Shown in pieces: positions 1 to 37,495 of a DNA stretch of 37,495 bases (position 1 is its first letter; the number at the start of each line of letters is the position of its first letter). The stretch comes from an uncultured Clostridia bacterium. GTDB taxonomy: Bacteria; Bacillota; Clostridia; Christensenellales; UBA1242. The notes under the pieces are model-generated. The model was given only the letters and a program-made list of their open reading frames with translations, ran no database searches and had not been told where the DNA came from. The stretch is taken from NCBI GenBank assembly GCA_949949035.1, contig CATLHJ010000009.1, positions 1 through 37,495 of the forward strand, written 5' to 3'. A program made the position numbers and the translations under genes.

Positions 1-92
<92 letters not shown>

Positions 93-138
93 TTACCCTA
101 CTGTTGGTAAACCTTACCTTAAAGGGGGGTGAAAACAA

Positions 139-675
139 ATGATGAAGAAATGGTTAAAATCTTTAACCGTAATCGCCGCCGTTGCGTTAGTGATTATCCC
201 CTGTGTTCTGTTTAGTGCGTGCAACGACAAAACGACACCGGAAGCCCCCAAAGACCATACTCCTGCCGTAGGAGATGAATACGTATGTGTCGCCAAAATG
301 GAATGGAACGCCGCCATTACGGACGAAATGGTCGCGGGAATGGGTGGTAAAGAAGCAATGGAAAAAATGATGATGGGTAGCCTTAATGGCAGCAAAATCG
401 TAGTTACCAGCGATACCGAAGCCAAGATGATCTCGGCTAACCCCGAAGAACAAGGTGAAGGTAATGACGTAGTAGTTACCTATACCATTGCCGACGGCAA
501 GGTTACCGTACGTATGGAAGGCGGTTTCCCCGATGGTTCGGAAACCTTAGTATTGACCATTAAGGACAATACTATGTTTGGCGAAATGGTTATTCCAGAA
601 CAAAAAGATGATGACGGAACAATCTTAATGCCTTCTATGGGTAAAATTGTGATGACCTATACGTTAAGTAAATAA
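139..675 (+). CDS. Small secreted lipoprotein of unknown function
   Basis: The 178-residue product starts with a lipoprotein signal peptide: Lys near the N-terminus, a hydrophobic stretch of about residues 10-27, then the lipobox-like LFSAC with Cys28 as the expected lipidation site. The mature part is polar and Asp/Glu/Met rich, with alternating beta-like segments (for example VVVTYTIADGKVTVRM). I do not recognise a named family. It should be exported, lipid-modified by Lgt and anchored on the outer face of the membrane. A purine-rich GGGGGG ribosome-binding region lies about nine bases before the start. ATG at 142 is an equally possible start. The gene ends at a bidirectional terminator shared with the convergent VanW gene. 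Confidence 0.8.
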   Translation: MMKKWLKSLTVIAAVALVIIPCVLFSACNDKTTPEAPKDHTPAVGDEYVCVAKMEWNAAITDEMVAGMGGKEAMEKMMMGSLNGSKIVVTSDTEAKMISANPEEQGEGNDVVVTYTIADGKVTVRMEGGFPDGSETLVLTIKDNTMFGEMVIPEQKDDDGTILMPSMGKIVMTYTLSK

Positions 676-691
676 GTCGCTTTTACCAAAC

Positions 692-722
692 AAAAACCCC
701 GCCCAATCACGACGGGGTTTTT
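692..722. terminator. Bidirectional intrinsic terminator between lipoprotein and VanW gene
   Basis: The stem AAAAACCCCG pairs with CGGGGTTTTT around an 11-base loop and has an A-run before and a T-run after it. It can therefore end transcription of the plus-strand lipoprotein gene and of the minus-strand VanW gene, whose stop codon is only a few bases away. Confidence 0.85.
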
Positions 723-729
723 TTGGTGT

Positions 730-1986
730 TTATGGTTCGGGAATTGGTACGGGCAGGGGTGCTGGTTCGACCACTTTTTCGCGTAAGGTGTAACGGTTGG
801 GGGTGGGGCTGTACGTGGCACGGCGTAAACGTTTACGCGACAAACGGCGGTGATTTTGGTAGGTTTCTAGGTAGGTGTCCACCGTGTGTCCGGCCGTCCC
901 CTTGGTCAGTAACACCCGTTCGTAACGATCGGGGTGGGCTTGGTAGTCCTTAATGGTGGCAGTGGGTAAGTTGTCGTCCCATTCGTCTTTGGGCTCAATG
1001 GTTTTTACCACATCGGTATTTAATTGGTAGCGGATGTTGGCACCCTTGTCGCGCCCGTAAATGGTGACGCTGATTTGGTGGTCGTGGCAACGGGTGGCGA
1101 AGTAAACCGGTGCTCCGGTATTATTAACGAAGCGCAAGTCGGCAGCACTGCTGACCATGGCGTCGTGCCCCAACGGTACGTAGGAGGACGGCAAAGTGTG
1201 GTGGTGGCATTCGGTAATGTGCAGACCCGCTTGGGCAACCGCGTTAAACACGGTGGTGCTGACTTGGCAGACCCCGCCGCCGATGCCGTCCACGTATTCG
1301 CCGTTAACGATGATTTTGGCGGTTTGGTAACCACTGGCTGCGGTGCGTGCGCCCACCACTTGGTTAAAAGAAACTTCTTCGCCGGGGGCCACCGTTAGGC
1401 CGTCAAACTTGCCCAGTGCCAGTTGTAGGTTGGTTTCGCGGTTGGCGTTGTCGCGGTAGCGGGTACTGTAGGTGGCGCGGGTTTTGATGCCCGCGATAAT
1501 TTGGGCGGGGGGTGTGGGTTGGACGGTGCGGTAGCCGACGGTTAATACGGGAAACTTGTTACCTTTTAAGGCGGTTAAAATGTCGTTGTACAGCCGGTCG
1601 CGGTCAATCACTTTTCCGGCTTGTTGGTTGGTGACGGTAAAGCGTTCGGCTGCGTGGGGGTGAAAGTTAACTTGTCCGTCAAAGGGCGCGACTTCGTAAC
1701 GGGGTGCCAAGCGGTCGATAAACGCCACCACGTCGGGGAAGGTACCCGCAAAGGTGTCTTCTTCGCCCATTGCCAACGCCCGTGCAAACAGGTTCTTGCC
1801 GTGGGTTAGTTCCTGTTTGGCGTCGTAGTTATACCAACCACCCAGCAGGGCGGATTCGGTCATAACCACCTGTCCCGTACCGAAGTCCAAAGTCAGGGCA
1901 CTGGTGGTAAACGCCGAAAACAGCGGGACAGCCGTAACCAAGCAAATCGTCACCAACAATAACGCGGTCAGCCTTTTACGTCGCAT
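730..1986 (-). CDS. VanW-family cell-wall-associated membrane protein
   Basis: From the start chosen here the product is 418 residues. It has a short basic N-terminus and one membrane helix or signal segment (about residues 6-28). The middle part resembles the PG_binding_4 region found before VanW domains. The VanW core is the clearest part: VSFNQVVG, GGGVCQVSTTVFNAV, HHHTLPSSYVPLGHDA and FVNNTGAPVYF. The C-terminus is Arg-rich and then Pro-rich. VanW proteins are found in glycopeptide-resistance clusters and widely in Gram-positive bacteria, but the biochemical role is not settled. The reading frame is open upstream to 2235. I prefer ATG 1986 because it directly precedes the membrane helix and follows a weak -10 (CAAAAT) by six bases. 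It is divergent from rplK. Confidence 0.85.
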   Translation of the reverse strand: MRRKRLTALLLVTICLVTAVPLFSAFTTSALTLDFGTGQVVMTESALLGGWYNYDAKQELTHGKNLFARALAMGEEDTFAGTFPDVVAFIDRLAPRYEVAPFDGQVNFHPHAAERFTVTNQQAGKVIDRDRLYNDILTALKGNKFPVLTVGYRTVQPTPPAQIIAGIKTRATYSTRYRDNANRETNLQLALGKFDGLTVAPGEEVSFNQVVGARTAASGYQTAKIIVNGEYVDGIGGGVCQVSTTVFNAVAQAGLHITECHHHTLPSSYVPLGHDAMVSSAADLRFVNNTGAPVYFATRCHDHQISVTIYGRDKGANIRYQLNTDVVKTIEPKDEWDDNLPTATIKDYQAHPDRYERVLLTKGTAGHTVDTYLETYQNHRRLSRKRLRRATYSPTPNRYTLREKVVEPAPLPVPIPEP

Positions 1987-2007
1987 GCTTTTATTTTGTG
2001 TAAATAC

Positions 2008-2036
2008 TTTACAAATATAAGAAAAGCCGTTATAAT
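2008..2036 (+). promoter_or_regulatory. Promoter of the rplK-rplA operon
   Basis: A TTTACA -35 (2008-2013) and a perfect TATAAT -10 (2031-2036) are separated by 17 bp. The predicted start of transcription is near 2043, which gives a leader of about 65 bases before rplK. Confidence 0.8.
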
Positions 2037-2048
2037 AGTGCCATAAGC

Positions 2049-2090
2049 GTGGGAGAAGTGTAGCAAAAGTTACGCTGTCGTTGGTACCAC
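2049..2090 (+). promoter_or_regulatory. Structured rplK leader, possible L1 autoregulatory site
   Basis: The leader folds into GTGTAGC-AAAA-GTTACGC (2058-2075, with G-U pairs) and is closed outside by GTGG (2049-2052) with CCAC (2087-2090), leaving an asymmetric internal loop. L11-L1 operons are known to be repressed by L1 binding to a structured leader that mimics its 23S rRNA site. The match here is structural inference only. Confidence 0.35.
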
Positions 2091-2109
2091 TTAAAAGGAA
2101 AAATAAAAT

Positions 2110-2541
2110 ATGGCAGACAAACCAATTAAAGCCGTTGTCAAATTGCAACTGGCTGCGGGTGCCGCAACACCGGCACCACCCGTGGGTACGGTCTTGGGAC
2201 CACACGGTATCAACTTGCCGGGCTTCGTTAAACAATTTAACGACGCGACGGCGAAAGACAAGGGGTTAGTCATTCCCGTCGTCGTCACCATTTACGGCGA
2301 CCGTTCGTTTGACTTCGTGTTAAAGACCCCGCCCGCCACCGTTTTGATTAAGCAAACCTTGGGCTTAACCAGTGGCAGCAAAAAACCGAACACGGAAAAA
2401 GTGGGCAAAATTACCAAGTCCCAAGTTCGTAAAATTGCGGAACAAAAAATGCCCGATTTGAACGTTAGTTCAATCGAAGCCGCCGACCGTTTAATTGCGG
2501 GTAGTGCGCGCAGCATGGGCGTGACCGTGGTGGAGGATTAA
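2110..2541 (+). CDS. rplK: 50S ribosomal protein L11
   Basis: This is a full-length L11 of 143 residues. The N-terminal domain carries [20 protein letters not shown], and the C-terminal rRNA-binding domain has [30 protein letters not shown] and the [10 protein letters not shown] ending. L11 binds the GTPase-associated region of 23S rRNA and the L7/L12 stalk base. An AAAAGGA ribosome-binding site precedes the ATG. One oddity is that the usual GPALGQHG segment reads GTVLGPHG, with Pro in place of the conserved Gln. It forms a two-gene operon with rplA, three bases downstream. The usual secE-nusG upstream and rplJ-rplL downstream neighbours are absent. Confidence 0.97.
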
Positions 2542-2544
2542 GCG

Positions 2545-3228
2545 ATGAAACACAGTAAAAGTTACAACCAAGTTTTTGCCGAAGTAAAAAGCGTGCATCC
2601 ACTGCCGATTGCCGAAGCGTTGGCGTTGGTGGAAAAAACGAAACGTGCCAAGTTTGACGAAACGATTGAATTACACCTTTGTTTAGGGGTGGATGGTAAA
2701 CAAGCCGACCAACAAGTGCGGGGCACGGTGGTGTTACCGAACGGCACGGGTCGCAGCCAAAAGGTTTTGGTCTTGGCCAAAGGCGACAAAGCCACCGAAG
2801 CCGAAAAGGCGGGGGCGGATTTCGTCGGTGCGGAAGACATGATTGCCAAAATTAACGGTGGTTGGTTAGGTTTCGATGTGTGTATCACCACGCCCGACAT
2901 GATGGGCATGGTGGGACGTATCGCGAAAATTTTGGGTCCCAAAGGGTTAATGCCGAACCCGAAGAGCGGTACCGTCACCATGGACGTCAAGAAAGCCGTT
3001 ACCGAAGCCAAGGGCGGTAAAGTAGAATACCGTTTGGACAAAAACAACATCGTGCACTGTATCTTGGGCAAGATGTCGTTCGGCACCAAGAAGTTGCAAG
3101 AAAACTACCAAGTGTTAATGGACGCCATTATCAAAGCCAAGCCGGCGGCGGCGAAAGGTACGTACTTAAAGAGTATTACTGTTTGTTCGACCATGGGTTG
3201 CGGGGTGCCCGTTATGCATACTTTGTAA
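2545..3228 (+). CDS. rplA: 50S ribosomal protein L1
   Basis: This 227-residue protein has the expected L1 length and landmarks: an N-terminal [14 protein letters not shown] with the [11 protein letters not shown] loop, a domain II with [14 protein letters not shown], and the conserved [21 protein letters not shown] segment, followed by [23 protein letters not shown]1 forms the mobile L1 stalk at the ribosomal E site and often represses its own operon. The gene follows rplK directly. The C-terminal [10 protein letters not shown] is unusual compared with the common STMGPGVKV ending but is not truncated. Confidence 0.97.
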
Positions 3229-3292
3229 AGTAGGCATAACCCACGCGATAGCGTACTGGCGCACACTATGTCAGGCGCCAACCAAAGACAAT

Positions 3293-3324
3293 AAAAATGA
3301 CCGTGCAACCGCGGTCATTTTTTG
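3293..3324 (+). terminator. Intrinsic terminator after rplA
   Basis: The stem AAAATGACCG pairs with CGGTCATTTT and is followed by a T-run. Two smaller hairpins precede it between rplA and this site: ACGC-GATA-GCGT at 3243-3254, and TGGCGC with GCGCCA at 3257-3280. Confidence 0.85.
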
Positions 3325-3334
3325 TTGGGGGAAT

Positions 3335-3772
3335 TTATAAGTAACGCATTAACTCGTTAAAGTTCTTTGCTTTGGTACGGCTTGCGGCTCGGCAAAGGCT
3401 GACCAGCCACTGAATGGCGATAATTAGCCACAACACGGGTCCCAAAAAGATCAAGAACAACAGAAAACTTAGGTTAGGAAACGACAAAATTAACAAGGGC
3501 AGTCCGATTTGTATTCCCAGGGTTAAAACCAAAAGCACAACTTGGCGAATGCCCGCACTGATGTCTCCTAAATAGAAATAATCACCACCGCACCAACCCA
3601 ACAACAACGCCAATAACACCGTAACGGTCGGTTTACGCAGTTTGGTGCAGGCAATAATGGGATAGGCACTATCAGCGACGCTTTCTAATTTGGTTTTTAA
3701 GATTAGCGTTTGGGTATTGGGTATCATTTTTTCGCATTTGATGAATAATTCTTGAACTTTTGCTGATTCCAT
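3335..3772 (-). CDS. TM2-domain membrane protein
   Basis: From the chosen start the product is 145 residues. A polar N-terminal region of about 45 residues is followed by LLLGWCGGDYFYLGDISAGIRQ, a recognisable TM2-domain hairpin (two helices around a G-DxFYLG turn), and then a further strongly hydrophobic segment before a basic tail. TM2 proteins are small membrane proteins of poorly known function. The frame is open to 3859, but ATG 3772 lies six bases after a perfect TTGACA-17-TATGAT promoter, so translation probably starts here on a leaderless mRNA. It is divergent from a small XRE regulator, with paired operator-like palindromes between the two genes. Confidence 0.75.
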   Translation of the reverse strand: MESAKVQELFIKCEKMIPNTQTLILKTKLESVADSAYPIIACTKLRKPTVTVLLALLLGWCGGDYFYLGDISAGIRQVVLLVLTLGIQIGLPLLILSFPNLSFLLFLIFLGPVLWLIIAIQWLVSLCRAASRTKAKNFNELMRYL

Positions 3773-3778
3773 ACGTTT

Positions 3779-3807
3779 ATCATATAAGTAGATTTCTACT
3801 TTGTCAA
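3779..3807 (-). promoter_or_regulatory. Promoter of the TM2 gene with embedded operator
   Basis: On the minus strand TTGACA (3807-3802) and TATGAT (3784-3779) are separated by 17 bp, and the ATG follows six bases later. The 16-bp palindrome AAGTAGATTTCTACTT (3786-3801) fills the spacer almost exactly, an ideal place for a repressor to block RNA polymerase. Confidence 0.8.
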
Positions 3808-3815
3808 GCATTAAA

Positions 3816-3829
3816 AGTAAATTTCTACT
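3816..3829. promoter_or_regulatory. Second copy of the operator-like palindrome
   Basis: AGTAAATTTCTACT matches the 14-base core of the palindrome in the TM2 promoter spacer with one mismatch. The two centres are 29 bp apart. This copy lies just before the -10-like TAATAT/TAAAAT sequences of the divergent XRE gene, so one repressor could control both directions. Confidence 0.55.
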
Positions 3830-3849
3830 AATATTAAAATACGGAAACG

Positions 3850-4044
3850 ATAGCAGCACGAATTTTTGAATTACGCAAAGAAAAACAACTCTCGCAAAGC
3901 AACTTGGCGAAAGCGGTGGGGGTGACGCAAAAGGCGATTGATTTTTGGGAAAAGGGCATTAACGAACCCAAAGCGTCTTACGTGGTCAGGCTCTGCCAAT
4001 TTTTTCAAGTCAGTAGTGATTATTTACTGGGTTTGGTCGATTAA
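3850..4044 (+). CDS. Small XRE/HTH_3 transcriptional regulator with a non-standard start codon
   Basis: In frame at 3850-4044 is a full HTH_3 domain of 64 residues: AARIFELRKEKQLSQSNLAK, then AVGVTQKAIDFWEKG, NEPKASYVVRLCQFFQVSSD and YLLGLVD. It has the normal length and ending of a stand-alone XRE repressor. No ATG, GTG or TTG precedes the domain after the upstream in-frame stop (3835-3837). The only usable codons are ATA (3850) and ACG (3841, 3847). I chose ATA because the protein then begins as XRE proteins usually do, nine bases after TAAAAT. It is divergent from the TM2 gene and probably binds the two palindromes between them. It could instead be a gene that lost its start codon. Confidence 0.7.
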   Translation: MAARIFELRKEKQLSQSNLAKAVGVTQKAIDFWEKGINEPKASYVVRLCQFFQVSSDYLLGLVD

Positions 4045-4058
4045 AAAAGTAGTGTGAC

Positions 4059-4262
4059 TTACCGCGGGCGGAAATCTTCACCCGTAATCAAATAATCGAT
4101 TGATACGTTAAAGTATTTGCTCATCGCCACCAGCAGGGACAACGATGGTTCGCGTTTGCCGTTTTCGTAGTAGGATAAACTTTCGCGGGAGATGTGTAAA
4201 TCAATCGCGACTTTCTGTTGATTCCAATGGCGTTGTTGCCGTACCTGTTTCAAACCAATCAT
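4059..4262 (-). CDS. XRE-family transcriptional regulator
   Basis: This 67-residue protein is a single HTH_3 domain: IGLKQVRQQRHWNQQKVAID, LHISRESLSYYENGKREPSL, SLLVAMSKYFNVSIDYLITG, then a short tail. It is not closely similar to the XRE protein encoded just upstream on the other strand (for example SRESLSYYENG versus TQKAIDFWEKG), so the two are not a recent duplication. It is divergent from the zinc-ribbon membrane protein gene. The perfect palindrome at 4306-4322 in the shared intergenic region is a candidate binding site. Confidence 0.85.
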   Translation of the reverse strand: MIGLKQVRQQRHWNQQKVAIDLHISRESLSYYENGKREPSLSLLVAMSKYFNVSIDYLITGEDFRPR

Positions 4263-4271
4263 AATTTACCC

Positions 4272-4322
4272 TTGACATAAGTTTAATTATCGGTAATACT
4301 TATTTTGTAACAAATTGTTACA
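4272..4322 (+). promoter_or_regulatory. Promoter and perfect palindromic operator before the zinc-ribbon gene
   Basis: TTGACA (4272-4277) and TAATAC (4294-4299) are separated by 16 bp and point to the zinc-ribbon gene. The 17-bp perfect inverted repeat TGTAACAA-A-TTGTTACA (4306-4322) sits at the expected transcription start. It is well placed for repression by the divergent XRE protein. Confidence 0.6.
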
Positions 4323-4348
4323 CTATAACCAAAGATAAGGAGAATAGT

Positions 4349-4816
4349 ATGTATTGTCATAATTGTGGGCAAGTGGTACGCGATGACTCGGTGGCTTGTG
4401 TTCATTGTGGTCAGCAGTTACGACCTGCCGTGATGCCGTCAGCCAACGCCGGTGCGACCGCAACCAATTTTCATGCTGCGGGGCAGAATCCCCAACCCGT
4501 AACCGACAAAGCCCAGTTGCCTAAATACCAAAAATCCAAAGTCGGGGTTGGCGTATTGATTGGCTTTTTGACGCTAATCGGTAACATTTTTACGTTGTTT
4601 GTAAATATGTGGGTCGGTTTAGGGTTAAGTTGTTTTTTCTTAATTGCTGGCATTATTGGTGGGGTCTTGAAATACCCAAAAGGTACAGTCGCCCGTAAGA
4701 CTTACAAAAAGGGGTTTGGCATTACCGCGGGCATTTTCGTGACGCTTAACCTTTTAGCCGTGGTTGTGGTCCTCGTTATGCCGTTGATTGCCTGGATATT
4801 GATTGGCGGGAATTGA
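4349..4816 (+). CDS. Zinc-ribbon membrane protein
   Basis: The 155-residue product opens with a zinc ribbon made of two CxxC pairs: CHNCG at residues 3-7 and CVHCG at about 17-21. A polar linker (about 25-65) follows, then three predicted membrane helices: GVGVLIGFLTLIGNIFTLFV, GLGLSCFFLIAGIIGGVL, and ITAGIFVTLNLLAVVVVLVM. This is a common architecture in Gram-positive bacteria with no assigned function. The ribbon should lie in the cytoplasm. AAGGAG precedes the ATG at a good distance. It is divergent from an XRE regulator that probably controls it. Confidence 0.75.
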   Translation: MYCHNCGQVVRDDSVACVHCGQQLRPAVMPSANAGATATNFHAAGQNPQPVTDKAQLPKYQKSKVGVGVLIGFLTLIGNIFTLFVNMWVGLGLSCFFLIAGIIGGVLKYPKGTVARKTYKKGFGITAGIFVTLNLLAVVVVLVMPLIAWILIGGN

Positions 4817-4843
4817 GATAGTAGAATCGTTACTTTCATTTAA

Positions 4844-4872
4844 TCGACAAGAAAATACTTCGGTTGTATAAT
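4844..4872 (+). promoter_or_regulatory. Promoter of the pgk-tpiA-gpmI operon
   Basis: TCGACA (4844-4849) and a perfect TATAAT (4867-4872) are spaced 17 bp apart. Only ten bases separate the -10 from the pgk ATG at 4883, so the predicted mRNA leader is about three bases. No ribosome-binding site fits in that space. Confidence 0.8.
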
Positions 4873-4882
4873 AATAGGTATT

Positions 4883-5929
4883 ATGGGAACCAAGCTACTA
4901 ACGATTAAAAGTGCGCACCTAAAACCAGGGTGTCGCGTGCTGTTGCGGGCGGACTTCAATGTGCCGGTGGACGCGACCGGTGCGATCAGCGATGACCGAC
5001 GCATTGCCGACAGTTTAGTTACCATTAAGTATTGCTTGCAAAAGCAAGTGCGGTTAGTGATTTGCAGTCACTTCGGCCGACCGGAGGGTAAACGCGAACC
5101 ACAATATTCTTTGCGTCCGGTGTACGACCGCTTGCAACGGCTGTTGCCCGCGGTGAAAATTTACTTTGCCAACGACTGCGTTGGGGAACAAGTAGAGCAG
5201 CAAGTACTCAATTTGCAGAATGGCGAAATTTTGTTGTTGGAAAATACCCGCTTTCACGCGGAAGAAACCGCCAATGACGCTGACTTTGCCCGGCAGTTAG
5301 CCAACTTGGGCGACGTCTTTGTCAATGACGCGTTTGGCGCGGCGCACCGCACGCACGCCAGTACCGTCGGGGTTACCGCTTATTTACCCAGTTATGCGGG
5401 TTTCCTTTTAGCACGTGAAGTTAAATATTTGTCGCATTTAATTAAAAAGCCGCAACGCCCCTTTACGGTGATTATGGGTGGCAAAAAGATTGCCGACAAG
5501 TTACCATTGGTGATGAAATTAGCGGACATTGCCGATTACTTGCTGGTTGGCGGGAAGTTGGCGGAAGAATGGCAACCACTTAACACTAACCACCACGCGC
5601 AGATTTTAGTGGCGGCCAACGCCGTTAACGATATTACGCCCGCGACGGTCGCCGAATGGGAGCCGATTATTAACCGCAGCAAAACGATTTTTTGGAATGG
5701 GCCACTGGGGCGTTTTGAAGACCCGCAATACGCGTTGGGCACGCAGGCGGTGGCTACGCTGTTAACGCACAGTGGGGCGCTGACCGTAGCGGGCGGTGGG
5801 GATACGGCCGCCGCGGTAAAGGGCTTCCAATTTGACCACGTGTCAACGGGGGGCGGGGCCGCGTTAGAGTTTATTCAAGGGGAAGTGTTGCCTGGTTTGG
5901 CCTGTTTACCAAGTAAGGGGGGAAAATAA
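4883..5929 (+). CDS. pgk: Phosphoglycerate kinase, unusually short form
   Basis: PGK makes ATP from 1,3-bisphosphoglycerate and ADP in glycolysis. The N-terminal substrate domain is well conserved: RADFNVP (22-28), SHFGRP, LLLENTRFH and VNDAFGAAHR. The nucleotide-binding domain keeps GGKKIADKL, WNGPLGRFE, AGGGDTAAAV and TGGGAALEFIQG. The product is 348 residues, against about 390-400 for the family. The loss is concentrated between VGGKLAEEW and FWNGPLG, where roughly 40 residues of the C-terminal domain are missing. The frame is continuous, so this is not an obvious sequencing error. It is first in an operon, and its stop codon overlaps the tpiA start. Confidence 0.93.
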   Translation: MGTKLLTIKSAHLKPGCRVLLRADFNVPVDATGAISDDRRIADSLVTIKYCLQKQVRLVICSHFGRPEGKREPQYSLRPVYDRLQRLLPAVKIYFANDCVGEQVEQQVLNLQNGEILLLENTRFHAEETANDADFARQLANLGDVFVNDAFGAAHRTHASTVGVTAYLPSYAGFLLAREVKYLSHLIKKPQRPFTVIMGGKKIADKLPLVMKLADIADYLLVGGKLAEEWQPLNTNHHAQILVAANAVNDITPATVAEWEPIINRSKTIFWNGPLGRFEDPQYALGTQAVATLLTHSGALTVAGGGDTAAAVKGFQFDHVSTGGGAALEFIQGEVLPGLACLPSKGGK

Positions 5930-6681
5930 TGCGTCGTCCGGTCTTTTTTGCCTGTTGGAAAGCCAACAAAACGCGGGTGGAAGTATTGAAGTTTTTTGAA
6001 GCCGTCCACCAACGCGGTCTGGAACTTAAAAACAAAACCGAAGTAATTTTGGCGCCGTCGGTGGCGCATTTGGAACTGTCGTTGTTGAAAATGCCGAAAC
6101 CGTTACAATTAGGTGCGCAAGACGTCAGCGAAGTGGCGAGCGGTGGCCGAATGGGCGAAGTTACCGCCAAGCAATTAAAAGAGTACGGGGTAAAATACTG
6201 TATCGTTGGGCATTGGGAAAAACGTTTGCGGGGCGAAACCGACGCCATTATTAACCAAAAAATTAAGTTACTGCAAGACTACGACATCACGCCCGTGTTG
6301 TGCGTGGGGGAAAACTGGCAAGAAAACCAAAGTAACTTGGCACCGGCCGTAATTAAACGGCAGGTGCAGGGGGCTTTGGCGGGGGTCGCCAACGTCGATA
6401 AGTTAGTGATTTGTTACCGCCCGTCGTGGATTAACGAACGTGGGATTATCCCGACGCCGGACTACGTGAACATTATGGCGCAACACATTCGTGAATGTTT
6501 GGTGGACCTAAAAGACAATCCGTTGGATGCCAGTCTACCGATTTTGTACGGCGGGCAAGTCACCCCCGCGAACGTCAAAGAATATATGAAACAACCCGAG
6601 TTGGATGGTATCTTCTTCATCGGGGCGGCCTTAAACATCGATACCTTTTACGGAGTAATCAATTATGACCAAAAGCAATAA
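5929..6681 (+). CDS. tpiA: TpiA-family protein with substituted active site
   Basis: The 250-residue protein aligns to triose-phosphate isomerase over its whole length (MRRPVFF, LGAQDVSE, MGEVTAKQLKEYGVKYCIVGH, PVLCVGE, LYGGQVTPANVKEYM, LDGIFFIGAAL). Several key residues differ. The Asn of GNWKMN is Cys9, although Lys11 is kept. His95 is kept, but the following Ser is Trp96. The catalytic Glu of AYEPxWAIGTG is Arg164, and the mobile loop reads PSWINERG. The phosphate-binding GS and GG sites read GQ (209-210) and IG (231-232). By family knowledge, loss of the Glu base should abolish normal isomerase chemistry. It sits between pgk and gpmI and overlaps both, so it is co-expressed with glycolysis. 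It may be a pseudoenzyme or have a new activity. Confidence 0.88.
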   Translation: MRRPVFFACWKANKTRVEVLKFFEAVHQRGLELKNKTEVILAPSVAHLELSLLKMPKPLQLGAQDVSEVASGGRMGEVTAKQLKEYGVKYCIVGHWEKRLRGETDAIINQKIKLLQDYDITPVLCVGENWQENQSNLAPAVIKRQVQGALAGVANVDKLVICYRPSWINERGIIPTPDYVNIMAQHIRECLVDLKDNPLDASLPILYGGQVTPANVKEYMKQPELDGIFFIGAALNIDTFYGVINYDQKQ

Positions 6682-8191
6682 GTTAAACCCAACAGTATTA
6701 TGCGTCATGGACGGGCTGGGGTACAGTCCGCGAAAAGAAGGTAACGCACCCGTGGCGGCCGGTATGCCCCGCTTGACGGCGGCGTACCAACAGCACCCGT
6801 CGACCCTGATAAAAGCCAGCGGTCACGAGGTCGGTTTGGACAGCGCCAAAGACGCCGGCAACAGCGAAGTTGGCCACAACGCGATGGGTGCGGGGGTGAC
6901 GATTAAGCAGGGTTTGGCGTTATTAAACGATGCGTTCGCGACGGGTAAAATTTTTACGTCACCCACGTGGCAAACCATTAGCACCTACCCCAAACTGAAC
7001 ATTATTATTTTGTTAAGTAACGGACGGGTTCACAGTAATATTGAACACCTGTTTAAGGTACTTGATCAATGTCAAAAGCAAGGCTTGCCGACCAGTGTGT
7101 TCGCCATTACCGACGGCCGTGACGTTAGTCCGCGTTCGGCGGCGGAGTTCATCGCCCAAGTGCCGAACATCGCGGTAATCGGCGGGCGTGGGCAGTTTTT
7201 CATGGACCGTTATCAAGCCCAAACCGAAATGTTAACCAAAGCCTTTGACGTGTGCGTGGCGGGCAAGGCACCGGTGGTTAAGGACTGGCGCGCGCAAATT
7301 AACGACTTCTACCAAAAGAACCCGACATTAAGTGACGAACAACTTCCGCCGTTCATTGTTAATCCGGACGGGCTAATTAAAAATGGGGAAGCGGTGTTAC
7401 TGCTGAATTACCGTGGTGACCGTGCCGTAGAAACTGCCCGCCTGTTTGACCGTGGGGACTATTTAACACCGGCCCAATACGCGCAAATTAAGGACTGCTA
7501 CTTCGCCGGTATTTTGCAATACGACGCAGAATTGGGTTTGCCGAAAAACTATTTGTGCGAACCACCCGTGATCAATAACACTTTGACGGGGTGGTTGTGT
7601 CAACACGGGGTACGCCAATACACGGTGACCGAAACGGTCAAGTTTGGCCACATGACCTACTTCTTTAACGGGAACAAGTCGGCACCGCTTGACCCGCAGT
7701 GGGAAACGTGGCGGGAAATCCCCAGTGACAAATTAAATAACCTGTACGATAAAGCCCCGAAAATGCAAGCCGAACCAATTACCGACGCGTTAATTGAACA
7801 GATTAAAAGCGGTCAGTTCGACTTCCTGAAATGCAATCTGCCGAACCCCGACATGGTCGGGCATACCGGGAACTTTGACGCGGTAGTCACCGCCTGTCGT
7901 ACGGTCGACGACTGCGTCGGGCGTTTGTACGACGTATGCCGAGAACAAGGCGTTAACTTAATTATTACCGCCGACCACGGTAACGCGGAAGAGATGTTAG
8001 ACGAGAAAGGCAAAGTTAAAACCGCGCACACCAATAATTTGGTACCGTGTGTAATTTGCCCGTTCGCTTCGCCCGACGTCAAGTTACGCGACGGTGAATT
8101 CGGGTTAACCAATCTGGCGGCCACCGTTTGCGACCTGCTGGGCCTGCCCGCCGACCCGCACTTCAACCAAAGTATGGTGGTTAAAAAATAA
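6665..8191 (+). CDS. gpmI: 2,3-bisphosphoglycerate-independent phosphoglycerate mutase
   Basis: This enzyme interconverts 3- and 2-phosphoglycerate in glycolysis using two metal ions and a phosphoserine intermediate. At 508 residues it is family length, and its sites look intact: CVMDGLGYSP (metal Asp), GNSEVGH (nucleophile Ser), GRVHSNIEHL, ITDGRDVSPRSA, the Arg residues of GGRGQFFMDR, LNYRGDRAVETAR, TETVKFGHMTYFFNG (Lys), NPDMVGHTGNFD, TADHGNAEEM and AHTNNLVP. The start overlaps the end of tpiA by 17 bases, consistent with translational coupling. Its intact active site contrasts with the altered TpiA next to it. Confidence 0.96.
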   Translation: MTKSNKLNPTVLCVMDGLGYSPRKEGNAPVAAGMPRLTAAYQQHPSTLIKASGHEVGLDSAKDAGNSEVGHNAMGAGVTIKQGLALLNDAFATGKIFTSPTWQTISTYPKLNIIILLSNGRVHSNIEHLFKVLDQCQKQGLPTSVFAITDGRDVSPRSAAEFIAQVPNIAVIGGRGQFFMDRYQAQTEMLTKAFDVCVAGKAPVVKDWRAQINDFYQKNPTLSDEQLPPFIVNPDGLIKNGEAVLLLNYRGDRAVETARLFDRGDYLTPAQYAQIKDCYFAGILQYDAELGLPKNYLCEPPVINNTLTGWLCQHGVRQYTVTETVKFGHMTYFFNGNKSAPLDPQWETWREIPSDKLNNLYDKAPKMQAEPITDALIEQIKSGQFDFLKCNLPNPDMVGHTGNFDAVVTACRTVDDCVGRLYDVCREQGVNLIITADHGNAEEMLDEKGKVKTAHTNNLVPCVICPFASPDVKLRDGEFGLTNLAATVCDLLGLPADPHFNQSMVVKK

Positions 8192-8195
8192 TTGG

Positions 8196-8456
8196 TTATT
8201 TTACCGCTGAAAATTGTTCCGCTGCACTGGGAATAGTTTGGAACTCAAAGCGGTAGGCTTGCTTGACGTGCGGATATTTAACATGGTCGACGGGGCTAGT
8301 GAACATGGCATACGGACGAACGTAGCGTTGGCAGTCGCCGTACAAAGCACGGTAGAGTACCAACTTTTCACGGGTCTCCGAATGGGTGACCACGTCTTCC
8401 ACTAAATATAAGTTACCTTTGAAGTGGCGGTAAATACCACCAATGACTAATTCCAT
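8196..8456 (-). CDS. DUF1653-family protein
   Basis: The 86-residue protein has the DUF1653 signature from its first residues: GGIYRHFKGNLYLVEDVVTH, SETREKLVLYRALYGDCQ, then YVRPYAMFTSPV and a C-terminal YRFEFQTIP. The function of this small beta-rich family is unknown. Its ATG follows a -10 box (TATCAT) by six bases, so it is probably read from a leaderless mRNA. It converges on the gpmI gene with only four bases between stop codons and no visible terminator. Confidence 0.88.
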   Translation of the reverse strand: MELVIGGIYRHFKGNLYLVEDVVTHSETREKLVLYRALYGDCQRYVRPYAMFTSPVDHVKYPHVKQAYRFEFQTIPSAAEQFSAVK

Positions 8457-8462
8457 AAAGTT

Positions 8463-8504
8463 ATGATAACACGACTTACAATTTGTCCCAAGTAAATACT
8501 TGGG
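8463..8504 (-). promoter_or_regulatory. DUF1653 promoter with a perfect palindrome over the -35
   Basis: On the minus strand TTGGGA (8491-8486) and TATCAT (8468-8463) are spaced 17 bp apart. The perfect inverted repeat CCCAAGTA-AA-TACTTGGG (8487-8504) overlaps the -35, suggesting an operator. No other function for the short region up to the next gene is evident. Confidence 0.55.
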
Positions 8505-8570
8505 TTATGACGTGACCACTTTGACTGCCCCCCCAAATGGTTGTGTGACAACAACCAAAAACGTTAAGCG

Positions 8571-9200
8571 TTAATCGCGGACGTGATCTTGAACGTAAGC
8601 ATTATTTTCGTCGGCGTACGGGTTGGTGATTTGGTAAGTGCCGTGTAAGTAGTAAGTATTGGCGTAAGTGGCAGTCAAGCGACGGCAATGAAATTGTTGG
8701 GGCACACCAGGACAGTGAAAGCGGTCGGTAAAATCGCTGAATCCCCATTTGCTCGACCAATTTTGTGGCGTATCTTCCAACAGGTAATGAAAGTCATGGG
8801 GCGAAAAATACAAAGCGATTTTCCAAGACTTGAAGTCGGTAATCGGTAGCACGGGGTCGCAGGCGGCAACTTCTAAACCGACTGCGGCAATAAAGTCCAA
8901 CATTTTTTGCGCCCAAACCTGATTATTATCCCACGGTGAACGGGGAAAGTGTCCGTATTGCCCATAGGGCATAAAGTTATAATCATTAAATTGTTCGTTA
9001 CGCAAATTGAAAATGTGCCCCAGACAGTTAACTTGTTGGTATGCGGGCAGGCCGTTGTCTAACTTGACGCGGTAGGACTGCCGTCCGCGCGCGGGGCGGT
9101 AACCATCGCGGAATACCTGTTGCAACTTGCGTAGCAAAGGTTCGTGCTCCCTTTGGTTTTCGTGACCCGTGTACCTTAAGCGATAATCCAAATGACTCAT
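8571..9200 (-). CDS. Protein of unknown function
   Basis: The 209-residue product is not one I recognise. It has no signal peptide or membrane helix and is rich in aromatic residues, His and Asn, especially in the segments FNDYNFMPYGQYGHF, ALYFSPHDFHYLLED, WSSKWGFSDFTDRFHCPG and TYYLHGTYQITNPYADE. An NCLGHIFNL segment (Cys at about residue 49) and later His residues could form a cysteine-hydrolase-like site, but this is speculation. The open frame extends to 9230. I chose ATG 9200 because it lies six bases after an extended -10 (TGCTACAAT on the minus strand), like its neighbours. It is a single-gene unit. Confidence 0.7.
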   Translation of the reverse strand: MSHLDYRLRYTGHENQREHEPLLRKLQQVFRDGYRPARGRQSYRVKLDNGLPAYQQVNCLGHIFNLRNEQFNDYNFMPYGQYGHFPRSPWDNNQVWAQKMLDFIAAVGLEVAACDPVLPITDFKSWKIALYFSPHDFHYLLEDTPQNWSSKWGFSDFTDRFHCPGVPQQFHCRRLTATYANTYYLHGTYQITNPYADENNAYVQDHVRD

Positions 9201-9206
9201 TGCGCT

Positions 9207-9215
9207 ATTGTAGCA
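9207..9215 (-). promoter_or_regulatory. Extended -10 promoter of the unknown gene
   Basis: On the minus strand TGCTACAAT is an extended -10 six bases before the ATG at 9200. No good -35 is visible at 17 bp. This predicts a leaderless transcript. Confidence 0.5.
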
Positions 9216-9369
9216 CAGACGTTTCGCCAAAGTAAATAGCGGTGGCTAAGGTTGTCCGACCATTTTGCGCTCCGCATAGCCTAGGTAAGCAGGGGACTAA
9301 ATCATAAAAAAGTACTTGACACGGGTGGAAGGGAAAGGAGTCCACTATGCTGGTGCTGAAGGAGGTTTT

Positions 9370-10077
9370 ATGAAAAAAAGAATTTATAGTTCCGTACTGG
9401 CGGTGGCTTTAATTTTAATCAGTGTTGTTTGTTTAACCGCTTGTGGGGGTGACCAAGGCGTTAACTTGCACGGCAAAGTTTATACGCTGGGGGAGGAAGT
9501 AACTTGGTCTGCTTATAGCGGATCAGGCGATGATAAGCAAATTATTGCCGACCCCGTCGCTTATTTGACCGAGCACTGGGAGTCTGTAAAACAACAAGAA
9601 TCTTTAGCCGAAAATATGACTCCAGCGCAATTTTATGCTCAAAAACAAGCCGCAATTTTAACTGATAAAAATAACATTTTATTAAAAGGTGGCGTAATAA
9701 AAATAGGTGCACCAAACAAAAAAAGTGAAAGTGTTTGGGAAAGTTCATTGGAACTTTTTGCAAAAAACGGCACAAAAATTACGGAAACCACAATCCAGTC
9801 TGATACTTTTAACAAAGATAGATACCGAGCATCTTTCATCTCGGCCGACTATGTAGGCTCAGAATTTAAACTGGTCAATTATAACAGTAAAGATGGCAGT
9901 ATCAATGATATACTTGTGCGAATTCGTTTTACTAAGCCGGTTGTTGGATCGGAAAATGGCGAAGAAGTTGAACGTTATAGCTATGACAACAGAGTAGGTG
10001 GTACTATCCGCGTAGGCGAAGATATGTTTTTTTATATTGAAGTAAGCGTTAGTCTTAAAACCGTCGGCGCAATTTAA
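9370..10077 (+). CDS. Lipoprotein of unknown function
   Basis: The 235-residue product has a typical lipoprotein signal: basic MKKR, a hydrophobic core, then the lipobox LTAC with Cys25 followed by GGDQG. The mature part is polar and beta-rich and contains WESSLELFAKNGTKITETT and VRIRFTKPVVGSENGEEVERYSY. I do not recognise the family. The frame is open from 9316, but a strong AAGGAGG sits seven bases before ATG 9370, which also starts the signal peptide correctly. The first part of the gene has ordinary base composition. From about 9600 it becomes AT-rich and merges into the AT-rich stretch that runs to the tRNA-Ser gene. Confidence 0.8.
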   Translation: MKKRIYSSVLAVALILISVVCLTACGGDQGVNLHGKVYTLGEEVTWSAYSGSGDDKQIIADPVAYLTEHWESVKQQESLAENMTPAQFYAQKQAAILTDKNNILLKGGVIKIGAPNKKSESVWESSLELFAKNGTKITETTIQSDTFNKDRYRASFISADYVGSEFKLVNYNSKDGSINDILVRIRFTKPVVGSENGEEVERYSYDNRVGGTIRVGEDMFFYIEVSVSLKTVGAI

Positions 10078-10104
10078 TAGTGTTTTTCTCAACCGTCTTA
10101 TTCG

Positions 10105-10126
10105 CACAAATGTTCATCTAGTCAAC
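10105..10126. repeat. Direct repeat, copy 1, at the end of the SGNH gene
   Basis: AAATGTTCATCTAGTCAAC (from 10108) matches a copy at 10870 with one mismatch. The stop codon of the SGNH hydrolase gene lies inside this copy. With the second copy it brackets the SGNH gene at a distance of 762 bp. Confidence 0.6.
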
Positions 10127-10766
10127 GCGTTAAAATAAAGGGTGTGACTTGTTGTTTGTTCAGATCATTTATTTTCTCTAAAACTTTTAGCCCCAGTTGC
10201 TTATGTTCAAGTCTTGTTAAGTGTTCACCATCTTCACCAACTTCTAAATCTAATCCTGACACAAACGAATAATTTTTTTGTCGAGCAAGTGCTGCATAAT
10301 AACTATTTAATTCGATGCTTTTATTTTCAGCACCACGATAATACTTATAAGTTATTTTATTGTTTTCAATAATTCTTGCTGGGCTTATGATCAATATCTC
10401 TGCGGTTGTTGCATTTTTAATGGTGGTTAATAACCGATCAAGGTTGTTAGTTATATCCCTAGCAGAATCGTTGTATTCACTTTTACAATCATTTGTTCCC
10501 AACTGTACAATGATTAAAGCTAAATCTTGATATTCTTTCAGTTCGGCCCCAATGGAAATGGAGGCATTTCTCTTTGCCAACCATCTATTTTCGTGTGCAA
10601 TACATCTGCCGCATAAGCCATTGACTGTTAACTTATTTTCTTGTTTTAAGGGGAACCACCAACAATCTTTTTCCTCATATTGCCTTGGCACTGCGTTTTG
10701 GGAGTAACCTTCTAGATTGGGAATGTATCCCCAAGTATTTGAATCGCCATAACAAAGTATATTCAT
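10122..10766 (-). CDS. SGNH/GDSL-type hydrolase
   Basis: The 214-residue protein shows the blocks of the SGNH esterase superfamily in order: LCYGDSNTWG (block I with nucleophile Ser9), VNGLCGR (block II Gly), QLGTNDCKSEYND (block III Asn) and GEDGEHLTRLEH (block V Asp and His). It is probably an acyl or acetyl esterase acting on a carbohydrate or lipid, with unknown substrate. There is no signal peptide, so it should be cytoplasmic. AAAAAGGA precedes the ATG. Base composition is much more AT-rich than in the main chromosome genes here, and codons such as AGA and ATA are common, which suggests transfer. It is bracketed by the ~20-bp direct repeats. Confidence 0.85.
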   Translation of the reverse strand: MNILCYGDSNTWGYIPNLEGYSQNAVPRQYEEKDCWWFPLKQENKLTVNGLCGRCIAHENRWLAKRNASISIGAELKEYQDLALIIVQLGTNDCKSEYNDSARDITNNLDRLLTTIKNATTAEILIISPARIIENNKITYKYYRGAENKSIELNSYYAALARQKNYSFVSGLDLEVGEDGEHLTRLEHKQLGLKVLEKINDLNKQQVTPFILTR

Positions 10767-10866
10767 AGCATTATTCCTTTTTTAGTTTAAACTATTAAAG
10801 CAAATTCCCAAACATTTAAATCTCCGCCAAAAGAGATCAATTGGAAACTAATGCTGGCTTTACTTA

Positions 10867-10888
10867 CATAAATGTTCATATAGTCAAC
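10867..10888. repeat. Direct repeat, copy 2, after the ASCH-like gene
   Basis: AAATGTTCATATAGTCAAC (10870-10888) lies directly downstream of the stop codon of the ASCH-like gene (minus strand) and matches the copy at the end of the SGNH gene with one mismatch. Each of the two minus-strand genes is therefore followed by the same element. Confidence 0.6.
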
Positions 10889-10892
10889 ACTG

Positions 10893-11276
10893 TTATTTTA
10901 GAACAATCCATCCAGATCCATGACTTTTGGGTGGTTCAATTGGTTTAATTTGAGTTACGTCTTTTAACCAAATTAAAGTACAATACTTTTTATTTAAATA
11001 AGATTCCCAATTTTCAAAATAATCTGTGCAAATTTCTTTTCCGTATTTCTCTCGTATTTGATTCACTACTACTGGGGTTAGTATAAAGAATCTGACATCA
11101 GCTACTTGTGCTTTTGCTCTAACTTTATCACTCGTTTTTTTAATAAATATTGTATCCCCGACTTTTACTTTGTTATAAGGTGCAATTTTGTGCATAGACC
11201 ATCTACTTTCAATGGTCTTTTCCCCACTTAAAACAAAATCATAAAATGGCTGTCTAAAAATTGCAATATGTTTTAT
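10893..11276 (-). CDS. ASCH/EVE-like (PUA-fold) domain protein with ATA start
   Basis: The family start is clear from the translation: KHIAIFRQPFYDFVLSGEKT, IESRWSMHKIAPYNKVKVGD, TIFIKKT, AKAQVADV, then KKYCTLIWLKDVTQI. This is the organisation of ASCH/EVE-type PUA-like domains, which are thought to bind modified nucleobases or RNA. The first ATG (11195) lies inside the domain and would cut off the conserved SGEKTIESR core. Upstream, after the in-frame stop, the only plausible start that gives the normal family N-terminus is ATA at 11276, six bases after CATAAT. That gives 127 residues. The gene is AT-rich and lies downstream of the tRNA-Ser terminator. Confidence 0.7.
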   Translation of the reverse strand: MKHIAIFRQPFYDFVLSGEKTIESRWSMHKIAPYNKVKVGDTIFIKKTSDKVRAKAQVADVRFFILTPVVVNQIREKYGKEICTDYFENWESYLNKKYCTLIWLKDVTQIKPIEPPKSHGSGWIVLK

Positions 11277-11313
11277 GTTTTTATTATGGTATATTTTTTA
11301 GTTTAAAACAAAT

Positions 11314-11347
11314 AAAAAATCACTTTTATCTCAAAGAGACAAAAGTG
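11314..11347 (-). terminator. Intrinsic terminator of the tRNA-Ser gene
   Basis: On the minus strand CACTTTTGTCTC pairs with GAGATAAAAGTG around a TTT loop (one G-U pair) and is followed by six T. It lies ten bases beyond the tRNA 3' end. Confidence 0.9.
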
Positions 11348-11357
11348 AAAGTAAACA

Positions 11358-11447
11358 TGGCGGAGAGACAGGGATTTGAACCCTGGCCGCCTGTTACAGC
11401 GCTACTCCCTTAGCAGGGGAGCCCCTTAACCACTTGGGTACCTCTCC
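11358..11447 (-). tRNA. tRNA-Ser(GCU)
   Basis: The minus strand reads GGAGAGG at the acceptor 5' side and CCTCTCC-compatible CTCTCCG with an encoded CCA at the 3' side. The anticodon stem-loop CTCCC-CTGCTAA-GGGAG gives anticodon GCU, which reads AGC/AGU serine codons. A long variable arm (GTAGCGCTGTAACAGGC) and the TTCAAAT T-loop confirm a class II serine tRNA. The AT-rich stretch begins directly at its 3' side, a favoured place for integration of mobile DNA. Confidence 0.96.
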
Positions 11448-11508
11448 AAAAGATATTTTATTCTAGTCGTTAATTACGCCCTTGTCAAGTTATGTTAATG
11501 GGCAAAAC

Positions 11509-12087
11509 TTAAAATTCGCCAAGTAGAAACAAGTAGCCGAACGGACCCGCGACGGCGGACACGGCCAAATAGGCTTCGCCCCGACGTTGGTCGGTGGGGA
11601 GGTGTTGGCGCATGGTGACGCCGCCTAAAAGGTCGGCGGTAATTTCCCACGGGCGGTCGTAATACGAGCGGTGGCTGGTTTCCCAATACGATGGTGCGCC
11701 AATCATCAGCAAGTAGGTTAGGGGGCCCAAGATAATTAACTGGCGGGTGTGCCCGTATTCGTGGCGTAAGGCGGTTTCGTCACTGTCGGGGTCCAACAAT
11801 ACCGCCCCGAACGATCCCGAGCGGGGCATACTGACTTTGTAAATCGCGACGCCACGGTAAAAGGTGATACTGTGAGCGGACAGGGCTTTGGTTACGTCAA
11901 TATTAAACGGGTTATAATTGATGGCGGTTAGGTCGGCACGCAGTTGGTGGTTGAACAGGCTGCCGACGGTGACGCCCAAGTAACTGCCAACACTAACTAC
12001 CGTTTGGGTCAGCATCCCGCCGATTGGACCGTGCACTAACAACAGTACTACCGCCAACCACAGCGCCCAGCGTTTAGGCTTGTTCAT
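11509..12087 (-). CDS. HExxH-motif membrane metallopeptidase-like protein
   Basis: The 192-residue product has an N-terminal membrane helix (about 8-25) and a second hydrophobic region. Its clearest feature is LRHEYGHTRQLIILGPLTYL, which contains the zinc-binding HExxH motif, followed after a gap by YYDRPWEITADLLGG, whose Glu/Asp could supply the third ligand. This pattern (HEYGH, LGP, YL, then a distal acidic segment) recurs in small membrane proteins of uncertain function. No substrate can be named. The frame is open to 12123. ATG 12087 is preferred because it is six bases after a perfect TATAAT with TTGTCA upstream. Its promoter is back to back with the tracrRNA promoter. Confidence 0.7.
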   Translation of the reverse strand: MNKPKRWALWLAVVLLLVHGPIGGMLTQTVVSVGSYLGVTVGSLFNHQLRADLTAINYNPFNIDVTKALSAHSITFYRGVAIYKVSMPRSGSFGAVLLDPDSDETALRHEYGHTRQLIILGPLTYLLMIGAPSYWETSHRSYYDRPWEITADLLGGVTMRQHLPTDQRRGEAYLAVSAVAGPFGYLFLLGEF

Positions 12088-12093
12088 GGTTTT

Positions 12094-12123
12094 ATTATAA
12101 ACGGCTTTACCGGTGCTTGACAA
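12094..12123 (-). promoter_or_regulatory. Promoter of the HExxH gene, sharing its -35 with the tracrRNA promoter
   Basis: On the minus strand TTGTCA (12123-12118) and TATAAT (12099-12094) have an 18-bp spacer. The -35 occupies the same bases as the plus-strand TTGACA of the tracrRNA, so the two promoters cannot easily be occupied together. Confidence 0.7.
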
Positions 12124-12145
12124 ATGATGAAAAGGACGTTATCTT
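12117..12145 (+). promoter_or_regulatory. tracrRNA promoter
   Basis: TTGACA (12117-12122) and TATCTT (12140-12145) have 17-bp spacing. Transcription should begin near 12152, five bases before the anti-repeat. Confidence 0.75.
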
Positions 12146-12151
12146 TAAGCA

Positions 12152-12246
12152 GTAACTTATACCATACCATCAAATAGGTTACTGGAATAATGGTAACTCG
12201 TAGAGTTATCCAGTAAGTGACTACCCGTAAGGGTAGTCTTTTTCTA
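12152..12246 (+). ncRNA. tracrRNA of the type II-C CRISPR system
   Basis: The anti-repeat has two parts. TTATACCATACCATCAAATA (12157-12176) is fully complementary to the 3' part of the crRNA repeat. After a bulge, ACTGGAAT (12181-12188) pairs with its 5' end GTTCTAGT, allowing G-U pairs. A nexus-like hairpin GGTAACTC-GTA-GAGTTATC(C) (12192-12211) follows, and then the terminator hairpin. The RNA of about 95 bases would guide crRNA maturation and bind Cas9. The 5' end is inferred from the promoter. The 3' end lies about 35 bases before the cas9 start codon. Confidence 0.88.
12220..12245 (+). terminator. tracrRNA intrinsic terminator
   Basis: ACTACCC-GTAA-GGGTAGT followed by CTTTTTCT is a compact seven-base-pair GC-containing stem with a tetraloop and T-run. 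It also forms the last hairpin of the tracrRNA. Confidence 0.92.
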
Positions 12247-12266
12247 TGGTGAAAAATGGTGGATTA

Positions 12267-12275
12267 TGGTACAAT
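12267..12275 (+). promoter_or_regulatory. Extended -10 promoter of cas9
   Basis: TGGTACAAT is an extended -10 ending five bases before ATG 12281. No convincing -35 is present. Transcription would begin at or next to the start codon, giving a leaderless cas9-cas1-cas2 mRNA. Confidence 0.55.
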
Positions 12276-12280
12276 GGGTT

Positions 12281-13162
12281 ATGACCAAAGATTACCGTTT
12301 GGGGTTAGATATTGGGGTAGGCAGTGTCGGCTGGGCGGTTTTGGCGAACGATGTTGATGAACAACCTTGCCGGATCGTGGCGTTAGGGGTGCGTACCTTT
12401 GAAACTAACGAAGTGCAAAAAACTGGCGAAAGTACGGCCAAGGCACGACGCGAAGCCCGTGGACTTCGGCGTCGGACGCGCCGTCGTCAATTGCGCAAGG
12501 CACGGTTAGTCAAATTGTTAACTAAAACCTTGGCTATTGATTACGCCCATCTGTACGACGCTAAAACACCAGAAGACGTTTATGCTTTGCGTGCTCGCGG
12601 CTTGGACGAACGGTTAAGTAACGAGCAACTCGCCAAAGTAATTTTGCATTTATCCAAGCGGCGTGGTTTTCAAAGTAGTCGTCAAGGGGCGAAAGCGGGT
12701 AATGATGGTGCCTTGTTAAAGGCGTTGCAAGCCAATACCGATTTTTTGGCGGTGCACGGTTACCGGACAGTTGGGGAAGCGCTATACCGCGATGAACGTT
12801 ATCGTCAAAGCAACTGTGGCCGTGAAATTTATAGCATCCGTAATCATGGCGGTGATTATCGCAACTGTTTTCAACGGCAGGAGTTATTACAGGAATTACA
12901 TCTGTTGTTAACGCAACAACAAAAGTTAGGTAATGCTGCCCTTACTGCTGATTTTATTACCCAAGTTAGCACTTTATTCAGTGAGCAACGTACTTTTGAT
13001 GAAGGGCCCGGCGCCCCCAGTCCGTACCATTGTGACCAATTTCCCGTGGGGAAATGTACTTTTATCCCGACGGAACAACGGGCGCCCAAGGCTAGTTATA
13101 CGTTTGAATTATTTCGGGCGTGGGACAAAATTACTAAATTACGCGTTAACGATCAGCCTTAA
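12281..13162 (+). CDS. cas9: Cas9, N-terminal part (frameshifted gene)
   Basis: Cas9 is the crRNA-tracrRNA-guided DNA nuclease of type II CRISPR. This 293-residue part holds the RuvC-I motif [16 protein letters not shown] with its catalytic Asp, the Arg-rich bridge helix ([18 protein letters not shown]), [14 protein letters not shown] and part of the REC lobe, ending KLRVNDQP. An ATG at 12266 is in frame but overlaps the extended -10, so 12281 is the better start. The frame stops at TAA 13160-13162, exactly where the homologous sequence continues in the -1 frame. One added base near 13159 would restore [10 protein letters not shown]. The break is therefore a single-base indel, either real or a sequence error. 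Confidence 0.9.
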
Positions 13163-13164
13163 CC

Positions 13165-15678
13165 TTGGCACAACAACAGCAAATTGCGGACTATGCGTTA
13201 GAAAAAGAAAAAGTGACTTTTACCCAAATCCGTAATTTATTAGCGTTAACCGACGACCAGCAGTTTAATTTGTGTCGTTACGAGCGCGTGAAAAAAGGTA
13301 AAAAAGGCGAAACGCCAACGACCTTGGCCATACCCGAAATGTTAACTACGGCGGAGAAAACCGCCTTCATTGAAATGAAAAACAGTTACACCATCCGCCA
13401 AGCGTTGGGTTACAACGCTTCCGGTAGTCACGCAGCAATGTTAGACGCCGTGGCTTTGTGTTTGTCGCTTTGTAAAAGTGACGCCCGCATTACGGCCTAT
13501 ATTGCCGACGACCCATTATTAAGTACCTTAACGACCGTGCAAATTGACGCGCTTAAAGGCCTAAATTTTGACCGGTTTGGGCATTTATCTATTAAGGCCA
13601 TGCAACGCATTATCCCGTACTTGACGTCCGGTAAGCGTTATGACGAAGCGTGCCAATTAGCGGGGTTCGGCACTGAAGTGGTTAGTGGGAAAACTAAATA
13701 TTTGTCGGGTGCACCCGTGAATGATGTGTTGGGCAACATTACTTCGCCCGTGGTTAAGCGAGCCGTCAACCAAACGGTGCGGGTAATTAACGCGTTAGTT
13801 AAACGCTATGGTTCGCCGCAATCTGTAGCAATCGAATTGGGACGAGAATTGGCGCGTAATTTTCAGGAACGTAATAGATTGGCAAAACAACAAGCCGAAA
13901 ACGCCGTCAAAAACCAAACCGTGGTCGAACTGCTGCAAAAAGAACACGGGGTCTTGCAACCGCGTGGGGTGGATATCTTAAAATTCAAACTGTACGAAGA
14001 ACAGGGCGGTAAATGTCTGTATAGCGGTCAACCGTTAACTTTGCATCGCGTTTTGCACGAACCCAATTATACGCAAATAGATCACATTTTGCCGTTCAGT
14101 CGCAGTATGGACGATAGTTACCAAAATAAGGCGTTAGTATTGGCCAGTGAAAACCAAAACAAAGGCAACCGTACGCCATACGAATATTTTGGTGCGGACG
14201 CTGCGCGTTGGGCAGCGTTTACGGTACGGGTTAACTTGTTAAATAACCAGAAAAAGCAAAGTTATTTGTTGAAAACAAATTTCGGGGATGAGCAGTCAAA
14301 AGAGTTCATTACCCGCAATTTAACCGATACGCAGTATTTGTCGCGGGTCATACTCAATTTGTGCCAGCAACATTTACAACTGGTACCCAGTAAATGGCAT
14401 AAGGCCAAAGCCCAAGTGCGCAGCGTTAACGGGCGGGCGACCGATTATTTACGTAAATGTTGGGGACTAACTAAAATCCGCGAAGACGGGGACATGCATC
14501 ACGCGGTGGACGCGGCGGTGATTGCGACCATTACGGCGCAAAGTGTTAACCGAATTGCGAACTTTAACCAATTACAAGAAAAGTTTTACCGTAAGGGTGA
14601 TTTATTCGTTAATGCGTTGACGCGGCAGGTAATGACTGCCGACGAAAAGGCCGCTTATGAACAACAGCAGGTTGATTTATTGGCTGAACGTTTGCCGTTG
14701 CCGTACCCGACTTTCCGCGAAGAATTAAAAAACCGCAGTACGGTTAAGTACGACCGCGATGACTTTACGCCCGACGAAAAAACGGCCTTACGGGAACTGG
14801 GTTATACGGAAGACGAACTGGCAACCGCTCGTCCCGTGTTTATCAGCCGCATGAAAAACGTAAAAACCACGGGCGCGATTCACCAAGAAACTTTAATGAG
14901 TACGCGGGAATACGCAAAACGTCCTTATTTAATTAAAACGGTTAAAATCACCGATAAAAGCATAAAATTGTCTGATCAACCCGAATCTAACCTGTTGAAA
15001 GACGACCCGTGCCCCAGTTGCAGTATTGTTAATTATTATAACCCCGAAAGCGACCGCCGGTTGTATTTGGCACTGAAAAAACATCTGTTGTTAAATAACA
15101 ACAAAATTACCGAAAATGTGGTGTTCCATAAACCGCGTCGCGACGGCACCGACGGCCCAGTGGTGAAAACGGTTAAGATTTACGTAAAAAATAACAAGGC
15201 CGTGATTTTGCCGAACGGGGCGGCGGCCAATGCCGGCATGTACCGTGTCGACGTGTTTACTAAACAGGGCAAGTATTATCTGTGTCCAGTCTATTATGCG
15301 GACGTGTATGCGCACCGGTTGCCTAACCAAGTAATTGAAATTGGTAAAGATTGGACAACCATCGATGACAGTTTTACCTTTAAGTTTAGTTTGTACCAAA
15401 ACGATTTAATCCGCGTTAAGAGTAAAAACGAGATTATTCTCAATAAAGAACAGCAAAACGAAAAATCAAAAAAACCACAAACGATTACGGGTAAGGATTT
15501 TTTACTGTATTACAATAATACTGGCATCAACGGCGCAAAATTTGGTGTCAAAACCCATGATCGTTGTTATGGGCAAAAAAGTTTAGGCGTTAAAACCTTG
15601 TTGTCGATTGAAAAATGTTACGTTGATTTATTGGGTAAAGTGTACGCTGCACCGCCGGAAAAGAGGCGAGAAATCTGA
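13165..15678 (+). CDS. cas9: Cas9, C-terminal part (frameshifted gene)
   Basis: This frame continues the Cas9 broken at 13160. It starts with the rest of the REC region ([20 protein letters not shown]) and contains RuvC-II ([14 protein letters not shown]), the HNH nuclease ([14 protein letters not shown] with [18 protein letters not shown]) and RuvC-III ([13 protein letters not shown]), then the C-terminal PAM-interacting region. All nuclease residues expected are present. A restored protein would be about 1,130 residues, as in type II-C. TTG 13165 lies two bases after the upstream stop, so reinitiation could give a separate C-terminal half, but no ribosome-binding site is visible. The stop overlaps the cas1 ATG. 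Confidence 0.9.
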
Positions 15679-16571
15679 TGGGGTACATCAATATCTTTGC
15701 CAGTAGCAAAGCCCACGTGGCAGTGAAAAACGAGCAACTGGTTTTGACTAATGACCAAAAACAAATGGATTACCCGCTAACCGATATCAGCAGTGTAATG
15801 TTGGAAAATCGGGAAACCACTATTTCGACTTACGCGTTGTCGGAACTGGCGGCACACAATATTTTGGTCTTTATCTGTGACCAAGCCCACTTACCCAACG
15901 GGGTGTTATTGCCGTTTAACAGTTACTACCAAGCCTTGACCCAATATCATTGGCAAATTGCAATGCCCAAACCCTTACAAAAACAACTGTGGCAAAGTAT
16001 CGTTAAAAATAAAATTGCGAACCAAAACCAAGTGCTGAACTTATGTGGCGGTCACGACGAATTAAAACCGTTAATTGGGGCAGTGTTAAGCGACGATGCT
16101 ACCAACGTAGAAGCCAAAGCCAGCCTGTTGTACTTTAAGGCGTTATTTGGCCCCCAATTTATCCGTCGTGACGACAATGTGCTTAACGCCTGTCTTAATT
16201 ACGGCTACGCTATTATCCGCGGTTTTGTGGCCCGCAGTATTACCGCCCACGGCTTATTACCATTTTTGGGTATTCATCACGCTAATCAATTAAACAACTT
16301 TAATTTGGCCGACGATTTAATGGAAGTGTTCCGTCCCGTAGTCGATTTGTTGGTTAAGCAAGAATTGGGTAACGTAACGGAATTGACGACTACGGTTAAG
16401 GCGCAACTTTACAATTTAATGAACGTCGAAGTTGGGGTTGAACGCGGTAAGTATGCGCTGGACTACGCCATTGAATTGCTGGTGCAAAATTTTATTAAAA
16501 GTGCGAAAGAAAAAAGTAATTGCTTATCGTCAATTACCATTTTCGGGTTAGGAACCCACCGGTATGAGTAG
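15678..16571 (+). CDS. cas1: CRISPR-associated endonuclease Cas1
   Basis: Cas1 is the integrase of spacer acquisition and works as a complex with Cas2. The 297-residue protein has the Cas1 landmarks of type II systems: an N-terminal beta domain (YPLTDISSVMLENRETTIST), then the alpha-helical domain with the metal ligands in NVEAKASLLYF (Glu), FLGIHHANQLNNFNLADDLM (His) and EVFRPVVD (acidic residue). The start ATG overlaps the cas9 stop (TGATG), and cas2 overlaps its end by eight bases, so the three genes form one coupled operon. There is no csn2 or cas4, which points to subtype II-C. Confidence 0.96.
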   Translation: MGYINIFASSKAHVAVKNEQLVLTNDQKQMDYPLTDISSVMLENRETTISTYALSELAAHNILVFICDQAHLPNGVLLPFNSYYQALTQYHWQIAMPKPLQKQLWQSIVKNKIANQNQVLNLCGGHDELKPLIGAVLSDDATNVEAKASLLYFKALFGPQFIRRDDNVLNACLNYGYAIIRGFVARSITAHGLLPFLGIHHANQLNNFNLADDLMEVFRPVVDLLVKQELGNVTELTTTVKAQLYNLMNVEVGVERGKYALDYAIELLVQNFIKSAKEKSNCLSSITIFGLGTHRYE

Positions 16572-16884
16572 TTATATGCGGCTGTTAATTTTCTTTGATT
16601 TACCGGTAAAAACGAAAAAAGAGCGGCGTGAAGCCACTCAATTTCGCAATTTTTTAATAAAAGACGGTTTCTACATGGTGCAGTTTAGTTTATACGGTCG
16701 GGTTTGTAACACCATTGAAGCGGCACAATTACACGAAGAACGGGCGATTTTACATTTGCCAACGGTCGGTTCGGTGCGTTCTTTGCTTGTAACCGAGAAG
16801 CAATACGCCAGTATGCGGGTTTTAGTGGGCTTGCCCCATAAAAAAGAAGCGCCGGTTAAAGCGGCGCAACTTTCGTTTTTCTAG
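16564..16884 (+). CDS. cas2: CRISPR-associated protein Cas2
   Basis: The 106-residue protein shows the Cas2 ferredoxin-like fold: MRLLIFFDLPVKTKKERREA with the conserved Asp after the first strand, FRNFLIKDGFYMVQFSLYGRVC, and the later RSLLVTEKQYASM strand. Cas2 dimers bridge two Cas1 dimers during spacer integration. Its start overlaps cas1. Met5 is an alternative start. The last codons (KEAPVKAAQ) also encode, on the opposite strand, a strong terminator for the CRISPR array that begins six bases downstream. Confidence 0.95.
   Translation: MSSYMRLLIFFDLPVKTKKERREATQFRNFLIKDGFYMVQFSLYGRVCNTIEAAQLHEERAILHLPTVGSVRSLLVTEKQYASMRVLVGLPHKKEAPVKAAQLSFF
16840..16867 (-). terminator. CRISPR array terminator embedded in cas2
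   Basis: On the minus strand GCGCCG-CTTTAAC-CGGCGC is followed by TTCTTTTTT. It lies 24 bases beyond the last repeat in the direction of crRNA transcription and inside the 3' end of the cas2 coding region. On the plus strand the same hairpin has a poorer, delayed T-run. Confidence 0.85.
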
Positions 16885-16890
16885 TAACCT

Positions 16891-17110
16891 ATTATACCAT
16901 ACCATCAAATAATAGGGAACTAGAACGCTTACGCCATCATGCACAGCGGTCAAGTTATTATACCATACCATCAAATAATAGGGAACTAGAACGTCCTAAT
17001 GGCTTTATTTGGCGAATTATACATTATACCATACCATCAAATAATAGGGAACTAGAACCCGCACTGGCGGTTGCCAACGGGGTTTTGTATTATACCATAC
17101 CATCAAATAA
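16891..17110 (-). CRISPR. Type II-C CRISPR array, three spacers, transcribed on the minus strand
   Basis: Three identical 36-base repeats (16891-16926, 16957-16992, 17023-17058) and a fourth that matches only for its first 22 bases (17089-17110) enclose three unique 30-base spacers. In crRNA orientation (minus strand) the repeat begins GTTCTAGTTCCC and ends TGGTATAAT. Its pairing with the tracrRNA anti-repeat fixes this direction, opposite to cas9-cas1-cas2. The repeat end is a consensus extended -10 promoter, as known for type II-C arrays of Neisseria, so each crRNA may be transcribed from the repeat before it, starting about seven bases into the spacer. The incomplete repeat is at the transcription-upstream end and keeps exactly the promoter half. 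Confidence 0.96.
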
Positions 17111-17149
17111 CCGGAGCATTACCGAAGTCACGTTCAACCAATAGACCGA

Positions 17150-17178
17150 GTGACAAAAGTTAGTTACCAATGTATATT
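17150..17178 (+). promoter_or_regulatory. Promoter of the NUDIX gene
   Basis: GTGACA (17150-17155) and TATATT (17173-17178) are 17 bp apart. The ATG follows the -10 by only five bases, predicting a leaderless mRNA. Confidence 0.7.
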
Positions 17179-17183
17179 GCAAT

Positions 17184-17645
17184 ATGGATTTTTATTCTTA
17201 TCTAATTGAGCAAGCCAAAAAAGACGGCGTGCAAAAATTGGTCGCGGGCGGAATAGTGTTAAACGACCAACGTGCTATATTGGTAATGACGCGTAAACTG
17301 GATGATTTTTTGGGTGGCATTGACGAGTTACCCAGTGGGCATTTAGAAAATGACGAAACGATTGCGCAAGCCTTACAACGGGAAATCAAGGAAGAAACGG
17401 GGCTGGATATTTTACGTATTGAAAGTTATCTTAATTATTTTGATTACTTTTCGCAAAGTGGTAAAAAGACGCGGCAGTTCAATTTTGTGATTATCCCAAC
17501 CGCTTGCTCACGCGTTGTTTTAACCGAGCATACTGCCTATCGATGGCAAACGGCCGAACAAGCGGTGGCTAATCCCAAAATTACCGACGAAGTTAAAAGT
17601 TGTATCCGTATTTTTCAGGCTAACGAAAATTATAAAAAGATTTGA
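17184..17645 (+). CDS. NUDIX hydrolase
   Basis: The 153-residue protein has one complete Nudix box, GHLENDETIAQALQREIKEETGLDI, which fits GX5EX7REUXEEXGU with the metal-binding Glu residues in place. Upstream is the usual first strand of the fold (LVAGGIVLNDQRAILVMTRK). NUDIX enzymes cleave nucleoside diphosphates linked to another group. The substrate cannot be told from the sequence. The size and lack of extra domains suggest a MutT-like housecleaning enzyme. The gene starts about 70 bases after the CRISPR array and has its own promoter, so it is probably not part of the CRISPR system. Confidence 0.9.
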   Translation: MDFYSYLIEQAKKDGVQKLVAGGIVLNDQRAILVMTRKLDDFLGGIDELPSGHLENDETIAQALQREIKEETGLDILRIESYLNYFDYFSQSGKKTRQFNFVIIPTACSRVVLTEHTAYRWQTAEQAVANPKITDEVKSCIRIFQANENYKKI

Positions 17646-17718
17646 CTGCGGTCGGTGTTGTTAAAACTGGGCGATTATCTTTGCGGGGTGCGGTCAATAA
17701 TTGGGGCAGGAGGAAAGT

Positions 17719-18405
17719 ATGGACTTTCAAAAATCACGCACCAAAGCCAATCTGGCGCGCGCTTACGCTGGCGAATGCCAAGACGGCGCGTTTTACCAAT
17801 TTATTATTAAGGATTGTCAACAGGATTATAAGTTTTTAAGCACCCTGTTAAAAGGCATTGCTAAAAACGAAATGGCGCACGCGGGTATGTATTACAAAAC
17901 CATTGTCAAGTTAGCGAAAAACAAAGCCACTAACATTGATATTTGTGCGGGGTACAGTTTCGCGCCGTACCAATTCCCGCAAAGTTTGACCGCCGCCTTG
18001 GACGTGGAACGCCAAGAAGCATTGAGTATCTATCCCGAATTTGCGCGTATCGCCCGCGAAGAAGGTTTTCCCGAAGCGGCGGACGTGTTTGAAACGGTCA
18101 GTCATGACGAGCAACACCACATAACCTTGTTAACCCAAATCACCGAGCGATTGGCCAAACATACCTTATACAAAAGCGATACGGACACCTTTTGGTTGTG
18201 TTCAAATTGCGCGCACCACGCGTATTTACCAGAAGCGTGGCAAACTTGCCCCAGTTGTGGTTTTCCGCAAGGTTACGTCGAATTCAGTTTGGTCGAAGTT
18301 TTACCCAACGCGGAAAAAGCCGAACTGCACAAAAAGTACGGTGATGGCACCCAACACAGCAAGCCGGCCAAAGGTAGTGCGGTTAAACCCCAAAAACCAG
18401 CCTAA
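17719..18405 (+). CDS. Rubrerythrin-family di-iron protein
   Basis: The 228-residue protein joins a ferritin-like four-helix domain to a C-terminal rubredoxin-like zinc or iron site. The helical domain has the di-iron ligands in YAGECQDGAFYQF, KNEMAHAGMYY and SHDEQHHITLL. The rubredoxin-like part carries CSNCAHHAYLPEAWQTCPSC (two CxxC pairs). Rubrerythrins reduce hydrogen peroxide in anaerobes. A Lys/Pro-rich tail of about 20 residues follows. The frame opens at 17701, but AGGAGGA lies just before ATG 17719, which is the better start. Confidence 0.92.
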   Translation: MDFQKSRTKANLARAYAGECQDGAFYQFIIKDCQQDYKFLSTLLKGIAKNEMAHAGMYYKTIVKLAKNKATNIDICAGYSFAPYQFPQSLTAALDVERQEALSIYPEFARIAREEGFPEAADVFETVSHDEQHHITLLTQITERLAKHTLYKSDTDTFWLCSNCAHHAYLPEAWQTCPSCGFPQGYVEFSLVEVLPNAEKAELHKKYGDGTQHSKPAKGSAVKPQKPA

Positions 18406-18453
18406 CGATAAACGGTTGGCGTCAGGGGGACGGGTGTGTTACTTTATGGTAGT

Positions 18454-20163
18454 ATGCAATTGGTGAAAACCGAAACCCCCGTCACGCCGACCGCGGTACC
18501 GTTTAAGCAAAAATCTGTCCGCGGGAAACTGTGGGCACTTTTGCCGTGGGCGGTGTTGGGCGCGGCTTGTATTTTACTGGTGGTCGGTTTATGCGTGCAT
18601 TACGCCGACGGTTTGGATGACGACATGGCCAGCGAATTGGTCTTGGCCAAAATGTTGGCGGAAGGTAAGGGCTTTATTTTAACTAACCAATGGTTTTATT
18701 CGACCGAAATCCGCTTTTTGAATACCCAGTTAATTTTTGTGCCTTTGTTTTGGTTGTTCAAAAGTTGGGCGGTGGTGCGGATTATTGGTACCATTATCTT
18801 AAACGCCATTTTATTAGGCACCTTTTACTTCTTATTGGCTTCGTTACGGAAACGGTCACTGTTTCCGTGGCTGGCGACCTTGTTACTGTTGCCGGTTTCC
18901 TATCGTCAAACGATGTTAATCACCTTCGCCGAATATTATCTTCCGCCCGTGGCGTTGGCGTGCACCGTGTTAGGACTGTCGTTCAGCACGTTACGGGACG
19001 GGGTTAGCAAGCGCCGTTACTGGTTGCTAGTCGGGGGGGGGGGCATCCTGTCTCTGCTGTCAGGGATTAACGGTTTCCGTACCATAATTTTGTTAAATGT
19101 GCCATTGTTGGTGGCGGCGGTGATTACTTGGTTAATCAACCGGCACACCGCGCGCAAGGCGACCGCGGTTAAGACCTTGGTGTACAGTAGTGTGGCTTTA
19201 GGGTGCGCGTTAGTGGGCTTACTAATTAACGCTACCGTATTGCAAAGTTGTTTTGCGTTCCGTAACTTCGCTGCTGACCTCAACTGGCGTAATTGGTCGT
19301 TGACCAGATTGTGGGACGCGTTAATGGCGTTAGTAACTACGCTAGGGTGGCACGAAGGCGCGATTTTTGGCGTTGCTACCTTGGGTAATGTGGTCACGGT
19401 GCTGATTTTAGTTTTGTTAATCGTCGCCGTGGTGGACATTTTACGCCACCGTGAACGGTACGCCGATGGGGTGGTAACTTTAACGTGGTTTATGGTTAGT
19501 GGGGTGGTGGTGTTTATGGGTATTTATTTAACCACTACTATGCCTTGCGATATGCGCTTTGCGTTACCGGTGACGGTCTTTTTCCTGCCAGTAAGCGCGT
19601 TCTATTTAAGTGCTAACTGGCAGTATCGGATAGTCGTTGGCCAGTGGCAACGGTACGTCAAGCCTAGTTTAGCGGTGGTAGCGGTAACTTTGGTGCTGTT
19701 TAATGGCCTACTGCTATCCAGTCAATTTTATTTTGCCAACGCTTATCCGTACCATAACGCCACGGAGAATACTTCCTTGCGCACCATCGGGCAACAACTG
19801 TTGGACGCGGGGGTTAATCAGGGCTATTATTTAGGCGCCACCGAAAATCGGGCGGGCGGGAACACCTTAACCGAAATGACCAACGGGGCGCTTGAAGTTT
19901 GGCACTTGACCGATGACGCCAGCAGTTTGGCTGATATTTACCCGTGGTTGCAACCGACCGCCCACGCACGCACCCACCCCACCGGTGCGGTGTTTGTCGT
20001 CATTGGCCACGATCACCGGACGGCCCCCTTGGCGCAAAAGTTGTATGGCGTGCAGGCTGGCGACTATAGTGACAACAATTTTACCGTTTGGATCTACGAC
20101 AATTATGACACCTTGGCGGCGGTAGTTAACAGGGTTGACGCGGTGGCAGAAGTCTGTTTATAA
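18454..20163 (+). CDS. Polytopic membrane protein, probable GT-C-fold glycosyltransferase
   Basis: The 569-residue protein has about ten predicted membrane helices. The first begins near residue 30 and is followed by an acidic extracytoplasmic loop, DGLDDDMASELVLAKMLAEG, resembling the catalytic first loop of polyprenyl-phosphate-dependent GT-C enzymes. The C-terminal part (about 420-569) is a soluble outer domain. I assign the fold from this topology and from the next gene, which is a clear member of the group. The frame opens at GTG 18436. ATG 18454 lies eight bases after an extended -10 (TGTTACTTT). It is the first gene of the surface-glycan locus. The short region before it holds a weak stem-loop but no clear terminator. 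Confidence 0.65.
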   Translation: MQLVKTETPVTPTAVPFKQKSVRGKLWALLPWAVLGAACILLVVGLCVHYADGLDDDMASELVLAKMLAEGKGFILTNQWFYSTEIRFLNTQLIFVPLFWLFKSWAVVRIIGTIILNAILLGTFYFLLASLRKRSLFPWLATLLLLPVSYRQTMLITFAEYYLPPVALACTVLGLSFSTLRDGVSKRRYWLLVGGGGILSLLSGINGFRTIILLNVPLLVAAVITWLINRHTARKATAVKTLVYSSVALGCALVGLLINATVLQSCFAFRNFAADLNWRNWSLTRLWDALMALVTTLGWHEGAIFGVATLGNVVTVLILVLLIVAVVDILRHRERYADGVVTLTWFMVSGVVVFMGIYLTTTMPCDMRFALPVTVFFLPVSAFYLSANWQYRIVVGQWQRYVKPSLAVVAVTLVLFNGLLLSSQFYFANAYPYHNATENTSLRTIGQQLLDAGVNQGYYLGATENRAGGNTLTEMTNGALEVWHLTDDASSLADIYPWLQPTAHARTHPTGAVFVVIGHDHRTAPLAQKLYGVQAGDYSDNNFTVWIYDNYDTLAAVVNRVDAVAEVCL

Positions 20164-20173
20164 TGATTAGCAA

Positions 20174-21598
20174 ATGAAGATTAGGCAACAACGACAACCG
20201 TGGTGGTCAAAGTATTATGGTTATTGGTGGCTCGCCGGCGTTTGGTTGGTGGCGGTGGTTTGTTTTTGGCAACTGGGCAGTGTGCCAGTTAACAAGTGGG
20301 ACGAAGCCCGGCACGGCGTGAATGCCTACGAAATGTTACAACGAGGTGACTATGTTGCTAACTACTATAATGGCCAACTAGATTATTATAACTTGAAACC
20401 GCCGTTGTCGTACTACTTGGTGATGCTCGGGTATCAAATCTTTGGTTACAACGCGTGGGGGCTACGTTGTTTGTCGGCCTTGTGTGGCGTGTTGTTGGCG
20501 GTTTTATTGTCGGTTTACCTTGGTAAAAAATACAACCGCTTGGCCAGTTTATTAGTCTTCCCGTTGTTGGCGGGCTGTTATCTGTACTTGGCTGTGCACT
20601 GTTTCCGCAGTGGCGACCCCGACGCGTTGTTTATGTTGCTGTGGGGTATTGCTTACGTAACGTTATTGTTAAGCAGTGACAACCGTAACTGGTTGCACTT
20701 AACGGGATTGGCGGTGGCGTTGGCGTTTTTAACCAAAAGTTATCACGCGTTAATTTTGTTACCGATTATCTTTCTGTACCTGTTGTTCACCGGTGGCTTT
20801 CGTAAAATCAAGTGGTGGCAGTACTTGACGGTGCTGGCGGTAACTGTCGCGCCCGTGGCACTTTGGGCCGGTGCCCGTTACGCGGTAGATGGTACTAAAT
20901 TTTTCCACGACATGCTGTACGTGGACGTATTGGACCGCTCGACGACGGTGATGGAAGAACACGTAGGCTTCCCGTTCTTTTATTTGTTGCTGACGATGGC
21001 GAACGTGGTTAACGTTATCGCGATGGTATTACTGTTGTTAAATTTAATTAAAAAGTTCCGTCGGCGCGAAGCGTGGGATAATTTGGACAAAGCCACCTTA
21101 ATCGCGTGGTTTTGCGTGTGGTTGTTGTACGCGGTGCCCCGTTCCAAATTGCTGTGGTACATTTATCCCGCAGGCATTCCGTTACTGATTTACGCGGCCG
21201 TCCGACTCAGCCAAGGTTTGCCCGCCGTTAATTGGCACCGAGCGTGGAAGATCGTGTGTTTGGTCGTGCTGGGGGGCAGTGTCTTGGCCAGTTTAATTTA
21301 CGTTAACGTTCCGTACCACCGTAACGAGTTACAAGACGTGATTAACACCATGCCCGTGACCGCGGGGGCGACCTACTATTACCAAGACGGGAATGCGGAC
21401 CAACTGGACCAAGCGTCGTTATTGGTTTTTGAATGGCGCACGGGGGAACGGGTCGCCAAGGGCGGGGTGGCCGAATTTCAGCAGGCCGAGCAGGCGTACT
21501 TGTTAGTGCGGAAAGGTACGGACTGGGCACCTGACTTCGCTACGAAAATGGTCGTCGACAGTACTAATTACGTGGTATACTACCGTGGTAACCAATGA
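20174..21598 (+). CDS. PMT/ArnT-like membrane glycosyltransferase (GT-C)
   Basis: The 474-residue protein has the N-terminal organisation of the PMT_2/ArnT group: a first helix, then the loop KWDEARHGVNAYEMLQRGDY with the catalytic-type DE pair, YNGQLDYYNLKPPLSYYLVM, and a series of about ten further helices. These enzymes transfer a sugar from an undecaprenyl-phosphate carrier to an acceptor outside the membrane. TATAAT ends nine bases before the ATG, so it may have its own promoter inside the locus. Its last bases overlap the gtrA-like gene, and a GT2 enzyme that could make its lipid-linked donor follows. Confidence 0.85.
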   Translation: MKIRQQRQPWWSKYYGYWWLAGVWLVAVVCFWQLGSVPVNKWDEARHGVNAYEMLQRGDYVANYYNGQLDYYNLKPPLSYYLVMLGYQIFGYNAWGLRCLSALCGVLLAVLLSVYLGKKYNRLASLLVFPLLAGCYLYLAVHCFRSGDPDALFMLLWGIAYVTLLLSSDNRNWLHLTGLAVALAFLTKSYHALILLPIIFLYLLFTGGFRKIKWWQYLTVLAVTVAPVALWAGARYAVDGTKFFHDMLYVDVLDRSTTVMEEHVGFPFFYLLLTMANVVNVIAMVLLLLNLIKKFRRREAWDNLDKATLIAWFCVWLLYAVPRSKLLWYIYPAGIPLLIYAAVRLSQGLPAVNWHRAWKIVCLVVLGGSVLASLIYVNVPYHRNELQDVINTMPVTAGATYYYQDGNADQLDQASLLVFEWRTGERVAKGGVAEFQQAEQAYLLVRKGTDWAPDFATKMVVDSTNYVVYYRGNQ

Positions 21599-22095
21599 TG
21601 ATTAAGCAGTTCTTTATTCAACATCCGCGCTTGGCGGAAATTATCCGTTTCTTGATCATTGGGGGCGGGGCGACGTTATTGGATATGTTGGCGATGGGGG
21701 TGGTGCTGTACGCGTGGCAACCGGCACTGTATCCGTATTTTTACCAAGTGTTTTATGGTGGTGGGGCACCTTGTACCGCGGCGACCGTGGTCGGTACGGG
21801 CGTCGGCTTTACCACTGGCTTAATTTTCAATTACGTATTTTCCATTTTATTCGTGTTTCACGAAGCGGGACGCTCCCGTTCGGTTAAAGGTTTCTTGCTG
21901 TTTGCGGTGCTGTCGTTGATTGGTCTGGGGATTCACCTGTTAGGCATGTACCTCGGTTATAATTGCTTGCACATCAACGAATGGTTGGTTAAAATAGTGT
22001 TAACGATCGTGGTTTTGGTCTATAACTATGTCACCCGCAAAGTGTTAGTGTTTAATTCACCAAAGACCAAGGAAGGAGTTGCCGATGAAAAATAA
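21595..22095 (+). CDS. GtrA-family membrane protein
   Basis: This 166-residue protein has four membrane helices in GtrA arrangement: IIRFLIIGGGATLLDMLAMG, VGTGVGFTTGLIFNYVFSIL, FVFHEAGRS, then two further helices and NYVTRKVLVFN at the end. GtrA proteins are thought to flip glycosyl-undecaprenyl phosphate across the membrane and usually pair with a GtrB-type synthase. That partner is encoded immediately downstream, with an overlap. The start overlaps the stop of the GT-C gene. Confidence 0.9.
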   Translation: MMIKQFFIQHPRLAEIIRFLIIGGGATLLDMLAMGVVLYAWQPALYPYFYQVFYGGGAPCTAATVVGTGVGFTTGLIFNYVFSILFVFHEAGRSRSVKGFLLFAVLSLIGLGIHLLGMYLGYNCLHINEWLVKIVLTIVVLVYNYVTRKVLVFNSPKTKEGVADEK

Positions 22096-23041
22096 CGTCT
22101 TGTATTTGGTGGTGCCGTGTTATAACGAAGCCGCCGTGTTACCGGAAACCAGTAAAGCGTTGCTGGCCAAAATGCAAGCCTTAATTACCGCGGAACGGAT
22201 TAGTCCCGCCAGTCGAATCCTGTTCGTTGATGACGGCAGCCAAGACGCCACGTGGTCTTTGATTGAACAGTACCATCAGGCCAACGAACTGTGTGTCGGC
22301 GTGAAATTAAGCCGTAACCGTGGCCACCAAAACGCGTTGTTGGCGGGCTTGACCACGGCGTATCAATACGCGGACGTAACCATTTCGTTGGACGCCGATT
22401 TACAAGACGACATTGATGCGATTGACCGCATGTTAGACGCGTACGCGCAGGGGGCCCAAATTGTTTACGGCGTACGCTCAAATCGTAAAAAAGACCATTT
22501 TTTGAAACGCTTTACCGCACAAAGTTTTTACAAGTTAATGGCGAAAATGGGCGTCGAAACTGTTTATAACCACGCGGATTACCGCCTGATGAGCAAGACT
22601 GCGGTGGCGGCGTTGTTAAAGTATGACGAAAGTAATTTGTTTTTGCGGGGCTTGATTCCACAATTAGGTTTTCCGTCCGCGACCGTGGAATACGAACGTA
22701 AACGTCGTACGGCCGGTGAAAGTAAGTATTCGGTAACCAAGATGTTCGGTCTGGCCTTGGACGGTATTACTTCGTTTAGTATTCAGCCGTTACTGTCCGT
22801 CTTTTGGGTAGGTGTATTGTGCGGTGTGCTGGGCTTGGCCGCGTTGGTAACGACCTTGGTGTTACATCTGGTCATTGGTTTGGGCAGTTTGTGGGTGTTG
22901 TTGTCCGCGCTGGCTTGGGCGGTTGGCATCATCTTGACGGCGTTAGGGTTGTTAGGTATTTATCTCGGTAAAGTTTATGGGGAAACCAAACACCGTCCGC
23001 ACTTTATTATTGAAAAAGAATTGGTTAGTCCCGCAAAATAA
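22085..23041 (+). CDS. GtrB/DPM1-like family 2 glycosyltransferase
   Basis: The 318-residue protein is a GT2 enzyme followed by two C-terminal membrane helices, the layout of polyprenyl-phosphate glycosyltransferases (GtrB, ArnC, DPM1). It has LVVPCYNEAAVLPETSKALL, FVDDGSQDATW, GVKLSRNRGHQNALLAGL, SLDADLQDDIDAI (the metal DxD) and KRRTAGESKYS. It should make undecaprenyl-phosphate-sugar in the cytoplasm. That product would be flipped by the GtrA-like protein and used by the two GT-C enzymes upstream. AAGGAG precedes ATG 22085. A TTG six bases earlier is less likely. Confidence 0.92.
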   Translation: MKNNVLYLVVPCYNEAAVLPETSKALLAKMQALITAERISPASRILFVDDGSQDATWSLIEQYHQANELCVGVKLSRNRGHQNALLAGLTTAYQYADVTISLDADLQDDIDAIDRMLDAYAQGAQIVYGVRSNRKKDHFLKRFTAQSFYKLMAKMGVETVYNHADYRLMSKTAVAALLKYDESNLFLRGLIPQLGFPSATVEYERKRRTAGESKYSVTKMFGLALDGITSFSIQPLLSVFWVGVLCGVLGLAALVTTLVLHLVIGLGSLWVLLSALAWAVGIILTALGLLGIYLGKVYGETKHRPHFIIEKELVSPAK

Positions 23042-23044
23042 GGT

Positions 23045-24631
23045 ATGCTACCGACAGTGGCGACCTTTGACAAAAAAAAGTCTCTATTAAACGTCAGTAG
23101 TGCGGTTGTTGCCAAAATTTTGTTACTGGGCATGTCCTTTGGGGTGCGCCGGTGCCTAATCGTTTACGGCAGCGCCGAGTTAGGCGGCTTGGCGGCTTTA
23201 TTCGGCGACATTATCGGTTTATTGGGGATCGTCGAGTGCGGGATTGGCAGCGTTATTTTGTTCCACCTGTACCAACCCCTGGTTGAAGGCGACGACACGC
23301 AAGTAGCCGCGTTATATAACCTGTGTCGTAAGGTCTACCGGATTATTGCCCTGGTGGTGCTGGGGCTAGGCTTGTTGGCCATGCCGTTATTGCCGCTAAT
23401 GGTTAAAGCGGCGGGTGATTATCCGGTTGACGTTAATTTATACGTAAACTTTGGGTTATTTTTGGTGACGTCTTGTATCGGTTATTTGTTCCGCGCTCCC
23501 GCCGTGTTGGTGGACGCCCACAAAAATAATTGCGTCAATACTACCATTCAAGGAATCAGCGTCTTAATTGGTCAAACCTTACAAATCGTGGCGTTGACCA
23601 TTTGGCATTCGTTTACTTTGTATTTGGCGGCAGCCATCGTTAACGCGTTGGTTAACTGGTTACTGTTGACCCTTTTCACGCGTCGCCATTATCGTCCGTT
23701 GATGAACACCAAAGCCCAACTGGATCCCGCTACGGGGCAGGCGGTTAAGCGTAACGTTAAGGCAATGACCCTTTTTCAGGTCAAAGGTATCATCAATGCC
23801 TATCTCGATAACATTATTGTTGCGTTGATGTTAGGCTTGATTACCCGTAATGCTTACGCTAATTATATAATGATTATGGAATCGTTAAGTAAGTTGTTGC
23901 AACTGTGCCTATCACCGTTAACCGCCATTGTTGGTCATTACTGCGTTAAGGCGACGCCCGACGAAAAACATAAGTATTTCCAATTCATGTATTTGTTTAA
24001 TTTCGCACTCTACATGATTTTTATGTTGGGCTTTTACGCGGTGATTGACCCGTTAATTGACGGGTGGCTCGGGGCGCCCGGTGTGGCAACGGACGATTTA
24101 CATTTGTCGCACTTGGTGGTTTGGCTGTTAACCGTCAATAACCTAGTCGCCTACATGATTTATCCGGTCAGGATGTTTTGGGAAGTAACCGGCACTTTTG
24201 CTTACAACCGTTGGCAACCGGTGGTACAAATAATCTTGTTACTGGTTTTTTCACCCCTGTTAACGTGGTGGTTGGGAATCGTGGGTTTCCTACTGAATAG
24301 TATGTTGGTCAATCTTACATTGGTGCATCTCGTAAAGCCTTATTATACATACCGCCACGTGTTTAAGCGTCAACCAACCAAGTACTATTGGGCCAATTAC
24401 GGTTTAATTTTATTATTCACGGCAACGCTGGGCGGGCTACACGCGTTATTGGTTTATGTGGTGCCGGTGTTGGCTAACCCGTGGTTACAGTTTTTAGTTA
24501 ACGGTTGTGTGGCGGTAGCGCTTGGTGGGGGCGTGTTGTTGCTGTTGTTAGCGGTTAGCCCGACCGTTCGCCAGAACGTGGCGCGGGGTCTGCGCGCGTT
24601 ACGTTCCCGCCGCAAGGTGGTAAAACCATGA
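23045..24631 (+). CDS. Polysaccharide flippase (Wzx/MVF-like)
   Basis: The 528-residue, strongly hydrophobic protein has about 12-14 helices and the pattern of the polysaccharide transporter (PST/Wzx) group: an N-terminal helix (VSSAVVAKILLLGMSFGVRR), GLLGIVECGIGSVILFHLY, and a central KAMTLFQVKGIINAYLDNII repeat start. It would flip undecaprenyl-PP-linked oligosaccharides to the outer face. It begins three bases after the GT2 stop and overlaps the next glycosyltransferase by four bases (ATGA). Confidence 0.85.
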   Translation: MLPTVATFDKKKSLLNVSSAVVAKILLLGMSFGVRRCLIVYGSAELGGLAALFGDIIGLLGIVECGIGSVILFHLYQPLVEGDDTQVAALYNLCRKVYRIIALVVLGLGLLAMPLLPLMVKAAGDYPVDVNLYVNFGLFLVTSCIGYLFRAPAVLVDAHKNNCVNTTIQGISVLIGQTLQIVALTIWHSFTLYLAAAIVNALVNWLLLTLFTRRHYRPLMNTKAQLDPATGQAVKRNVKAMTLFQVKGIINAYLDNIIVALMLGLITRNAYANYIMIMESLSKLLQLCLSPLTAIVGHYCVKATPDEKHKYFQFMYLFNFALYMIFMLGFYAVIDPLIDGWLGAPGVATDDLHLSHLVVWLLTVNNLVAYMIYPVRMFWEVTGTFAYNRWQPVVQIILLLVFSPLLTWWLGIVGFLLNSMLVNLTLVHLVKPYYTYRHVFKRQPTKYYWANYGLILLFTATLGGLHALLVYVVPVLANPWLQFLVNGCVAVALGGGVLLLLLAVSPTVRQNVARGLRALRSRRKVVKP

Positions 24632-25620
24632 GTGACCAACCATTGGTGGCGGTGATTATTCCGGTCGGGAACGGCGTCGCGGCGTATTTGCCGCGGTGTT
24701 TAGACAGTGTGTTGGCGCAAACGTACCGTAATTTGCAAGTTATTGTAGTCGATGACGGTACCACCGACGGCAGTGCGAAAATTGCTGACGGCTACGCTCA
24801 ACGTGACCCGCGGGTTAAGGTCTACCGGCAGGCTGCGGCGGGCGTGGCGGCCGCCCGCAATTACGGTTTGCAACAGGTGACCGCGCCGTATTTAACTTTT
24901 GTTGACGCCGATGATTACGTGACGCCGGATTACGTGATCACCTTGTACCAAGCCTTACGCAATGCAGATACTCCGTTGGCGATCGGCGGAATTGTTAAGA
25001 TTAAACTGAACGGCCGGCCGGTTTTATGTGCTACTAATGAGCAACGGGTAGTGGACACCAAAACAGTTTTGACCGCCCTGTTGCACGATGAATATTTGGC
25101 GGTGTATGCCAAGTTATACCGTACTGAACTTTGGCAGGGGGTGACCTTCCCCGTGGGACGCGTTTACGAAGACGTGGCGGTCATGTACCAAGTGGTAGCG
25201 CGTTGTGCCCACATTGCGTTGCACACGGTGCCGTTATATTACTACTGCCGTCGCGGGGATTCGCTGACCGCGCGACCGTTTACCCCCGCTTATTTAGACC
25301 TAATTACCGCGGTTACCGCCATGTGCGATTTTGTCACCGTCCGTTATCCTGATTTACAAGTCTTGGCGGACAGTCGGGTGATGTGGGCGTACTTAATTGT
25401 GCTGTGGCAGTTGGCGTTGGTTAAACATCCCGACCCCGTTATTAAACAACGTTTGTGGCAATACCTTAAAACTCACCGCCGTGCCGTGTTAAAAAGTAAA
25501 CAATTACCGCGACGACTGCAAGCCACCTTGCGTTTGACTTACGGTGGGTTTAATACCTTGCGTGTTGTGCGCAAACTATATTATATTGTCAGTGGTGAAA
25601 GTAAAGGCGTTCGTCACTAA
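24628..25620 (+). CDS. Family 2 glycosyltransferase
   Basis: The 330-residue protein has a GT-A fold: VAVIIPVGNGVAAYLPRCLD, SVLAQTYRNLQVIVVDDGTT, AGVAAARNYGLQ, and the metal-binding DADD (TFVDADDYVTPDY). Later KLYRTELW and EDVAVMYQVVARC match the WcaA/EpsJ-type group. The usual PVYN motif reads PVGN. It is cytoplasmic and probably adds a sugar to the growing lipid-linked repeat unit. It overlaps the flippase stop (ATGA), and the polymerase-like gene starts inside its end. Confidence 0.92.
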   Translation: MSDQPLVAVIIPVGNGVAAYLPRCLDSVLAQTYRNLQVIVVDDGTTDGSAKIADGYAQRDPRVKVYRQAAAGVAAARNYGLQQVTAPYLTFVDADDYVTPDYVITLYQALRNADTPLAIGGIVKIKLNGRPVLCATNEQRVVDTKTVLTALLHDEYLAVYAKLYRTELWQGVTFPVGRVYEDVAVMYQVVARCAHIALHTVPLYYYCRRGDSLTARPFTPAYLDLITAVTAMCDFVTVRYPDLQVLADSRVMWAYLIVLWQLALVKHPDPVIKQRLWQYLKTHRRAVLKSKQLPRRLQATLRLTYGGFNTLRVVRKLYYIVSGESKGVRH

Positions 25621-26980
25621 ATACGCGTACTGGTTGTTCTTGGCGGGGTTAAGTGCGTTATTTTGTGGTGCGTGTTTTACCAATGCTTTGGATTGGACGA
25701 TTTTAATTTACGTGGCAGCGTGCAGTGTGTTTTTTACCCCCGAACAAATCGTGGCGACTACAATTTTAATTCGCTGTTTTGACGGGTTAACTTTTGGTTA
25801 CAGTCGGCTGGTAATTTACTTGTTCTTTATGTTGGTGACGCAATACGCGATAGCGGTGGCCCAACGTCGACAAACGGTCAGCACCCGCGTTTTGTTGGTG
25901 TTGTTCGTGTTCAGTATGACGTTTTTATTGCGGATGTTAATGGATAAATCCCCGTTTGGGCTCATTTGCTTGTACCGCATTACTGATTTCGGGACGATTT
26001 TTTTGGTTTACGAACTGCGTAAGCAGTTGGACTGGTGGCGGATTTTACGCGTACTGGCTATTGGCTTAATTATTTCGGGGGTTTTGGGGTTATTGGTCAA
26101 TGTTTCGCCGTTCCTGCAAACTTTGTTTGACCCGTTGCCGGCGGAACACGGTTGGAATGATTACAACCACGACTACTATCGTTTCCAAGGGCTAACCGTG
26201 TGGTCGACCCAGTACGCCGGTATCGCGACGGTCGTGGTGTGCGGACTACTGCTAGCCAAATACCAAAAGCGGATCAATAACTACTGGTTTTACGGCTTGT
26301 TCGTGCCGGTTTACGTGTTCGGTTACCAAACCTTGACGCGCACCTTTTTACTGTGCGTGGTTGTGGCCTTAATGCTGTTCGCGTTGTTTTGTTTCGTGCG
26401 GGATCGTCGCCAAGCGTGGCGGACGTTACTGCCTTTGGCGGGCGTGTTGGTGGCGGTGTCGGTCATTTTCTTTACGGCCACTATGGGCAATTTTGAGCGT
26501 ATTTTCCACGATAATGCGATGGCGGGTGGCAGTGAATGGGACTTTACCGAAGTTATCCCGCCCGAAGCGTGGGAAGAGATGAAACATGGCGATGGTACTT
26601 ATTACGAGTACTTGGGGCGCAAGGAATTTTGGGCGTTTTACGCGTCAGATTTCTGCCATTCGCCGGTTACCATCCTGCTGGGGCGAGGCATTACGCACGT
26701 GTTTTATGCGGGGCATACCGCCCATAATTGGTATCTGTTCTTCGCGTGGAAATACGGTTTGGCCGGGATCGCTTTGTTCGGTACCATGTTGGCCTTAATG
26801 GTTAATTGGCGGGGCTGGCGCACTAAACAGTTTTGGACGCGTTGGTGGGCGGGTTTAATTATGGTCATCCCGTGGCTGGTGCAGGCCGTCTTTGACGATA
26901 ATGGTTTTTGGGCCCAGATGAGCATTATGTTGGTGATTTTGTGGTGTGCCACACAACCGAGGTTAACGTGGCACCAGTGA
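25595..26980 (+). CDS. O-antigen/EPS polymerase-like membrane protein (Wzy type)
   Basis: The ~461-residue protein has about ten to twelve helices with one large outer loop (about residues 270-370 carrying HDNAMAGGSEWDFTEVIPPE). After it comes TILLGRGITHVFYAGHTAHNWYLFFAWKYGLAGIALF, the motif area of Wzy/WaaL-type enzymes. It would polymerise glycan repeats on the outer face. The start is uncertain. I chose GTG 25595, seven bases after TATATT; GTG 25592 or upstream codons in the same frame are possible. The start lies inside the previous gene. Confidence 0.75.
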   Translation: MKVKAFVTKYAYWLFLAGLSALFCGACFTNALDWTILIYVAACSVFFTPEQIVATTILIRCFDGLTFGYSRLVIYLFFMLVTQYAIAVAQRRQTVSTRVLLVLFVFSMTFLLRMLMDKSPFGLICLYRITDFGTIFLVYELRKQLDWWRILRVLAIGLIISGVLGLLVNVSPFLQTLFDPLPAEHGWNDYNHDYYRFQGLTVWSTQYAGIATVVVCGLLLAKYQKRINNYWFYGLFVPVYVFGYQTLTRTFLLCVVVALMLFALFCFVRDRRQAWRTLLPLAGVLVAVSVIFFTATMGNFERIFHDNAMAGGSEWDFTEVIPPEAWEEMKHGDGTYYEYLGRKEFWAFYASDFCHSPVTILLGRGITHVFYAGHTAHNWYLFFAWKYGLAGIALFGTMLALMVNWRGWRTKQFWTRWWAGLIMVIPWLVQAVFDDNGFWAQMSIMLVILWCATQPRLTWHQ

Positions 26981-27762
26981 AACTACCGACAGTGCAAATC
27001 GTGGTGATGACTCACCGCCCGTACGCGATGCCGGCTGATCCGTTGTATTTGCCGTTGCAAATTGGGGCGGCGGGGCAACCGGATTTGGGCTTTTGGCGTG
27101 ACGATACCGGTAACAACCTTTCGTCGCTGAATCCGTATTACAGCGAACTGACGGGGTTGTATTGGGCATGGCAAAATTTGTCCGCCGATTACGTGGGGTT
27201 GGTACATTACCGTCGTTATTTCGCCGGCCGGGCAAATTTTGTTGCTAACGGTAAACGGCATAAAATTTTGTCGCGCGACGAGGTTACTGCGTTATTAAAG
27301 ACGGCAGACGTGATTTTGCCACGCCAACGTTATTACGGCGAAAGTCTGCACCGTCATTACGCGCATACGACCTATAGCGAACCATTAAACCTGACGGGTG
27401 AAATTATTCGCACCCGTTATCCCGCCTACGCTAGGGAATTTGAACAACTAAAACACCGCCAACGCGCCCACATGCTGAACCTGTTGGTGATGAAAAAGGA
27501 CTTGCTGGACCAATATTGCACTTGGTTGTTTGCTATTTTGGGCGAATTACAAAAGCGGTTAGACGTTACCCAATATAACCCGTTTCACGCACGCTTGTTC
27601 GGGCGGATTGGCGAGTTATTATTGGACGTGTGGTTACGCACTAACCGAATTAAGTATCGGGAAGTCAAAATTGTTAATTTAGAGCCCGTTAATTACCTGC
27701 GTAAACTGGGGTATTACCTGCGGTCACGCTTGACGGGGCGTAAATACCAAGCCAGTTGCTAG
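26977..27762 (+). CDS. DUF4422-family glycosyltransferase
   Basis: The ~261-residue product matches the DUF4422 capsule-type glycosyltransferases: QIVVMTHRPYAMP, NPYYSELTGLYWAWQNL, the signature DYVGLVHYRRYF, ADVILPRQRYYGESLHRHY and a C-terminal part with HMLNLLVMKKDLLDQYCTWLF. It should act in the cytoplasm on the lipid-linked chain. The open frame begins at 26908. I chose GTG 26977, which forms a GTGA overlap with the previous stop; GTG 26968 is the alternative. Confidence 0.87.
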   Translation: MKLPTVQIVVMTHRPYAMPADPLYLPLQIGAAGQPDLGFWRDDTGNNLSSLNPYYSELTGLYWAWQNLSADYVGLVHYRRYFAGRANFVANGKRHKILSRDEVTALLKTADVILPRQRYYGESLHRHYAHTTYSEPLNLTGEIIRTRYPAYAREFEQLKHRQRAHMLNLLVMKKDLLDQYCTWLFAILGELQKRLDVTQYNPFHARLFGRIGELLLDVWLRTNRIKYREVKIVNLEPVNYLRKLGYYLRSRLTGRKYQASC

Positions 27763-27817
27763 CCGACAGGAAAATTATTTTGTTTCGCGAATAGTGTGTG
27801 TTAACATATAGATAATC

Positions 27818-28582
27818 ATGGCCAAACACCGTCGCACCTTTTATGAATGTTGCCTAAAACGCCCGTTAGACATTTTTTTGTCATTACTGACGTTAATTAT
27901 CCTGTCGCCCTTGTTGTTGATTATTGCCCTGTTAGCAAAAGTTTTAATTCGCGGCAAAGTTATTTTTGCCCAGTGTCGCCCCGGACGCAATGGTAAAGTG
28001 TTTAAACTGTATAAATTTAAGAGCATGACTGACCGTACCGACACCAATGGTAATTTACTACCTGATGCGGAACGCATTACCAAGTTTGGCCGCTTTTTGC
28101 GCAAGACCAGTTTGGACGAATTACCGCAACTGTGGAATATCCTGCGTGGCGACATGAGTATTGTGGGCCCGCGGCCGCGCCTGGTTTCGGACGTAATTTT
28201 TTATGACGCACCGACTTTGGCGGCTTACCGCGTACGTCCGGGGTTAACCAGTTTGGGCAACGTGTCGGGGGGGCGCAGTTCCGCCAGTTGGGAAGAAATT
28301 TTTGCCAAGGACCAACAATACGTGGCGCGCATTACTTTTTGGGGTGACGTGAAAATTATTTTGCAGACGGTGGTGGTACTGTTTAAGTCGGACGCGGCGT
28401 CGGGTGGGGCCAGTGATTCCAAACGCGAATATTTTTATGGTAATTATTTGTTAAAATATGGTAAAATAAATCAAGAGCAATATGCTTTGGGTCACGCGCG
28501 GGCTAAGGAGATCATTGCCACCAAGGGGCAGGTAACCTATCAACCGGACTTGCAACCCACGACCGCAGGAGAAGATTTATGA
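27818..28582 (+). CDS. Phosphoglycosyl transferase (WcaJ/PglC-like sugar transferase)
   Basis: This 254-residue enzyme should start the glycan chain by transferring a sugar-phosphate to undecaprenyl phosphate. It has the monotopic PGT layout: a re-entrant helix with the Ser-Pro bend (residues 30-31), FAQCRPGRNGKVFKLYKFKS, then KTSLDELPQLWNILRGDMSI and VGPRPRLVSD, with the catalytic Asp100-Glu101. A C-terminal extension of about 60 residues (SDSKREYFYGNYLLKYGKIN) is longer than in minimal PglC. A 55-base gap with a weak TAACAT -10 precedes it, so it may start a new transcript. Its stop overlaps uppS. Confidence 0.93.
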   Translation: MAKHRRTFYECCLKRPLDIFLSLLTLIILSPLLLIIALLAKVLIRGKVIFAQCRPGRNGKVFKLYKFKSMTDRTDTNGNLLPDAERITKFGRFLRKTSLDELPQLWNILRGDMSIVGPRPRLVSDVIFYDAPTLAAYRVRPGLTSLGNVSGGRSSASWEEIFAKDQQYVARITFWGDVKIILQTVVVLFKSDAASGGASDSKREYFYGNYLLKYGKINQEQYALGHARAKEIIATKGQVTYQPDLQPTTAGEDL

Positions 28583-29316
28583 GTGATGCTTTACAGAAAC
28601 TACCTCGTCACGTAGGCTTTATTATTGACGGTAACGGTCGTTGGGCAAAGGAGCGTGGGTTGCCGCGCACCAAGGGACACGAAGCCGGTATTAAAAATTT
28701 GGATGTCGTGTTGCACGAATGTTTTTACACCTACCAAATTCCGCTGGTCAGTTTGTATTGTTTTTCCACCGAGAACTGGCATCGACCCAAACAGGAAGTT
28801 GACTTTTTGATTAAGTATTTTACCAACTACTTAAAAACTAACGACTTTGTGAAAAAGTTTCCGGGAGTTAAATTGAACATTATGGGGGATTACACCAAGT
28901 TTCCCCCGAAATTGGTGAAAAACGCCGACCAAGTTATTGCTGCCACGAAAAACGAAACCAAGTTTGTTTTAAATTTAGGTATCAATTACAGTGGCCAAGA
29001 CGAATTGGTGCGGGCGTATAACCGGATGTTGCAGGATGGCGTGACTGCGGTTGACCGCGCTACGGTAGAAAAATACCTGTATACGCACGACCAACCACCG
29101 TTGGATTACGTGGTGCGCACCAGTGGTGAACAACGGTTAAGTAACTTTATGCTGTGGCAAGTGTCGTACGCGGAATTACATTTCCCGAAAACCAATTGGC
29201 CCGCGTTTGGTAAAACCGAATTACACGCGGCGTTGTTAGAATACCAACGGCGTGACCGTCGTTTTGGTAGCATTAAAGAGGAAACCAAAGCAGAAGATGA
29301 ACCAAAGCAAAAATAG
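28579..29316 (+). CDS. uppS: Isoprenyl transferase (undecaprenyl diphosphate synthase)
   Basis: UppS makes the C55 carrier by adding isopentenyl units to farnesyl diphosphate. The 245-residue protein has its conserved segments: GFIIDGNGRWAKERGLPRTK with the catalytic Asp17, SLYCFSTENWHRP, LNLGINYSGQDELV, and VVRTSGEQRLSNFMLWQVSY followed by AELHF. It starts by an ATGA overlap with the phosphoglycosyl transferase that would use its product after dephosphorylation. This position inside a glycan locus, rather than next to cdsA, is noteworthy. Confidence 0.95.
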   Translation: MSDALQKLPRHVGFIIDGNGRWAKERGLPRTKGHEAGIKNLDVVLHECFYTYQIPLVSLYCFSTENWHRPKQEVDFLIKYFTNYLKTNDFVKKFPGVKLNIMGDYTKFPPKLVKNADQVIAATKNETKFVLNLGINYSGQDELVRAYNRMLQDGVTAVDRATVEKYLYTHDQPPLDYVVRTSGEQRLSNFMLWQVSYAELHFPKTNWPAFGKTELHAALLEYQRRDRRFGSIKEETKAEDEPKQK

Positions 29317-30589
29317 TGCGGTGTGGGTTTTTTATCGACGTTGGCGGTTGGTGTTGAATTGCGCACTGCTGACGGTGCTGTTCTTCGCTGACTGCTGGTG
29401 GGGGGGCATGGTGTATATCGTGTACCCATTATTGCTGGCTATGGTCTGTTTCGATGACTTCGCCAACGCGACGTCGTACTTGGTCTACGTTATACCGTTT
29501 GTCGCGCTGAACGGTTGGTGGGGCGGAATTTTTTATTTGCTGTGTTTTTTGGCCGTAGTGTTTAGGTTTTACCTAACGTTATGGGGGGTGGAACGACAAC
29601 GTCCACAACCGCTGCTGTTAATTTTTATTGGGTTGTTTGTAGTTTATTGCCTGTTGCCGATTGGCCCGTATAATGGCGACTTGTGGCGCAAAATCGCTCT
29701 GTTCTTGGTGGTGTTCGTCATGGTAAGTATCATCGCGGGTAAGCCAGAAGTTTTGCGTTTGTCGGTCAACGTGCGTACGTTAGCCGTCGCTATTATCGTG
29801 GCCAGTTTGCTGGGCTGCTTGCGACCCGTGATTCCGCACTTAAAGGCAATTATTCCGTCCTACATCGGTAACGGTTGGCCTCGTTTTACCGCGTTGTTCT
29901 GGCAACCAAACGCGCTAGGTATGCTGTGTTCGGTAATGGTTTCGCTGTTTGCTTATTTGCTTATCAGTCGTCGTGCCCAGTGGTACGACTACCTGTTAAT
30001 GTTCAGCATCACGGCGATTGGCTTTGCCGCTTTGTCCAAAACTTGTTTAGTGATCATGGTCTTGGTTTATTTAATTATTTTGGGTTACCTGTTGCACCGT
30101 AATTGGGCGCCCACCGTGGTGGTTAGTTTGGTAGTCTTGACGGTAGTAATCGGTTTTTGTTGTCTTAAACCAACCTTAGTTAGTGACTACTTGGGACGCT
30201 TTACCGAAAATTTGGCAGGGGGGGAAGACTTTACTGCGTTCATGAACAACTTAACCACTTTGCGTTACGCACTGTGGGTAAATTACAGCACTTATCTGTG
30301 GCAACACCCGTTAGCATTGCTTTTTGGTCGTGGTTTAGGTGCAGCGCCTTTATTCACTCCCACCAATGGGCGCTACTTATCCCCACACAATTTCTTGTTG
30401 GCCATGGTTTACCAACTGGGGCTGGTCGGTACGGCGTTATTCGTAGCCGTGTTGGTGCTGATGTTTAGGCAACTGAAAAAACGTCGTACCACCGCTATCC
30501 ACCGTGCCATTTGGGTACCCATCTTGATTTTATTGTTGCTCTTATCCGTGGAAGATACTATACTGTACATTACCGAAATAAAGATATAA
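29297..30589 (+). CDS. O-antigen ligase/polymerase-like membrane protein
   Basis: The 430-residue, strongly hydrophobic protein has about ten helices. Its Wzy_C-type region runs from PRFTALFWQPNALGMLCSVM to a large outer loop with LALLFGRGLGAAPLFTPTNG and RYLSPHNFLLAMVYQLGLVG. The H in SPHNF and Arg residues fit the ligase group. As the locus has another polymerase-like protein, this one could attach the finished glycan to its final acceptor. Which is ligase and which is polymerase cannot be decided here. The frame opens at 29252, but ATG 29297 starts just before the first helix and overlaps uppS by 20 bases. Confidence 0.8.
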   Translation: MNQSKNSAVWVFYRRWRLVLNCALLTVLFFADCWWGGMVYIVYPLLLAMVCFDDFANATSYLVYVIPFVALNGWWGGIFYLLCFLAVVFRFYLTLWGVERQRPQPLLLIFIGLFVVYCLLPIGPYNGDLWRKIALFLVVFVMVSIIAGKPEVLRLSVNVRTLAVAIIVASLLGCLRPVIPHLKAIIPSYIGNGWPRFTALFWQPNALGMLCSVMVSLFAYLLISRRAQWYDYLLMFSITAIGFAALSKTCLVIMVLVYLIILGYLLHRNWAPTVVVSLVVLTVVIGFCCLKPTLVSDYLGRFTENLAGGEDFTAFMNNLTTLRYALWVNYSTYLWQHPLALLFGRGLGAAPLFTPTNGRYLSPHNFLLAMVYQLGLVGTALFVAVLVLMFRQLKKRRTTAIHRAIWVPILILLLLLSVEDTILYITEIKI

Positions 30590-30601
30590 TGGGGGAACTT
30601 G

Positions 30602-31294
30602 ATGACCGCAGCCATTACCAATTTTTTTCACACTGTCTTTGGTGACAATGTTTGGTTAGCGACCATTTTAATTGCGATAATTCCCTTGATTGAATTAAAA
30701 GGGGCCATTCCGTTCGCGATGAGTGTGGCTTTCTGGGGCGAACGTGCCTTAAACGCGTGGTCGGCTTTGGCGTTTGCCTATCTCGGCAGTATCATCATCG
30801 TGCCGCTTTTGGCGTTGATTTTCCGGCCGATTTATCATTGGTTAAAGACCAAAAAGTTCTTTAACCGAATTATGGACTTTTTGGTGGGGGGCGTGGCCAC
30901 CAAGTCCGACCAAATGGCGGCCGACCCGACGGTGCAAGCCAAGTCGACAACGCGTCGGCTATGGCTAAAAATTATGGCGGTGGCGGTGTTCGTGGCTTTC
31001 CCTGTGCCGTTGACGGGGGTGTGGACCGGTACCTGCTTTGCGGTGTTATTGGGTCTGAACTTTTGGCAAACGTGCGTCACGGTTATGGTGGGAAATGCCG
31101 TTTGTGGTTTAATCGTCGCGGGGGTATGCAGTGTCTTTCCACAGGCCACCAACATTTTGTTGTACGTGTTCTTGGCGTTGGTGTTGGTGGCGGTGTTAGT
31201 TAAAGTGATTATGCACATCATAAAGCAAAAACGCACGGCGACCGTTGCCCCGACCGGCACGGTAACGGGCGGTGAGCCGACGGTGAAGGAGTAA
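30602..31294 (+). CDS. Small multidrug-export family (PF06695-like) membrane protein
   Basis: The 230-residue protein fits the family named putative small multidrug exporter: ATILIAIIPLIELKGAIPFA with the typical Glu in PLIELKGAIP, several helices, then VAFPVPLTGVWTGTCFAVLL. The transport role is not firmly established for this family, whose members resemble membrane-embedded lipid-linked enzymes or transporters. A GGGGGA stretch before ATG 30602 could act as ribosome-binding site. It sits between the ligase-like gene and a PAP2 phosphatase, so a role in lipid-carrier traffic is possible but unproven. Confidence 0.8.
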   Translation: MTAAITNFFHTVFGDNVWLATILIAIIPLIELKGAIPFAMSVAFWGERALNAWSALAFAYLGSIIIVPLLALIFRPIYHWLKTKKFFNRIMDFLVGGVATKSDQMAADPTVQAKSTTRRLWLKIMAVAVFVAFPVPLTGVWTGTCFAVLLGLNFWQTCVTVMVGNAVCGLIVAGVCSVFPQATNILLYVFLALVLVAVLVKVIMHIIKQKRTATVAPTGTVTGGEPTVKE

Positions 31295-31302
31295 GTAAAA
31301 CC

Positions 31303-31959
31303 ATGCGTAAACAAAAGATTATTTGGTGGACGTTAGCGGGTGTCATGTTGGCGGCGTTCGTGATGTGGACGGTACTGGTGTTGACGGTGAACGTTAAACC
31401 GACGGGACCGGACGGCGTGACGGTGGGACTGGCGGGCTTAAACGCCGGTTGGTGGCAAAGCACCGGCACGCACGCGTGGGCCGAAAAGATTAGTGACTGG
31501 TTAGGTTACTTAACGTTGTTAATGGCGGTTGGTTTGGCCGTGTGGCAAATTGTGGTCGCCGTGCGGGGACGTAGTTTACGGCTGGCCCGTCACTGGTGGG
31601 TACTGGACGGTGTCATTATCGCGGTGGTGGCGTGTTACCTGCTGTTTGAATTGGTGGTGATAAATGGGCGACCGTTACTGGTGGACGGGGCATTAAAAGC
31701 GTCGTATCCCTCAACCCACGCCTTATTGTTCGCCACGGTGTTACCATGGGTGGCGGTAATTGTGGGGCGGGAAGTTAAAAACCGACCATTAGTCATTACC
31801 GTGGCAGTTCTGTGTGGAGCAATGGCACTGGCGGGGGTAATTTTACGGGCGATTTGCGGAGTACACTGGTTTAGTGATATTATAGGTGGGATACTGTTAG
31901 CGGGGGCGCTGGATTTTATCGCGCTGGCGTTAGCGGTTAAGCCCCAAACAAAGGAGTAA
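31303..31959 (+). CDS. PAP2-family phosphatase
   Basis: The 218-residue protein has about six helices and the PAP2 signature blocks: LKASYPSTHALLFATVLPW (PSTH block) and LRAICGVHWFSDIIGGILLA (R-x5-H-x3-D block). The first KX6RP block is not clearly visible. PAP2 enzymes of this size often dephosphorylate undecaprenyl or other lipid phosphates on the outer face, which would recycle the carrier used by this locus. It begins nine bases after the previous gene and is followed closely by galE. Confidence 0.87.
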   Translation: MRKQKIIWWTLAGVMLAAFVMWTVLVLTVNVKPTGPDGVTVGLAGLNAGWWQSTGTHAWAEKISDWLGYLTLLMAVGLAVWQIVVAVRGRSLRLARHWWVLDGVIIAVVACYLLFELVVINGRPLLVDGALKASYPSTHALLFATVLPWVAVIVGREVKNRPLVITVAVLCGAMALAGVILRAICGVHWFSDIIGGILLAGALDFIALALAVKPQTKE

Positions 31960-31965
31960 ATAACT

Positions 31966-32973
31966 ATGTCAACTATTTTAGTAACCGGCGGCGCGGGCTA
32001 TATCGGCAGTCATACTTGCGTGCAATTACTGACTGCGGGTTATGACGTGGTCGTGGTGGATAATTTTGTTAACAGTTCACCGGAAAGCATTAAGCGCGTA
32101 GAACAACTGGCGGGGCGGAAAGTGACCTTGTACGATTGTGACCTGCGCGACCGTAAAGCCCTAACTAAGGTGTTCACCAAACACCACATTGCTTGGGTCA
32201 TTCATTTTGCGGGCTTGAAAGCGGTGGGCGAAAGTGTTAAACAGCCGTTGCGCTATTATGATAACAATGTCAATGGTACGTTGGTACTGTTGGACGTGAT
32301 GCAGGCCCACGATTGCCGAAATATTGTGTTCTCGTCCAGTGCGACCGTGTACGGACAGCCGGAAAAACTGCCGTTAACCGAAGACTGTGCTTTGCACGTG
32401 ACTAACCCTTACGGCGGTACCAAGTTGACGATTGAAAACATCCTGCGCGATTTGTACGTGGCCGACCCGCGTTGGCAAATCGTGATTTTGCGCTACTTTA
32501 ACCCGATTGGGGCGCATCCGTCGGGGTTGCTGGGGGAAAAGCCCAACGGTATCCCCAACAATTTAACCCCGTACATTGCGCAGGTCGCCACGGGTAAGTT
32601 ACCCGCCTTGCAGGTGTTTGGTAACGATTACTCGACGTCCGACGGCACCGGTGTGCGCGATTATTTGCACGTGTGCGACTTGGCGGCAGGGCATTTGGCG
32701 GCAATTAAAAAAATCGACCACAGTGGTCTATACGTTTACAATTTAGGTACCGGACACGGGTACAGCGTGTTGGAAGTGTTGCACGCCTTTGAAAAAGCGG
32801 CGGGTAAAACCATTCCTTACCAAATTAAACCGCGACGGGCGGGCGATGTGGCGGCGTGTTATGCCGACGCGACCAAGGCGGCACGGGAATTGGATTGGCG
32901 TGCCGAACTGGGTATTGACGAAATGTGTCGCAGTTTGTGGCGTTTTTACACCCAAAATCCGCAGGGTTACTAA
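31966..32973 (+). CDS. galE: UDP-glucose 4-epimerase
   Basis: GalE interconverts UDP-glucose and UDP-galactose (or the N-acetyl forms) using NAD. The 335-residue protein is an extended short-chain dehydrogenase: VTGGAGYIGSHTCVQLLTAG, VVDNFVNSSPESI, IHFAGLKAVGESV, FSSSATVYGQPE, YGGTK with the catalytic Tyr-Lys pair, and LRYFNPIGAHPSGLLGE. AAAGGAG precedes the ATG. It supplies a nucleotide sugar for the upstream glycosyltransferases and closes the locus. Confidence 0.96.
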   Translation: MSTILVTGGAGYIGSHTCVQLLTAGYDVVVVDNFVNSSPESIKRVEQLAGRKVTLYDCDLRDRKALTKVFTKHHIAWVIHFAGLKAVGESVKQPLRYYDNNVNGTLVLLDVMQAHDCRNIVFSSSATVYGQPEKLPLTEDCALHVTNPYGGTKLTIENILRDLYVADPRWQIVILRYFNPIGAHPSGLLGEKPNGIPNNLTPYIAQVATGKLPALQVFGNDYSTSDGTGVRDYLHVCDLAAGHLAAIKKIDHSGLYVYNLGTGHGYSVLEVLHAFEKAAGKTIPYQIKPRRAGDVAACYADATKAARELDWRAELGIDEMCRSLWRFYTQNPQGY

Positions 32974-32979
32974 AAATTA

Positions 32980-33008
32980 TTGACGCAGTATGGTTACCGG
33001 TTTATAGT
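32980..33008 (+). promoter_or_regulatory. Promoter of the ABC exporter operon
   Basis: TTGACG (32980-32985) and TATAGT (33003-33008) are exactly 17 bp apart, and ATG 33016 follows after seven bases. The promoter begins seven bases after the galE stop, so it marks a new leaderless transcription unit. Confidence 0.8.
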
Positions 33009-33015
33009 GGTAATA

Positions 33016-33945
33016 ATGAGTGCACAACCCATGATTGAAATTAAACACTTGAAAAAATATTTCAAGGACGTGAAAGCGGTTGACGATATTTCTTTTACGG
33101 TAACGGCGGGGCAGTTGTTTGCTTTTCTGGGGCTGAACGGAGCCGGCAAGTCCACCACTATTAACATTATTTGCCACGCGCTGCTGCCTGACAGTGGCGA
33201 AGTTTATGTCGACGGCTTGTCGATTGACCATGATATGCCGGCGATTTACCCGAAGTTGGGCGTAGTCTTTCAAAATAGCGTATTAGACCCCAAATTGTCG
33301 GTTTACAACAATCTCTTTACGCGGGCGGCGTTATATGGTTTAACCAAAGCGCAATTTAAGACCAACCTGCAATTTTTGGCCGAAAAATTGGACTTTGCTA
33401 ACCTTTTGCAACGTCCGTTAGACAAATTAAGCGGTGGCCAAAAACGGCGGATTGATATTGCACGGGCGTTGATTCACCAACCGCAATTATTGATTTTGGA
33501 CGAGCCGACTACGGGCTTGGATCCACAGACCCGTATCTTGGTGTGGGATTTGGTGAGTGAATTACGCCGTACCCGCCAAATGACAGTGTTGCTGACGACG
33601 CACTACATGGAAGAAGCCGCCGAAGCCGACCACGTAGTGATTATTGACAACGGGCGCATCGTGGCCAGCGATACCCCGAATAACTTAAAAAACCAATACG
33701 CGAACGATTTTATCAAACTGTACGACTATGACGCCGGTTTGTTAAAGGAAATTACTAAGGCCAAATTAACGCACACGGTGGATAAGGGGGTGGTAACCAT
33801 TACCTTTGACGATATGACGCAAGTTAAACAGTTTTTGGTGACCCACGCTAACCAGATCCGTGACTTCGAAGCGATAAAAGGGCGCATGGACAATGTGTTC
33901 TTGAACGTAACGGGCAAGCAGTTACAAGGGGGCAGCAATGGGTGA
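33016..33945 (+). CDS. ABC transporter ATP-binding protein (DrrA/CcmA type)
   Basis: The 309-residue ATPase has Walker A GLNGAGKSTT, signature LSGGQKRRIDIARAL, Walker B LLILDEPTTGLDP, and the H-loop TTHYMEEA. The sequence around them (YKDVKAV-like start, MEEAAEADHVVIID) places it with ABC-2 export ATPases. A C-terminal part of about 80 residues after the ATPase core is typical of that group. Its substrate is unknown. The frame opens at 32980, but ATG 33016 fits the promoter and the protein start. It overlaps its permease gene by eight bases. Confidence 0.94.
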   Translation: MSAQPMIEIKHLKKYFKDVKAVDDISFTVTAGQLFAFLGLNGAGKSTTINIICHALLPDSGEVYVDGLSIDHDMPAIYPKLGVVFQNSVLDPKLSVYNNLFTRAALYGLTKAQFKTNLQFLAEKLDFANLLQRPLDKLSGGQKRRIDIARALIHQPQLLILDEPTTGLDPQTRILVWDLVSELRRTRQMTVLLTTHYMEEAAEADHVVIIDNGRIVASDTPNNLKNQYANDFIKLYDYDAGLLKEITKAKLTHTVDKGVVTITFDDMTQVKQFLVTHANQIRDFEAIKGRMDNVFLNVTGKQLQGGSNG

Positions 33946-34873
33946 ATATCGTAAATTGCGGGTGTTAGTGCATCGCAACGTAAAAGTGTACTTCAAAGAC
34001 AAAATGTTGTTTTTCGTGTCGATGATTACTCCGTTAATTTTGGTTGTATTATTTTTAACTTTCTTGGGTTCCATCTACCGTGACGCAGTGACCAGTTTTA
34101 TTCCCGATGGGGTAAATGTGTCTAACCGCCTGATTAACGGTTTTACCGGCGGGTGGTTGTTTTCGTCGATTTTGGCGACCAGTTGCGTGACCGTTGCGTT
34201 TTGCAGTAACGTGATGGTTAACGACAAATTAAACCGCGCGGTGCACGACTTCCGCATTACGCCCACCAAGCGTTCCACCTTGGGCTTAAGTTATTTCTTG
34301 GCTAATTTTTTAACTACCTTGTTGGTGTGCGGTACTGCGTTCGCCGTAAGCCTGATTTATTTGGCGATTGTTGGTTGGTATTTGTCGTTTGCGGATATCG
34401 CGATGATTTTATTGGTCATTTTGCTGAACACCTTGTTCGGTACTTGCTTGGCCAGTATCGCCGGTCTCTTTATTAACAGTCAAGGCGCCTTGTCCGCGGT
34501 CTGCACCTTGGTGTCGTCCATGTACGGCTTCATCAGCGGGGCTTACATGCCGATCGCCCAATTTGCCGCGCCGATGCGGGCGGTAATTGGTTTCTTGCCG
34601 GGGACGTACAGTACCGTGCTGTTGCGTTACTACTTTATGCGGGGTACCACGGAAGCCTTGGGTGAGTATTTGCCCGACGGTGCCGTGGACAGTTTGCGCC
34701 GTAGTTTTGATGGTTCGATCGAGATGTTTGGCGGTGAAGTGCCTATTTGGGCGATGTTCTTAATTATTATGTTGGCGGTCGTCGTATTATTGGGTATTTA
34801 TTTGTTGCTGTCGTACTTGCAGGGGCGTCGCTTACGGCCGGCTAAAGCACCGCGGGTGGCAAAATCCGTTTGA
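33938..34873 (+). CDS. ABC-2 type transporter permease
   Basis: The 311-residue protein has six predicted helices in ABC-2 arrangement: an N-terminal amphipathic stretch (RKLRVLVHRNVKVYFKDKML), the first helix FFVSMITPLILVVLFLTFLG, an outer loop, then FVSSMYGFISGAYMP and FLPGTYSTVLLRYYFM, and a final helix near the C-terminus. It forms an exporter with the overlapping ATPase. The cargo (lipid, glycan or drug) cannot be read from the sequence. Confidence 0.92.
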   Translation: MGEYRKLRVLVHRNVKVYFKDKMLFFVSMITPLILVVLFLTFLGSIYRDAVTSFIPDGVNVSNRLINGFTGGWLFSSILATSCVTVAFCSNVMVNDKLNRAVHDFRITPTKRSTLGLSYFLANFLTTLLVCGTAFAVSLIYLAIVGWYLSFADIAMILLVILLNTLFGTCLASIAGLFINSQGALSAVCTLVSSMYGFISGAYMPIAQFAAPMRAVIGFLPGTYSTVLLRYYFMRGTTEALGEYLPDGAVDSLRRSFDGSIEMFGGEVPIWAMFLIIMLAVVVLLGIYLLLSYLQGRRLRPAKAPRVAKSV

Positions 34874-34941
34874 CAAACTTCCTAAGTTTTGCTTAAATAA
34901 AGTTAACAAAATCAATCATTTCGCTTTGCGTAAAACACAGG

Positions 34942-34967
34942 AACCAGCAAGCAGTTGTTGGTTTTTT
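34942..34967 (+). terminator. Intrinsic terminator after the ABC exporter operon
   Basis: AACCAGCAA-GCAG-TTGTTGGTT is followed by a T-run. It separates the ABC exporter from the MATE gene, whose own ribosome-binding site (TAGGAG) follows. Confidence 0.85.
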
Positions 34968-34985
34968 GTTTTATAGGAGTGAAAA

Positions 34986-36434
34986 ATGGCACAAACAAAT
35001 AATCAATTTCTAGGCACAACGCCGGTGGGCAAGTTGCTGCGGATGTTTGCCATTCCGTGCGTCTTGTCGTTGGTCATTCAGGCGTTGTACAACATCGTTG
35101 ACCAAATTTTTATTGGTCACGCGGGGTACCTGCCGTTTGGCAACACCGCGACGGGTTTTGTTTACCCGTTAACCGTAGTGGCGTTGGCACTGGGCTTGTG
35201 GTTAGGGGACGGTATCGCGGCTTGTATCAGTCTTAACCAAGGACGCAACCGTAACGAGCGTACACCATACAACATTGGTACGGGCTTGACCGTTGGTTTA
35301 ATTGCCAGTTTGTTGTTGTGCTTGGTGTGCGGTTTGACCCTGACACCGCTGTTACGTTTCTTTGGCGCGGGTGGTCAGGCTTTAACCGACGCGGTTGAAT
35401 ACGCGGGTTGGATTATTGCCGGTTTTCCGTTCTTTATTTTGGCTTGCGTGATGAACCCCGTGGTGCGGGCGGACGGCAGCCCCCGCTTCGCGATGATCGC
35501 CATGGCGGTCGGTGCCGTCTTGAACATTATTCTCGACCCATTGTTGCTGAATGTGGCACACCTAGGCATGACGGGGGCGGCACTGGCGACCTTTATTGGC
35601 CAAGTGGTAACTTTTGTTTTGCACGTTATTTACTCCTGCAAATTGAAAAGTTGTCGTTTAACGTGGCGTCATTTAATTCCGCGCTGGGGGGCTTTAATGG
35701 ACGCGGTTAAATTGGGCGTTTCCAGTTTCTTAACCCAATTTTCTATTGTCATTATTTCGGTAGTTAATTCGATTGTTATCAGTCAGCACTTTGTGGCCTA
35801 CGACGGCGGTATGCCCGTGACCAACGAAGTCGGCATCATGAATGTTGCGTTCAAAATTTTTGGGATTGTGGTCAGTGTGGTCATCGGTATTGCGGCGGGC
35901 GCTCAACCCATTTTTGGTTATAATTACGGCGCGGGGCGATACGACCGCGTGCGGGCCACTTGGTGGCGTGTGTTGGCGACCAGTGCGTTGGTCGGGGTGG
36001 TGGCGATGGTGCTGTTTGAAGCCATTCCGCAAGGGTTGTTAAACCTGTTCGGGTATAGTGCAGCCGATTATACCGCCGCCGAAATGAATTTCGGGGTCAA
36101 TATGTTCCGCATCTACATGGGTGCTATCTTATTGACTTGCCTGATTAAAGTCAGTTCTATTTTTTGCCAAGCGGTCGGCAAGCCCGTGCGCGCCATGGTC
36201 ATTGCACTGTTACGGGACGTAATTTTCGTGGTGCCGTTAGCGATTGGTTTACCATTGATTACTACTACGGCTTTCTTTTGGTCTGCCCCCATTGCGGACG
36301 GCTTAACGGCCATCGTGGCGTTAGGGGTGTTAATTGATGTGTTCCGCCGTATGCCGATGGTGCTACCGACGGAGCGTTCCGGAGGCGAAGATACCACCGC
36401 GGACGCCATTATTAACGCCTTACCGACGAAATAA
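34986..36434 (+). CDS. MATE-family efflux transporter
   Basis: The 482-residue protein has twelve predicted helices in two halves and MATE-type landmarks: LLRMFAIPCVLSLVIQALYN, IVDQIFIGHAG, VMNPVVRADGSPRFAMIAMA, VLNIILDPLLL, and in the second half GIAAGAQPIFGYNYGAGRYD. MATE proteins export drugs or metabolites using Na+ or H+ gradients. A TAGGAG ribosome-binding site lies before the ATG. It is a single-gene unit between a terminator and the SDR promoter. Confidence 0.95.
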   Translation: MAQTNNQFLGTTPVGKLLRMFAIPCVLSLVIQALYNIVDQIFIGHAGYLPFGNTATGFVYPLTVVALALGLWLGDGIAACISLNQGRNRNERTPYNIGTGLTVGLIASLLLCLVCGLTLTPLLRFFGAGGQALTDAVEYAGWIIAGFPFFILACVMNPVVRADGSPRFAMIAMAVGAVLNIILDPLLLNVAHLGMTGAALATFIGQVVTFVLHVIYSCKLKSCRLTWRHLIPRWGALMDAVKLGVSSFLTQFSIVIISVVNSIVISQHFVAYDGGMPVTNEVGIMNVAFKIFGIVVSVVIGIAAGAQPIFGYNYGAGRYDRVRATWWRVLATSALVGVVAMVLFEAIPQGLLNLFGYSAADYTAAEMNFGVNMFRIYMGAILLTCLIKVSSIFCQAVGKPVRAMVIALLRDVIFVVPLAIGLPLITTTAFFWSAPIADGLTAIVALGVLIDVFRRMPMVLPTERSGGEDTTADAIINALPTK

Positions 36435-36436
36435 AT

Positions 36437-36466
36437 TTGCCCGTCCGTGCCAAAATAGGGTATATT
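36437..36466 (+). promoter_or_regulatory. Promoter of the SDR gene
   Basis: TTGCCC (36437-36442) and TATATT (36461-36466) are spaced 18 bp apart. ATG 36473 follows the -10 by six bases, so the mRNA is predicted leaderless. Confidence 0.65.
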
Positions 36467-36472
36467 AAGCAT

Positions 36473-37369
36473 ATGGACATTCAACAATGGTTAAAAACGA
36501 ATACCGCTGACTTGGCGGGGCGCACCGTCGTCGTGACGGGGGCGGCAGGCGGACTGGGCAGTAAGTTATGCCGTTACTTGGCCCAATTACACGCGCACAT
36601 TATTATGCTTGACCACAATCTGGAAAAATCAAACACGGTTAAGGAAGCCATGCTCAAAGACTTACCCGCGACCGACATTGAGAACTACCAAATTGATTTG
36701 AACAACCTGAAAAACGTGCGCGATGTCGCGGCCACGTTAAGTCCCCGTCGGATTGATTACTTGGTTTTGAACGCGGGGGTTTATAACGTTCCTCTCGCCA
36801 AAGGCGAATTGGGCTATAATAATGTGTTCCAAGTCAATTTTATCAGCCACTACTATTTGGTTAAAACTTTACTGCCAACCTTGGTACGCACTAACGGCAA
36901 GGTGGTGGCGGTCACCAGTATTGCCCACAATTACGGCAAATTTAACGTTGACGATATTGATTACAGCAAGAATGGTAAGCAAAGCAAGGTTTACGGTAAC
37001 GCCAAACGTTGCTTGATGTACGCGTTGGCCGAACTGTTCAAGGACCGTACCGACGTGCGTTTGGCCTTGGTGCACCCCGGCGTAACCTTGACGCCGATGA
37101 CCAACCATTATCATCCCGCAATTAACTGGTTAGTCACTTTGTTGTTGGGCATTATTTGCCCGCGACCCGAAGTCGCCGCCTTGAATATATTGGCGGGTCT
37201 GTTTAAGGACGTGGGTAACGACGAATGGCTGGGCCCCAAAACCAAGGGCGTGTGGGGCGAACCAACCATCAGTAAGTTGACCGATGCGACTGACGAAGAA
37301 CGTCAGCAAATTTTCACGACCGCCGAAAACATTTACCGCGTGTTGACCGACGTAATTTTGGCGCGTTAA
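36473..37369 (+). CDS. Short-chain dehydrogenase/reductase
   Basis: The 298-residue protein is a classical SDR: VVVTGAAGGLGSKLCRYLAQ (TGxxxGxG cofactor loop), LVLNAGVYN (NAG), VAVTSIAHNYG (catalytic Ser) and VYGNAKRCLMYALAEL (YxxxK), then VHPGVTLTPM. The arrangement resembles retinol-dehydrogenase-like and WWOX-like SDRs. The substrate is unknown. About 30 extra residues precede the cofactor loop. The frame opens at 36437, but ATG 36473 is placed correctly behind the promoter. Confidence 0.92.
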   Translation: MDIQQWLKTNTADLAGRTVVVTGAAGGLGSKLCRYLAQLHAHIIMLDHNLEKSNTVKEAMLKDLPATDIENYQIDLNNLKNVRDVAATLSPRRIDYLVLNAGVYNVPLAKGELGYNNVFQVNFISHYYLVKTLLPTLVRTNGKVVAVTSIAHNYGKFNVDDIDYSKNGKQSKVYGNAKRCLMYALAELFKDRTDVRLALVHPGVTLTPMTNHYHPAINWLVTLLLGIICPRPEVAALNILAGLFKDVGNDEWLGPKTKGVWGEPTISKLTDATDEERQQIFTTAENIYRVLTDVILAR

Positions 37370-37391
37370 ACACGTTAGTATGCTTTGGTTT

Positions 37392-37421
37392 AACCCCGTG
37401 GTTAGTCCCGCGGGGTTTTTT
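37392..37421 (+). terminator. Intrinsic terminator after the SDR gene
   Basis: AACCCCGTGG pairs with CCGCGGGGTT (one G-U pair) and is followed by a T-run. Confidence 0.9.
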
Positions 37422-37470
37422 AGTGATGATGGCCGGTTAATAACTTTTCCCTTTAACCCACGGTAACCAG

Positions 37471-37495
37471 AAAAAAGTACTTGACAAATGGGGGG
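37471..37495 (+). promoter_or_regulatory. Possible -35 region of a gene beyond the window
   Basis: AAAAAAGTACTTGACA (37471-37486) is identical to 9306-9321 upstream of the second lipoprotein gene and includes a perfect -35 hexamer. The window ends in GGGGG before any -10 can be seen. Confidence 0.35.

Follow-up and report, generated by a model that had tools for sequence, protein, structure and literature searches.

The window, a stretch of 37,495 nucleotides from an uncultured Clostridia bacterium, carries a compact operon in which a homologue of triose-phosphate isomerase (TIM) lies between pgk and gpmI. We label this homologue, which lacks the catalytic glutamate of the family, pTIM. The three genes are tightly packed: the ATG of pTIM overlaps the stop codon of pgk (TAATG), and gpmI overlaps the pTIM frame by 17 bases. 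The features of the operon are as follows.

4844–4872, forward strand: promoter-like sequence TCGACA-17-TATAAT directly upstream of pgk, matching the consensus at 11 of 12 positions and assigned by consensus match only
4883–5929, forward strand: pgk, a shortened phosphoglycerate kinase of 348 amino acids (PF00162, E 7e-113, matched in two stretches)
5929–6681, forward strand: pTIM, TIM homologue without the catalytic Glu (translation, family match, predicted fold)
5953–5955, forward strand: Cys9 of pTIM in place of the Asn of NWK, giving CWK (alignment)
6211–6213, forward strand: His95 of pTIM, kept in the window and replaced by Asp in the seven other close genus sequences aligned
6418–6420, forward strand: Arg164 of pTIM (codon CGC) at the position of catalytic Glu165 in yeast numbering (alignment)
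6556–6558, forward strand: Gln210 of pTIM in place of phosphate-binding Ser211 (alignment)
6619–6621, forward strand: Ile231 of pTIM in place of phosphate-binding Gly232 (alignment)
6665–8191, forward strand: gpmI, cofactor-independent phosphoglycerate mutase (TIGR01307 above cut-off, tree, motifs)

Elsewhere in the window, a Cas9-like frame within 12266–15678 is broken, probably by a frameshift, so that its two ORFs (12266–13162 and 13165–15678) are out of frame with each other; a further ORF at 15678–16571 follows directly. Downstream lies a short CRISPR-like array (16890–17125) of four direct repeats with 66-nt spacing, the last of which is truncated or diverged.

The pTIM frame translates to 250 amino acids with homology to TIM along its full length, as the initial annotation had read it from the letters. 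PF00121 covers residues 7–246 with 181.9 bits (E 2e-53, cut-off 20.1, profile positions 4–244 of 245), and the closest solved relative is the TIM of S. aureus (E 2.7e-37). The AlphaFold2 model is a confident TIM barrel (pLDDT 92.0, pTM 0.91) whose top PDB match in Foldseek is the TIM of T. thermophilus, with a TM-score of 0.92. By descent and predicted fold, pTIM belongs to the TIM family.

The active site tells a different story from the fold. The catalytic base of TIM is a glutamate, and pTIM has Arg164 there, within the motif CYRP. Every substitution listed in the initial annotation is present in the translation: beyond Cys9 and Arg164, Trp96 follows His95 where canonical TIM has Ser96, loop 6 reads PSWINERG, and the phosphate-binding sites are GGQ for GGS and IG for GG. 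The phosphate grip is changed, with Glu170 for Gly171, Gln210 for Ser211 and Ile231–Gly232 for Gly232–Gly233. The equivalog model TIGR00419 gives the window protein 106.1 bits against a cut-off of 130.6; the pTIM clade described below scores 102–133, one member (from genome G023) reaching 132.6 bits and so passing the cut-off, and canonical relatives score 159–174. In three features of a functional TIM that could be checked computationally, namely equivalog score, catalytic base and phosphate grip, pTIM falls short; it keeps Lys13 and the electrophile His95.

The genome from which the window comes is 1.09 Mb and 89.75% complete, and a PF00121 search for a second, canonical tpiA found pTIM as its only TIM match. 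Nine further genomes of the genus hold the pTIM gene, mostly in the order pgk–TIM–gpmI. Arg occupies the Glu165 position in nine of nine genus genomes with sequence there, the window included; the copy in G006 stops at a contig edge before this site and is left out of the count. Residue 95 is Asp in 8/10 genomes, His being found only in the window genome and in the basal member G003. A full-length canonical TIM was not found in any of the ten, and since G003 retains a C-terminal piece of one at the end of its contig 15 (locus L035), the canonical enzyme seems to have been lost inside the genus. Most members are metagenome-assembled genomes recovered from the gut of ruminants; for G003 and the sister genera, the isolate codes look like those of termite-gut samples. 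The statements on gene content rest on family searches of genomes. A sequencing, binning or annotation artefact would be a rival account, in which the assembly simply failed to capture a normal tpiA. The completeness of the window genome leaves about a 10% chance of missing any one gene, but the canonical copy is absent from nine genus genomes, for which the completeness values give a chance of about 4e-8 if the absences are independent. A sequencing error had been judged improbable because GAA or GAG to CGC needs at least two base changes; this understated the case, as the codons differ at all three positions, and the judgement itself holds because the same Arg recurs in nine genomes. We reject an artefact as very improbable.

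A profile built from pTIM-type proteins, run against 297 genomes of the family, separates these proteins sharply: 17 genomes score at least 310 bits, with the partial copy of G006 in addition, and all other matches listed score at most 200 bits. The high scorers outside the genus fall in three sister genera, g4 (G012, G077), g7 (G015, G079, G101, G120, G138) and g15 (G023). All eight of these genomes carry a second TIM at another place, canonical in those read (NWKM, GHSE, AYEP), while their operonic copy has Met (g4) or Gln (g7, g15) for Glu165, Gly or Gln for Ser211, and at least one glycine of Gly232–Gly233 replaced. Glu165 is thus lost in 17/17 clade members with sequence there (Arg in nine, Gln or Met in eight), and its loss was not found in any other TIM examined outside the clade. 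Among the TIMs examined, Arg at this site is confined to the window's genus, its sister group having Gln or Met. Lys13, Trp168 and, in loop 3, Gln64 and Gly76 do not vary among the clade members that were aligned.

In a quick tree with SH-aLRT support, the 17 pTIM rows form one clade (100) apart from the canonical second copies, which form a separate clade (97) that also takes in the operonic TIM from G031, where the pTIM paralogue is absent. This makes the operonic copy of the pTIM clade an ancient paralogue, a xenologue being the less probable alternative; support for its deeper placement is weak. Three candidates for membership, L053, L058 and L049 (from G025, G033 and G018), were excluded as they keep Glu165; they are very divergent TIMs with changes in NWK, the neighbourhood of His95 or loop 6. 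The survey also returned no TIM match in 32 of the 297 genomes, several of them nearly complete (for example G026, G062, G072 and G092), and G026 has no match with PF00121 either. TIM loss may have been repeated within the family.

The coexistence of both proteins in eight genomes of three genera raises the possibility of an origin like that of prozymes, in which pTIM began by regulating canonical TIM as its partner in mixed dimers; what the window's genus retains would be a leftover with a changed partner. TIM is normally a dimer, and the invariance of Gln64 and Gly76 in loop 3 fits such pairing. The window's genus, however, has no canonical TIM apart from the G003 fragment, so this cannot be the present role there, and the genes to which pTIM is linked are pgk and gpmI rather than canonical tpiA. 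We consider this origin improbable.

Central metabolism differs between the genera. Phosphofructokinase (PF00365) is found in 0/10 genomes of the window's genus, is absent from G023 and is present in 7/7 of g4 and g7; phosphoketolase (PF03894) occurs in 9/10 genus genomes and in G023, and in 0/7 of g4 and g7. GAPDH is present in all ten genus genomes, and a class II aldolase in three, the window genome among them. From known pathways, glyceraldehyde 3-phosphate (GAP) derived from phosphoketolase most likely feeds lower glycolysis in the genus. With no phosphofructokinase, little class II aldolase and a phosphoketolase in place, the catabolic need for TIM would be gone. Dihydroxyacetone phosphate (DHAP) should still be needed for lipids, because the glycerol-3-phosphate (G3P) dehydrogenase GpsA (8/10) and PlsY (10/10) are retained.

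Loss of upper glycolysis would also allow a simpler account, in which TIM became dispensable and the operonic copy is drifting towards decay. That the genus no longer has phosphofructokinase or canonical TIM, and has few class II aldolases, agrees with this, as does the relaxed constraint on the pocket described below. The gene is nonetheless under strong purifying selection: pairwise dN/dS within the genus is about 0.02–0.13, similar to that of pgk and gpmI, over pairs with dS near or often above 1 and in part saturated, which makes single values rough. A canonical TIM control gave 0.055, as one value, the next pair being saturated. No genome has an internal stop codon in pTIM, and the predicted fold is intact. 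Moreover, g4 and g7 lost the Glu with phosphofructokinase and canonical TIM both present, so the change needs no loss of glycolysis. Decay, largely ruled out by the dN/dS values, is very improbable. With catalytic residues lost and the protein held by purifying selection, pTIM has the two marks of a pseudoenzyme.

Where that selection acts appears to have changed. In the genus, 16 of 28 first-shell residues are invariant, against 129 of the 222 others (p 0.62), whereas in six partly overlapping sets of canonical TIMs the active-site shell far exceeds the remaining residues in invariance (p 5e-3 to 1e-11). For this test and for the one at matched divergence below, we chose the pocket residues and cut-offs ourselves, and the genus sequences are closely related, which limits the power. 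The pTIMs of g4 and g7 lie between, with pocket conservation above background (p 0.0013) and a smaller excess than in the canonical sets. When two sets of equal divergence are compared (mean identity 45% in each), constraint is lost at 21 positions, of which 11 belong to the pocket, and gained at 11, all outside it: R2, P43, P56, L61, K89, Y90, G102, K113, G152, V153 and R188. Constraint seems to have shifted away from the pocket, towards other regions of the barrel, as a binding or structural role predicts.

The main rival to a pseudoenzyme partner is an altered catalytic role, which we hold to be rather unlikely. It would make pTIM either a slow GAP–DHAP isomerase that uses another base and can still supply lipid synthesis, or the catalyst of a new reaction whose anionic substrate would be bound by Lys13 and Arg164. 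Lys13, Trp168 and Arg164 are indeed invariant in the genus, and the frame is strongly selected. The need for DHAP points the same way: with GpsA and PlsY kept and the sources searched mostly missing, some enzyme should still make DHAP. Canonical TIM, glycerol kinase (0/18 genomes searched) and DeoC/FbaB-type aldolases (0/10 genus genomes) were not found, and 7/10 genus genomes, lacking a class II aldolase, have no DHAP source among these families. However, DHAP may come by routes beyond the families searched, such as dihydroxyacetone kinase, PfkB-type kinases, PF00596 aldolases and uptake of G3P. The pocket itself also argues against catalysis: in the genus its positions, taken together, show no more conservation than the remainder of the protein, His95 of the window gives way to Asp in close relatives, residues 96, 97 and 169 vary, and Ser211 and Gly232 of the phosphate grip are changed. 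The change E165D alone lowers the kcat/Km of TIM 420-fold (PMC12874384), a cost that we count against an isomerase and for pTIM as a pseudoenzyme. A broader wording, that the Arg-for-Glu protein gained a new catalytic or metabolite-sensing function beside Pgk and GpmI in a TIM-less genus whose DHAP for lipids comes by a route that our searches did not find, perhaps through pTIM itself, strikes us as doubtful to a similar degree.

Both neighbours of pTIM are themselves atypical. The Pgk of the genus has about 348 residues instead of about 395; the alignment shows two gaps, about 50 residues together, in the C-terminal domain, which binds the nucleotide. This shortening is confined to the window's genus (window 4883–5929 and loci L032, L033 and L036–L041). 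The substrate-binding motifs are kept, and the shortened protein is predicted to fold (AF2 pLDDT 90.2), its top structure matches being PGK. The GpmI beside pTIM forms a lineage of its own among the GpmI examined, on a very long stem of 1.6 changes per site (SH-aLRT 100), and in this material occurs only beside pTIM (window 6665–8191, L034, L048, L052, L087, L154), which suggests that the family's usual gpmI was replaced there. Among solved structures, the GpmI of Leishmania is a closer match to it than the Bacillus type is, and in the window its catalytic motifs read intact from the translation. Judged by sequence, the shortened Pgk and the deep GpmI lineage make for an unusual operon, and neither implies a complex. 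The linkage has exceptions: g4 has no gpmI beside pTIM, G003 has no pgk beside it, and in G120 pgk and pTIM lie about 2 kb apart, with other ORFs between them.

Taken together, pTIM is probably a pseudoenzyme that acts as a partner or regulator of the co-encoded Pgk and GpmI. The initial annotation had proposed both parts, with an enzyme of new reaction as the alternative. The first, the pseudoenzyme, is well supported by the genus-wide loss of Glu165, the loss of His95 in 8/10 genomes, the relaxed pocket, purifying selection and the canonical TIMs of the sister genera; the second, a scaffold or regulator for Pgk or GpmI, is plausible in view of genes that stay closely linked, and in part overlap, across genera. 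Tree and distribution indicate the following course. Four genera share a second TIM lineage in a pgk–TIM–gpmI operon, in which the catalytic Glu gave way to Gln, Met or Arg and the phosphate-gripping glycine pair was broken, and three of the four also keep a canonical, unlinked TIM. In the window's genus, with phosphoketolase and no phosphofructokinase, the canonical copy appears to have vanished, leaving the fragment in G003, and His95 went too in 8/10 genomes. Strong purifying selection persists, no longer specially at the pocket. The resulting protein would be non-catalytic, most likely a dimer that serves as a structural or regulatory partner and is produced alongside Pgk and GpmI through translational coupling. 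Against the pseudoenzyme count the invariant Lys13 and Trp168 of the clade, which keep part of the pocket, the pocket conservation above background in g4 and g7, and the retention of GpsA and PlsY with few DHAP sources found in the genus; against the partner role counts a linkage to pgk and gpmI that is not absolute.

A TIM paralogue that, in a group of gut bacteria with small genomes, lost its base, stayed under strong selection and outlived the real enzyme would be a natural experiment in how a catalytic fold turns non-catalytic. The genus appears to have lost its normal TIM enzyme, which raises the question of where the DHAP for its phospholipids comes from. Annotation will name the pTIM gene tpiA and so predict a glycolysis that is absent from the genus.

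We found no report of a natural TIM without Glu165, or of a TIM pseudoenzyme, in the open-access literature. With canonical TpiA (PF00121, TIGR00419), pTIM shares full-length homology, the predicted barrel, Lys13, Trp168, Gln64 and Gly76, and the place in the operon between pgk and gpmI. It differs in the replacement of Glu165, Asn11, Ser96, Ser211 and Gly232, in the altered loop 6, and in a window score below the TIGR00419 cut-off; most close relatives of pTIM have lost His95 as well. According to PMC7729029, which cites Schurig 1995, Thermotoga has a bifunctional Pgk–TIM fusion (NF010569). It resembles our operon in tying TIM physically to Pgk, so that a Pgk–TIM complex is tolerated, and differs in that the fused TIM is active, whereas pTIM and Pgk are separate polypeptides. 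Prozyme-type pseudoenzymes, such as the dead AdoMetDC paralogue of trypanosomes (PMC6221367), are catalytically dead paralogues that coexist with an active one, a situation also seen in g4, g7 and g15. They have another fold, however, and in the window's genus the active partner is gone; any activation of a partner by pTIM would be hypothetical. The PGK-like proteins of kinetoplastids that lack catalytic residues (PMC7729029) are, like pTIM, retained glycolytic homologues without their catalytic residues, but they are multidomain, eukaryotic proteins with the PGK fold.
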